36,922 nucleotides of DNA. Origin: a virus. Under the pieces are notes generated by a model, which saw only the letters and a program-made list of their open reading frames with translations, did not search any database and had not been told where the DNA came from. Positions 1 through 36,922 of this stretch are shown piece by piece (the stretch's first letter is position 1; each line of letters starts with the position of its first letter). The position numbers were made by a program, and so were the translations under genes. The stretch is from positions 1 to 36,922 of IMG/VR virus record IMGVR_UViG_3300028829_004610. One strand, 5' to 3'.

Positions 1-1
1 C

Positions 2-565
2 GAATTGGAAAAAGAGGAAGTCGCAGAGGAAGCCAAGGATGGCAACATCGAAATGGATTTCGACTCTGCGATCTCCTTTATTCAAAAGGGTGAGTTGACT
101 GACGACCAGAAGCAGTCAGTCCTGGATACTGCCCTTGTGATGTTCGATGCGGCTGATCTTGAGAAAGAGCAGCCAGTGACTGAATCGTTCCCTGAGGAAG
201 CCATGCAACTGCTCAAGTCGATTCATGAATCAATCGAGCAGCGATTACCTGCTGTGGCGGACTCAAAGGAAGAGCCAGTCGAAGAAAAGGCAGCTGATCT
301 AGAGAAAGATCTGGATGACGAGGCCGCTTCGATTGACGACAAAGAAGACAAAACCGACTTCCTGAAGAAAGAAGTGAGCGTCATTGATGATGTTGACCGA
401 CTTCTTCAGGATGCTAAGGAAATAAAGCTAAAAAAACAGAGATCGGAGCAGGAAGCTGCGGTCAACAAGAAGCTTGATGAGATGTCCAGTGTTCTGTCTG
501 GGCTTACTGAGAAGTTTACAGAAACCCAGCGCAGACTAGCCCGCGAGTGCGGCATTGATGCGTAA
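2..565 (+). CDS. Putative capsid scaffold or prohead protease C-terminal part (5' truncated)
   Basis: The frame is open to the left edge, so this is the C-terminal part (about 188 codons) of a larger protein. It is very rich in Glu, Asp and Lys with few hydrophobic stretches. The last 60 residues are predicted by eye to be helical coiled coil (KLDEMSSVLSGLTEKF and following). It lies directly before the major capsid gene with a 27-bp gap. In HK97-type phages that slot holds the scaffold or a protease-scaffold fusion, whose scaffold part is typically acidic and helical. No protease motif is visible in the part present. The role rests on position and composition, not on a recognised domain. Confidence 0.5.
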   Translation, partial: ELEKEEVAEEAKDGNIEMDFDSAISFIQKGELTDDQKQSVLDTALVMFDAADLEKEQPVTESFPEEAMQLLKSIHESIEQRLPAVADSKEEPVEEKAADLEKDLDDEAASIDDKEDKTDFLKKEVSVIDDVDRLLQDAKEIKLKKQRSEQEAAVNKKLDEMSSVLSGLTEKFTETQRRLARECGIDA

Positions 566-592
566 CTTTTGTTAACCTGGAAAGGGATTTCC

Positions 593-2014
593 ATGTCCGA
601 TGAACTGAAGAATGAAGTTACGGCCGATGCCAAGGATCAGGCGTCTGCTATCGTTGAAACCCTCGATACCATGAACGGTGCTATCGAAAAGCTCGCCAAG
701 AGCCAGGAAGACCTGGACAGTAAGATCGAGCAGAATGCAAAAGTCGTTCCTGCCTGGTTGCAGAGCGCTCCGAATGTCGCCGTTGGTGAGCGTGCCGGCA
801 CTAGCCGTCCGTTCTCCTTCTCTCGATTGGCTGTTGGTCTTGCGAAACAGGCTGCAAAAGATGAAAGCTGGCGTGAAGACGCTAAGCTGGAAATGCAGTT
901 TTCACAAGCTCTCGGCAATCAGCTCGGCTTCGGCATGGGGCGTGTTGCGGTGCCTATCGGTGCTGAATACATGTCCGACGAGCTGGGTCTGACTGATCTC
1001 CGCAAGGAGTGGACTGACATGGATAAGAACCTGGAAGGGTTCGATCCAGAAGAAATGCGGTGGATGGCTGACAAGCTGGACTTGAATAAGAGTATGTCGT
1101 TCCGAACTCACACTTCGGGCGGAACTCTGGTTGATTTCCCTGAGCAGGGCGAACTGATCGACCTGCTTCGAGCAAGCTCTGTCTTTGGGCAGATCAGCGG
1201 CATTTCGAACGTCCAGCTTCCGCAGCAGGGTGCAATTCGCTATCCGCGAGTTACGTCTGGTGTGACGGTCGCTTCTTACGCTGAAGTTGAAACCACTTCG
1301 GAATCAACTCCAGGCACTGACGAAGTGACTCTGGAAGCCAAGAAGTACGCTGGCCTCGTCAAAATGAGCGAAGAGTTCATGAAGTTCGCAACCAGCGTTT
1401 CGGCTGATGCGTTCATTCGCGGAGAAATGACTCAGGATATCAACCTTCAGGTTGACTCTGATATTGTCAGTGGTGGTGGTGGTAAAGAGATTCAAGGTCT
1501 CATTAACTACTCTGGCATCACGACTCACGAAGCATCTACTACTGGTACGAATGGCGATACGCTTGAGCCAGCGGACATTGATGTCCTGCTTGCTAAAATG
1601 GCTGACGCAAATGCTCCAGTCGACCGCGGAGTGTTCATCGCTCTCCGTAATCGCCTCTGGGCCAGCGTTAAGCACCGAGAAGACTCGAATGGTCGTCCGA
1701 AGTTCCAGGCAGCTGCCCAGGCTTATGGCGGCGGTCGGGTTCAGAAGGTCATGAGCGGCGAGCCGGTCTACACGAGCACGAATATCCCGAACACTCGAGC
1801 TAAGGCTTCAGGTACTGACCTGACCATGGTTCTGGCGGGCGTTTCGAGCGAACTGTACCTCGGCCGTGCTGGTGCGATGGAAATCATGATGACGAACTCT
1901 GACGGCTCTGACTTCCAGACCGGCAAGTTCACTCTTCGTGGCGTCCACTACGTCGATGCTGCTCCGAAGCACGAAGCCAGCTTTGGTCTGATTGACCAGT
2001 TGCTGCAGTCGTAA
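593..2014 (+). CDS. Major capsid protein, HK97 fold
   Basis: The 473-residue product forms the icosahedral shell of the head. Residues about 1-60 are helical and charged (delta-domain-like). From about residue 170 the sequence follows the HK97 capsid family (Phage_capsid): a TSGGTLVDFPEQGELIDLLR segment, then an Arg/Pro strand (IRYPRVTSGVTVASYAEVE), then KKYAGLVKMSEEFM and a C-terminal FTLRGVHYVDAAPKHEAS. I chose ATG 593 because GGAAAGGGA precedes it at good spacing; an earlier TTG at 569 lacks a ribosome site. A strong terminator follows at once, which fits a highly expressed structural gene. The N-terminal extension is longer than a typical mature capsid protein and may be removed during maturation (inference). 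Confidence 0.9.
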   Translation: MSDELKNEVTADAKDQASAIVETLDTMNGAIEKLAKSQEDLDSKIEQNAKVVPAWLQSAPNVAVGERAGTSRPFSFSRLAVGLAKQAAKDESWREDAKLEMQFSQALGNQLGFGMGRVAVPIGAEYMSDELGLTDLRKEWTDMDKNLEGFDPEEMRWMADKLDLNKSMSFRTHTSGGTLVDFPEQGELIDLLRASSVFGQISGISNVQLPQQGAIRYPRVTSGVTVASYAEVETTSESTPGTDEVTLEAKKYAGLVKMSEEFMKFATSVSADAFIRGEMTQDINLQVDSDIVSGGGGKEIQGLINYSGITTHEASTTGTNGDTLEPADIDVLLAKMADANAPVDRGVFIALRNRLWASVKHREDSNGRPKFQAAAQAYGGGRVQKVMSGEPVYTSTNIPNTRAKASGTDLTMVLAGVSSELYLGRAGAMEIMMTNSDGSDFQTGKFTLRGVHYVDAAPKHEASFGLIDQLLQS

Positions 2015-2028
2015 GTTAAGTAGCTAAC

Positions 2029-2060
2029 GGGACGCCTCGACTTCCGGGGCGTCCCCTTTC
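2029..2060 (+). terminator. Rho-independent terminator after the capsid gene
   Basis: An 8-bp perfect stem, GGGACGCC paired with GGCGTCCC, encloses an 11-base loop and is followed by CTTTC. It begins 15 bases after the capsid stop codon and would end the capsid mRNA or reduce read-through into the next gene. Confidence 0.75.
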
Positions 2061-2089
2061 TAAGAATCCCAGGGAAGGGAAAAGGCAGA

Positions 2090-2542
2090 ATGGCAAAGGC
2101 CAAGGAAGACAAAGAGACGGTCGCTCTTGCGGTGGAAGATATTAAGCCGTTGGAGTACGTCGAACCTGACAAATTCTACTACCTCGACTTGCAGTTCGGG
2201 CAGGAAGCGTCCTGGCGAACGTGGGGCGGAAAGCCTCGGCGAGTGGAGAACAGGCCCGGTGGCGGCTTTGATCACATTCACGACCCTAAGGTTGAGCGAG
2301 GGCTCGGTCCTTTCTGTGGTGATATTGTGAACGGACGGATCTCCAGTCACAACGATTGGATCAAACGCCACCGAGCACGCAAAGAAAAAGACTTTCGGGG
2401 TCAGCTTGATCGTCAGATCATCGTCCTGAAAGCAGAAGAAACAAATGACATCCCCAGAGAGTCTCGAGCTCAGTCGGGGATGGTGCCGATCGGAATGATC
2501 CAGTCGGTGGTTAAAGACCAGTTGGAAGCCCTTACGGGTTAA
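2090..2542 (+). CDS. Unknown protein in the head module
   Basis: This is a 150-residue soluble protein between the capsid gene and the connector genes. GGGAAGGG lies about 15 bases before the ATG. The sequence starts with a Lys/Glu tail, then has an aromatic and Arg-rich middle (FYYLDLQFGQEASWRTWGG) and a DHIHD motif near residue 60. No transmembrane segment or signal peptide is present. I do not recognise the family. Its place next to the capsid gene suggests a head accessory or decoration-related role, which is inference only. Confidence 0.7.
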   Translation: MAKAKEDKETVALAVEDIKPLEYVEPDKFYYLDLQFGQEASWRTWGGKPRRVENRPGGGFDHIHDPKVERGLGPFCGDIVNGRISSHNDWIKRHRARKEKDFRGQLDRQIIVLKAEETNDIPRESRAQSGMVPIGMIQSVVKDQLEALTG

Positions 2543-2559
2543 ACTAAAGGAACAGTCGC

Positions 2560-2964
2560 ATGCCTATCATGCCGGATCTCGCTAACAAACTAACTACGGT
2601 GCAGGGGATTGCCTCTTCTGCCCCAACGGCCAGCACAAATGGTACTGGTGCAAGCTTTGCTGATCACGAAGTCGGCCTGAGCGTTGTGTGTAATGTCGGT
2701 GCTGTCACCGGTACGACTCCAACCTGCACGGTCGCCCTTGAGCAGTCGAGCAACGACAACACTGCTGATGCCAGCGGTGCAGCTGATGCGTATTCTGCAA
2801 TCACCGGAGCAAGTACTGCTCTGACTGACTCGAATGCGAACAGCATCGTGAAGTTCATGTGCTACAATCACAACGAGAAATACATTCGTGTTGCTCTCAC
2901 GATCGGCGGAACGAACCCAACGTTCAATCTGGGTGTTACGGTTTCTGCCAACAAGAAGTCCTAA
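2560..2964 (+). CDS. Small Thr/Ser/Ala-rich structural protein
   Basis: The 134-residue protein is rich in Thr, Ser, Ala and Asn with alternating beta-strand-like segments and almost no charge in its first two thirds (for example VSLQ-like strands around GLSVVCNVGAVTG). AAGGAAC precedes the ATG at 2560. Such compact beta-rich proteins between the capsid and connector genes are often capsid decoration or minor head proteins. I infer that role from composition and place. A terminator follows, so it ends the capsid-proximal transcription unit. Confidence 0.7.
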   Translation: MPIMPDLANKLTTVQGIASSAPTASTNGTGASFADHEVGLSVVCNVGAVTGTTPTCTVALEQSSNDNTADASGAADAYSAITGASTALTDSNANSIVKFMCYNHNEKYIRVALTIGGTNPTFNLGVTVSANKKS

Positions 2965-2994
2965 GTTGACGACATTCAATTAAGCCTTCCCTGG

Positions 2995-3034
2995 AGCGGC
3001 TGGTTTCGGTTTCGGCTGATGCCGGTCGCTTTTT
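2995..3034 (+). terminator. Rho-independent terminator
   Basis: AGCGGCTGG (2995-3003) pairs with CCGGTCGCT (3022-3030) over 9 bp with two G-U pairs, followed by TTTT. It lies 31 bases after the stop at 2964 and just before the connector gene. Confidence 0.6.
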
Positions 3035-3050
3035 GGTTTGGGGTTACGAT

Positions 3051-3755
3051 ATGGCTCTCACTGACATTGTCGCGTTGTCGGATATTGAAACTGAGCTCGG
3101 GGGCGGTCTTTCCGTTGCCGATTCAGCTCTGCTTGATCTTATCCGCTTGCGTACCGAGGCTCTCGTCAGGACGTACGTGAGGTGGAATATCACCACAGCG
3201 ACATACACTCATTACTTGCCAGCTCACAGCCCCACAGGTCAAAGACTTCAGTTGCCTCAGCCGTTTGTTACTTCGGTCACTTCGGTTCACGAGGATCGCC
3301 AGTCTCGAGGCGGCCAGCAGTCGGGCGACTTTGATAGCTCTGACGAGCTTGTTGTCGGGACAGACTTCTGGATTGATTACGATGCCACTGACTATTCACG
3401 AGAAGGCATTCTGTACCGGTACGGGTGGGAATGGCCTCGTATCCCTCGATCAGTGAAGGTGATTTACGTTTCGGGGTTTGATCCCACCGCTCTCGCTAAC
3501 GAGTTCCTGTACGTTCAGGATGCGGTCATTAACGAGACGATCAATCGTTTTCACTTCCGGAAGCAGAACCAGGGAGCAACCGGAATTGCCGGAACAGTCA
3601 AGAGGGAGAAGCTGAAAGACTACGAGATTGAATACGACACGAGCAGTAGTGTGTCGGTCGGAAATAGTGCCTCGAAAGCGACTGGCCAGTCTGGTCTTTC
3701 TGATCTCGCTAAGGGCTCTCTAGATCCGATCATGTTCATGGGGAGAATGCTTTAA
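3051..3755 (+). CDS. Head-tail connector protein (HK97 gp6 / SPP1 gp15-like adaptor)
   Basis: The 234-residue protein probably forms the adaptor ring under the portal. The N-terminal half is helical and begins with a short segment (MALTDIVALSDIETELG) like the start of phage gp6-like connector proteins, which open with a helix that addresses DNA packaging junctions. The middle carries a hairpin-like region (LPAHSPTGQRLQLPQPFVTSV) seen in longer gp6-like proteins that resemble a substrate-hydration loop. I chose ATG 3051 over the in-frame TTG at 3033 because it is the first strong start codon. The gene overlaps the next one by a single base (TAATG), indicating coupling within the neck operon. 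Confidence 0.75.
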   Translation: MALTDIVALSDIETELGGGLSVADSALLDLIRLRTEALVRTYVRWNITTATYTHYLPAHSPTGQRLQLPQPFVTSVTSVHEDRQSRGGQQSGDFDSSDELVVGTDFWIDYDATDYSREGILYRYGWEWPRIPRSVKVIYVSGFDPTALANEFLYVQDAVINETINRFHFRKQNQGATGIAGTVKREKLKDYEIEYDTSSSVSVGNSASKATGQSGLSDLAKGSLDPIMFMGRML

Positions 3756-4129
3756 TGTCAATCTCCGCAATGTGCGACCGATTCACTGCGACGCTTAAAC
3801 GACAGGGAAACACTACATCTGATTATGGAGATAAGGTGCTTGCCTTCTCCACTGCAAACCGCACGAGCGACGGCGTTCCAACGTCAGTCCGGTGCGACAT
3901 GCAGACTAATTCAAGCGAAGAAAAGGCTGAGTACGGAATAAAAGAAACCGACATGTCCTGGTGCATGTACTCTGCGTCCGATCCTGAACTGGTCACTGAA
4001 GATCAGGTCGAGTGGACAGACAGCGGAAGCGTTGCCCGGGTCTGTAGAATAATTGAGCCATCTTTTGATATGGCGGGAAGAGGTACGATATGGCGGACAG
4101 TAGTCGCGGAAACAAAGACCGAGTCGTAA
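3755..4129 (+). CDS. Head closure / head-tail joining protein
   Basis: The 124-residue protein starts MCDRFTATLKRQG-like after a short leader and has alternating beta strands with VRCDMQ and TEDQVEWTDSGSVARVCRI. This pattern and length fit the SPP1 gp16 / HK97 gp7 stopper family, which closes the head exit channel and joins it to the tail. Its position directly after the connector gene and overlap with it (TAATG) agree. Assigned from length, strand pattern and gene order, since these families diverge strongly. Confidence 0.65.
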   Translation: MSISAMCDRFTATLKRQGNTTSDYGDKVLAFSTANRTSDGVPTSVRCDMQTNSSEEKAEYGIKETDMSWCMYSASDPELVTEDQVEWTDSGSVARVCRIIEPSFDMAGRGTIWRTVVAETKTES

Positions 4130-4392
4130 AGAAGACTCCGAAAGAAGATACAATTGTTGCTGCCAGCGGAGACGACACTGTCTCTGTTGGGGCTGACGTT
4201 ACGTTTGCTCCTTCCAAGGTTCATCCAAAGGTTCAGGAGACCGTTGATAATGCAATGGTTGACGGAATCGTCAAGGTGAAGTCGAAGGCGAACTACGACG
4301 CGGTCAAGGCGTCCTTGAAAAGCTACAATCCAAAAAGGCTTAGTGTTGTGCATAAGCCAGGTCTCGGCCATCACTCGATTGCCGTCAGATGA
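4090..4392 (+). CDS. Small unknown protein of the neck region
   Basis: The 100-residue, Lys- and Val-rich protein has no membrane segment. GGGAAGAGG lies upstream of the ATG. The first 40 bases overlap the end of the head closure gene, and the last four bases (ATGA) overlap the next gene, so translation is likely coupled. The N-terminal 30 residues are charged and probably disordered; the rest may be a small alpha/beta domain. No family recognised. Confidence 0.6.
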   Translation: MADSSRGNKDRVVKKTPKEDTIVAASGDDTVSVGADVTFAPSKVHPKVQETVDNAMVDGIVKVKSKANYDAVKASLKSYNPKRLSVVHKPGLGHHSIAVR

Positions 4393-4700
4393 AGATAATC
4401 CTCAATGTTCTTGATGACTTTGTTGAAGAGATCAAAGACTCTGTGGAGCAAGGCTCTGAGCCTGTCGTGCGTTACCTCGTCGACATTGACGACGCGTACG
4501 ACGATGGACGCCTTGTTCTGTTTTTGGCTTCATATTTAGCTGAAGACCAGTTGATATGTGAGCTTGAGTTACCCTGCGGAAAGAACCTCAACGAGAGATA
4601 TAAGCAGGGCTCAGATAACGCAGAAGAATCTAGAGCTAAACTGGAGTCCGAACTGAAAGAGATGGGATTGAAGCTCAAGAAGGGTAGATACGAGGAATAG
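4389..4700 (+). CDS. Small acidic unknown protein of the neck region
   Basis: The 103-residue acidic protein starts with MKIILNVLDDF and ends with a charged helix (EESRAKLESELKEMGLKLKK). The start overlaps the previous gene by ATGA, and the stop lies one base before the next ATG, so it is part of the neck operon. No domain recognised. The location between head closure and gp10-like genes is usual for neck or assembly proteins. Confidence 0.65.
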   Translation: MKIILNVLDDFVEEIKDSVEQGSEPVVRYLVDIDDAYDDGRLVLFLASYLAEDQLICELELPCGKNLNERYKQGSDNAEESRAKLESELKEMGLKLKKGRYEE

Positions 4701-4701
4701 A

Positions 4702-5352
4702 ATGTTTGTTAAGCCTTTCGTCAAGAGTGCCCTTAAGGGGTTTATGAAGCAGATCGATAACATTATCGATCGCCGCTCCACTGCTGTTGCGAAAAAGCTA
4801 CAGGGTCGCATCCGGGCTAAGTTCTCTCGTCCAAGTCGCCAGGGAAATGCGAGTCGACCGGGAACCTACCCTAAATACATTAACAAACATGCTGTGAATT
4901 CAATTCGAGTCCGTAAGGTAGTGGGTAAGAACTCAATTGAGGTGGTCACTGTTGGTCCTCGAAAGCGCCGATTGGCAATGCTTTCAGAAGACGTGACGAT
5001 CGCCCCGAAGAGCAAAGCACTCGCTATTCCGATCTCGTGGGCCGCCAAGAAGCACTCTTCCAATGGAAAAGGGCCAAGAACCTTCAAGCCGAGTGGTAAG
5101 GAAATGAAGGTTATTGTCATTGGTAAGGGGTCAAAGAGGCGGGCGTTTCTGGGGATTGAGCGAGAAAGCGGCTCTAAGACTGGAATGAGGCACTCACTTC
5201 ATTATTTACTGAGTCGTAAGCCGATTCGGCGTAAGGCTCGTCGTGGAATCCAGGATGCGTTCGACGCGGAAGCTAACTGGGTTGCGAAACTAATCACAGA
5301 ACCAATCGCTGTTCCCGGAGCCGGTGGCTACGGGGTTGGCGGGTCAGGATAA
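4702..5352 (+). CDS. HK97 gp10-like tail/neck component
   Basis: The 216-residue, very basic protein is the likely HK97 gp10-type protein, which joins the tail to the neck or completes the tail. The N-terminal helix (FMKQIDNIIDRRSTAVAKKLQGRIR) followed by SRPGTYPKYI is reminiscent of the gp10 family, where a helix precedes a Pro-containing strand. Length is somewhat above the usual 130-170 residues because of the Gly-rich C-terminal tail (GAGGYGVGGSG). It sits exactly where gp10 is expected, between the head closure protein and the tail terminator. Confidence 0.6.
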   Translation: MFVKPFVKSALKGFMKQIDNIIDRRSTAVAKKLQGRIRAKFSRPSRQGNASRPGTYPKYINKHAVNSIRVRKVVGKNSIEVVTVGPRKRRLAMLSEDVTIAPKSKALAIPISWAAKKHSSNGKGPRTFKPSGKEMKVIVIGKGSKRRAFLGIERESGSKTGMRHSLHYLLSRKPIRRKARRGIQDAFDAEANWVAKLITEPIAVPGAGGYGVGGSG

Positions 5353-5363
5353 GGCAGTGAAAA

Positions 5364-5801
5364 ATGAGCGTTACAGCTGCCATCTTAAACAGGTGGAACG
5401 ATGCGAGCTTAGACTCGTCCATTTGTAATCTTTTCAGGGCTCATCCCAGTAATAATGCGTACGGCTCAACTCCTGAGGGTAATGAGCTTCCGCGGGCCCA
5501 GTTTATGGTCGAGGGAGACATTCCTGTTGAGCATACGGTCGGGAAGACTCTTCGCGAGATCATGGTGACTTTCGAGGTGTGGCATTCGGATCCGGCCGCA
5601 CTTGAAACCGCACTGGACTTGATAGAAACAAAATACGATAACTCAGAGCGGGCAGGGACCGATCCTTTGTCCGCTGCTAACGGAAGTGTAATCCGCGTCC
5701 AGTACTCAGGAAGAGAATCTGGGCCGGTGAACGAAAATGTATTCCTTGGCTCTGTCGAGTTCGAGGTAGAGTGGCAGAAAGACAATAGTGTCCCAGCATA
5801 A
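5364..5801 (+). CDS. Tail terminator / tail completion protein
   Basis: The 145-residue protein has the alpha-beta pattern of the tail terminator family (lambda gpU / SPP1 gp17-like): an N-terminal helix (MSVTAAILNRWNDAS), strands through FMVEGDIPVEHTV, then an IMVTFEVWH strand and a helix (DPAALETALDLIETKY). It lies directly before the putative tail tube gene. The terminator caps the growing tube and attaches to the neck. Family assignment is by topology and order, not by a diagnostic motif. Confidence 0.6.
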   Translation: MSVTAAILNRWNDASLDSSICNLFRAHPSNNAYGSTPEGNELPRAQFMVEGDIPVEHTVGKTLREIMVTFEVWHSDPAALETALDLIETKYDNSERAGTDPLSAANGSVIRVQYSGRESGPVNENVFLGSVEFEVEWQKDNSVPA

Positions 5802-5812
5802 AGGAATATGCA

Positions 5813-6199
5813 ATGGCAGCTGTTTCAGGATTAAATGGATACGTTACTGTCGGCAGCTGTACGGTTGCCTGTTTGACGGACTGTGACCTCACTTACGGTT
5901 CACCAAACGAAGAGTTCTTCTGTGTGAGTGGTGCCGGCTCTAGTAACACTATTGCTACGGCTAAGCGAGGATCAGGCACAATGAACCTGGTGCTTGACGA
6001 CGCGGCCTTGTTTACAAGCGTTGCAGAGTCGGGCGAGCTGGTTGCAGTGGTCTTCTACTCGAAGACTGGCGGCGACTCAGCATCCGGAAACGCTCGAATT
6101 GGGCAGATTCAAACCACGTTCAATCTGGAAGGGACAGTGGAGCGGGTTACTGTTCCATTCATGACTGACGGGGTGTGGACTGGTACTCTCGTGACATAA
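5813..6199 (+). CDS. Major tail tube protein (putative)
   Basis: The 128-residue beta-rich protein starts MAAVSGLNGYVTVG, like many tail tube proteins that begin with a short strand followed by a conserved Gly. The end carries TVERVTVPFMTDGVWTG, like the paired strands of the tube fold. It is short for a tube protein (usually 140-250 residues) but is correctly placed, after the tail terminator and before the chaperone and tape measure genes, and is followed by a strong terminator as highly expressed tube genes often are. Confidence 0.6.
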   Translation: MAAVSGLNGYVTVGSCTVACLTDCDLTYGSPNEEFFCVSGAGSSNTIATAKRGSGTMNLVLDDAALFTSVAESGELVAVVFYSKTGGDSASGNARIGQIQTTFNLEGTVERVTVPFMTDGVWTGTLVT

Positions 6200-6210
6200 G
6201 ACAAAAACGC

Positions 6211-6258
6211 AACACGAAAGCGGGGTACGTTCAATCGTGCCCCGCTTTTTTTCGTGTT
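6211..6258 (+). terminator. Strong Rho-independent terminator after the tail tube gene
   Basis: GCGGGG plus TACG pairs with CGTG plus CCCCGC around a 6-base loop, followed by TTTTTTT. The stem can extend further through AACACGAAA and TTTCGTGTT, so it can act in both directions. It lies just after the tail tube stop. Confidence 0.85.
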
Positions 6259-6283
6259 GACCTGTGGTCCGCTTTTGTAATCA
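6257..6283 (+). promoter_or_regulatory. Weak candidate promoter upstream of 6307
   Basis: TTGACC (6257-6262) and TAATCA (6278-6283) are separated by 15 bases, which is shorter than ideal. It follows a strong terminator, so a new start of transcription would be expected here. Low confidence because of spacing. Confidence 0.25.
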
Positions 6284-6306
6284 TGTCTCTGGGAAGGGAG
6301 AAATGA

Positions 6307-7068
6307 ATGAGCGGATTAGCAGTTCTCTGCAATTCAGGGCCGGTAATTCAAATCGAAGGCGTCTCGTATCAACTCAAGGGGCGCACTCTGCGTCACCTCG
6401 GCGAGGCTGAGGCTCAGATAATGTCGATGAGAGGAGACGTCTTCTCCTATTTACGACAGTCGGTTCATGGCCAGACTAAGGATGATGCGATCAAGATCAT
6501 AGAGGGGACCCTGAAGAAGATCAGGTTCCGGTGGATTGGATGCAATGGAGAGGATATCCATCGCTTCTATTCAACACTCGAGGGGCGTGCTTACTCCTTC
6601 TGGCAGTCCATTCGTCATTGTGGGTTAGGCATAGACGAATCAAGAGAGCTGTACCTTCGACAGGCTGACCGAGACAGCGAATGGGAATCAAATATCAAGT
6701 TCTCGATCGAATTAGCAACTGGCGAAGCTGACGTGTGTCGCTTGTACAAGATCTGTGGGCTGACAAGACAGGACTCCACTCGCTCGGATAGCTACTTAAT
6801 CACAAAGAGGGGCTTATTCTCTACCTTATTCAGGGAACCATTTGGCTACACGGCCGAGCAAGTTGCCGACATGACTCTTGGCCAGGTGTCGCTAATCATT
6901 GGAGATAGCGAGAAAGCGGCACACGATATCGACGAAGAGAAGAATCTGGAGACGAGGCCTAATAACCCAGGCGTTCGTCGCATGAAGAACACCTACAAGA
7001 AGCCATACCACGAAATGGCCGTTAACCTAGTCAATGGATACTCCTTGACGAGCGGCCTTATCAGCTAA
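6307..7068 (+). CDS. Unknown protein before the tape measure gene (possible tail assembly protein)
   Basis: The 253-residue protein has no membrane segment. Its first 40 residues look like a short beta unit (VIQIEGVSYQLKGRTLRHLG); the rest is mostly helical. I chose ATG 6307, preceded by GGGAAGGGAG; a nearer ATG at 6303 is out of frame. The gene lies between the tail tube and the tape measure genes, the usual place of tail assembly chaperones, but the length exceeds the usual size and no slippery overlap with the next gene exists. The role is inference from place. Confidence 0.6.
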   Translation: MSGLAVLCNSGPVIQIEGVSYQLKGRTLRHLGEAEAQIMSMRGDVFSYLRQSVHGQTKDDAIKIIEGTLKKIRFRWIGCNGEDIHRFYSTLEGRAYSFWQSIRHCGLGIDESRELYLRQADRDSEWESNIKFSIELATGEADVCRLYKICGLTRQDSTRSDSYLITKRGLFSTLFREPFGYTAEQVADMTLGQVSLIIGDSEKAAHDIDEEKNLETRPNNPGVRRMKNTYKKPYHEMAVNLVNGYSLTSGLIS

Positions 7069-7078
7069 AGGGAAGATC

Positions 7079-7606
7079 ATGGAAGATTTTGTAACTGTAA
7101 AGATCATGGATGATGATGTTAAGTTTGGCTTCATCGGCCGGCGTTTTCGCCTTGCATGCGTTGATTTCATCCGAAACCATCGACACGTGGCGTTCAAGAA
7201 TGCCATTTCCGACCTGCCAATGGATCCGGTGTCGATCTCCACGCAGGTCAGCTCTGCGATCGACGCGTATATGTCTGGCGTGATCGTGAGTGACGAGGAT
7301 GTGAACCAATGGCTGCTTACGCCCGAGGGTTTCTACTACGCTTTTGAGTCTTCCTTGAAGTCTGAGAAGAGCGACATCGACAAGGAAAAGGTGGAAAAAC
7401 TGCACGATCGCCTTGATGACGAGGGCATGGCTGCTCTTCGCGACTATTGGGGTCCCTCTTTGCACGGAAGCCGATACAATGACATCATCGAAGCAGTCAA
7501 GAAAAGCACTGTAGCAGATATTCACCGGGCTCTAAATTCGGACAAAGAGTCTGTTGATGCATATCTTGGTTGGCTGGATAAGCAGGAAAGCAAGAACGAC
7601 AGCTAA
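7079..7606 (+). CDS. Unknown protein before the tape measure gene (possible second chaperone)
   Basis: The 175-residue, mainly helical acidic protein starts 11 bases after the previous gene and ends 11 bases before the tape measure gene, with AAAGGGAAGATC as ribosome site. It contains ALRDYWGPSLHG and a C-terminal helix ending in Lys and Glu. Two such genes between tube and tape measure genes resemble the paired tail assembly chaperones, though here they are separate and not joined by a frameshift. Family not recognised. Confidence 0.6.
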   Translation: MEDFVTVKIMDDDVKFGFIGRRFRLACVDFIRNHRHVAFKNAISDLPMDPVSISTQVSSAIDAYMSGVIVSDEDVNQWLLTPEGFYYAFESSLKSEKSDIDKEKVEKLHDRLDDEGMAALRDYWGPSLHGSRYNDIIEAVKKSTVADIHRALNSDKESVDAYLGWLDKQESKNDS

Positions 7607-7617
7607 AGGACTAGCTC

Positions 7618-10600
7618 ATGCCAGGTCGCAAAGTTGCAGATGCACACATTCTCTTCTCTGCCGAAGGTCTAAAGGCTCTTGAGAAGGATGCCAAGGGGTC
7701 TATTGACCGAATCCTTGGCATGCTCAAGGGGGCAGAGTCCAAGGCTCCTGAGGGTCCGTTCTCGCAAGGCCTTCTGAGGGACATATCCCTCATGAAAGAC
7801 ATGAATCGGGCTGTCGCTGGCCTGATCGCACAGAAGAAGCAACTGATGGCGAATTCTCCTGGGAATTCCCTGAGTCGCAATATTGGCAACGCCATGCGAA
7901 CAGACCAGGACGAGAGGAGATTCAGGGCAAGAAGATTCTCAGAGCATTCTCTATCTGGCCAAGCCGGCCAGGCAGCAGCAGTGTCTCCTGTTCTCCTTAA
8001 TGCCAACAAGGCGGCTGCGAGATCGCAGGCAAACACTGTAAGGAACATGCAGCAGTCTCTTATTGATTTCGGATTGAATAGCGACAGTCTAACCACGAGC
8101 GGCCATAAATTTAACCAATCCAGAAGTACTGCTAATTTCATCTCTGAGAACATGAAGGGCGTAACTGTCGGCAATACATCCGACAGTATGTCAGCGGCAG
8201 CTCAAGAGTTCAGAGATATTATTGACAACGTCAAGATGCCTGACCGACCTTCGACTGAGCTGAAGAAGTTCATCAACAACATTAGTTCAATGGCAACCAG
8301 TCTTGACGAGGCGTCCAGGAACACTGCCAATTACAACGCAGCATTGAAGTTGTCGAGAGAACTGACTTCATCTCAGAAGTCTGGAATCAGAGGCAACCTC
8401 AGGGACATTCAAGGAGCTGAAGGTCGGGTTTCTGCATCCCTTCGAAGACAGGAAGATAGAGACTTCCTTGCAGCTGACCCTTCTGAGCTGATGGGTCGTC
8501 GAATTGGGGAGATTGAGTCTAATGACCAGCTCAGCGATATTGGGAAATCACAAGAGATTGCCCTTGCTGCGCAAGAGATCGCTGGAGCCTTGCGAAAGGC
8601 AGCCAATGGCGTCAGGGAAGCGGGCATAGACAGAGCGATCACTAGAGCCGCAAAGGACCTGCAGTCAGGGGCGATATCTCCTGAAGCATTTCGCAGCGAC
8701 ATGGCAAGAAGTGAAGCTGGGAAGAGAGGGGTTTCCGCTGCTGGAGAGTCTCTTTTTGATGCTGACTTTCGATCCCGGAATCGTGGCCTCGGCCAGGGAG
8801 AAATCTCGCAAGAGGCTGAGCTAGGGGCGCTAAGGGAACGTTCTGCCCAAATTGATAAGCTTATCGATAAGGATAAGAGTCTTTCGTCCGCTGAGAAAGA
8901 GAGACTTGCGACAGAAAAGAAACTGCTCAGTAACACAATCTCTCTTAAGGATGCAGAGCTTAAGCTTTCCAAGGAGATTGCTCATCACGAAGATGGGATT
9001 CGATCGCTTACGGCTCGGCGAGCAGATCTATCTATCAAGGAAGCGAAGGGATTGAAGCTCACGTCCCAGGAGAAAGCAAACCTCTCTACCCTGAATAAGC
9101 AGCTTGACCAAAAGCATGCAGCACTTACCAGGCTGAAAGTGGCCCATAGTGGAGTGAATGACAAGCTTCATGCTGGGGCTCAGTCTTCCCGTCGCTTCAA
9201 CTTTATGATGCAGCAGGCATCCTACGGAGTTCAAGACTTTGTCCAAGTGATTGGCCAGACTGGATTAAGTGGTGCTTTACGAGCATCCGCCAATAACATG
9301 GCTTCACTTGCAGCAGCCACGGGGACGACCGGCGGAGCAATAGTAGGAGCTCTTGGTACGATCGCAATGATTGGAATGGCCGACGCCCTGAAAGGAATGG
9401 GAGGAGAAGCAGAGACGGCTACCGAGAAGCTTGAAAGACTACTTGGCGTCGTTAGGAGATTCTCAGATGTCCGTTCAGAGATGCGAAGCTTTGGTAGTGA
9501 ACTCGTGAGTGAAAGGCTGGGCAGTGGAGACTTTTCAGCAGGGCCAGGAAGAAGCGCCAGGGATGAGGCTGCAAAGCTAATTGGGGAGTCGGAGGAATCA
9601 GCCAATGATCTCAGGACCATTATAGATAAAATTGGTGCAGACCTTGAGTCTGGCTCGATGAGAAGGATCGCAAGAGGGGTCGAGTCTAATCCAGACGACC
9701 TCGGCCGTGGAATGATTCCTGTCGGCTCTATCGTTGACCCACTGAAAGACTTGGCTGCAGCCAGGATTACAGATAATCCTGCCTTCGAGGCCATAAAAAG
9801 AAGCTCAGTGACGGGAGCTAGGTCAGATCTGTCTCAAAACGCTATGCTGAACCAGCAAGGAGTAATAACTGATGCGGAAATGGAGATATACCAGAAAGAC
9901 TTCGACGACTTCATGGCAAAAGTCAAGATGATATCGAGTGCTGATCAATCAGACGTATCTCAAATGGCGGAAGTTGCAAAGGTTATCGGAAGCACTGATG
10001 AACTTAATGAATCCCTTAAAAAGTACAATGAGTCCGTCTCAGATCAAGTCATTGCAGCTCAGCAGTCTGAGCATTCACTCAAAAGACTCAACGAGTCACT
10101 GGATGCCCTGGAGTCTGACGTTGCTGCGAGCTCTGCATTCGGAGACCAAGCCGCAAGGGATGCAGTTCAAGGACTGGAGTCTGCACTAAATGAGTCCGCA
10201 AGAAGGATAAGAATTCGGACAGAAGACTCAAAGGGTCTGTCAGGGTCAAGCTTTGTTGAGAATGAGGCACTGAAGAAATCAGAGCAAGATGAGTATGACG
10301 CTTATCTTGAATCTCTCCTTGAGATAAGTGGCTCCTTGCTGGATGGAGTGGACGCGTCGAATAGTGTTGCTAAGAGCCTTAGGGATATCGACGCAAAGTT
10401 TTCTGCTGCCCGGGACAAGCTTGAGAGATCCCTCGAGCTTGCCGATCCAGAAAAAAGAGCCGAGATACTTGCTGCGCACGATGCAGTTGCAACCAACGAG
10501 TCAGCCAGGGCGTCATTAGCAAAAGTTGATGCATTTTCCGGGAATGCTAGGATGCTCTTTGGTGAAACTCAGGAGATGGCAAACGACAGGCTCATAGCTG

Positions 10601-11151
10601 AGCTTGAGGAGACCATAAACAATCCAGACGCTAGTATTCAGTCAAGGAATGCTGCTGGCCTCATGCAGGAAAGAGTAAGAGAGGAAGTTCCGTTAGACTA
10701 TACTTCTTTTGAGCGTAAGTTTGCAGAGCTGATTCGTGGCACTGAAATAGGTTCCGCTGATCAGAAAATTGAAGGCATGGATAGGCTGACTGATGCTCTT
10801 GAAAGGACGTCAGTGAACTTTAGTGGGCGAACAGAGAGAAAGTTCGGGGAAAACCAGCTTGAGGCAAACGACAGAATGCGGCTCACGCTGCGAAGTCCGG
10901 CGATGAACACTCCTGAAAATCAGGCCGCTATTGCTGAAATACTGAAAAAGATGGATGAGTTTGAAGCCGACTTCATGAAGATCGGCCCAGACCGCAGCGG
11001 CATCTCAGGAACCCTTGCCGGAAGACTTGGAACCTTTGAGGACCGAAGAGACAAAAGGGAAGAGGTTCTTGGATCTGACGCCCAGTTTGATAAAGAGAAT
11101 ATCTCCGACATAATGAGGCAGATGAGCGACTCTATTATGTCGTTCAGATGA
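7618..11151 (+). CDS. Tail tape measure protein
   Basis: The 1177-residue protein is the longest in the window. It is helical and low in aromatic residues, as tape measure proteins are. It sets tail length and is released into the host at infection. A central segment at about residues 529-595 (MMQQASYGVQDF, then a Gly/Ala-rich hydrophobic stretch with AATGTTGGAIVGALGTIAMI) is the membrane-active part found in many tape measure proteins. If the usual helix rise holds, the tail would be of the order of 170-180 nm (inference). The stop is TGA followed by C, and the next frame stays open, so the true C-terminus may lie in the next gene (see findings). Confidence 0.9.
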   Translation: MPGRKVADAHILFSAEGLKALEKDAKGSIDRILGMLKGAESKAPEGPFSQGLLRDISLMKDMNRAVAGLIAQKKQLMANSPGNSLSRNIGNAMRTDQDERRFRARRFSEHSLSGQAGQAAAVSPVLLNANKAAARSQANTVRNMQQSLIDFGLNSDSLTTSGHKFNQSRSTANFISENMKGVTVGNTSDSMSAAAQEFRDIIDNVKMPDRPSTELKKFINNISSMATSLDEASRNTANYNAALKLSRELTSSQKSGIRGNLRDIQGAEGRVSASLRRQEDRDFLAADPSELMGRRIGEIESNDQLSDIGKSQEIALAAQEIAGALRKAANGVREAGIDRAITRAAKDLQSGAISPEAFRSDMARSEAGKRGVSAAGESLFDADFRSRNRGLGQGEISQEAELGALRERSAQIDKLIDKDKSLSSAEKERLATEKKLLSNTISLKDAELKLSKEIAHHEDGIRSLTARRADLSIKEAKGLKLTSQEKANLSTLNKQLDQKHAALTRLKVAHSGVNDKLHAGAQSSRRFNFMMQQASYGVQDFVQVIGQTGLSGALRASANNMASLAAATGTTGGAIVGALGTIAMIGMADALKGMGGEAETATEKLERLLGVVRRFSDVRSEMRSFGSELVSERLGSGDFSAGPGRSARDEAAKLIGESEESANDLRTIIDKIGADLESGSMRRIARGVESNPDDLGRGMIPVGSIVDPLKDLAAARITDNPAFEAIKRSSVTGARSDLSQNAMLNQQGVITDAEMEIYQKDFDDFMAKVKMISSADQSDVSQMAEVAKVIGSTDELNESLKKYNESVSDQVIAAQQSEHSLKRLNESLDALESDVAASSAFGDQAARDAVQGLESALNESARRIRIRTEDSKGLSGSSFVENEALKKSEQDEYDAYLESLLEISGSLLDGVDASNSVAKSLRDIDAKFSAARDKLERSLELADPEKRAEILAAHDAVATNESARASLAKVDAFSGNARMLFGETQEMANDRLIAELEETINNPDASIQSRNAAGLMQERVREEVPLDYTSFERKFAELIRGTEIGSADQKIEGMDRLTDALERTSVNFSGRTERKFGENQLEANDRMRLTLRSPAMNTPENQAAIAEILKKMDEFEADFMKIGPDRSGISGTLAGRLGTFEDRRDKREEVLGSDAQFDKENISDIMRQMSDSIMSFR

Positions 11152-11242
11152 CGACAGCCTGGTCCCTTTCTTCGAGCTAACCAAACGGAAGATTGACGAA
11201 GGAACTAAAGAAGACTTACAGGCGGACACCAGTACCACTTCA

Positions 11243-11563
11243 GTGGAAAGCCTGCATGATGTTATCCAGAACTCCCTCACAGGAGACACTAAGGAGTTCG
11301 ATCTTCAGACAGAGCAAAGGGATTTACTGCAGCAGATCAGGGATGGAATAGAAGGGTTCGCTACCGTTGAAGGCGGTGGGTTTTCCGAAGGGCTTGCAGA
11401 AAATGGCAATCTTGATAGCAACGTGCAAACAGACTCGTCAGATCAAGCAGCGAAAGCAAACGGCGAGTCACTCAAATATCAGCAAGCGTCTTCTGAGACT
11501 CTGTCTGAGATGCTTACATTCTTCAAGCGACAAGCCAACAGTGGTGGTCTTGTTATTTCGTAA
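11243..11563 (+). CDS. Tape-measure C-terminal extension or separate small tail protein
   Basis: As annotated from GTG 11243 this is a 106-residue protein. The frame is open back to 11126 without an ATG, GTG or TTG start before 11243, and the upstream codons (VPFFELTKRKIDEG) look like protein-coding sequence. Read from 11150 it would add 137 residues to the tape measure protein after a +1 shift at AGA-TGA-C. The content (TEQRDLLQQIRDGIEGF) resembles the short amphipathic helices near the ends of tape measure proteins. Either a separate gene with a weak ribosome site or a frameshifted extension. Confidence 0.6.
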   Translation: MESLHDVIQNSLTGDTKEFDLQTEQRDLLQQIRDGIEGFATVEGGGFSEGLAENGNLDSNVQTDSSDQAAKANGESLKYQQASSETLSEMLTFFKRQANSGGLVIS

Positions 11564-11578
11564 TCAGAGGCAATTGAT

Positions 11579-12574
11579 ATGGCAGTCGCAGTAGATGTCA
11601 GGGCCGGCTCTCCGAGCGGCAACATTAACGCTGAGCAGGGCACCATTACGGTGGCCGGCAGGATCGCATGGACTAGCCTTGCAACAAAGCTCGGCGAGTT
11701 GTTCCCTAGCAGCACAGCCGCGGGAGTTGGTGCGAATCCGGTTGATCCGCTGTTTGGGATTTACCGCTGCCAGTCCTGTGAGTTCAGGCCTATCGGGGAC
11801 GAGGAAGCTCTTGTCAATCAGGGCGGCACTCCTGCTGCGTCTCCGTTTGACTCAGACTTCAAGATACCTAAATACGAGTACGCCTGGCTCAATGTCACCT
11901 ACAGCTCCTTGCAGGTAGAGTTTCCTAACGTCACAGGCGACAGCCCTGATACGCCGGATGGCTCTACTGAAGTCCCGGGAATCACTCATCAGCTTTCTTC
12001 CGGTGGTGAGGTAATTACCCTGGCAAACGACTCTCTCTGGTGGTCTGACGGAAGCACAGCAAAAGGAACGAATGTCACCGCCAGCAAGGTTATCACTACG
12101 GTTGAGCACAATATCACGTGGCGTCGCGTGCTTAATCCGCCATGGTCTGACATGAGGGAACTTGTCGGAAAAGTCAACGATGATGATCTCGGACCTTTCC
12201 AGACTGGAACAATGTTCGAGGAGACTCTATTATACCTTGGATTCACTGCCGTTCCCGATATCATGAGCGATGGAACTCGAGTCTGGGAGATTGGATATCG
12301 ATTCTCTGAGCGAAGAGTTGATGAGCTGACGAAAGCCACAAGGGGTGGAGCGATCATTGCTGATGGAGTTGACGGACATGCCACCGAGTTCGGTGGATGG
12401 AATCACTTCTACAAACAGGAAGAGAACGAGGGAGTAGCGGGAGCAAACACAGCAACTAGCGGATTCAGAAGGCTCCATTCAGTTGAACCTGATGCTGGTG
12501 ACGACCCGCTGATTTACAACGTAGAAACTGCAATCTTTAGGAAGGCTGATTTGACAGCCTTGTTCGTGCAATAA
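11579..12574 (+). CDS. Tail protein downstream of the tape measure (putative distal tail / baseplate)
   Basis: The 331-residue protein is beta-rich and probably virion-located. It begins MAVAVDVRAGSPSGNINAEQ and has several Trp-rich strands (SLWWSDGS and WNHFYKQ). GAGGCAATTGAT precedes the ATG. The position after the tape measure gene suggests a distal tail protein. No diagnostic motif was recognised. It overlaps the next gene by one base (TAATG), so it is co-translated with it. Confidence 0.6.
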   Translation: MAVAVDVRAGSPSGNINAEQGTITVAGRIAWTSLATKLGELFPSSTAAGVGANPVDPLFGIYRCQSCEFRPIGDEEALVNQGGTPAASPFDSDFKIPKYEYAWLNVTYSSLQVEFPNVTGDSPDTPDGSTEVPGITHQLSSGGEVITLANDSLWWSDGSTAKGTNVTASKVITTVEHNITWRRVLNPPWSDMRELVGKVNDDDLGPFQTGTMFEETLLYLGFTAVPDIMSDGTRVWEIGYRFSERRVDELTKATRGGAIIADGVDGHATEFGGWNHFYKQEENEGVAGANTATSGFRRLHSVEPDAGDDPLIYNVETAIFRKADLTALFVQ

Positions 12575-13149
12575 TGCCAAACAAACCTGAAAACATATTC
12601 CCAAAATTCAGTCCTGGCGATCCAGCTCAGAAGGCGTTAGATCATAAGTATCTCAACAGCTTGGGAGATTCGATTAGTAATCTTTCCCAGCGGACTGTTG
12701 GACAGCCGGGGATTTCAAACGGGGCAGGTCAATTCAATCCTGCTACTCTGCCGGGGCCCGAGGTGCGGTTGGTTAAGGTTCTTGACATCGGGACCCCTGG
12801 CTCTGGAGTCTTTGGGGCGTCCGGCAAAGTCAATGTCGTCAAGGCAGAGCTGATTGATGCAATCTTCGCAGAGACAGTCGGGTCGCAAGACTTGACTGAG
12901 ACAGATGCGTCTGACCGTGTCATCTACGCAGCGGCGTCACCTTCGGTCTCGTTGGCGGTCAATGACTTCACTTGGGTCACTAAGTGGTCAGGGCAGTGGT
13001 GGGTCACTAACATGGGTGGCTCAGCAACCTTGAAGCACGGGATCGTCACGGAGATCTGTGACCAGGATTGCTCGACATACACTGTCGAGATTGTGAATCG
13101 CACATTCGAAGACGACTGCACAACGGGAACTGGCACAGGAACAGTCTAG
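12574..13149 (+). CDS. Tail-associated protein with TGTGTG tail
   Basis: The 191-residue protein has an N-terminal Pro/Asn/Gly-rich region, a strand-rich C-terminal half with AVNDFTWVTKWSGQWWVTNM, and ends in a Cys pair segment followed by TGTGTGTV. That Thr-Gly tail recurs as a linker in the next gene. The gene is coupled to its neighbours by one-base overlap and one-base spacing. It looks like a short partner of the next protein, perhaps derived from the same domain set. Likely a tail tip or fibre protein (inference). Confidence 0.6.
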   Translation: MPNKPENIFPKFSPGDPAQKALDHKYLNSLGDSISNLSQRTVGQPGISNGAGQFNPATLPGPEVRLVKVLDIGTPGSGVFGASGKVNVVKAELIDAIFAETVGSQDLTETDASDRVIYAAASPSVSLAVNDFTWVTKWSGQWWVTNMGGSATLKHGIVTEICDQDCSTYTVEIVNRTFEDDCTTGTGTGTV

Positions 13150-13150
13150 T

Positions 13151-14671
13151 ATGGCGATCAACTCAGACTTGACAGGACAAGAGGCATCGACTTCCCTGGA
13201 AGGATACATCTTCCCTGTCGATCCCACCGACCCGGCAGAGTGTTTCAGTCGCACTCCGTCCTATTACATCGACACCGAGCTGCTAATGGTGACGATCGAT
13301 GGGAAGCTGTATCCCTTGCATTTATGCGGGGACACAAACACTGGAATGAACTGGAACGGCTGCAGTCATGGAGTTGTAGACGACACACAATCGTCCTGTC
13401 CGTGGACAAGAACAGGAGACACTGTCACAGCTCAAGCCTGTATCATGGACGAGTGTGACGGGTATGTCCTGGATACGACCAAAAAGCCGTATGTGTTAAT
13501 CGCTGAGATTGGCGGCCAATGGTACATCGTAAACGTGATCAGTGCCGATGGGCTCCCTGACACGGACGACATGGGCTATCTCCCTTGTGACGCATGCTGC
13601 GATCTCGGGGTAGGCACAGTCGAGGCGTCTTTATCTGGTTGTGGCGACTTCGACGGTGAGACTTTCACGATGTACGGTGGAAGCGGGTACTGGACTGGAG
13701 TGGTTGAGATTGATGGCGGGGTTTTCTACTTCAATCTTTCCTGCAGCATTAACGTTACGGACGCAGAGAACTGGACAGCCACTGGTGGCTGCGGAAATGC
13801 AGTACCAGCAGACGAGCTGGAAGTGAACTGCAATCCCATTGATGCGACAGGAACGGGTACAGGTACTGGCTCCTCGGTCACAATTGATGGCGACGGCCGA
13901 ATGAGCGGCTCCGCCCGATTCGCCAACTCTGGATGTAGCGAATGCAGCGATGGGGCAATTGTTGTTAATTTTGCATCCGTGGCAGGTCGCCCTCGCGATG
14001 AATGCCGCACGATGACTCGCACTGGCCAGTTTGTTACGGCCGAAGCGTGTGGACTGGACGATCTTGCAGTCGGGGACGAAGTTATCATGGCTTACGTTCC
14101 CAAGTATCCAATAAGCCCGACCGGAACAGGAACTGGCACCTCTGAAGTGCCTCAGTATCACATTGTCCAGGTATGCCGCGGCGAAGGGGAATGTCAGCCC
14201 TGCCCGCCGCCGCCGCCGGGTGATCCGATCGACTGTTGTGATCTGACAGATGATACGGTCCCCTTGCTCTTAACTGGAACGGTCAGTGTTTCCAGTGCTG
14301 TCTATGGCTGCAATTGCACGTCCAAGCCAATAAGTTTTGCTTATGCTGAAGGGTCCAATCCGCCAGAGTGGCACCAGTCTGGTCTTATCGACTGCGAAGA
14401 CGCAACCGGGACATCAGTCGAGCTCTCTGATCTTTCGGGGATGGTGATTAGCTGTAGCGGAACTGGAACCGGAACAGGCAGTGGAGCGGCTGACTTCTTC
14501 TTAACTCCTCCCGGCTGCTACGCTGATCCTGCTGTAGAATCCACTTCAGGGCAATGTGAACCCTTAATAATGGAGTGGGAAGATGTTGACATACAAGGCT
14601 GTTGCGGAGTCATTCTTGATCCTAATGATGTTGGACTACCGATCCTTATGACTATTGAGGTCTCAGAATGA
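13151..14671 (+). CDS. Cys-rich, TGTGTG-linked tail tip or fibre protein
   Basis: The 506-residue protein is rich in Cys, Thr and Gly and contains several TGTGTG linkers (near residues 236, 323 and 438) and a Pro run (PPPPP near 350). At least one module is duplicated: a CCDL segment occurs at about residues 148 and 360 and is followed each time by a TV..L..G strand pattern; a TRTGxxVTAxAC segment also occurs twice. Disulfide-linked beta modules joined by flexible Thr-Gly linkers fit an extracellular, host-contacting virion protein. The stop overlaps the next ATG (ATGA). Function not recognised. Confidence 0.65.
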   Translation: MAINSDLTGQEASTSLEGYIFPVDPTDPAECFSRTPSYYIDTELLMVTIDGKLYPLHLCGDTNTGMNWNGCSHGVVDDTQSSCPWTRTGDTVTAQACIMDECDGYVLDTTKKPYVLIAEIGGQWYIVNVISADGLPDTDDMGYLPCDACCDLGVGTVEASLSGCGDFDGETFTMYGGSGYWTGVVEIDGGVFYFNLSCSINVTDAENWTATGGCGNAVPADELEVNCNPIDATGTGTGTGSSVTIDGDGRMSGSARFANSGCSECSDGAIVVNFASVAGRPRDECRTMTRTGQFVTAEACGLDDLAVGDEVIMAYVPKYPISPTGTGTGTSEVPQYHIVQVCRGEGECQPCPPPPPGDPIDCCDLTDDTVPLLLTGTVSVSSAVYGCNCTSKPISFAYAEGSNPPEWHQSGLIDCEDATGTSVELSDLSGMVISCSGTGTGTGSGAADFFLTPPGCYADPAVESTSGQCEPLIMEWEDVDIQGCCGVILDPNDVGLPILMTIEVSE

Positions 14672-15897
14672 GTGAAGAATTTGATTGTGATTCCCTTAAG
14701 GGGCTGAAGCGGATGCTCTGCCAGGGATACAAGTACGATGAGCATGGCAATGAAGTACAGCTAACTTCCAACGAGCATGCCAGATGGATGGCTTCCTTTA
14801 CTGGTAAACCTGTTCCTCCCCGAGAATCCTTGCCGAAGGTCATCGAGCAGCGTCTCGCAGTCAAAAAGGAAGGAGTAGGCACTGAGCTTGAGCGACTTTT
14901 CGAGTCTGTTCGTTTTGCGACCTGTGGAGCATGCCGGGCACTCAGGGATCAGATGAACGAATGGGGCCCTGCTAAGTGTCGAGAAAACAGAGAAGAGTTA
15001 ATCGACAAACTGAAGCAGAACGCACGCAAAAGGAAGGTTCTGAGGCACATATTCTCAGAGACTGCCGCCGGGATGTTCATCGACCAGGCTATCACTAACA
15101 CGGAAATGAGAGAGGCCAATCAGGAGCCACCGTCTGGAGTTTTCGCTAATGTCATCAGTAAGTTTGCTGGCGGCAGAAGCCCTAAAAAGAAGCCTTCCTG
15201 TAAGGAGATCAAGTGGTCCTATGGGGTTACGACCGTCCCTCTTCGTGTTAACGACTTGCTCCCCCGAACTCTTGACTCATTGGCTGCTGCTGGCTTCGGT
15301 AGGCCTCATCTCTTTGTGGACAGTTGCGAGTCTCCTAAAGACTACGACAAGTTTGGGCTGAGCTGTACGTTCCGGATGACTCGCACGAAGACCTTCGCGA
15401 ACTGGATTGCTGCTGCCTGGGAGCTTTATGCGTCAGAGCCTAATGCTGATCGGTACGCCATCTTCCAGGATGATTTTGTGTGCTGCAAGGGGCTGCGTAA
15501 ATATCTCGATGAGTCACCATATCCCGGCAAGGGATATCTGAACCTGCTTACTTTTCCTGAGAACGACAAGCTTATCAAGGATAAGAAGAGGGGATGGCAC
15601 AAGTCGAACCAGAGAGGACTGGGGGCAGTTGCCCTGGTGTTCGATAACGCCGCGATTAGTTCACTGCTGAGTAGTTCCCACATGGTTTCTCGACAGAGAG
15701 GCCCAAGGGCACATCGAGCGGTTGACGGTGCTATCCTTGAGTCCTTCCGCAAGCTTGGGCAAAAGGAGTTCGTTCATAACCCGTCCCTGGTTCAGCACAC
15801 AGGCGAAGATTCATCAATGGGTAACGTCAAGCACCCTTTATCGCCTTCATGGCAAGGCGAGGACTGGAATGCTTACGAAGAAATGAAAGGAAGATAA
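14668..15897 (+). CDS. Glycosyltransferase-like protein with phage-specific N-terminal region
   Basis: The 409-residue protein has a helical, Cys-containing N-terminal region (CGACRALRDQMNEWGPAKC near residue 90) and a GT-A-type glycosyltransferase-like domain from about residue 184 to the end. That domain has a YGVTTVPLR start, NADRYAIFQDDFV near residue 262 (an Asp pair where GT-A enzymes bind the metal and sugar nucleotide) and FVHNPSLVQHTG near 370. It overlaps the Cys-rich tail gene by ATGA, so it probably sugar-coats a tail protein or modifies the host surface. The next gene carries a paralogous domain. Confidence 0.7.
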   Translation: MSEEFDCDSLKGLKRMLCQGYKYDEHGNEVQLTSNEHARWMASFTGKPVPPRESLPKVIEQRLAVKKEGVGTELERLFESVRFATCGACRALRDQMNEWGPAKCRENREELIDKLKQNARKRKVLRHIFSETAAGMFIDQAITNTEMREANQEPPSGVFANVISKFAGGRSPKKKPSCKEIKWSYGVTTVPLRVNDLLPRTLDSLAAAGFGRPHLFVDSCESPKDYDKFGLSCTFRMTRTKTFANWIAAAWELYASEPNADRYAIFQDDFVCCKGLRKYLDESPYPGKGYLNLLTFPENDKLIKDKKRGWHKSNQRGLGAVALVFDNAAISSLLSSSHMVSRQRGPRAHRAVDGAILESFRKLGQKEFVHNPSLVQHTGEDSSMGNVKHPLSPSWQGEDWNAYEEMKGR

Positions 15898-17385
15898 ATG
15901 GCTTTGCTTACTTGGGAATACGGAATAACCACTGTTCCTTCAAGACGTAAGGATCTTCTTCCTCGAACTATCAGTAGTCTTAATCGTGCGGGCTTTACTG
16001 AACCTCATGTATTCGTGGACGGGTGTGGTGATCCGAGCGAGTACGATTCACTAGGCCTGGACTGTACGGTTAGATCTCAGCGAATCAGGACCTCGGGCCA
16101 TTGGGTGACATCCCTGTGGGAGCTGTGGACTAAGAATTCAAATGCTGACCGGTACGCCATCTTCCAAGATGACTTCGTTATTGCGAAGAATGCCAAGCAC
16201 TACTTGGATTCTTGTAAATGGCCTCGTCCTGGCTACCTCAATCTGCTGACTTTCCGGGAAAACTACGAGCTTATCGGCAGAAAAAGTATCGGCTGGCATA
16301 AATCTGATCAGCTTGGTAAAGGTGCCGTTGCTCTGGTTTTCGATAACGAGTCCGTAGCATCCCTGCTTTCCAATCCTCATCTGGTTCAGTGGCTTAAGAA
16401 TCAGTCCAAGGGTCACCGTCTTATTGACAGAGCTATCTCGCAGTCGATGAAGAAGAAAGGCTTAACTGAGCACATTCATAACCCGAGCCTTATTCAGCAC
16501 ACGGGCCTGAAGTCCTCAATGGGAAGCGATAAGCATCCCTTGTCGACTTGCTTCCGCGGAGAAGAATATGATGCCATGAGATTTCTTGGATCGCCGGCGC
16601 AGGATCAGTCACTTATTGATGCTGATTACGGAAAGCCAGTTATTCGTGTAGCTCTTCCAGCGGTAGATTCCGAGGACTTGACGATAGAGTGCCTCAGGAG
16701 CCTTTTTCGGTCCAACTGGCCAGTGGTTGTTGACTATGTCGACAACGGATCTAAGGACGGAGTATCTGATCGTATTGTTGAGTTCGCAAACTCAATAGGA
16801 CTTCAGATTGAATGCACTCGGTTCAAAAAAAACAGAGGGTTCACTGAAGCTGTAAATGTTTCAATCAGCAAAGCCATTCATAATAAACAGCATTGCCTCA
16901 TACTGAACAACGACTGCTTTGTGGCATCCACTACAGTGGAGCGACTCTACCGTGCAATGATCTCTGAGGATTCAATCGCCGCAGTTGGTCCCCTTAGCAT
17001 GGATAAGGGCAATCAGTCACTGAAGCGTCGAAAAAGGCTTTGGCAATCAGGATTGAAACACTTGCCAAGAGACGCCTCTGACACTGAGGGAATATCCAGG
17101 TCTTTGAAATACTCGGGATCCACACAAGTCAAGAGGCTTGCCTTCTTTTGCTCACTCCTGAAGTACGAGGCAATGGCTAAAGTTGGCCTTCTCTCCTCTG
17201 ATCTTAAGGATGGACTCGGAGCCGATGACCTCTGGTGTCATTTTGCTAGAAAGCATGGAATGACTTGCAATATTGCCCTGAATGCGTACGCCAATCACAT
17301 GCATTCTGAGACATTTAAGCGTCTGGGGCTCAATCGACGCAAGATGGCAAAGGTAGCGACCAGAAAGCTCAGAAAGTACAACTAA
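15898..17385 (+). CDS. Two-domain glycosyltransferase (paralogue of upstream domain fused to GT2)
   Basis: Residues 1 to about 228 are clearly similar to the C-terminal domain of the previous gene (YGITTVPSRR, RYAIFQDDFV, GAVALVFDN, HNPSLIQHTG), so the two genes arose by tandem duplication. From about residue 248 a second, GT2-family domain follows (VIRVALPAVDSEDLTIEC), with VDNGSKDG near 280 and NNDC near 336, matching the nucleotide-sugar fold and DxD-like position. A two-domain enzyme could add two sugars in series. It begins at the base after the previous stop codon. Signals and membrane segments are absent, so it acts in the host cytoplasm. Confidence 0.75.
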   Translation: MALLTWEYGITTVPSRRKDLLPRTISSLNRAGFTEPHVFVDGCGDPSEYDSLGLDCTVRSQRIRTSGHWVTSLWELWTKNSNADRYAIFQDDFVIAKNAKHYLDSCKWPRPGYLNLLTFRENYELIGRKSIGWHKSDQLGKGAVALVFDNESVASLLSNPHLVQWLKNQSKGHRLIDRAISQSMKKKGLTEHIHNPSLIQHTGLKSSMGSDKHPLSTCFRGEEYDAMRFLGSPAQDQSLIDADYGKPVIRVALPAVDSEDLTIECLRSLFRSNWPVVVDYVDNGSKDGVSDRIVEFANSIGLQIECTRFKKNRGFTEAVNVSISKAIHNKQHCLILNNDCFVASTTVERLYRAMISEDSIAAVGPLSMDKGNQSLKRRKRLWQSGLKHLPRDASDTEGISRSLKYSGSTQVKRLAFFCSLLKYEAMAKVGLLSSDLKDGLGADDLWCHFARKHGMTCNIALNAYANHMHSETFKRLGLNRRKMAKVATRKLRKYN

Positions 17386-17403
17386 GCCCAGCTTCTTCAC
17401 GGA

Positions 17404-17432
17404 TTGACCCCCGCGGCTTTCCTTGCTATAGA
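17404..17432 (+). promoter_or_regulatory. Sigma70-type promoter for the tail fibre genes
   Basis: TTGACC (17404-17409) and TATAGA (17427-17432) are separated by exactly 17 bases. This is the best promoter I see in the window. The start point would fall near 17439, leaving a 5' leader of about 25 bases before the ATG at 17465. Confidence 0.7.
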
Positions 17433-17458
17433 TCAGTGTGTCTCTACAGCAAGGAAGC
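17416..17458 (+). promoter_or_regulatory. Hairpin covering the ribosome binding site of 17465
   Basis: GCTTTCCTTGCT (17416-17427) pairs with AGCAAGGAAGC (17448-17458) with one bulged T and a 20-base loop. The 3' arm contains AAGGAAG, the ribosome binding site of the next gene. Transcripts from the promoter above start inside the loop and lack the 5' arm. Confidence 0.6.
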
Positions 17459-17464
17459 TGCCTG

Positions 17465-18964
17465 ATGCCTGAATTCCTGCCCACATTCTGGAACACAAAG
17501 ACTCAGCACAATGGGTCAAGCCGGACTTCTAAAGTCTCTGGTGGGCAGATTGCGTACAAGAAGAAAAGCACTGACTGGAGCTTATTGAATACGGACATCC
17601 AGGATGATGGAGTGTATTTTTCAGTCACTGCTTTCCCGGGCAATGCCCAGATGCCTGCTAACGCACAAGACTGGATGGACCTTAATTTCGATAGCCAGTA
17701 CTCCGCCAAAAGGCAGATCACAGAGGGAAACTGGAGCCACTCTGAAGATGCTTTTGAAATGAGGATGAGAACTGATTGTCCTACTAACTCAGTAGGTATC
17801 ATACACCCTGATAAACCTTGGCAAGTAATTTACTACAATGCGTTTGGGCAAGGTGCAAATCTCATCTACGGTATCTGGCGTGGGCGAGCCACTAGAGTCG
17901 AGCACGTCATTGAGATAACGGAAATGCCTTCGGGTAACAGTGAATATCTCACCTACGATTTCTACATCCAATCCAACGACGCTACAACTTTTGTAGGTGC
18001 CAACTTGGACCAGAGGCCTTGGAGCGGGAATAGCGGGGACGCTGCTACAGTTGAAGGTTTTGATGTTTTCCTAGCAAAAGGAGATGATCCCGCAACTGTG
18101 AGAGGTTCAGTTCTTAGGACTCCGGTCTGTTGGTGGGCTAACATTGACGGGACTCTTACCCGAAAGAATGTCCGAGTTGACTTTGAGATTCAGCCTGATG
18201 GAATAACCGTCAAGGCTACGAAGTACGTCAAGAGGTCAGACATAGCAGAGGCTCTCTCTCAGGGAGTCCCGTACAGGGCTGATGCTACATTTAATCCTGA
18301 TGCAAATCCAGAGACCAGTAGTGCTGATGGTCGAACCAGACGCAACGGCACAGAATCGTGGTCGGCAAAGCGTGACGGTGCAGGATTGTTCTTCGACGAC
18401 GCATCTTCAGCCGAGGCAGTATGGATCAGTATGGCCGGCACAACTGATAATTATGACCTAATGGACAGGCTTTTTTACTGGCTGGACACAAGTTCGATTG
18501 GGTCAGGTCAGTCAATCGACTCCGGAGATTTTGGATTCACGACTTCTAATATCAACACGGGTGACATTGGGATGGAAGTCAACCTCTGTGGCTCGACCAG
18601 CAGCAACACAACCTCTGTGGCTGCGGCAGATTATCAGACTGCTAGCTTCTCGCCGCTGTACTCAGATACCAGCATTACAGCGACCTCTGCCGGAACCTTC
18701 ACAAGGAACACCCTTACACTGAATCAGGATGGAAGAGACGCAGTCAATGTCACTGGTTTGACTCGTTTCTGTCTCGGTTGTTCAAATTATGACTTTGCAG
18801 ACTCTGAACCAACATGGGTATCCAGTGGCGATCAACAGCTAGGCGTGTACATGTCCGAGCAGGGGACTGCTGGGCGTGATCCAGAGCTAACAGTTACTCA
18901 TTCAGCGGCAGGCCCAGCTATGCCGATTTTAATAAGACACTATGACAATATGAGGGCAAAATGA
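17465..18964 (+). CDS. Tail fibre or appendage protein
   Basis: The 499-residue protein is beta-rich with low Cys. It starts at ATG 17465, which is preceded by AAGGAAG; an upstream in-frame GTG (17438) would lie in the promoter start region. The C-terminal part (FYWLDTSSIGSG, then NTLTLNQDGRDAVN, ending DPELTVTHS) resembles domains found in phage and planctomycete surface proteins of the DNRLRE kind. The N-terminal half may be a jelly-roll-like carbohydrate domain (inference). The stop overlaps the next ATG (ATGA), so it is translated with the next fibre gene. Confidence 0.65.
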   Translation: MPEFLPTFWNTKTQHNGSSRTSKVSGGQIAYKKKSTDWSLLNTDIQDDGVYFSVTAFPGNAQMPANAQDWMDLNFDSQYSAKRQITEGNWSHSEDAFEMRMRTDCPTNSVGIIHPDKPWQVIYYNAFGQGANLIYGIWRGRATRVEHVIEITEMPSGNSEYLTYDFYIQSNDATTFVGANLDQRPWSGNSGDAATVEGFDVFLAKGDDPATVRGSVLRTPVCWWANIDGTLTRKNVRVDFEIQPDGITVKATKYVKRSDIAEALSQGVPYRADATFNPDANPETSSADGRTRRNGTESWSAKRDGAGLFFDDASSAEAVWISMAGTTDNYDLMDRLFYWLDTSSIGSGQSIDSGDFGFTTSNINTGDIGMEVNLCGSTSSNTTSVAAADYQTASFSPLYSDTSITATSAGTFTRNTLTLNQDGRDAVNVTGLTRFCLGCSNYDFADSEPTWVSSGDQQLGVYMSEQGTAGRDPELTVTHSAAGPAMPILIRHYDNMRAK

Positions 18965-21096
18965 TATATTTAAAACAAAGTACCGCGAGTCAATCAGTTC
19001 TCATTGGACCATTCGTTGATGATACAGATGGTGCTACCCCAGAGACCGGTCTAAGTATTGCTAATACGGATATTAGACTGTCTGCTAATGGTGGCAATAT
19101 GGCAGCCAAAAACTCTGGTGGTGCTACACACGATGAGGCTGGACTCTATTCTATTACGCTGGATGCTACAGATACTGCGACAGTTGGTAGACTTCAGCTT
19201 TCGGTTAAGGTCACTGGAGCACTATATGTGTTTCATGATTTTCAGGTTCTGGAAGAGGCGATTTATGATTCGCTTATTGGCTCGGGAGCTACTGGAGACC
19301 TTGGAGTAGACGTTGTTTCTATCTCTGGAGATTCTGGTGCCGCCGATAACCTTGAGCTTCAATACGATGGAACGGGGTTAACTGGAGATAACTTCCCGGC
19401 AAATCAGCAGCAGGTTGGTAACATCTCAGTTGGTGCTGGAGGTCTTTCGGTAGATGCTACTTCATTCACTCTGACTACTGGAACTGAATCCAGTGGAACA
19501 GTTTCAAATACTGAGGAACTGGATGGAGTTCTTCATACTATCACGCCTTCTGCCTCAGAAATTGATTGCTACTACGAGTTCGACGTAGGAACTAATGGGT
19601 CAGCTACAGAGGCTATCTGGGATGGGTACGTTGGCAATAATGCCGATGCCGTTGAAGTCTATGGGTATGACTGGATTTCAACCTCATATAAGCAAATTGG
19701 AACTATCGACGGAAAGAATGCCGACACTAATGAAGAACAGGCTTACATCCTGACTAAGGCAATGACCGGGACAGGAGCTAACGTAGGACTGGTCAGAGTT
19801 AAGTTTGGCTCAAGCGGAGGAGATGTAGCGGTTGACCTGAACACTGACCGTATCCTTTGTGAGTATACCTCAATTGCTGCTGAGAGATTGATCCTTCATT
19901 CAGGACTAGCTCAAGCAGGTACTTCCAATACAGTCACTCTGGACTCTGGAGCTAATGCTACAGATGACTACTACAAACATGCTCGAATTCTAGTGGCGAG
20001 CGGTACTGGCTTAGAACAGGAAAGGATTGTTGTTGATTATGTTGGCTCAACCAAAGTAGCAACGATTGCTCCTCCTTGGGTTACTAATCCAGATACTACG
20101 AGTGTTCTTGAAGTTCTTCCTGGATTGGCTCATGCCGAAACTAACTCTAAGACGGTTAAAGTTGGTTTGGCTCAAGCGGCAACTTCATCTTCTATCACTC
20201 TCGCTACTGACGCATCCTCAGTTGACGATTACTACAACGATGATGTTGTAATCATTGATGCAGGAACAGGAGAGGGTCAGGAGAGAATTATCACTGACTA
20301 CAACGGTACTACCAAAGTTGCGTCTATCGTTCCAGACTGGATCACTACTCCAGATGCTACTTCAGAGTACATCGTAGAAGAGGCTTTGACCGTAACAGGG
20401 TTGATTGAGGCTGCACCTTTGGCGGCTGTTGCTGACGAAGTTCTAGATGAAGCCTTGTCTGGTCATAACACAGCGGGGACTCTTGGAAAAGCTGTTCGCC
20501 AAATGAAAGAAGGTCTCATCTCAGAAGAGTCTTCAGTTAATGATGCAGGAGCCACTGACACATCCTTCATTACTAATCTCACTGAGGCTTCAGACGACCA
20601 TTACAACGACCTAACTATGGTCTTCACCTCAGGAGCGTTGACTGGCCAATCGAGAGTTATTGCCGATTACAATGGGACTACCAAGACTGTGACCTTTGAC
20701 GAAGCATGGACAGAAGCTCCGGCTGACGCTGATGACTTCATTATCAAGACGGATCATATTCATACCAAAACTCAAATCGCCACCGAGGTCTGGTCAGCTT
20801 CCGGTCGTGCTCTATCCGATCCGGCTGGATTCAAGAAGAATACGGCTGCTGATATCACTTTCGTTCTTCGGGATAGTTCAGATGGAAGAACTCCAATTGC
20901 CTCAGAGACCGTAACGGCTCAAAGGTCTATTGATGGGGCCGCTTTTGGGGCTTGTGCTAACTCTGTTACCGAGATCGGAAACGGCGCTTACATAATCACC
21001 CTAGCCGCAGCGGATCTAAACGGCGATATTGCGATTCTTCGATTCACTTCAACGAACTCTGACGATCTCCTGATCACCATTAAGACGGAGACATAA
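18961..21096 (+). CDS. Tail fibre-like protein with three repeats
   Basis: The 711-residue acidic protein has an N-terminal domain (about 1-110) beginning MIYLKQSTASQSVLIGPFVD and a related C-terminal domain (about 625-711, DITFVLRDSSDGRTP). Between them lie three repeats at about residues 310-388, 399-477 and 524-597. Each contains a DDYYND-like turn, an EGQERIITDYNGTTK-type strand pair and a Trp near the end. This repeat layout is common in trimeric tail fibres and spikes of planctomycete and marine phages. It probably contacts the host. A beta-rich acidic makeup supports a stable extracellular fibre. Confidence 0.7.
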   Translation: MIYLKQSTASQSVLIGPFVDDTDGATPETGLSIANTDIRLSANGGNMAAKNSGGATHDEAGLYSITLDATDTATVGRLQLSVKVTGALYVFHDFQVLEEAIYDSLIGSGATGDLGVDVVSISGDSGAADNLELQYDGTGLTGDNFPANQQQVGNISVGAGGLSVDATSFTLTTGTESSGTVSNTEELDGVLHTITPSASEIDCYYEFDVGTNGSATEAIWDGYVGNNADAVEVYGYDWISTSYKQIGTIDGKNADTNEEQAYILTKAMTGTGANVGLVRVKFGSSGGDVAVDLNTDRILCEYTSIAAERLILHSGLAQAGTSNTVTLDSGANATDDYYKHARILVASGTGLEQERIVVDYVGSTKVATIAPPWVTNPDTTSVLEVLPGLAHAETNSKTVKVGLAQAATSSSITLATDASSVDDYYNDDVVIIDAGTGEGQERIITDYNGTTKVASIVPDWITTPDATSEYIVEEALTVTGLIEAAPLAAVADEVLDEALSGHNTAGTLGKAVRQMKEGLISEESSVNDAGATDTSFITNLTEASDDHYNDLTMVFTSGALTGQSRVIADYNGTTKTVTFDEAWTEAPADADDFIIKTDHIHTKTQIATEVWSASGRALSDPAGFKKNTAADITFVLRDSSDGRTPIASETVTAQRSIDGAAFGACANSVTEIGNGAYIITLAAADLNGDIAILRFTSTNSDDLLITIKTET

Positions 21097-21097
21097 G

Positions 21098-21226
21098 ATG
21101 ATATACGACTGGAGTACAGGGTTCACCCATCAGTACATGGGTGTCAGTTTCGATTACGCAGGAGGAGCAATAGCTTCGTCTGGAAACGGAACCGCTAATG
21201 GATGCTTTATGCTGCTTATTCAATAA
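21098..21226 (+). CDS. Small protein (42 aa) between fibre genes
   Basis: A 42-codon frame (MIYDWSTGFTHQYMG at its start) begins just after the previous stop (TAAG then ATG) and ends 9 bases before the next gene, so it fills the gap exactly. It is aromatic and Gly-rich with no charged residues near its end, where FMLLIQ is hydrophobic. Likely real because of tight packing, but short. Function unknown; it may be a small virion component. Confidence 0.5.
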   Translation: MIYDWSTGFTHQYMGVSFDYAGGAIASSGNGTANGCFMLLIQ

Positions 21227-21235
21227 GGGAAACTC

Positions 21236-21565
21236 ATGTCTTCATACACGACAACTGCCAAAGCTACGATTACGACCGACTCGCTCACAGAGCTTGTTGC
21301 TGCCCAGGGGTCAAGGTCGTTCATCAATATTCATGCACTCTTGATGTCTAACGAGAGTGCGACGGCAACCTTCGTAGATGTGTACGACGGGGCGACGATC
21401 ATCCTTCCTCGGATGGCGGTCCCAGCCGGTCTGGGAAACAACGTCAGGCTCGACAAGCCGATTCGCCTGGCCGAGAATACAGCACTCAGCGTAAAGGCCA
21501 GCGTGGCGGTCACTAGCCTGAATGTGGGCGTGGCATACGATGTTGAGCCATCTGGGAATGGCTAG
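21236..21565 (+). CDS. Small beta-rich virion protein
   Basis: The 109-residue protein starts MSSYTTTAKATITTDS and has alternating strands (FINIHALLMSNESATATFVDVYDG). It ends in a Ser/Gly tail. The ribosome site is AAGGGAAA. It resembles short fibre-base or tail-appendage proteins. Its last 53 bases overlap the convergent gene on the other strand. This is the end of the rightward structural operon. Confidence 0.65.
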   Translation: MSSYTTTAKATITTDSLTELVAAQGSRSFINIHALLMSNESATATFVDVYDGATIILPRMAVPAGLGNNVRLDKPIRLAENTALSVKASVAVTSLNVGVAYDVEPSGNG

Positions 21566-21896
21566 TCCCGTTCACAGCGTCCAGAGCTGATACGATCTGC
21601 GGCCCGCTCGAGATCTTCTTCAGCTCGTCGTAAGTCAGCATCATATAGGACTGGTCGTGGAGTAACTGCAATTGCACTATTCCGCGACCTTTTTGCTCTT
21701 CAAGGATACGTGCTGGCTGCTTTTTGCCGTTATGCACGATCTCGATCACGTCTTTGTCCCGCTCGATGAAGACAGTATCTTCGATACGTGATGCGAGGTA
21801 CGGAATCAGCTTGTCTTTATTGGGGATCTCACCAGCCAGCAACTCGAACTCGCCGATCCATTTTGTGAGACCGCCTCTCAGCTCGCTATTATTCAT
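21513..21896 (-). CDS. Unknown protein at the end of the leftward operon
   Basis: The 127-residue protein is charged and soluble (KWIGEFELLAGEIPNKDK and so on). It starts with ATG overlapping the previous stop (TAATG) and is the last gene of the leftward operon. Its last 53 bases run into the convergent 21236 gene. No family recognised. The final 20 residues, in the overlap, have a composition unlike the rest and may be a weakly constrained tail. Confidence 0.6.
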   Translation of the reverse strand: MNNSELRGGLTKWIGEFELLAGEIPNKDKLIPYLASRIEDTVFIERDKDVIEIVHNGKKQPARILEEQKGRGIVQLQLLHDQSYMMLTYDELKKISSGPQIVSALDAVNGTSHSQMAQHRMPRPHSG

Positions 21897-22402
21897 TAGT
21901 GCAATCGCCTTTCTTTCGGTAGGCAGATAAACCAGCTCCTGTCTTCTGTGTGCTCTTCTGTTTGCAACACAAAATGCTCAGCAAATAGCTTATCTCTTAT
22001 GAATTTAATCGATGGAATCATCGGCAATGGCTGACTGCTTTCAGTCCTGTTTCGGGGCTCCCCGTCCTCTTCTGACTTGACGTAGTGAGTATCAAGCAAG
22101 ACTGTCTTGCCAGCGAGACGACGGCACACGTTCAACTGACTCTCTGTTGACAGGTGATACAACAAGCCGGCCAGAATAACACAATTGAACTTATCCAAAG
22201 ACGCCTTTGCTGCGGCAGCCTTTGTGAACTTAGGCATCCACGAGTCAGGAACTCTCCTGTCTGTGACATCAGACACGAATACGTCATGGCCATGCTGATT
22301 GAAAATGTCAGCGACAGTGCAAGCCCCGCAACCAATATCCATTATTTTTGTCGGGGAAATGGCCACTGCAACGCTATTGATTATATCTATCCGGCTCCTC
22401 AC
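21896..22402 (-). CDS. SAM-dependent methyltransferase (class I)
   Basis: The 168-residue protein has motif I at about residues 20-28 (IMDIGCGACTVADIF), which binds S-adenosylmethionine, followed by an acidic strand end (VFVSDVTDRR). It starts at GTG 22402, which overlaps the stop of the zinc ribbon gene (GTGA). The product is short for a methyltransferase, and its target cannot be told from sequence. In a phage early operon it could modify DNA bases, RNA or a small metabolite. No DNA-methylase DPPY or NPPY motif is seen. Confidence 0.7.
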   Translation of the reverse strand: MRSRIDIINSVAVAISPTKIMDIGCGACTVADIFNQHGHDVFVSDVTDRRVPDSWMPKFTKAAAAKASLDKFNCVILAGLLYHLSTESQLNVCRRLAGKTVLLDTHYVKSEEDGEPRNRTESSQPLPMIPSIKFIRDKLFAEHFVLQTEEHTEDRSWFICLPKERRLH

Positions 22403-22725
22403 TGATTGTCCTCGTCGTCCGGCTCCACGAGTTCAATTGAGTTCGAAACACCGCATTGTGTGCATTCGTAATTCATCACATCTCGTTCGAGATCACTGTC
22501 GTCCGGCAAAAGAATGATCGGCTCGCCACAGGCCGGGCAGTTGGACGTATACTGGTGGATCGTCCTGTCAGCCAGGACCATCTCAAGGTCAACCTCTCCC
22601 TGGTCCTTAAGCCACTGGGCGAACTCATCCTGATCAAACAGAGGATTGATCTCCCAGCCCTTGTCGACGCTTACGCCGATGGGGTAGGCGTGATTTGTCT
22701 CACAGTTGGTAATAAATAAAGTCAT
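22399..22725 (-). CDS. Small zinc ribbon protein
   Basis: The 108-residue acidic protein carries a CPAC ... CTQC pair pattern near residues 65-95, typical of a zinc ribbon, and ends in an acidic tail (EPDDEDN). I chose ATG 22725 with GGAAGAAGA before it; the frame extends upstream but overlaps the next gene completely. It overlaps the methylase-like gene at its start by four bases. It may be a DNA- or protein-binding adaptor, but the partner is unknown. Confidence 0.6.
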   Translation of the reverse strand: MTLFITNCETNHAYPIGVSVDKGWEINPLFDQDEFAQWLKDQGEVDLEMVLADRTIHQYTSNCPACGEPIILLPDDSDLERDVMNYECTQCGVSNSIELVEPDDEDNQ

Positions 22726-23378
22726 TCTTCTTCCTTGAGGTTGGGTGACCACTGAGCTGCGATAGCGTTTGCGATCCCCGGATAGGTTCTCGCACGGTTT
22801 GCAGCACGCTCTGGCCCTGGTGATTCCTTGTGACATTGCTGAATGCACTTATCTTTATCGATTACGTCTGTGGGCACAAGGAGAGGGAGATTCTTCAGCC
22901 ACAAGCAGGTCGCCTTCCGGTATGGATCCCCGAAGTCGCTCGGCTGTATGATCTGTGAATAGTTGCCGACGCACCTTTTCAGGATAGCCTGCGGAATCGG
23001 ATTCTCCATGCATATCTTAGGGATATCCTGTTCCCACAGATCAATGAAGAAGTTCAGAGCCTTGACCTGATCCCTGTGCCGTGTCGGATAGTCAGGATGT
23101 GCCCTGCGTTCGTTCTGTGGCTTATTCTTATCGTCGGGATGCCAGAGCCATCTTACACCCGAGTTACAAATCAGGGTACACTCAGCATGAAAACAGGCCA
23201 GATCCCACTTACAGGGGCTGTTCTCCAAGAACTCGAATATGTCTCCCTGGAAGTGTTGCCCCGGAATCTCCGTGGGCTTCAAGTCGCAGGACCACGCATT
23301 ATGACCCCTCTTTCGGAAGGCCTCGCGGATCCGACCGGAGCACTCCAGCCCGACCAGGATATTCATCGGATCAGACAT
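22722..23378 (-). CDS. DNA C5-methyltransferase-like protein
   Basis: The 218-residue protein starts with a SAM-binding N-terminus (ILVGLECSGRIREAF, residues 6-20). It has a conserved Cys segment where C5-methylases carry Pro-Cys (here HAECTLICNSG, about 64) and an ENP motif (MENPIPQ, about 124). The C-terminal part (FGDPYRKATCLWLKNLP) is typical of phage C5-methylase-like proteins. The usual PPC is replaced by AEC, keeping the nucleophile Cys but not the Pro. It could methylate cytosine in phage DNA, perhaps to avoid restriction. ATG has AAGGTG upstream and overlaps the previous gene. Confidence 0.65.
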   Translation of the reverse strand: MSDPMNILVGLECSGRIREAFRKRGHNAWSCDLKPTEIPGQHFQGDIFEFLENSPCKWDLACFHAECTLICNSGVRWLWHPDDKNKPQNERRAHPDYPTRHRDQVKALNFFIDLWEQDIPKICMENPIPQAILKRCVGNYSQIIQPSDFGDPYRKATCLWLKNLPLLVPTDVIDKDKCIQQCHKESPGPERAANRARTYPGIANAIAAQWSPNLKEEE

Positions 23379-23613
23379 TAAACACCTTCACTGCGTTTGA
23401 ACGAACCAACATCTCATTGGTGCTGGACGACTCTGCTGCCGTTGCGGGGCATGCATAAAGCAGCTCGTTGATATTCAGGCCTGTATCCTTGGCCAGCTCC
23501 GCGTTCGGCTTGGTTCCCGGCCGGCAGACAATCGCAATGAACTGTTCGCTCTTCTGTGCTTCCGCCATCGCTTTGTACGCCTCGCGGAATGTTTCTGCAT
23601 CGTGCTCTTTCAT
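23371..23613 (-). CDS. Small unknown protein
   Basis: The 80-residue protein has a helical N-terminus (MKEHDAETFREAYKAMAEAQ) and a mixed C-terminal part with one Cys pair candidate (VCRPG and YACPAT). The start ATGA overlaps the stop of the previous gene. GGAAAAG is the ribosome site. No family recognised. Confidence 0.55.
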   Translation of the reverse strand: MKEHDAETFREAYKAMAEAQKSEQFIAIVCRPGTKPNAELAKDTGLNINELLYACPATAAESSSTNEMLVRSNAVKVFNV

Positions 23614-23759
23614 TGTGCTTTTCCTAATAATTTAAGTTTCTCGCGAATCAGTTTACGTTCGTTGTCAGCCTTCAGCATGTCCTGCTGTCCAGGAAGATCA
23701 AAAATCCCACCATGAAACTGATCCCAATCGTGTAGTTTCTTGTCTCGTGACTTCAGCAT
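23610..23759 (-). CDS. Small unknown basic protein
   Basis: A 49-codon gene (MLKSRDKKLHDWDQFHGG at its start) that ends in a Lys/Arg-rich helix. I start it at ATG 23759, preceded by TGAGG; the longer open frame up to 23873 runs through the tRNA-like element and gives the GSSPAGST pattern that a tRNA T-arm makes when translated, so that part is not protein. Function unknown. Confidence 0.5.
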   Translation of the reverse strand: MLKSRDKKLHDWDQFHGGIFDLPGQQDMLKADNERKLIREKLKLLGKAQ

Positions 23760-23797
23760 AGACCTCAGCCTTGCCTTGACATTTGTCTTTGGCCAAG

Positions 23798-23869
23798 TCG
23801 AACCGGCAGGACTCGAACCTGCGCCTCCAGTAGCTAACTGGCGATCTTCTCCACCTAATCTACGGTTCG
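23798..23869 (-). tRNA. tRNA-like gene with a short anticodon loop
   Basis: A cloverleaf fits on the minus strand: a 7-bp acceptor stem (CGAACCG with CGGTTCG), U8 and A9, a 4-bp D stem with A14, G18-G19 and A21 in a 10-base loop, a T arm GCAGG-TTCGAGT-CCTGC and discriminator A. The anticodon arm is CCAGT-TAGCT-ACTGG, with only a 5-base loop instead of 7 (or a 4-bp stem with a TTAGCTA loop and anticodon AGC). No CCA is encoded. The anticodon and amino acid cannot be named with confidence. Likely a degenerate or unusual phage tRNA. Confidence 0.6.
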
Positions 23870-23881
23870 TCATAGTTATCC

Positions 23882-24694
23882 CTAGAAGTAGAGCCCTTGA
23901 TAGGCTCGGAACAGGTACTGCAGCCGTACAATGTCGACTCTGCAGTGTGTCGCAATCTTGTCGTACTCGCGATCCTGGTATGCTCGAGCCACATTTGTCC
24001 CGGTAACCAGCGTGTCGACCGCGTCTTCTTCGATCGGCATTCCCACAGCCATCGCAGATGCCCTCAGGCCTCTCCAGTCGCGAGGAAACCGAATCTTCAT
24101 TAGATCTATCATGTTGTGCTCAACGCCCGCGAATGAGTGGATTTTGTACCGCTCATAGGGGGTTCCGAGCTTCCGCGACTCCTGCATCAGCACAGGGATA
24201 TCGAACCCAGCCGAGTTCCAGCCACAGATCTTTGCTCTTTTAGCCAGACTCCAGAAGTCAGAGAGTGTATCGATAAGCCATTCGTCGTAATTAATGCCGT
24301 AATCACTGGTGTCATCGTCGTCCTGCTCGTACTGGCGAACTTCAATCTCGGCATTCGGACCCTTTGACCAGGCGACAGTAATGACCTGCTGTAGCTCAGG
24401 TGTCGTGAACCACTTCTTGTCGATTGGATTTCGCAGAGTGTCGGCCCGCCTGTCGATCTCATCAAGGACACCCTTGCGGGCCTTGCCTTCGTGCTCTTGC
24501 AGGCGATGCACTTCAAGCCACGCAACGGAAGGATTCTCTCGAACAATGAGCGACTTCACTTTTTCAACCGTCAGCTTGCTCATTTCCTGGTCTTCGACGT
24601 CGTCATTCGTCTCGATCTCGTAGGCATGCCTTAAGTTGTCCAGCATCGGCTGGTTAGGTCGAGTTTCAATGTCAAACAGTAAGTAATCTGTCAT
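23882..24694 (-). CDS. DnaQ-like 3'-5' exonuclease
   Basis: The 270-residue protein is a DEDD-type exonuclease. It shows ExoI at residues 6-13 (LFDIETRP, catalytic Asp-x-Glu), ExoII near 157-165 (CGWNSAGFD) and ExoIII near the end (THCRVDIVRL), where a Tyr or His three residues before Asp is expected; here it is His. It most resembles the predicted PolB-type 3'-5' exonucleases of phages. It would proofread or degrade DNA during replication, but no polymerase is seen in this window. GGAAAA before ATG; it is in the leftward operon. Confidence 0.75.
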   Translation of the reverse strand: MTDYLLFDIETRPNQPMLDNLRHAYEIETNDDVEDQEMSKLTVEKVKSLIVRENPSVAWLEVHRLQEHEGKARKGVLDEIDRRADTLRNPIDKKWFTTPELQQVITVAWSKGPNAEIEVRQYEQDDDDTSDYGINYDEWLIDTLSDFWSLAKRAKICGWNSAGFDIPVLMQESRKLGTPYERYKIHSFAGVEHNMIDLMKIRFPRDWRGLRASAMAVGMPIEEDAVDTLVTGTNVARAYQDREYDKIATHCRVDIVRLQYLFRAYQGLYF

Positions 24695-24702
24695 AGTTTT
24701 CC

Positions 24703-25383
24703 TTACACGTATAGCTTGTGAGTGCGGCTATCGAACCGCTTCAATCGCGTGAATCCGCATTCTGAGTACAGGGCCGAGATCGTATTATCGTACCATTCGG
24801 TGTTCCTGGCTCCGTTGCCAGCAATCATCAGGATTCCGTTGTCGAGCAAGGCTGCTCGCATGCACTTCAGGAAGCTCTTGATTCCCGCTCGGCCTCGTTT
24901 CATGTCCCATTCCATGAGGTTGCAATTATGATGCTTGTCGTGCGGAGAGCCATTCATGCAGCCGGAAAGTACCTGCTCAATCGACCCCCGCAGGTTGATA
25001 ATTGACAATGCGTTGCGGAACCTGACTTCGATTGCTAAAAAGTCATTGGAGTAGTAAACATCCAGGTCACGAAGCTCGTGAGATAGCCGAGAGAACTCCA
25101 GGTAGGCATCACCCATGCCGCCCTCTGGCGTATCGGCGTCCCATCCATAGGCGTCCATCTGCTTCGCCATTGCGATCTCGATAAGTTCGCCTGGTCCCGG
25201 CCCGATATCCAGAAATCCGCCCAGCTTCCGGTCGTCCATTTCAGGAAGATACTTCATGGCGTACGCATTCAGCTCAGAGACTCGCCGATTGCGATTCGTC
25301 TTCTTGCTGAGCCATGGATCCTTAAGAAGCTTCCCTATGCGAGCAAGTATCTCACCTTTCCGCTCTTCACTCATAAAGCTCAT
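24703..25383 (-). CDS. SAM-dependent methyltransferase
   Basis: The 226-residue protein has a motif I (GGFLDIGPGPGELIEIA, about residues 55-70) that binds S-adenosylmethionine, with an acidic motif II (AYGWDAD). The rest is helical with Cys and His residues (GCMNGSPHDKHHNCN) that could bind metal. The second methylase in this operon, so the phage has at least two. I chose ATG 25383, preceded by AGGAAG, overlapping the previous gene by 17 bases. Target unknown; no DNA-methylase signature motif is seen. Confidence 0.65.
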   Translation of the reverse strand: MSFMSEERKGEILARIGKLLKDPWLSKKTNRNRRVSELNAYAMKYLPEMDDRKLGGFLDIGPGPGELIEIAMAKQMDAYGWDADTPEGGMGDAYLEFSRLSHELRDLDVYYSNDFLAIEVRFRNALSIINLRGSIEQVLSGCMNGSPHDKHHNCNLMEWDMKRGRAGIKSFLKCMRAALLDNGILMIAGNGARNTEWYDNTISALYSECGFTRLKRFDSRTHKLYV

Positions 25384-25627
25384 CGTCTTCCTTTCGTAGC
25401 TCTTTTAGCTTATTCAGGACCCGCTCAGTGTCTTCTGCCGTCACAGGGTGACTTTTCCAGTGAATGAGCCACTCGTTAATTTTGTACTTCGCTGGTTGGT
25501 GGCTCCACTGAAGTTCGGCGATAACGAGAACCCCCAACCAGGCAGTTATTCTGTCTTCAGTGACTATATCATCTGAGCAGTTTGTAGTCGTGGTTCTGGT
25601 AAACTTAACCGTTGCCTTGTCTGTCAT
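25367..25627 (-). CDS. Small unknown protein
   Basis: The 86-residue protein has a beta-strand-like start (TDKATVKFTRTTTT) and a charged helix at the end (ERVLNKLKELRKEDDE). AAGAAGAAGC precedes the ATG. It overlaps the methyltransferase start, so it is part of the same operon. No known domain is seen. Confidence 0.55.
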   Translation of the reverse strand: MTDKATVKFTRTTTTNCSDDIVTEDRITAWLGVLVIAELQWSHQPAKYKINEWLIHWKSHPVTAEDTERVLNKLKELRKEDDELYE

Positions 25628-25637
25628 TGCTTCTTCT

Positions 25638-26162
25638 TTAGAATGGGTTCTTGATTAACCAGAGAAGCTTCTGTGACCAAGGCTCCATCTCGCCCTCAAG
25701 CCCTGCTGCTTCCTCGACCGTAAGCCATTGAGGATCGCGAAGCTCTTCCTTGGGCGTAGCCTCGTCAGTGTCTACAATGAACGCTATCCCCAGGTGAACC
25801 TTGTCGACCTCGGTGCCGCTCATCTCGATCGCTCCGAGATAGTCCTTGGTGCAATTCATCACACCAGCTTCTTCATACAGTTCACGATCCATGCCTTCCA
25901 TGAAGGATTCCGGATAATCAATGTGTCCGCCAATACCTATGCTCAGTAGGCCATGAAGCCTTTCTTCGTTCCCTTTGCGACGGTAAGAAAGAATCTTTCC
26001 GTCCTTCCGGATAGCACAGTACGGAATCACCTGGCGGAACATTTCGTCGATCTCCGCCTCGCCCCGCGGCACCCAGCAGGTTCCGTTTTTATGGCTGTGA
26101 TTGTAGGCGTAGGCCTTTTCGGACGAGACGCAAAGTATCAACTGCTCATTCTTCTCTGTCAT
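25638..26162 (-). CDS. Nudix hydrolase
   Basis: The 174-residue protein carries a full Nudix box at about residues 79-101: G-x5-E-x7-REL-x-EE-x-G, with key residues GHIDYPE, RELYEEAG. It hydrolyses a nucleoside diphosphate linked to another group and may clean up toxic or signalling nucleotides during infection. The N-terminal part (about 30-75) resembles the COG4112-type phosphoesterases, with LHGLLSIGIGGH just before the box. I start at ATG 26162, because AAGGCCAGAAA precedes it; an upstream ATG at 26198 lies in the previous gene. Confidence 0.85.
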   Translation of the reverse strand: MTEKNEQLILCVSSEKAYAYNHSHKNGTCWVPRGEAEIDEMFRQVIPYCAIRKDGKILSYRRKGNEERLHGLLSIGIGGHIDYPESFMEGMDRELYEEAGVMNCTKDYLGAIEMSGTEVDKVHLGIAFIVDTDEATPKEELRDPQWLTVEEAAGLEGEMEPWSQKLLWLIKNPF

Positions 26163-26586
26163 TTTCTGGCCTTGGTAGCTTGAGTTTAATTTCCTCATTG
26201 CAGCTTTCCATTAGCTGCACAACATTCAATTTGGCTTCATTAGCCTTATCGATATCGACCCAATCTGGGAGACTGCTGGAGAGCAGTAGATCGAGAGCAC
26301 ATTGTATCCTTGCTCTCGCTGCAATCAAGTCAGCAGCATCCATTACTCCGAGTCCGTCAGGCTCAGGGTAATCTGCCTTCAGAACCTTCTCGCCTTCAGT
26401 TACCTGCAAAGAGATCGCCTCTGGATCCTTCACAGTCTCAAAGAATCGCTTCAGCTCGTTAGTCAGATTAAACTCAAGGCTCGAGTTTACAACAATCCCG
26501 CTACTGTTAAAGGTCGCCAGCAAGAGGCTCAGTTTGCCGCTTCTGATTCTAACCTGACGACCTGTAGACGGTGCCGAGTATGTCAT
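26146..26586 (-). CDS. Unknown protein
   Basis: The 146-residue protein has a strand-rich first third (VRIRSGKLSLLLATFNSSG), a mixed middle and a charged end (EEIKLKLPRPENDREE). Coupled by ATGA to the previous gene and by a 17-base overlap to the Nudix gene. No domain is recognised; composition is that of a soluble protein. Confidence 0.6.
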   Translation of the reverse strand: MTYSAPSTGRQVRIRSGKLSLLLATFNSSGIVVNSSLEFNLTNELKRFFETVKDPEAISLQVTEGEKVLKADYPEPDGLGVMDAADLIAARARIQCALDLLLSSSLPDWVDIDKANEAKLNVVQLMESCNEEIKLKLPRPENDREE

Positions 26587-26945
26587 TTTTGCCTCATGAT
26601 ACTAATCATCCTGATCATGTCGCTGGTCTTCCGGAGCTTGCGGAACTTCGCCATCGAATACTCTCTATCAAACTGAGCTGCCAGACTCCTGCGGTATTGG
26701 CAGTTCTCTAGCTGGCCGTGAGTAGTCTTAGTTGGAAGCATGACAGTCCCTGGCTTCTTAATGCCATTTCCGTCCAGGTCGAAATGGTTCGCTGCCCCAC
26801 AACGGACCACGTCTTCCCCGATGGATGTGACTCTCATCTTAATGAACTCATGCCCATTCTGCATGACGATGATATCATTACCAGCAACAAGGGAGTCCAT
26901 GTATTCCGCGTAAATTTCATCTGTGTAGTGCTTATGGAGTTGCAT
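26583..26945 (-). CDS. Unknown protein
   Basis: The 120-residue protein has a beta-rich middle (DIIVMQNGHEFIKMRVTSIGEDVV) and a basic helical end (MAKFRKLRKTSDMIRMIS). I begin at ATG 26945, because AAAGGA precedes it; a longer TTG-started form lies wholly inside the previous gene. It overlaps the gene before it by 14 bases. A small nucleic-acid-binding role is conceivable from the basic tail, but that is a guess. Confidence 0.6.
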   Translation of the reverse strand: MQLHKHYTDEIYAEYMDSLVAGNDIIVMQNGHEFIKMRVTSIGEDVVRCGAANHFDLDGNGIKKPGTVMLPTKTTHGQLENCQYRRSLAAQFDREYSMAKFRKLRKTSDMIRMISIMRQK

Positions 26946-27357
26946 CAACCAGTCCTTTGATTGTGTCAATTGCTTTGATCATATCGTCCTTTTTGCCTGT
27001 GTGGCCTGAGGTCATGAGAGTCTCTAGAATCAGGTTCGTATGAAAAGCAAGGGCGTGCATTGAGACTTGCCTTCTCTGAGCTTCGAATAGCTCTTTCTTG
27101 CAGCCGGATGATTCCGGTCCCCAGTCTGAGAGCCCCTTCTTCTTCATGAATGTCTTGAGCTGTAGATTCTTCGCTGCTAGAAGCTTATCTGACTTCAGCA
27201 CTTGAATCAACTTATAGATGTCAGCATCCATAAAGTCGCCAGGCTCGAATAGCTTGATCAGATCAGGGTTCTCAATGATCCGGCCGAGATTCATCAGCTG
27301 AACCTCGTAAGGGGCATTGAATACTTCTCCGTTGTAGTCGTCTGGCTCCATGGCCAT
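26932..27357 (-). CDS. Unknown helical protein
   Basis: The 141-residue protein is mostly helical, with one hydrophobic stretch too short for a membrane segment (SMHALAFHTNLILETLM). GGAGCTAAAAC precedes the ATG. Close spacing with its neighbours puts it in the leftward operon. No domain recognised. Confidence 0.6.
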   Translation of the reverse strand: MAMEPDDYNGEVFNAPYEVQLMNLGRIIENPDLIKLFEPGDFMDADIYKLIQVLKSDKLLAAKNLQLKTFMKKKGLSDWGPESSGCKKELFEAQRRQVSMHALAFHTNLILETLMTSGHTGKKDDMIKAIDTIKGLVDATP

Positions 27358-27360
27358 GTT

Positions 27361-27600
27361 TTAGCTCCTGCATTCATTGATCATTTCGTCAATTGACTTC
27401 CTGATGATTGGCCACTCCGTAGGATCAATCTCGATCTGCTTCAGCTCAGACTTACACTGGCTAACAATCAGGTATTCACCAGCTGCATCATCGAAAATCT
27501 CAATGGATGTTGCTCTCTCGCAGAAGATAGCTTCTCCATGTGGGGCAATTGTGACTTTGACAGTGCGGGGCTCTAGCTCGCCCGATTCGTATTCTTTCAT
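27361..27600 (-). CDS. Small unknown beta-rich protein
   Basis: The 79-residue protein reads as a short beta barrel-like fold (TVKVTIAPHGEAIFCERA, then YLIVSQCKSELKQIEID) with a helix at the end (PIIRKSIDEMINEC). AAGGATG is the ribosome site. Spacing of 3 bases to the next gene supports coupling. Function unknown. Confidence 0.6.
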   Translation of the reverse strand: MKEYESGELEPRTVKVTIAPHGEAIFCERATSIEIFDDAAGEYLIVSQCKSELKQIEIDPTEWPIIRKSIDEMINECRS

Positions 27601-27609
27601 TCTTCATCC

Positions 27610-27774
27610 TTAGAATGTAGGGTCGCTTATGAGGCTCCATTCGCCCCCTTCTTTCGTCTCGTCGATTATCTCGGGCGACCAGTCGTAATAGTCCAGTCCG
27701 TTCCGCACAGCGTACTCGCGGTACTTCTCCATTTCAAGCTTCTCTTGATCGGTGACTTCTCTTTTGCCTGCCAT
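27610..27774 (-). CDS. Small protein (54 aa)
   Basis: A 54-codon frame that fills the gap between the SPFH gene and the gene at 27600. It starts MAGKREVTDQEKLEMEKYRE and ends WSLISDPTF, is highly charged and soluble, and lies 8 bases after the SPFH stop, so it belongs to the operon. No family recognised. Confidence 0.6.
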   Translation of the reverse strand: MAGKREVTDQEKLEMEKYREYAVRNGLDYYDWSPEIIDETKEGGEWSLISDPTF

Positions 27775-27782
27775 TGGCTTCC

Positions 27783-28349
27783 CTATTGCGGCATGACGCT
27801 TCCCTCAGCTCCCCACAGGGCAATCGCCTTGCATTGACTGAAGTCGCTTAGAGTGAACCGAATCGTCTTAACTCCGAATGGATTCAGCTTTGCTCGCAGA
27901 GTTCTTCCGAGCTCAAGATCGATCATCTTGCCGTTATCTCTCAAGTGCGAAAACTCGTGCTGTACAATCACCTCTTTGATCGCAGCCAGGGAAAGGTCGC
28001 AAATTGTATCTTCGTAGTCAAAGCACTCAGTCAGTAGCTTGACAACATTATTCACTTCGTACACCAGGATTCCTCGGACTCCGATCGTCTTCTGGTCCTT
28101 AGTTGTTAGATACTGAGGCTGCAGCTTTGTTGTTTGCCGCTTAACGGGAACAACCTCGCACTCCGTGACTAGCGGCCAGTAGACGTGAATTCCTGTGCGG
28201 AATAGTCCATTGCCTGATTTCATTTCGATCGCATTGTTGCCGTTCCGGAAGCGGACCCCGGCGTGCGTAGATCTAACCAATATTATCTGGGGTATCGTCT
28301 TTAGTATCGCCCTGAAGACGTCCCCCAGCCAGCTTAGTGCGGATTCCAT
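27783..28349 (-). CDS. SPFH / Band 7 domain protein
   Basis: The 188-residue protein fits the SPFH (stomatin/prohibitin/flotillin) family. A hydrophobic or amphipathic N-terminus (ALSWLGDVFRAILKTIPQIILV) is followed by a strand-rich Band 7 domain with GNGLFRTGIHVYWPLVTECEVVPVK, and IGVRGILVYEVNN, typical of the repeated strands of that fold. SPFH proteins gather at membranes and organise lipid-protein patches. A phage version may alter the host envelope or interact with membrane proteases. AGGAGAAGG is the ribosome site. Length is short, with little C-terminal coiled coil. Confidence 0.75.
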   Translation of the reverse strand: MESALSWLGDVFRAILKTIPQIILVRSTHAGVRFRNGNNAIEMKSGNGLFRTGIHVYWPLVTECEVVPVKRQTTKLQPQYLTTKDQKTIGVRGILVYEVNNVVKLLTECFDYEDTICDLSLAAIKEVIVQHEFSHLRDNGKMIDLELGRTLRAKLNPFGVKTIRFTLSDFSQCKAIALWGAEGSVMPQ

Positions 28350-28358
28350 GTGCCTTCT

Positions 28359-28373
28359 CCTGAAATATTCAGG
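28359..28373. promoter_or_regulatory. Palindrome between helicase and SPFH genes
   Basis: CCTGAA-ATA-TTCAGG is a perfect 6-bp inverted repeat with 3-base spacer. On the minus strand it ends at AGGAG, the ribosome site of the SPFH gene, so a hairpin could partly cover that site. It may also be a small operator. Confidence 0.4.
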
Positions 28374-28378
28374 TTAGA

Positions 28379-31057
28379 CTATAGCAGATCCTTCTTCTGT
28401 ACGTCACGAACTTTCTGGCTCCAGAGATAATCATTCCCAACAGGTGGCATCATAGGCAAAAATGACAAGGTTCCGTTGCTTTCGGCAACAGCAACTCGCT
28501 CTTTGCCCTTTCCGTCAACCGTGTTGAATACTGTCAGGTGTTTGTTCCTGTTTTTGTACTGAGCCAAGGCCTGCTTGAATGTCATCGATTTCGGGTTCCG
28601 GCTCTTGCTGGACGGGAAGTAGATATTGTTCCACGCCTTGATAGCATCACTGGTCGTGTTCGCCTTGCGGGTGACGTACGGGCCTTTCATCTGTCGGAGC
28701 GTTCCGTCATGCTCCAAGATGTTGATTCCGCTGTTGCTTCCCTTGTGTCCGCATTCGTGACAGGCTGGCCCTGAGAGTCGCATTGCCCCACACTTCGGGC
28801 AAATTATCGGCTCCTGGCTCTTGCCTTCCTTACGCTCCTTCAGGGTCTTCTCAAGCAGGCTCTTAGACGAGTCGCCCAGATCCCAGATGCGGTCGTCATT
28901 GAGAGAGCCATGAACGAGACAGTTAGCCCCGTGATCCTGACAGTTATGAACAAGTCTGTCACTTACCGTGAAACACTCTCTTGGGCCGCAGTTAATAATG
29001 TCCCATACTTCCGCGACTTCCGATACTCTTCCCAAGACTCTGCTATTTGGCTGAGGCTCATCCCTTTCCTCGTCAGTTTTCTGATGTGCCTCTTGGTGTA
29101 TCCAATTTGAGGATAGTTGGACTCCAGCTCTTTCCACATCTCTGCATGCCAGTCTTTCTGGCTTTCCAACACTTGCTCTGGACGCATTCCCCGATCTAAG
29201 AATCTCCTGATCTGAGAGTTTGAATAGTCCTTCCTTACTCCCAGCTTCTTCAAATAGTCTCTGTAGTTCTTGAATTTCTCCTTTGACTTGATGGCAGTTT
29301 CTGTATTGTTCATTTGCTGGTAATGATCTGCCCATTGCAAATTGCCAGGTTCGTAATGTCCGTCGTTGTCGATTCGATCTAATGTGAGACTCTTGTTTTC
29401 TGGGATTCCAAGATTCTCGACTATCCAGCAGGCCCCTTCGTAGATTGAAGGGAACCGAAACTCGATACCCCTTCCTGCGTACCGTCTTAGAGGCCTTGCG
29501 CCTCCGACACACCTTGCTTGTTGCATTTGAACTCTTCGCCACAACCACTCCGGACAATGCGGGCCGAATTTCCGCATGCAGAGACCGCAACCTCTGCATT
29601 TCTTTCCTCGCATATACTGATACGCTCGGAAAGAATCCTCTCCGCACTTGTCGCAGTGAACCTCTACATAGATCACTCCCCACTTTTTTATTTCTATCTT
29701 CCGGCTGATTATCTGAAGACAGCCGAATCGCTCTCCCACGTATTCCGGTTTGAGCAATCCGCCGATTTGAATTCTTCGCCTTCTCGATCGTTTCCCATCC
29801 ATGACTCGTGTAAACCTTATGTTCAGGTGTTGCGGTTACTCCGTCCCATTCAATGACTTGTTGGTTGCCTTTGCATACAGCGCCGCCATGCGAGACAAAC
29901 TCGACTCCGTCCCATACTTTATCGGACAATTTCACATCTTGAATCTTAACTAACCCTCTGTCTGTCAGTACGTCCGAATCTCTTGCGATGCACGTAACTG
30001 TGTCCAGGCTGTCATGTGCCCTCAGGAGTCTCCCGCCAGCCTGCAGGTACATCTTCAAGCTGCCGTAGGACGTGGCGAAGATCAGGTGCCCGACTTGTGG
30101 CAGGTCAATCCCTTCAGTAAGCAGAAACCGTGAGCTGATAATCTTGATCTCACCAGTTCGTACCTCATCAAACAGTTTCTCCCGGTTGGCAATCTTCATG
30201 GAGTCTTCCATGACAGGTCGACCGTCTGCGTCCTTCTCACCGTAATAAATATGCTTGGCGTCGATATGAGCAGACGGAATCCCCGCGTTCAGGAACATGT
30301 CCGTAATCGTAATACTTCCACGAACGGACGGAGCAAACACGATTGTCGGCCGCATCAAAGGATTCAGGCGTCGATAGTGAGGGAGAATGTGCCCGAAGAC
30401 TATTTCGGGCTTCATAGACTTCTCAACTACGGATTCCGAGAATTCTCCATCCGACTTTCGTTTCATCTTCATTATGTCTGGCATCGTCGGGCAGAACTCT
30501 TTGCAGAGCAGATGGGCTCCACATTCTCGCAACTCAGAGTTTGTGCCAGCAACAATCAGAGTGTCATAGATCCCATTAAGGTCTACGGGAGTTGCAGTCA
30601 GGCCACAGAAAATAGTATTCGGATTGTTCTTTTCGTAGCCCTCAATCAGGGCAAGAGACCTTGCTGATCTTTCATTGTGAGCCTCGTCGAAGAACACTAA
30701 ATCAGCATTATGCAATCCCCATGACGGGTTCTTTCCCAGTGCTCTTGTCGCTTCTGTGGGCGTCATTGAGATCTGAAGCGGTTTATCAAGAGCCGTCTCG
30801 TACCCAGACGCCCTCATGCCGGGGTCGAGCCCATACCCTTCGAACACCTTGCGAGTTTGCTCGGCAAGGCTTTTGCGATTACAAGAAAAGGCAACCTTCA
30901 TCCCTTTAGAGAGGGCCTCTTTGGTGATCTCGGAAGCGATGCGAGTCTTGCCACAGCCAGTTGCTCCGACAGTGCAGATTCTCTTCTTTCCAGCTGACGC
31001 ATACGCCCAGAACTGATCATACGCAAATTGTTGATGAGGCCACATCGGATAGGTCAT
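28379..31057 (-). CDS. SF2 DEAH helicase containing an intein
   Basis: The 892-residue precursor has a Walker A at residues 31-38 (GATGCGKT), DEAH at 124-127 and TATP at 154-157, so it is an SF2 DNA helicase of the type found in restriction-type and phage recombination systems. Motif VI (GGRLLRAHDS) ends at about residue 350. An intein occupies residues 356-705. Without it the extein joins LDTVT to CQDHGANCLVHG, a normal continuation of motif VI. The C-extein has a zinc ribbon (CPKC ... CHEC). The mature helicase would be 542 residues. It probably unwinds DNA in replication or recombination. Confidence 0.85.
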   Translation of the reverse strand: MTYPMWPHQQFAYDQFWAYASAGKKRICTVGATGCGKTRIASEITKEALSKGMKVAFSCNRKSLAEQTRKVFEGYGLDPGMRASGYETALDKPLQISMTPTEATRALGKNPSWGLHNADLVFFDEAHNERSARSLALIEGYEKNNPNTIFCGLTATPVDLNGIYDTLIVAGTNSELRECGAHLLCKEFCPTMPDIMKMKRKSDGEFSESVVEKSMKPEIVFGHILPHYRRLNPLMRPTIVFAPSVRGSITITDMFLNAGIPSAHIDAKHIYYGEKDADGRPVMEDSMKIANREKLFDEVRTGEIKIISSRFLLTEGIDLPQVGHLIFATSYGSLKMYLQAGGRLLRAHDSLDTVTCIARDSDVLTDRGLVKIQDVKLSDKVWDGVEFVSHGGAVCKGNQQVIEWDGVTATPEHKVYTSHGWETIEKAKNSNRRIAQTGIRGRAIRLSSDNQPEDRNKKVGSDLCRGSLRQVRRGFFPSVSVYARKEMQRLRSLHAEIRPALSGVVVAKSSNATSKVCRRRKASKTVRRKGYRVSVPFNLRRGLLDSRESWNPRKQESHIRSNRQRRTLRTWQFAMGRSLPANEQYRNCHQVKGEIQELQRLFEEAGSKEGLFKLSDQEILRSGNASRASVGKPERLACRDVERAGVQLSSNWIHQEAHQKTDEERDEPQPNSRVLGRVSEVAEVWDIINCGPRECFTVSDRLVHNCQDHGANCLVHGSLNDDRIWDLGDSSKSLLEKTLKERKEGKSQEPIICPKCGAMRLSGPACHECGHKGSNSGINILEHDGTLRQMKGPYVTRKANTTSDAIKAWNNIYFPSSKSRNPKSMTFKQALAQYKNRNKHLTVFNTVDGKGKERVAVAESNGTLSFLPMMPPVGNDYLWSQKVRDVQKKDLL
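28943..29992 (-). other. Intein in the helicase
   Basis: A 350-codon intein lies at helicase residues 356-705. Block A begins with the catalytic Cys1 (CIARDSDVLTDRGLVKIQD), block B holds TPEHKVYTSHGW, and blocks F and G end VWDIINCGPRECFTVSD and LVHN, followed by Cys as the first extein residue. All of the residues needed for self-splicing (Cys1, the TxxH of block B, His-Asn, Cys+1) are present. The 250 or so residues between blocks B and F are Arg-rich and look like an out-of-frame translation, because this DNA codes for an HNH gene in another frame. Confidence 0.85.
28963..29802 (-). CDS. HNH homing endonuclease nested out of frame in the intein
   Basis: The 279-residue product is an HNH endonuclease with a Cys-rich zinc segment (CDKCGEDSF ... 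KKCRGCGLC, about residues 50-75) and the catalytic core LDRIDNDGHYEPGNLQWAD at about residues 141-159, in which His149 and Asn154 stand. The C-terminal half carries two helical DNA-binding-type units (SQIRRFLDRGMRPEQVLE and RHIRKLTRKGMSLSQIAES). The frame is shifted +1 relative to the helicase-intein frame. It begins inside block B and ends inside block F. The start is uncertain: ATG 29802 lacks a clear ribosome site, and a later start is possible. Confidence 0.8.
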   Translation of the reverse strand: MDGKRSRRRRIQIGGLLKPEYVGERFGCLQIISRKIEIKKWGVIYVEVHCDKCGEDSFRAYQYMRGKKCRGCGLCMRKFGPHCPEWLWRRVQMQQARCVGGARPLRRYAGRGIEFRFPSIYEGACWIVENLGIPENKSLTLDRIDNDGHYEPGNLQWADHYQQMNNTETAIKSKEKFKNYRDYLKKLGVRKDYSNSQIRRFLDRGMRPEQVLESQKDWHAEMWKELESNYPQIGYTKRHIRKLTRKGMSLSQIAESWEEYRKSRKYGTLLTAAQESVSR

Positions 31058-31188
31058 TGGCGACTCCTCTTCTCGCCCGCAGGAGTCTCGATTGCGTCCT
31101 TAACGCTCCATTCTGATTTAATCCTAGCTCTGAGTGTTGTTGATTTCATGCCGATAACCTCAGCCCATTCAGAAACACATCCAGTTTG
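31054..31188 (-). pseudogene. Fragment of a homing endonuclease C-terminus
   Basis: A 44-codon stretch reads CVSEWAEVIGMKSTTLRARI and then SEWSVKDAIETP, the pattern of the helical DNA-binding end of HNH-type homing endonucleases. It follows an in-frame stop and has no start codon before its 14th codon. Its stop overlaps the helicase ATG (ATGA). Probably a remnant of an inserted endonuclease gene that now acts, at most, as a coupled leader for the helicase. Confidence 0.5.
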
Positions 31189-31197
31189 TTATATTCT

Positions 31198-31587
31198 CTA
31201 CGCGTCATTGTTCATCGCCCATTCTATTGGTTCGCCAACTCTCTTTGAGAGCCTTACGTGGATTATTCCATTAAAGCATCGGGAATCGTTAAGCACGTCA
31301 CATTCAAGCTGCAGATTCAACTCAGCCATCGCCAGTTCCGATTTGGACTCATGAAGACTGACGAACTCTCGAGTGAATTCCTGCTCTCCGTACTCCCTAA
31401 CAGCTTCAATCAGCTTTTCGGATGATCCCCAATACGTCTTCCAGTCGGACTCCACGTAGTCAATTCGTTTTCGTTTCTTTCCTTTTAGGGGTGGCCGGCG
31501 AATCTTCCTGCGGATCTGCTTTTTTCCCACATAAAAGGCCCCGCTGTCACAGTGCTTGATAATGTATACGAATCCAAAATGATTCAT
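31198..31587 (-). CDS. GIY-YIG endonuclease, SegE-like (copy A)
   Basis: The 129-residue protein matches the SegE-like GIY-YIG family: FGFVYIIKHCDSGAFYVGKK gives the two strands with the conserved Tyr residues (here VY and YVG), a Lys/Arg-rich stretch follows (KGKKRKRIDY), then ESDWKTYWGSS and EQEFTREFVS. GIY-YIG proteins of this kind cut DNA at specific sites and spread as homing genes. An upstream ATG is followed by an in-frame TGA where copy B (35349) has TGG, so the present start is ATG 31587. It lies next to an attI-like site in the intI position. Confidence 0.75.
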   Translation of the reverse strand: MNHFGFVYIIKHCDSGAFYVGKKQIRRKIRRPPLKGKKRKRIDYVESDWKTYWGSSEKLIEAVREYGEQEFTREFVSLHESKSELAMAELNLQLECDVLNDSRCFNGIIHVRLSKRVGEPIEWAMNNDA

Positions 31588-31641
31588 TGGATTATCAGGG
31601 ACATTGATTCAGTGACTCATTGACTTCTCGCTTTCTTCGCA

Positions 31642-31658
31642 GGCAACCGCTAGTTGCC
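31642..31658. repeat. Small inverted repeat in the boundary region
   Basis: GGCAAC (31642-31647) and GTTGCC (31653-31658) form a perfect 6-bp stem around CGCTA. It lies in the 187-base gap between the SegE-like gene A and the first cassette ORF. No poly-T follows. It may be an operator or a structural part of the boundary. Confidence 0.35.
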
Positions 31659-31739
31659 CTCGAACCGGGCAATCTTTTGATGCACATTCCCTGAATTGCC
31701 CAGAGTCAGGGGATTATGCCGCGTACGAGGTAATTTGAA

Positions 31740-31771
31740 TTAGGCCGATGCGGCTTAACAAAGAGTTATGT
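31740..31771 (+). other. attI-like left boundary of the cassette array
   Basis: The motif CGGCTTAAC, then AAAGA, then GTTATG (core 31765-31770) resembles the end of attI sites (compare AAAACAAAGTTAGG of class 1) and also the L'-R' half of an attC. A hairpin TTAGGCCG-ATG-CGGCTTAA precedes it. No full attC lies to its left, so it is the first junction of the array. It has the same layout as 35478-35499. Confidence 0.55.
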
Positions 31772-31773
31772 GG

Positions 31774-31986
31774 TCAATGAACTACCACCACTTGGTGGCC
31801 ACGTTTCTCGATTTCGATACGTGCCCACCGCAAAACTGATGGTTCAGCCGAAATCTCCATCAATCCGTTTTCGCCTGCCTTCGCTCCGAATATCTTTGCC
31901 ACCTCTCGTCCCGATCTCCCATGCAGTTTATGTATTCCGTATCTCCGTCCTGCAACGGGCCATTCTGGTGACATCAAAATCTTCAT
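31774..31986 (-). CDS. Cassette 1: unknown small protein
   Basis: The 70-residue protein begins MKILMSPEWPVAGRRYG and ends RGHQVVVVH. It is mildly basic, alpha-beta in pattern. ATG 31986 is preceded by a mini-frame that begins with the ATG in the attC core (ATG-TGG-ATT-TTG-CAA-TGA), whose stop overlaps this start (ATGA). The gene reads opposite to the attC polarity. Unknown function. Confidence 0.55.
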   Translation of the reverse strand: MKILMSPEWPVAGRRYGIHKLHGRSGREVAKIFGAKAGENGLMEISAEPSVLRWARIEIEKRGHQVVVVH

Positions 31987-31996
31987 TGCAAAATCC

Positions 31997-32088
31997 ACAT
32001 AACAAAGCGTTGAAGAACGAGCCCTCAATTCAGCGGGCTCAGAAATCGCAATCAACCGTTCGGGCCGTCTTAACGCAGGGCGTTACCT
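31997..32088 (+). other. attC site 1
   Basis: R'' ACATAAC, spacer AAAGC, L'' GTTGAAGAACG; then GTCTTAAC as L', spacer and R' GTTACCT. The extra G in L'' marks the polarity. The inner loop carries GAGCCC and GGGCTC. It is almost identical to attC site 10 (36054-36144). Confidence 0.8.
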
Positions 32089-32298
32089 GATCAATTCGTG
32101 ATCCGTCTGGCGATTGGCAAAATGAAGAAGAACCGAAATTGGCAAAGACTCAATTGCCTTGTGCATCGCATACGGATCATCCTGCGATGTCAGTGTGTGG
32201 TACATCCTTTCGGACGCAGTCATCGCTTCGTCAATAGCCGCAGCCCGTCGTTGACTGCGGTTCGCTATGTTTGCTGCAATCGCTTGGTGGTCCGTCAT
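32083..32298 (-). CDS. Cassette 2: unknown small helical protein
   Basis: The 71-residue protein is helical and Ala-rich (MTDHQAIAANIANRSQRRA at its start). The stop TAA lies in the R' core of attC 1 (GTTACC read as its complement). A TTG start at 32310 in frame is also possible. Function unknown. Confidence 0.55.
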   Translation of the reverse strand: MTDHQAIAANIANRSQRRAAAIDEAMTASERMYHTLTSQDDPYAMHKAIESLPISVLLHFANRQTDHELIR

Positions 32299-32301
32299 GG
32301 C

Positions 32302-32392
32302 AGGTAACAATCCAATGCACGCGAGTTGCCGTCGTCGCGTTGTTCAGAGTTGAGAATCACACGCGGCAACCGCGTGATTGGTAGCGTTATCC
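32302..32392 (+). other. attC site 2
   Basis: R'' AGGTAAC, L'' CCAATGCACGCG, L' CGCGTGATTGG, R' GTTATCC. The extra G in L'' gives + polarity. Confidence 0.8.
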
Positions 32393-32578
32393 GTCAGTAT
32401 CCCGCTCTATGATCAATCGCACCTTATCTCGCAGCTTGAATGTGTCACGCGGTACTGACATTTTTACGCTGATATTGTCGTCGCCTTCGCCGTTAAACCA
32501 AATCAGTAACCGTACTTCGTCAATCTGTTCGTCCTCATCCTCAATCCCAACCACACAACCGCTGCAAACGTGACTCAT
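32387..32578 (-). CDS. Cassette 3: small Cys-containing beta protein
   Basis: The 63-residue protein starts MSHVCSGCVVGIEDEDEQID and continues as alternating strands (VRLLIWFNGEGDDNISVKMS). GGAG lies upstream of the ATG. The TAA stop lies in the R' core (GTTATCC complement). Acidic; a CxxC pair may bind a metal. Function unknown. Confidence 0.6.
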   Translation of the reverse strand: MSHVCSGCVVGIEDEDEQIDEVRLLIWFNGEGDDNISVKMSVPRDTFKLRDKVRLIIERDTDG

Positions 32579-32598
32579 CGGTAGTCTCCATGAAAGAC

Positions 32599-32689
32599 GG
32601 ATAACCAGTGCGTGAAGCCGAGTGCTCGTTCACGCGGAAGATGTATTCCCAGCCGGTCACTCGCACCGGCTTACGCTTGGTCGTTATCT
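32599..32689 (+). other. attC site 3
   Basis: R'' GGATAAC, L'' CGTGAAGCCG, L' CGGCTTACG, R' GTTATCT, with an extra base in L''. Plus polarity. Confidence 0.75.
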
Positions 32690-32697
32690 GTTAAGAA

Positions 32698-32832
32698 TCA
32701 CATTGAGACACTGCGAGCTTTGCGTTGTACACCGCCACTACTTGTACCCTTCCGGGCTGGGACTCTTTCCGAGGTCACTGGAAGCGATCCAATGTTCGGC
32801 CAGTCATTTCGAGGCTCGCAGCATCTCAGCAC
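32698..32832 (-). CDS. Cassette 4: doubtful 44-codon frame
   Basis: The cassette between attC 3 and attC 4 holds no ATG-started frame of useful length. The best is a GTG-started frame of 44 codons on the minus strand (CCEPRNDWPNIGSLP in its first half, QRKARSVSM at its end). It could also be a non-coding cassette. A plus-strand frame over the same bases is no better. Confidence 0.25.
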   Translation of the reverse strand: MLRCCEPRNDWPNIGSLPVTSERVPARKGTSSGGVQRKARSVSM

Positions 32833-32845
32833 GATTCACCAAAAC

Positions 32846-32935
32846 AGATAACAAATGCGTGAACCGGAGTTGCGAATCCCGTCCACTTTGAAAACAACGT
32901 CAACCGTCGCAACCCGGTTACGCTCGTCGTTATGT
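32846..32935 (+). other. attC site 4
   Basis: R'' AGATAAC, then GTGAACCGGAG in the L'' arm, CCCGGTTACG as L', R' GTTATGT. The two halves pair around a short central region. Plus polarity. Confidence 0.75.
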
Positions 32936-32940
32936 GGCAA

Positions 32941-33210
32941 TCAGGAGTCAATCAGTCCATTCCAGATGATCGCCCAATCGCCAGTCTCTTTTTCTAATGC
33001 CAAAACATCGTCGCGGGCGCATTCCAGTCGACTCGCTGTGATTTGCAATCCTGCCTTAGCTTCTGATCGCAGCCGCTTCTCTGCTTCCTCTTGCGTTTGA
33101 AAATGCGTGGTGTCGAATATCGCTTTGCCGTCGCAATCAAGGTATGGTAAAAGTCCATTGTGGCATTCAACCTCAACCGCTTTCCAAAGCGTAGTATCCG
33201 CACGCCACAT
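32941..33210 (-). CDS. Cassette 5: unknown protein starting in attC core
   Basis: The 89-residue protein begins MWRADTTLWKAVEVECHNG. Its ATG lies inside the R'' core of attC 5 (GTTATG on the minus strand). Strand-rich first half, then a helix (QTQEEAEKRLRSEAKAGL) and ETGDWAIIWNG near the end. A longer frame through the attC is open but is probably not translated. Function unknown. Confidence 0.6.
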   Translation of the reverse strand: MWRADTTLWKAVEVECHNGLLPYLDCDGKAIFDTTHFQTQEEAEKRLRSEAKAGLQITASRLECARDDVLALEKETGDWAIIWNGLIDS

Positions 33211-33299
33211 AACCAAGCATTCGACCGGAGCACTCATTTCAGCGGGTTTTTCCATTGTTCAATCTTTCGTTCGTGCCACGGTCAACGCGGGCGTTATGC
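33207..33299 (+). other. attC site 5
   Basis: R'' ACATAAC, L'' in the CATTCGACCGG segment, L' GGTCAACG, R' GTTATGC. The arms pair less well than in attC 7 or 8. Plus polarity. Confidence 0.7.
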
Positions 33300-33301
33300 G
33301 T

Positions 33302-33553
33302 CTACACGCCCTCGCATGTCATCCCAACCTCAATGGCGAGAACCTCAACCAATCCCCCGCCGTAATCGCAGTCGTCAACATCACGACTGGATATCAATGT
33401 CGCCTGTTCCTCGTACCACAAGTCCTGTGCCGCTTCCGTCATCTCGTTCCAATTGTTGGGCTTCGGCCTTTGAACGTCCCAACAATCATTGTCCAGCATC
33501 GCCACGCATCCGGGAGTCGTCTTGATCAAGTCAAGTGCGCCCTGTTTGGTCAT
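33302..33553 (-). CDS. Cassette 6: small acidic protein
   Basis: The 83-residue acidic protein begins MTKQGALDLIKTTPG. AGGTGG lies 6 bases before the ATG, a clear ribosome site. It has Trp-rich segments (NDCWDVQRPKPNNWNE and DLWYEEQ). A fifteen-codon mini-frame starts in the attC core and crosses the ATG in another frame. Function unknown. Confidence 0.65.
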   Translation of the reverse strand: MTKQGALDLIKTTPGCVAMLDNDCWDVQRPKPNNWNEMTEAAQDLWYEEQATLISSRDVDDCDYGGGLVEVLAIEVGMTCEGV

Positions 33554-33574
33554 CGAATCCACCTCGCAAATGCC

Positions 33575-33666
33575 GCATAACAATGCAATGAACACGGAGC
33601 GGCGAAGCCGAGTCCATTGGGGTAGCGACGTCTTTCGTCGCCGCCCGGTTATTGCGAGCGTTATGC
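33575..33666 (+). other. attC site 6
   Basis: R'' GCATAAC, then GCAATGAACACGG as L'' arm, CCCGGTTATTGC as L', R' GTTATGC. Plus polarity. The inner loop has GGCGAAGCCG and GACGTCTTTCGTC stems. Confidence 0.8.
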
Positions 33667-33667
33667 C

Positions 33668-33907
33668 TCAAAAGTCGCAAACTGTTGGGTCCCCCTCGAA
33701 CTCGACAACGTCGAAGCAATTGCCAATCAGATTGCCGTTACCGGTGATCGAAAGATTTTCGTCCATTCTCTGCCCGTACGGCATACACCAAGTCTCACAC
33801 ATGCGGCAGTTTTCACCGGATCGCGAAAACATATCTCGTGATGCCGACTCCCACTTCCTGCCGCATTTCCCGCATAAGAACTTTCGGCGACCGTGCCGTA
33901 AAGGCAT
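33668..33907 (-). CDS. Cassette 7: small zinc ribbon-like protein
   Basis: The 79-residue protein has FLCGKCGRKW near residue 13 and CRMCETWC near residue 35, a double CxxC pattern that should bind zinc. Its ATG lies in the R'' core of attC 7 (GTTATGCC). It ends in an acidic tail. May bind nucleic acid; partner unknown. Confidence 0.6.
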   Translation of the reverse strand: MPLRHGRRKFLCGKCGRKWESASRDMFSRSGENCRMCETWCMPYGQRMDENLSITGNGNLIGNCFDVVEFEGDPTVCDF

Positions 33908-33993
33908 AACAATCGGTTCAACGCGAGCACTCGTTGCAGCGTGTTCTGGATTCATAATCTTCCTCTCGTGCCGCGTTAACCGGGCCGTTATGT
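33904..33993 (+). other. attC site 7
   Basis: R'' GCATAAC, spacer AATCG, L'' GTTCAACGCG; L' CGCGTTAAC, spacer CGGGCC, R' GTTATGT. The spacers (5 and 6 bases) and the extra C in L'' match class 1 attC sites, so polarity is certain. No ORF overlaps it convincingly. Confidence 0.85.
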
Positions 33994-33995
33994 TG

Positions 33996-34400
33996 TCATT
34001 CCGTGGCCGCAGGCTGCTTGTTGAAGCGGCCTGCTTCCAGAATCGGAAGTTGTCCCTCGGTCGGTATGTAAATCACCTCGCTGCTTCCGTCTTGCAATCC
34101 CTGAATCCATAGATAGCGGAGGTAGGAGTCGTTGCCCTCAAGGGAATCGCCAATGATCTTGTTGGCTTCTGCCACACCCTTTGCCCGCTCAACTTCGGCT
34201 TCTGCCAGTAATGTCGCTGCACCTTTCTTCGCTTCCGCCTCCTGCACAGCAATCTGTCGGTTCTGTTCCGCTCGTTTCAGCTCTGCTTCACCTGCCATGC
34301 CCTGTTGCCAAACGCTGTAATGCGGGCACCCAACGCAAAACAACAAAATTACGCACACCACAACAAAGCCCAGTCCTGTAACCGCTCCAAATTCCTTCAT
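33996..34400 (-). CDS. Cassette 8: membrane protein with SPFH-type coiled coil
   Basis: The 134-residue protein has a hydrophobic N-terminal segment (GLGFVVVCVILLFCVGC), then a long Ala/Glu/Lys helix (QEAEAKKGAATLLAEAEVER) with AKGVAEANKIIG, and a C-terminal IYIPTEGQLPILEAG. This is the layout of the prohibitin-like phage membrane proteins. AAGGAG is a strong ribosome site. A mini-frame from the attC core ends at ATGA on its start. It may work with the SPFH protein at 27783 (inference). Confidence 0.75.
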   Translation of the reverse strand: MKEFGAVTGLGFVVVCVILLFCVGCPHYSVWQQGMAGEAELKRAEQNRQIAVQEAEAKKGAATLLAEAEVERAKGVAEANKIIGDSLEGNDSYLRYLWIQGLQDGSSEVIYIPTEGQLPILEAGRFNKQPAATE

Positions 34401-34419
34401 CGTTTGCTCCTTACGAACA

Positions 34420-34509
34420 ACATAACAATCGGTTCAACCCGAGCGGCGGTCGGACGCCGCTCACAAATCCAAGTCTTCTTCCACCGCCGGGTTAACCGGG
34501 GCGTTATGC
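34420..34509 (+). other. attC site 8
   Basis: R'' ACATAAC, spacer AATCG, L'' GTTCAACCCG; L' CGGGTTAAC, spacer CGGGGC, R' GTTATGC. Extra C in L''. Polarity plus. Very close in shape to class 1 attC sites. Confidence 0.85.
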
Positions 34510-34510
34510 G

Positions 34511-34744
34511 TCATGTCCCCATCATTACCTCATCCATACTTTGTTGGATGTCGTTCATCATCTGCTGCCTTATAAACGACTCGGCAGAATTGTCAAGAAT
34601 CAATTCTTCTGAAATGGCAATCTTCGCGATTATGTACTTCTTAGCCTCGAAGGAAGTCGACCTGAAAACAGGCGGCTTCTCTACTGGAGCCATTGACCCT
34701 GCAAATATCGCGGCAACTGTTCCCAGGAATCCTCTACGTTGCAT
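34511..34744 (-). CDS. Cassette-region protein with twin-arginine-type signal
   Basis: The 77-residue protein starts MQRRGFLGTVAAIFAGSMAP, a twin-arginine-like pattern (RRxFLG) with a short hydrophobic core and Ala-rich cleavage region, so it may be exported folded. The mature part would be about 55 residues, helical (SAESFIRQQMMNDIQQSMDE). It overlaps the membrane protein gene by 11 bases. Unknown function. Confidence 0.6.
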   Translation of the reverse strand: MQRRGFLGTVAAIFAGSMAPVEKPPVFRSTSFEAKKYIIAKIAISEELILDNSAESFIRQQMMNDIQQSMDEVMMGT

Positions 34745-34913
34745 TTTTGCACCCTCTGTAGTCCCTGTAATGAACTATACCAAGCATCAAGAAAGCTGCC
34801 GCACCGCAGAAACTCATCCAGTGCCCCGAAACAAAGCAAAACAAGAAAGTGTTCACAAAGAAGACTGAGAAAAAAAGGACCGCTCCGTTCCGGTTGTAAG
34901 TTCTATGGTTCAT
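34734..34913 (-). CDS. Small two-span membrane protein
   Basis: The 59-residue protein has two hydrophobic stretches (GAVLFFSVFFVNTFLFCFV and a second one around FCGAAAFLMLGIV) that should span the membrane. It starts MNHRTYNRNG at ATG 34913, within the end of the SegE-like gene. Overlaps at both ends tie it to its neighbours as one operon. Confidence 0.6.
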   Translation of the reverse strand: MNHRTYNRNGAVLFFSVFFVNTFLFCFVSGHWMSFCGAAAFLMLGIVHYRDYRGCKNAT

Positions 34914-35349
34914 TTTTCTCCGCCCATTCAATTGGATCGCCAACTCTCTTGGAAAGTCGCACGTGTATGATTCCATTCCATGACTTTGGATCGTTCAGCA
35001 CATCGTACTCGAGTTGTAGTTTCAATTCTGCCATCGACAGTTCTGATTTGGACTCGTGAAGGCTTATTATCTCTCGGGTAAACTCTTGCTCTCCGTGCTT
35101 CTCGACCGCCTCAAGCAGCAGATTAGAGGATCCCCAATAGCTTTTCCAGTCAGATTCCACATGGTCGATGCGGTGCCTCTTCTTGCCCTTCAGGGGCTTG
35201 CGACGGACCCTCTTGATTAGCTGTTTCTTACCAAGGTAGTAGCAGCCGCTGTCGCAGTGAGTGATTTTGTAGACAAACCCAAAATGATCAAGAGGGTTGT
35301 CTGGAACATTCAGCCATCGACTCATTGCGTTTTGTGCAGGCTTAGACAT
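34903..35349 (-). CDS. GIY-YIG endonuclease, SegE-like (copy B)
   Basis: The 148-residue protein is a close paralogue of the gene at 31587 (roughly two thirds identical by eye) and has the full N-terminus lost from it, with MSRWLNVPDNPLDHFGFVYK. The GIY-YIG positions are VY and YLG; ESDWKSYWGSS and EFTREIIS follow. ATG 35349 has CAGGG upstream; a second ATG at 35325 is possible. It lies next to the second attI-like site and transcribes away from it, like an integron integrase gene would. Confidence 0.75.
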   Translation of the reverse strand: MSKPAQNAMSRWLNVPDNPLDHFGFVYKITHCDSGCYYLGKKQLIKRVRRKPLKGKKRHRIDHVESDWKSYWGSSNLLLEAVEKHGEQEFTREIISLHESKSELSMAELKLQLEYDVLNDPKSWNGIIHVRLSKRVGDPIEWAEKNEP

Positions 35350-35477
35350 CCCTGGCTTTCATTGGGGTTTCGTGAAGCATGTCTGTCTTTATTGTTGTTC
35401 AATCCCATAATCTTGCACTTTGAACTACGCAAATCCTTGCCAATTGACAATTTACATCACAGTGCAATATATTGGGA

Positions 35478-35499
35478 TCGGCTTAATAACAAGTTATGC
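35478..35499 (+). other. Second attI-like boundary
   Basis: CGGCTTAATAACAAGTTATGCC (core 35493-35499) matches the boundary near 31770 in its CGGCTTAA and GTTATG elements. No full attC lies in the 150 bases between the SegE-like gene B and this site. On the minus strand TTGTTA and TATATT lie 15 bases apart just inside it, a weak possible promoter. Confidence 0.5.
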
Positions 35500-35501
35500 C
35501 G

Positions 35502-35750
35502 TCAATGGCTTTTTGCCCAACACGATCGGCAAACCCCACCTGCTCCATATTCGCAGCTCGGCGATTCTCCGAATTCACGCTTACAGGTATGACAGAAGTC
35601 TTCACCCGCAATCAGCGAATCTTCTTCCGGTTTTGTGGGCTCAGTCCTCAGTCCTCGCAAAGCTCGAAGATCGTACGTTTCCGCAACAATGCTTCCCGGT
35701 GGGTCTTTCCTTCGTCTTCGAAACAGTGAACGCAATCTCGGAAGCGACAT
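35502..35750 (-). CDS. Cassette 9: small Cys-containing protein
   Basis: The 82-residue protein has an Arg-rich start (MSLPRLRSLFRRRRKDP) and a zinc-type end (CHTCKREF and CRSCWAKSH). Its ATG lies in the R'' core of attC 9. The first 35 residues may bind nucleic acid or be disordered. Function unknown. Confidence 0.55.
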   Translation of the reverse strand: MSLPRLRSLFRRRRKDPPGSIVAETYDLRALRGLRTEPTKPEEDSLIAGEDFCHTCKREFGESPSCEYGAGGVCRSCWAKSH

Positions 35751-35839
35751 AACAAGGCATTCCACACGGAGCGGCGGGCAGTGTTGAATTCAAAGTTCCG
35801 AGCCGTCCGCCGCCGCCCGGTGAATGCTGGTCGTTATGT
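35747..35839 (+). other. attC site 9
   Basis: R'' ACATAAC, then GCATTCCACACGG in the L'' arm, CGGTGAATGC as L', R' GTTATGT. Plus polarity, with inner stems AGCGGCGGGC and GCCGCCGCCCG-like. It is the first full attC to the right of the second attI-like site. Confidence 0.75.
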
Positions 35840-36043
35840 GGCACGCTCGGATCGGCCAGTTCTTTCTAGCATGTCAAGTATAAGCTCTCGCACAGTCGCG
35901 AAACCGTTGGTTGTGAACTCATGCCTGGCAAGATTGTAGAACCTGTATCGATCGTTGCTCGACGCCAAACTGTTCCGGGCCACTTGTAAATTGTCAGGCA
36001 ACAGTTCAAGTAATTCGTCCGTCGGTAAATCGTTCAAGCTCAT
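35834..36043 (-). CDS. Cassette 10: small helical acidic protein
   Basis: The 69-residue protein starts MSLNDLPTDELLELLPDN and is almost entirely helical. ATG 36043 overlaps the stop of a mini-frame that begins in the R'' core (ATG-TGG-ATC-TTG-TAA-TGA). The stop TAA lies in the R' core of attC 9. Function unknown. Confidence 0.6.
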   Translation of the reverse strand: MSLNDLPTDELLELLPDNLQVARNSLASSNDRYRFYNLARHEFTTNGFATVRELILDMLERTGRSERAT

Positions 36044-36053
36044 TACAAGATCC

Positions 36054-36144
36054 ACATAACAAAGCGTTGAAGAACGAGCCCTCAATCCAGCGGGCTCAGA
36101 AATCACAGTCAATCGTTCGGGCCGTCTTAACGCGGTCGTTATGC
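36054..36144 (+). other. attC site 10
   Basis: R'' ACATAAC, spacer AAAGC, L'' GTTGAAGAACG; L' GTCTTAAC, spacer GCGGTC, R' GTTATGC. Nearly identical to attC 1, including the GAGCCC/GGGCTC inner stem and the leader on the gene side. Confidence 0.85.
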
Positions 36145-36300
36145 CTCAATGGCACCCTGAATCATTTCACAAGCAGACTTCCACGCCTGCCAGCACATAT
36201 CAACCCGGATGTCTTTGTAGTTCCCCGGCCAGCCGTACTTTGTTGGGTCGTTGGGATATCGCTCAGCACTCTCCTCATACAGTCGCTCGCCGCATCCCGG
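36139..36300 (-). pseudogene. Cassette 11: truncated gene
   Basis: A 53-codon frame on the minus strand reads like a protein C-terminus (ERLYEESAERYPNDPTKYG, then WQAWKSACEMIQGAIEA) and ends in TAA within the R' core of attC 10. It begins immediately after an in-frame TAA at 36301-36303 and has no usable start codon. The 5' end of the gene and the R''-L'' half of the following attC are missing, indicating a deletion. Confidence 0.5.
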
Positions 36301-36319
36301 TTATTGCTGGCCGTTATGC
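36288..36319 (+). other. Half attC (site 11, L' and R' only)
   Basis: Only CCCGGTTATTGC (L'), spacer and GTTATGC (R', 36313-36319) are present. The R'' and L'' arm expected some 80-90 bases to the left is absent; the adjoining cassette gene is also truncated. Confidence 0.6.
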
Positions 36320-36514
36320 GTTTATGTCATTCAGCCCAACAAACTCCACGGGTTCGTTGATCCGCCAAATGAATACTCCCCACATTCCAACTGACAGAAC
36401 TGCCGCCCGTCTCCACGATTTGGTCCATCGGTAAAAGCGAGCACCACGTAAATACTTGCCGTCTCTAACTCGTCTACAGAAGACATGATCACGCACGCCG
36501 AACGAATGACGCAT
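36314..36514 (-). CDS. Cassette 12: small basic protein
   Basis: The 66-residue basic protein begins MRHSFGVRDHVFCRRVRDG and has a hydrophobic segment near residues 37-50 (AVLSVGMWGVFIW) that could be membrane-buried. ATG lies in the R'' core of attC 12 and TAA in the R' core of half site 11, so the gene fills the cassette from core to core. Function unknown. Confidence 0.55.
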   Translation of the reverse strand: MRHSFGVRDHVFCRRVRDGKYLRGARFYRWTKSWRRAAVLSVGMWGVFIWRINEPVEFVGLNDINA

Positions 36515-36604
36515 AACAAGCCCGTTGCACTCCGAGCTGTCGCTACTGTCGGTTTTTGTATTCATAGTCGTCTGCTCCAGCCGGGTGAACGGGGGACGTT
36601 ATGC
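36511..36604 (+). other. attC site 12
   Basis: R'' GCATAAC, then CGTTGCACTCCGAG as L'' arm, GCCGGGTGAACG as L', R' GTTATGC. The extra G in L'' gives plus polarity. Confidence 0.75.
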
Positions 36605-36841
36605 CTCAATGTAGAACTCATCTGAATCGTGCTCCTCGAAGTCGCCGTCGACTATCTCGCATAGTTCGCCGAACTGCTTAATCTGAAGCAGCCCACCCGC
36701 TAGGATTCGTAACAGTCCGGTTTCGACATCAATATCGTGTATCTCCCAGCGATCACCGCCCGAGAAAACGGCCGTCAGGGGATGAGGCAAAGAGTTAATC
36801 TTTGCCATGTCGAGAAGGTCAGTGGTTTCTGAAACAGGCAT
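36599..36841 (-). CDS. Cassette 13: small acidic protein
   Basis: The 80-residue acidic protein begins MPVSETTDLLDMAKINSLP, has alternating strands in its middle (DRWEIHDIDVETGLLRIL) and an acidic tail (GDFEEHDSDEFYIEA). ATG lies in the R'' core of attC 13 and TAA in the R' core of attC 12. Function unknown. Confidence 0.55.
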   Translation of the reverse strand: MPVSETTDLLDMAKINSLPHPLTAVFSGGDRWEIHDIDVETGLLRILAGGLLQIKQFGELCEIVDGDFEEHDSDEFYIEA

Positions 36842-36922
36842 AACCATCACTTCCAGTTGAGCGGCGGTCGCCGCGTGTTGTGAATTCAAAAGTCGCTATC
36901 CGCCACCAACTGAAGTGTGACG
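36838..36922 (+). other. attC site 13 (cut by the window edge)
   Basis: R'' GCATAAC, then CACTTCCAGTTGAGCGGCGG as L'' arm; the pairing L' (CCACCAACTGAAGTG) is present at the right edge and the R' core would lie just outside the window. Confidence 0.65.

Follow-up and report, generated by a model that had tools for sequence, protein, structure and literature searches.

A predicted sigma70-type promoter within a ribosome-site-hiding hairpin: a candidate translational insulator in an uncultured phage

The uncultured phage virus record IMGVR_UViG_3300028829_004610 contains a 499-aa open reading frame whose leader combines a promoter sequence, a hairpin and a ribosome binding site. This arrangement raises the question of whether translation of the gene is shielded from transcripts that enter from its upstream neighbours, in the way described for gene e of bacteriophage T4. 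The whole 36,922 nt sequence was analysed and is referred to here as the window, with all positions in window numbering; the phage record collection that we searched contained no match to it. The leader and its flanks are laid out as follows, with L031 denoting a related viral contig.

15898 to 17385, + strand: upstream glycosyltransferase ORF (Glycos_transf_2, Pfam PF00535), the putative source of read-through RNA
17395 to 17403, + strand: conserved CTTCACGGA directly 5' of the -35 hexamer, 9/9 identical in L031 despite an unrelated gene farther upstream
17404 to 17409, + strand: -35 hexamer TTGACC, read from the sequence and invariant in L031
17413 to 17427, + strand: hairpin 5' arm, within the promoter spacer and ending at the first -10 base, with the core TTCCTTG at 17419-17425 (from the fold and spacer shuffles)
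17424 to 17425, + strand: extended -10 TG (TGn-TATAGA), found in the sequences of both the window and L031
17427 to 17432, + strand: -10 hexamer TATAGA, with a final base other than the usual T, read from the sequence and invariant in L031
17438 to 17440, + strand: where RNA from the local promoter is expected to start, at G17438 or G17440 (T17439 lies between), placed from the -10 position
17448 to 17461, + strand: hairpin 3' arm (from the fold), with zero substitutions in L031
17451 to 17456, + strand: ribosome binding site AAGGAA, 8 nt 5' of the ATG at 17465
17465 to 18964, + strand: 499-aa ORF behind the leader, a candidate receptor-binding or fibre-like protein
18961 to 21096, + strand: 711-aa ORF (from the ORF list), overlapping the stop of the 499-aa ORF by 4 nt

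An initial annotation described a TTGACC-17-TATAGA promoter overlapping the 5' arm of an 11-bp hairpin whose 3' arm holds the ribosome site, and sequence and fold bear out this layout, including the 17 nt spacer; the hairpin stands, and the length of 11 bp is roughly right but too low, the stem having 14 bp, a single bulged base and an inner set of 4 bp. The predicted stem (17413-17427 with 17448-17461) consists of 7+7 bp on either side of a bulged T, one of the pairs being G.U, and the four further pairs inside it are formed by TAGA and TCTA. The segment 17404-17467 folds at -24.8 kcal/mol (z -4.06), less extreme in a wider segment of 96 nt (z -2.2). At the DNA level there is a plain inverted repeat of 14 nt, matched at 13/14 positions (17419-17432 and 17443-17456), and because it takes in the -10 hexamer the promoter and the stem have bases in common. 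The hairpin was rejected as an intrinsic terminator because it lacks a T run.

The promoter is predicted from its sequence to be of the host sigma70 type. Among 6885 sigma70-like scores in the window it ranks sixth, and it has the top score upstream of any listed + strand gene; the matrix used is an approximate E. coli one. A stricter consensus scan of the window did not list the site, since its -10 hexamer lacks the final T. The T4 late promoter sequence TATAAATA is absent from the leader, where TTGACC-17-TATAGA stands instead, and because the promoter is sigma70-like this is not a T4-type late leader, though it would resemble gene e in its working. A motif common to this promoter and one near 6255 was considered and rejected: both start with TTGACC and the downstream spacing differs.

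Given this sequence layout, the predicted folds and the conservation in one relative, where another gene stands upstream, we somewhat favour the reading that the element is a translational insulator like that of T4 gene e, built around a sigma70-type promoter. We infer that the promoter fires and that read-through occurs. RNA reading through from the upstream operon would contain both arms, the 14-bp stem would form and close AAGGAA, and the 499-aa protein would be made poorly from it. The promoter overlaps the 5' arm and would start RNA near 17438-17440, past that arm, leaving the ribosome site open for translation. How much of the 499-aa protein is made would then depend on the promoter of its own gene, whatever the level of the structural operon.

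Folding of both transcript forms gave the difference that the initial annotation had predicted, closed in the long form and open in the short one. With both arms present AAGGAA is predicted to be unpaired with a probability of 0.003, as against 0.48-0.78 for RNAs starting at 17438-17440, and the predicted cost of opening the site falls from 8.4-10.6 kcal/mol to 0.2-0.6 kcal/mol. In read-through RNA, folding thus predicts that a stem covers the ribosome site, and promoter position and folding together point to a promoter RNA that would lack the 5' arm. Across 48 gene starts in the window, compared by unpaired probability in a context of -80/+40, the 499-aa ORF has the most hidden ribosome site (0.007; the next is 0.126). 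Since the stop of the upstream ORF, at 17385, lies 28 nt 5' of the stem, terminating ribosomes should leave the stem closed.

A simpler explanation is that an ordinary promoter and ribosome site are complementary by chance, and that the promoter with its TG and the ribosome site account for most of the conservation. Some one of 48 gene starts must rank as the most hidden, and when all free bases of 17386-17449 were shuffled, equal hiding was reached in 37/2000 cases. Shuffling the spacer only, with both hexamers, TGn and the ribosome site held fixed, gave equal hiding in 0/1000 cases for the window and 4/1000 for L031, which argues against chance, and we regard this explanation as unlikely.

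The relative L031 is a single viral contig; it carries the same ORF at 56% identity and runs colinear with the window along much of its length. Over the noncoding stretch 17395-17464 the two sequences are identical at 62/70 positions with zero indels, whereas fourfold-degenerate sites of the 499-aa ORF match at just 39/124 (31%) and are near saturation; by this comparison conservation of the block far exceeds the neutral level. Of the eight substitutions, six fall in the promoter spacer; the 3' arm has none. The TTCCTTG of the 5' arm is unchanged, and its TTCC, needed by neither the hexamers nor TGn, is thus retained while neutral sites are near saturation, a further point against chance complementarity. 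The absence of covariation between the two available sequences, in which the 3' arm is invariant, weighs on the other side. One substitution in the spacer, C to G at 17426, breaks a pair; the L031 stem retains 14 bp, partly via other partners, and is weaker (z -1.42). Its substitutions are not unusually structure-saving, with 105/729 alternatives equal or better. The predicted opening cost in L031 is 1.6-5.1 kcal/mol with both arms, only 1.6 kcal/mol in a 200-nt context, and 0.0-0.1 kcal/mol for the short starts. Hiding reduces translation and does not abolish it, and since it is also weaker in L031, the earlier proposal that fibre proteins are made only on firing of the local promoter goes too far.

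Conservation of all 70 nt also bears on a second alternative, namely that the dyad is a DNA operator, with a repressor or activator binding TTCCTTG/CAAGGAA half-sites that flank the -10 hexamer and the RNA hairpin a by-product. The conserved bases include the region between the arms and the nine bases 5' of the -35 hexamer, which the hairpin does not need; CTTCACGGA at 17395-17403 may represent upstream promoter contacts or activator or operator bases. An operator and a hairpin at one site also have a precedent in I-TevI (PMC2988022). The half-site centres are, however, about 31 bp apart, a long way for one dimer, the ribosome site accounts fully for the 3' half-site, and no regulator is known. 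In the window the stem has a bulge and a G.U pair, natural in RNA and unnatural in a DNA dyad, and we consider an operator improbable as the explanation. It is far less credible that the gene starts at the in-frame GTG at 17438 on a leaderless RNA, which would make the conserved 27 nt coding sequence. Both phages have an open frame here, and the sole change 3' of the GTG is synonymous (CTA/CTC), but there is no ribosome site 5' of GTG 17438, a good one lies 8 nt before ATG 17465, and the equally conserved bases 5' of the GTG cannot be coding there.

The insulator reading gains a context from the neighbouring genes. Immediately upstream of the block L031 has a sulfotransferase gene, and the window an unrelated glycosyltransferase; the downstream genes of the two are related chiefly in their C-terminal 104 residues. 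Since the neighbours swap while promoter, stem and ORF stay together, the block travels with the ORF and not with a neighbour. A more distant homologue, L044 (37% identity), has an overlap with the gene upstream and lacks both a promoter of this kind and the element. Further carriers were sought among viral contigs with the 499-aa ORF, the glycosyltransferase, the capsid and the downstream ORF as queries, and with alignments and DNA patterns in viral and genome contigs; the element was found only in L031. Pattern matches in L037 and L039 were rejected because they lack the arrangement of arms and ribosome site, and inspection by eye of the bacterial matches in L065-L070 led us to class them as unrelated and due to chance.

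Two consecutive ORFs upstream of the leader, at 14668-17385, have related domains. The ORF at 14668-15897 and the N-terminal half of that at 15898-17385 both align to one 742-aa ORF of L031, the L031 region concerned being 1373-3601. The shared alignment to the 742-aa ORF suggests duplication and domain exchange beside the putative cassette.

The 499-aa protein has no match in Pfam or PHROG, a PDB sequence search returned no match, and its structure model is poor (pLDDT 45.9). The first description of it as a fibre protein therefore becomes a possibility: it may be a receptor-binding or fibre-like protein. The 711-aa ORF is probably on the same transcript, because it overlaps the preceding stop by 4 nt.

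Genes upstream on the + strand of the window include those for the capsid and a head-tail adaptor, which are of late type, and we found no convincing terminator before 17404 in the window. The other gene-adjacent TTGACC site, before 6307, differs in that a canonical terminator with a T run precedes it. On one reading the phage stops read-through by termination before 6307 and by hiding of the ribosome site at 17404. The block at 6195-6312, which is 79% identical in contig L041, comprises the terminator hairpin GCGGGG...CCCCGC TTTTTTT and, directly after it, the TTGACC promoter-like site and the ORF 6307 ribosome site. A noncoding, hairpin-like GC-rich block at 2960-3040, after an ORF ending at 2964, includes 50 nt that are perfectly conserved in the same contig.

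Among the various other features of the window, we note two SegE-like GIY-YIG endonuclease ORFs (Pfam PF19835; 31198-31587 and 34903-35349), which align to the same stretch of contig L043 and are therefore probably paralogous mobile genes. A tRNA-Ala with the anticodon AGC, unusual for bacteria, lies at 23797-23869 on the - strand, overlaps a listed short ORF and is the only known RNA family found in the window. The ORF at 27783-28349 encodes an SPFH/Band 7 domain protein (Pfam PF01145).

In the transposase leaders of IS10 and IS50, RNA that enters from outside folds its ribosome site into a stem involving the terminal sequence of the element, and RNA from the internal promoter does not; the window differs in that no insertion element is seen. 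The likeness to gene e proposed initially agrees with the published description of that gene, in which, for T4 and its T-even relatives, a promoter lies in the 5' strand of the stem that hides the ribosome site and locally started RNA is made without that strand (PMC3014915), as is predicted for the window. In T4, gene e, soc, 49 and I-TevI are under promoter-in-hairpin control, and the long RNA yields about 100-fold less lysozyme (PMC3014915). The same hairpin-plus-promoter layout is found at I-TevII, I-TevIII, segB and Aeh1 mobE, where it prevents translation of an inserted endonuclease gene from transcripts of the neighbouring genes (PMC2988022). These T4 and Aeh1 leaders give the design an experimental precedent (PMC3014915, PMC2988022). 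Gene e has a late-sigma promoter and early read-through is blocked, whereas the window has a sigma70-like promoter behind structural genes and ahead of a different gene. With capsid and head-tail adaptor genes upstream the read-through RNA is likely to be late, and the T4 purpose of an early block, which the initial annotation had carried over, is not transferable. Late-type genes upstream and a promoter of the host sigma70 type make it likelier that the gene is uncoupled from the structural operon than that its expression is delayed. The leaders of I-TevI, I-TevII, I-TevIII, segB and Aeh1 mobE are the closest in logic to a gene with a swapped upstream neighbour, though the window target is not an endonuclease and has no T4 late promoter; by this analogy, insulation from neighbouring transcription, as for inserted endonucleases, would fit better than the T4 early block. 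We infer this purpose, and likewise the size of the effect.

A more tentative scenario, which we think possible though doubtful, is that promoter, hairpin and gene form a portable cassette: a surface or host-recognition gene whose modification-gene neighbours vary from phage to phage would carry its own insulator, independent of T4 and with a host-type promoter, and its dose would be independent of the operon. The promoter-in-hairpin element is here in a phage lineage unrelated to T4 and probably had an independent origin. If this is true, the promoter-in-stem trick would be convergent and, with no late sigma factor involved, would still shield a gene from neighbouring ones; phages that lack RNA data could then be scanned for conserved blocks built in this way.
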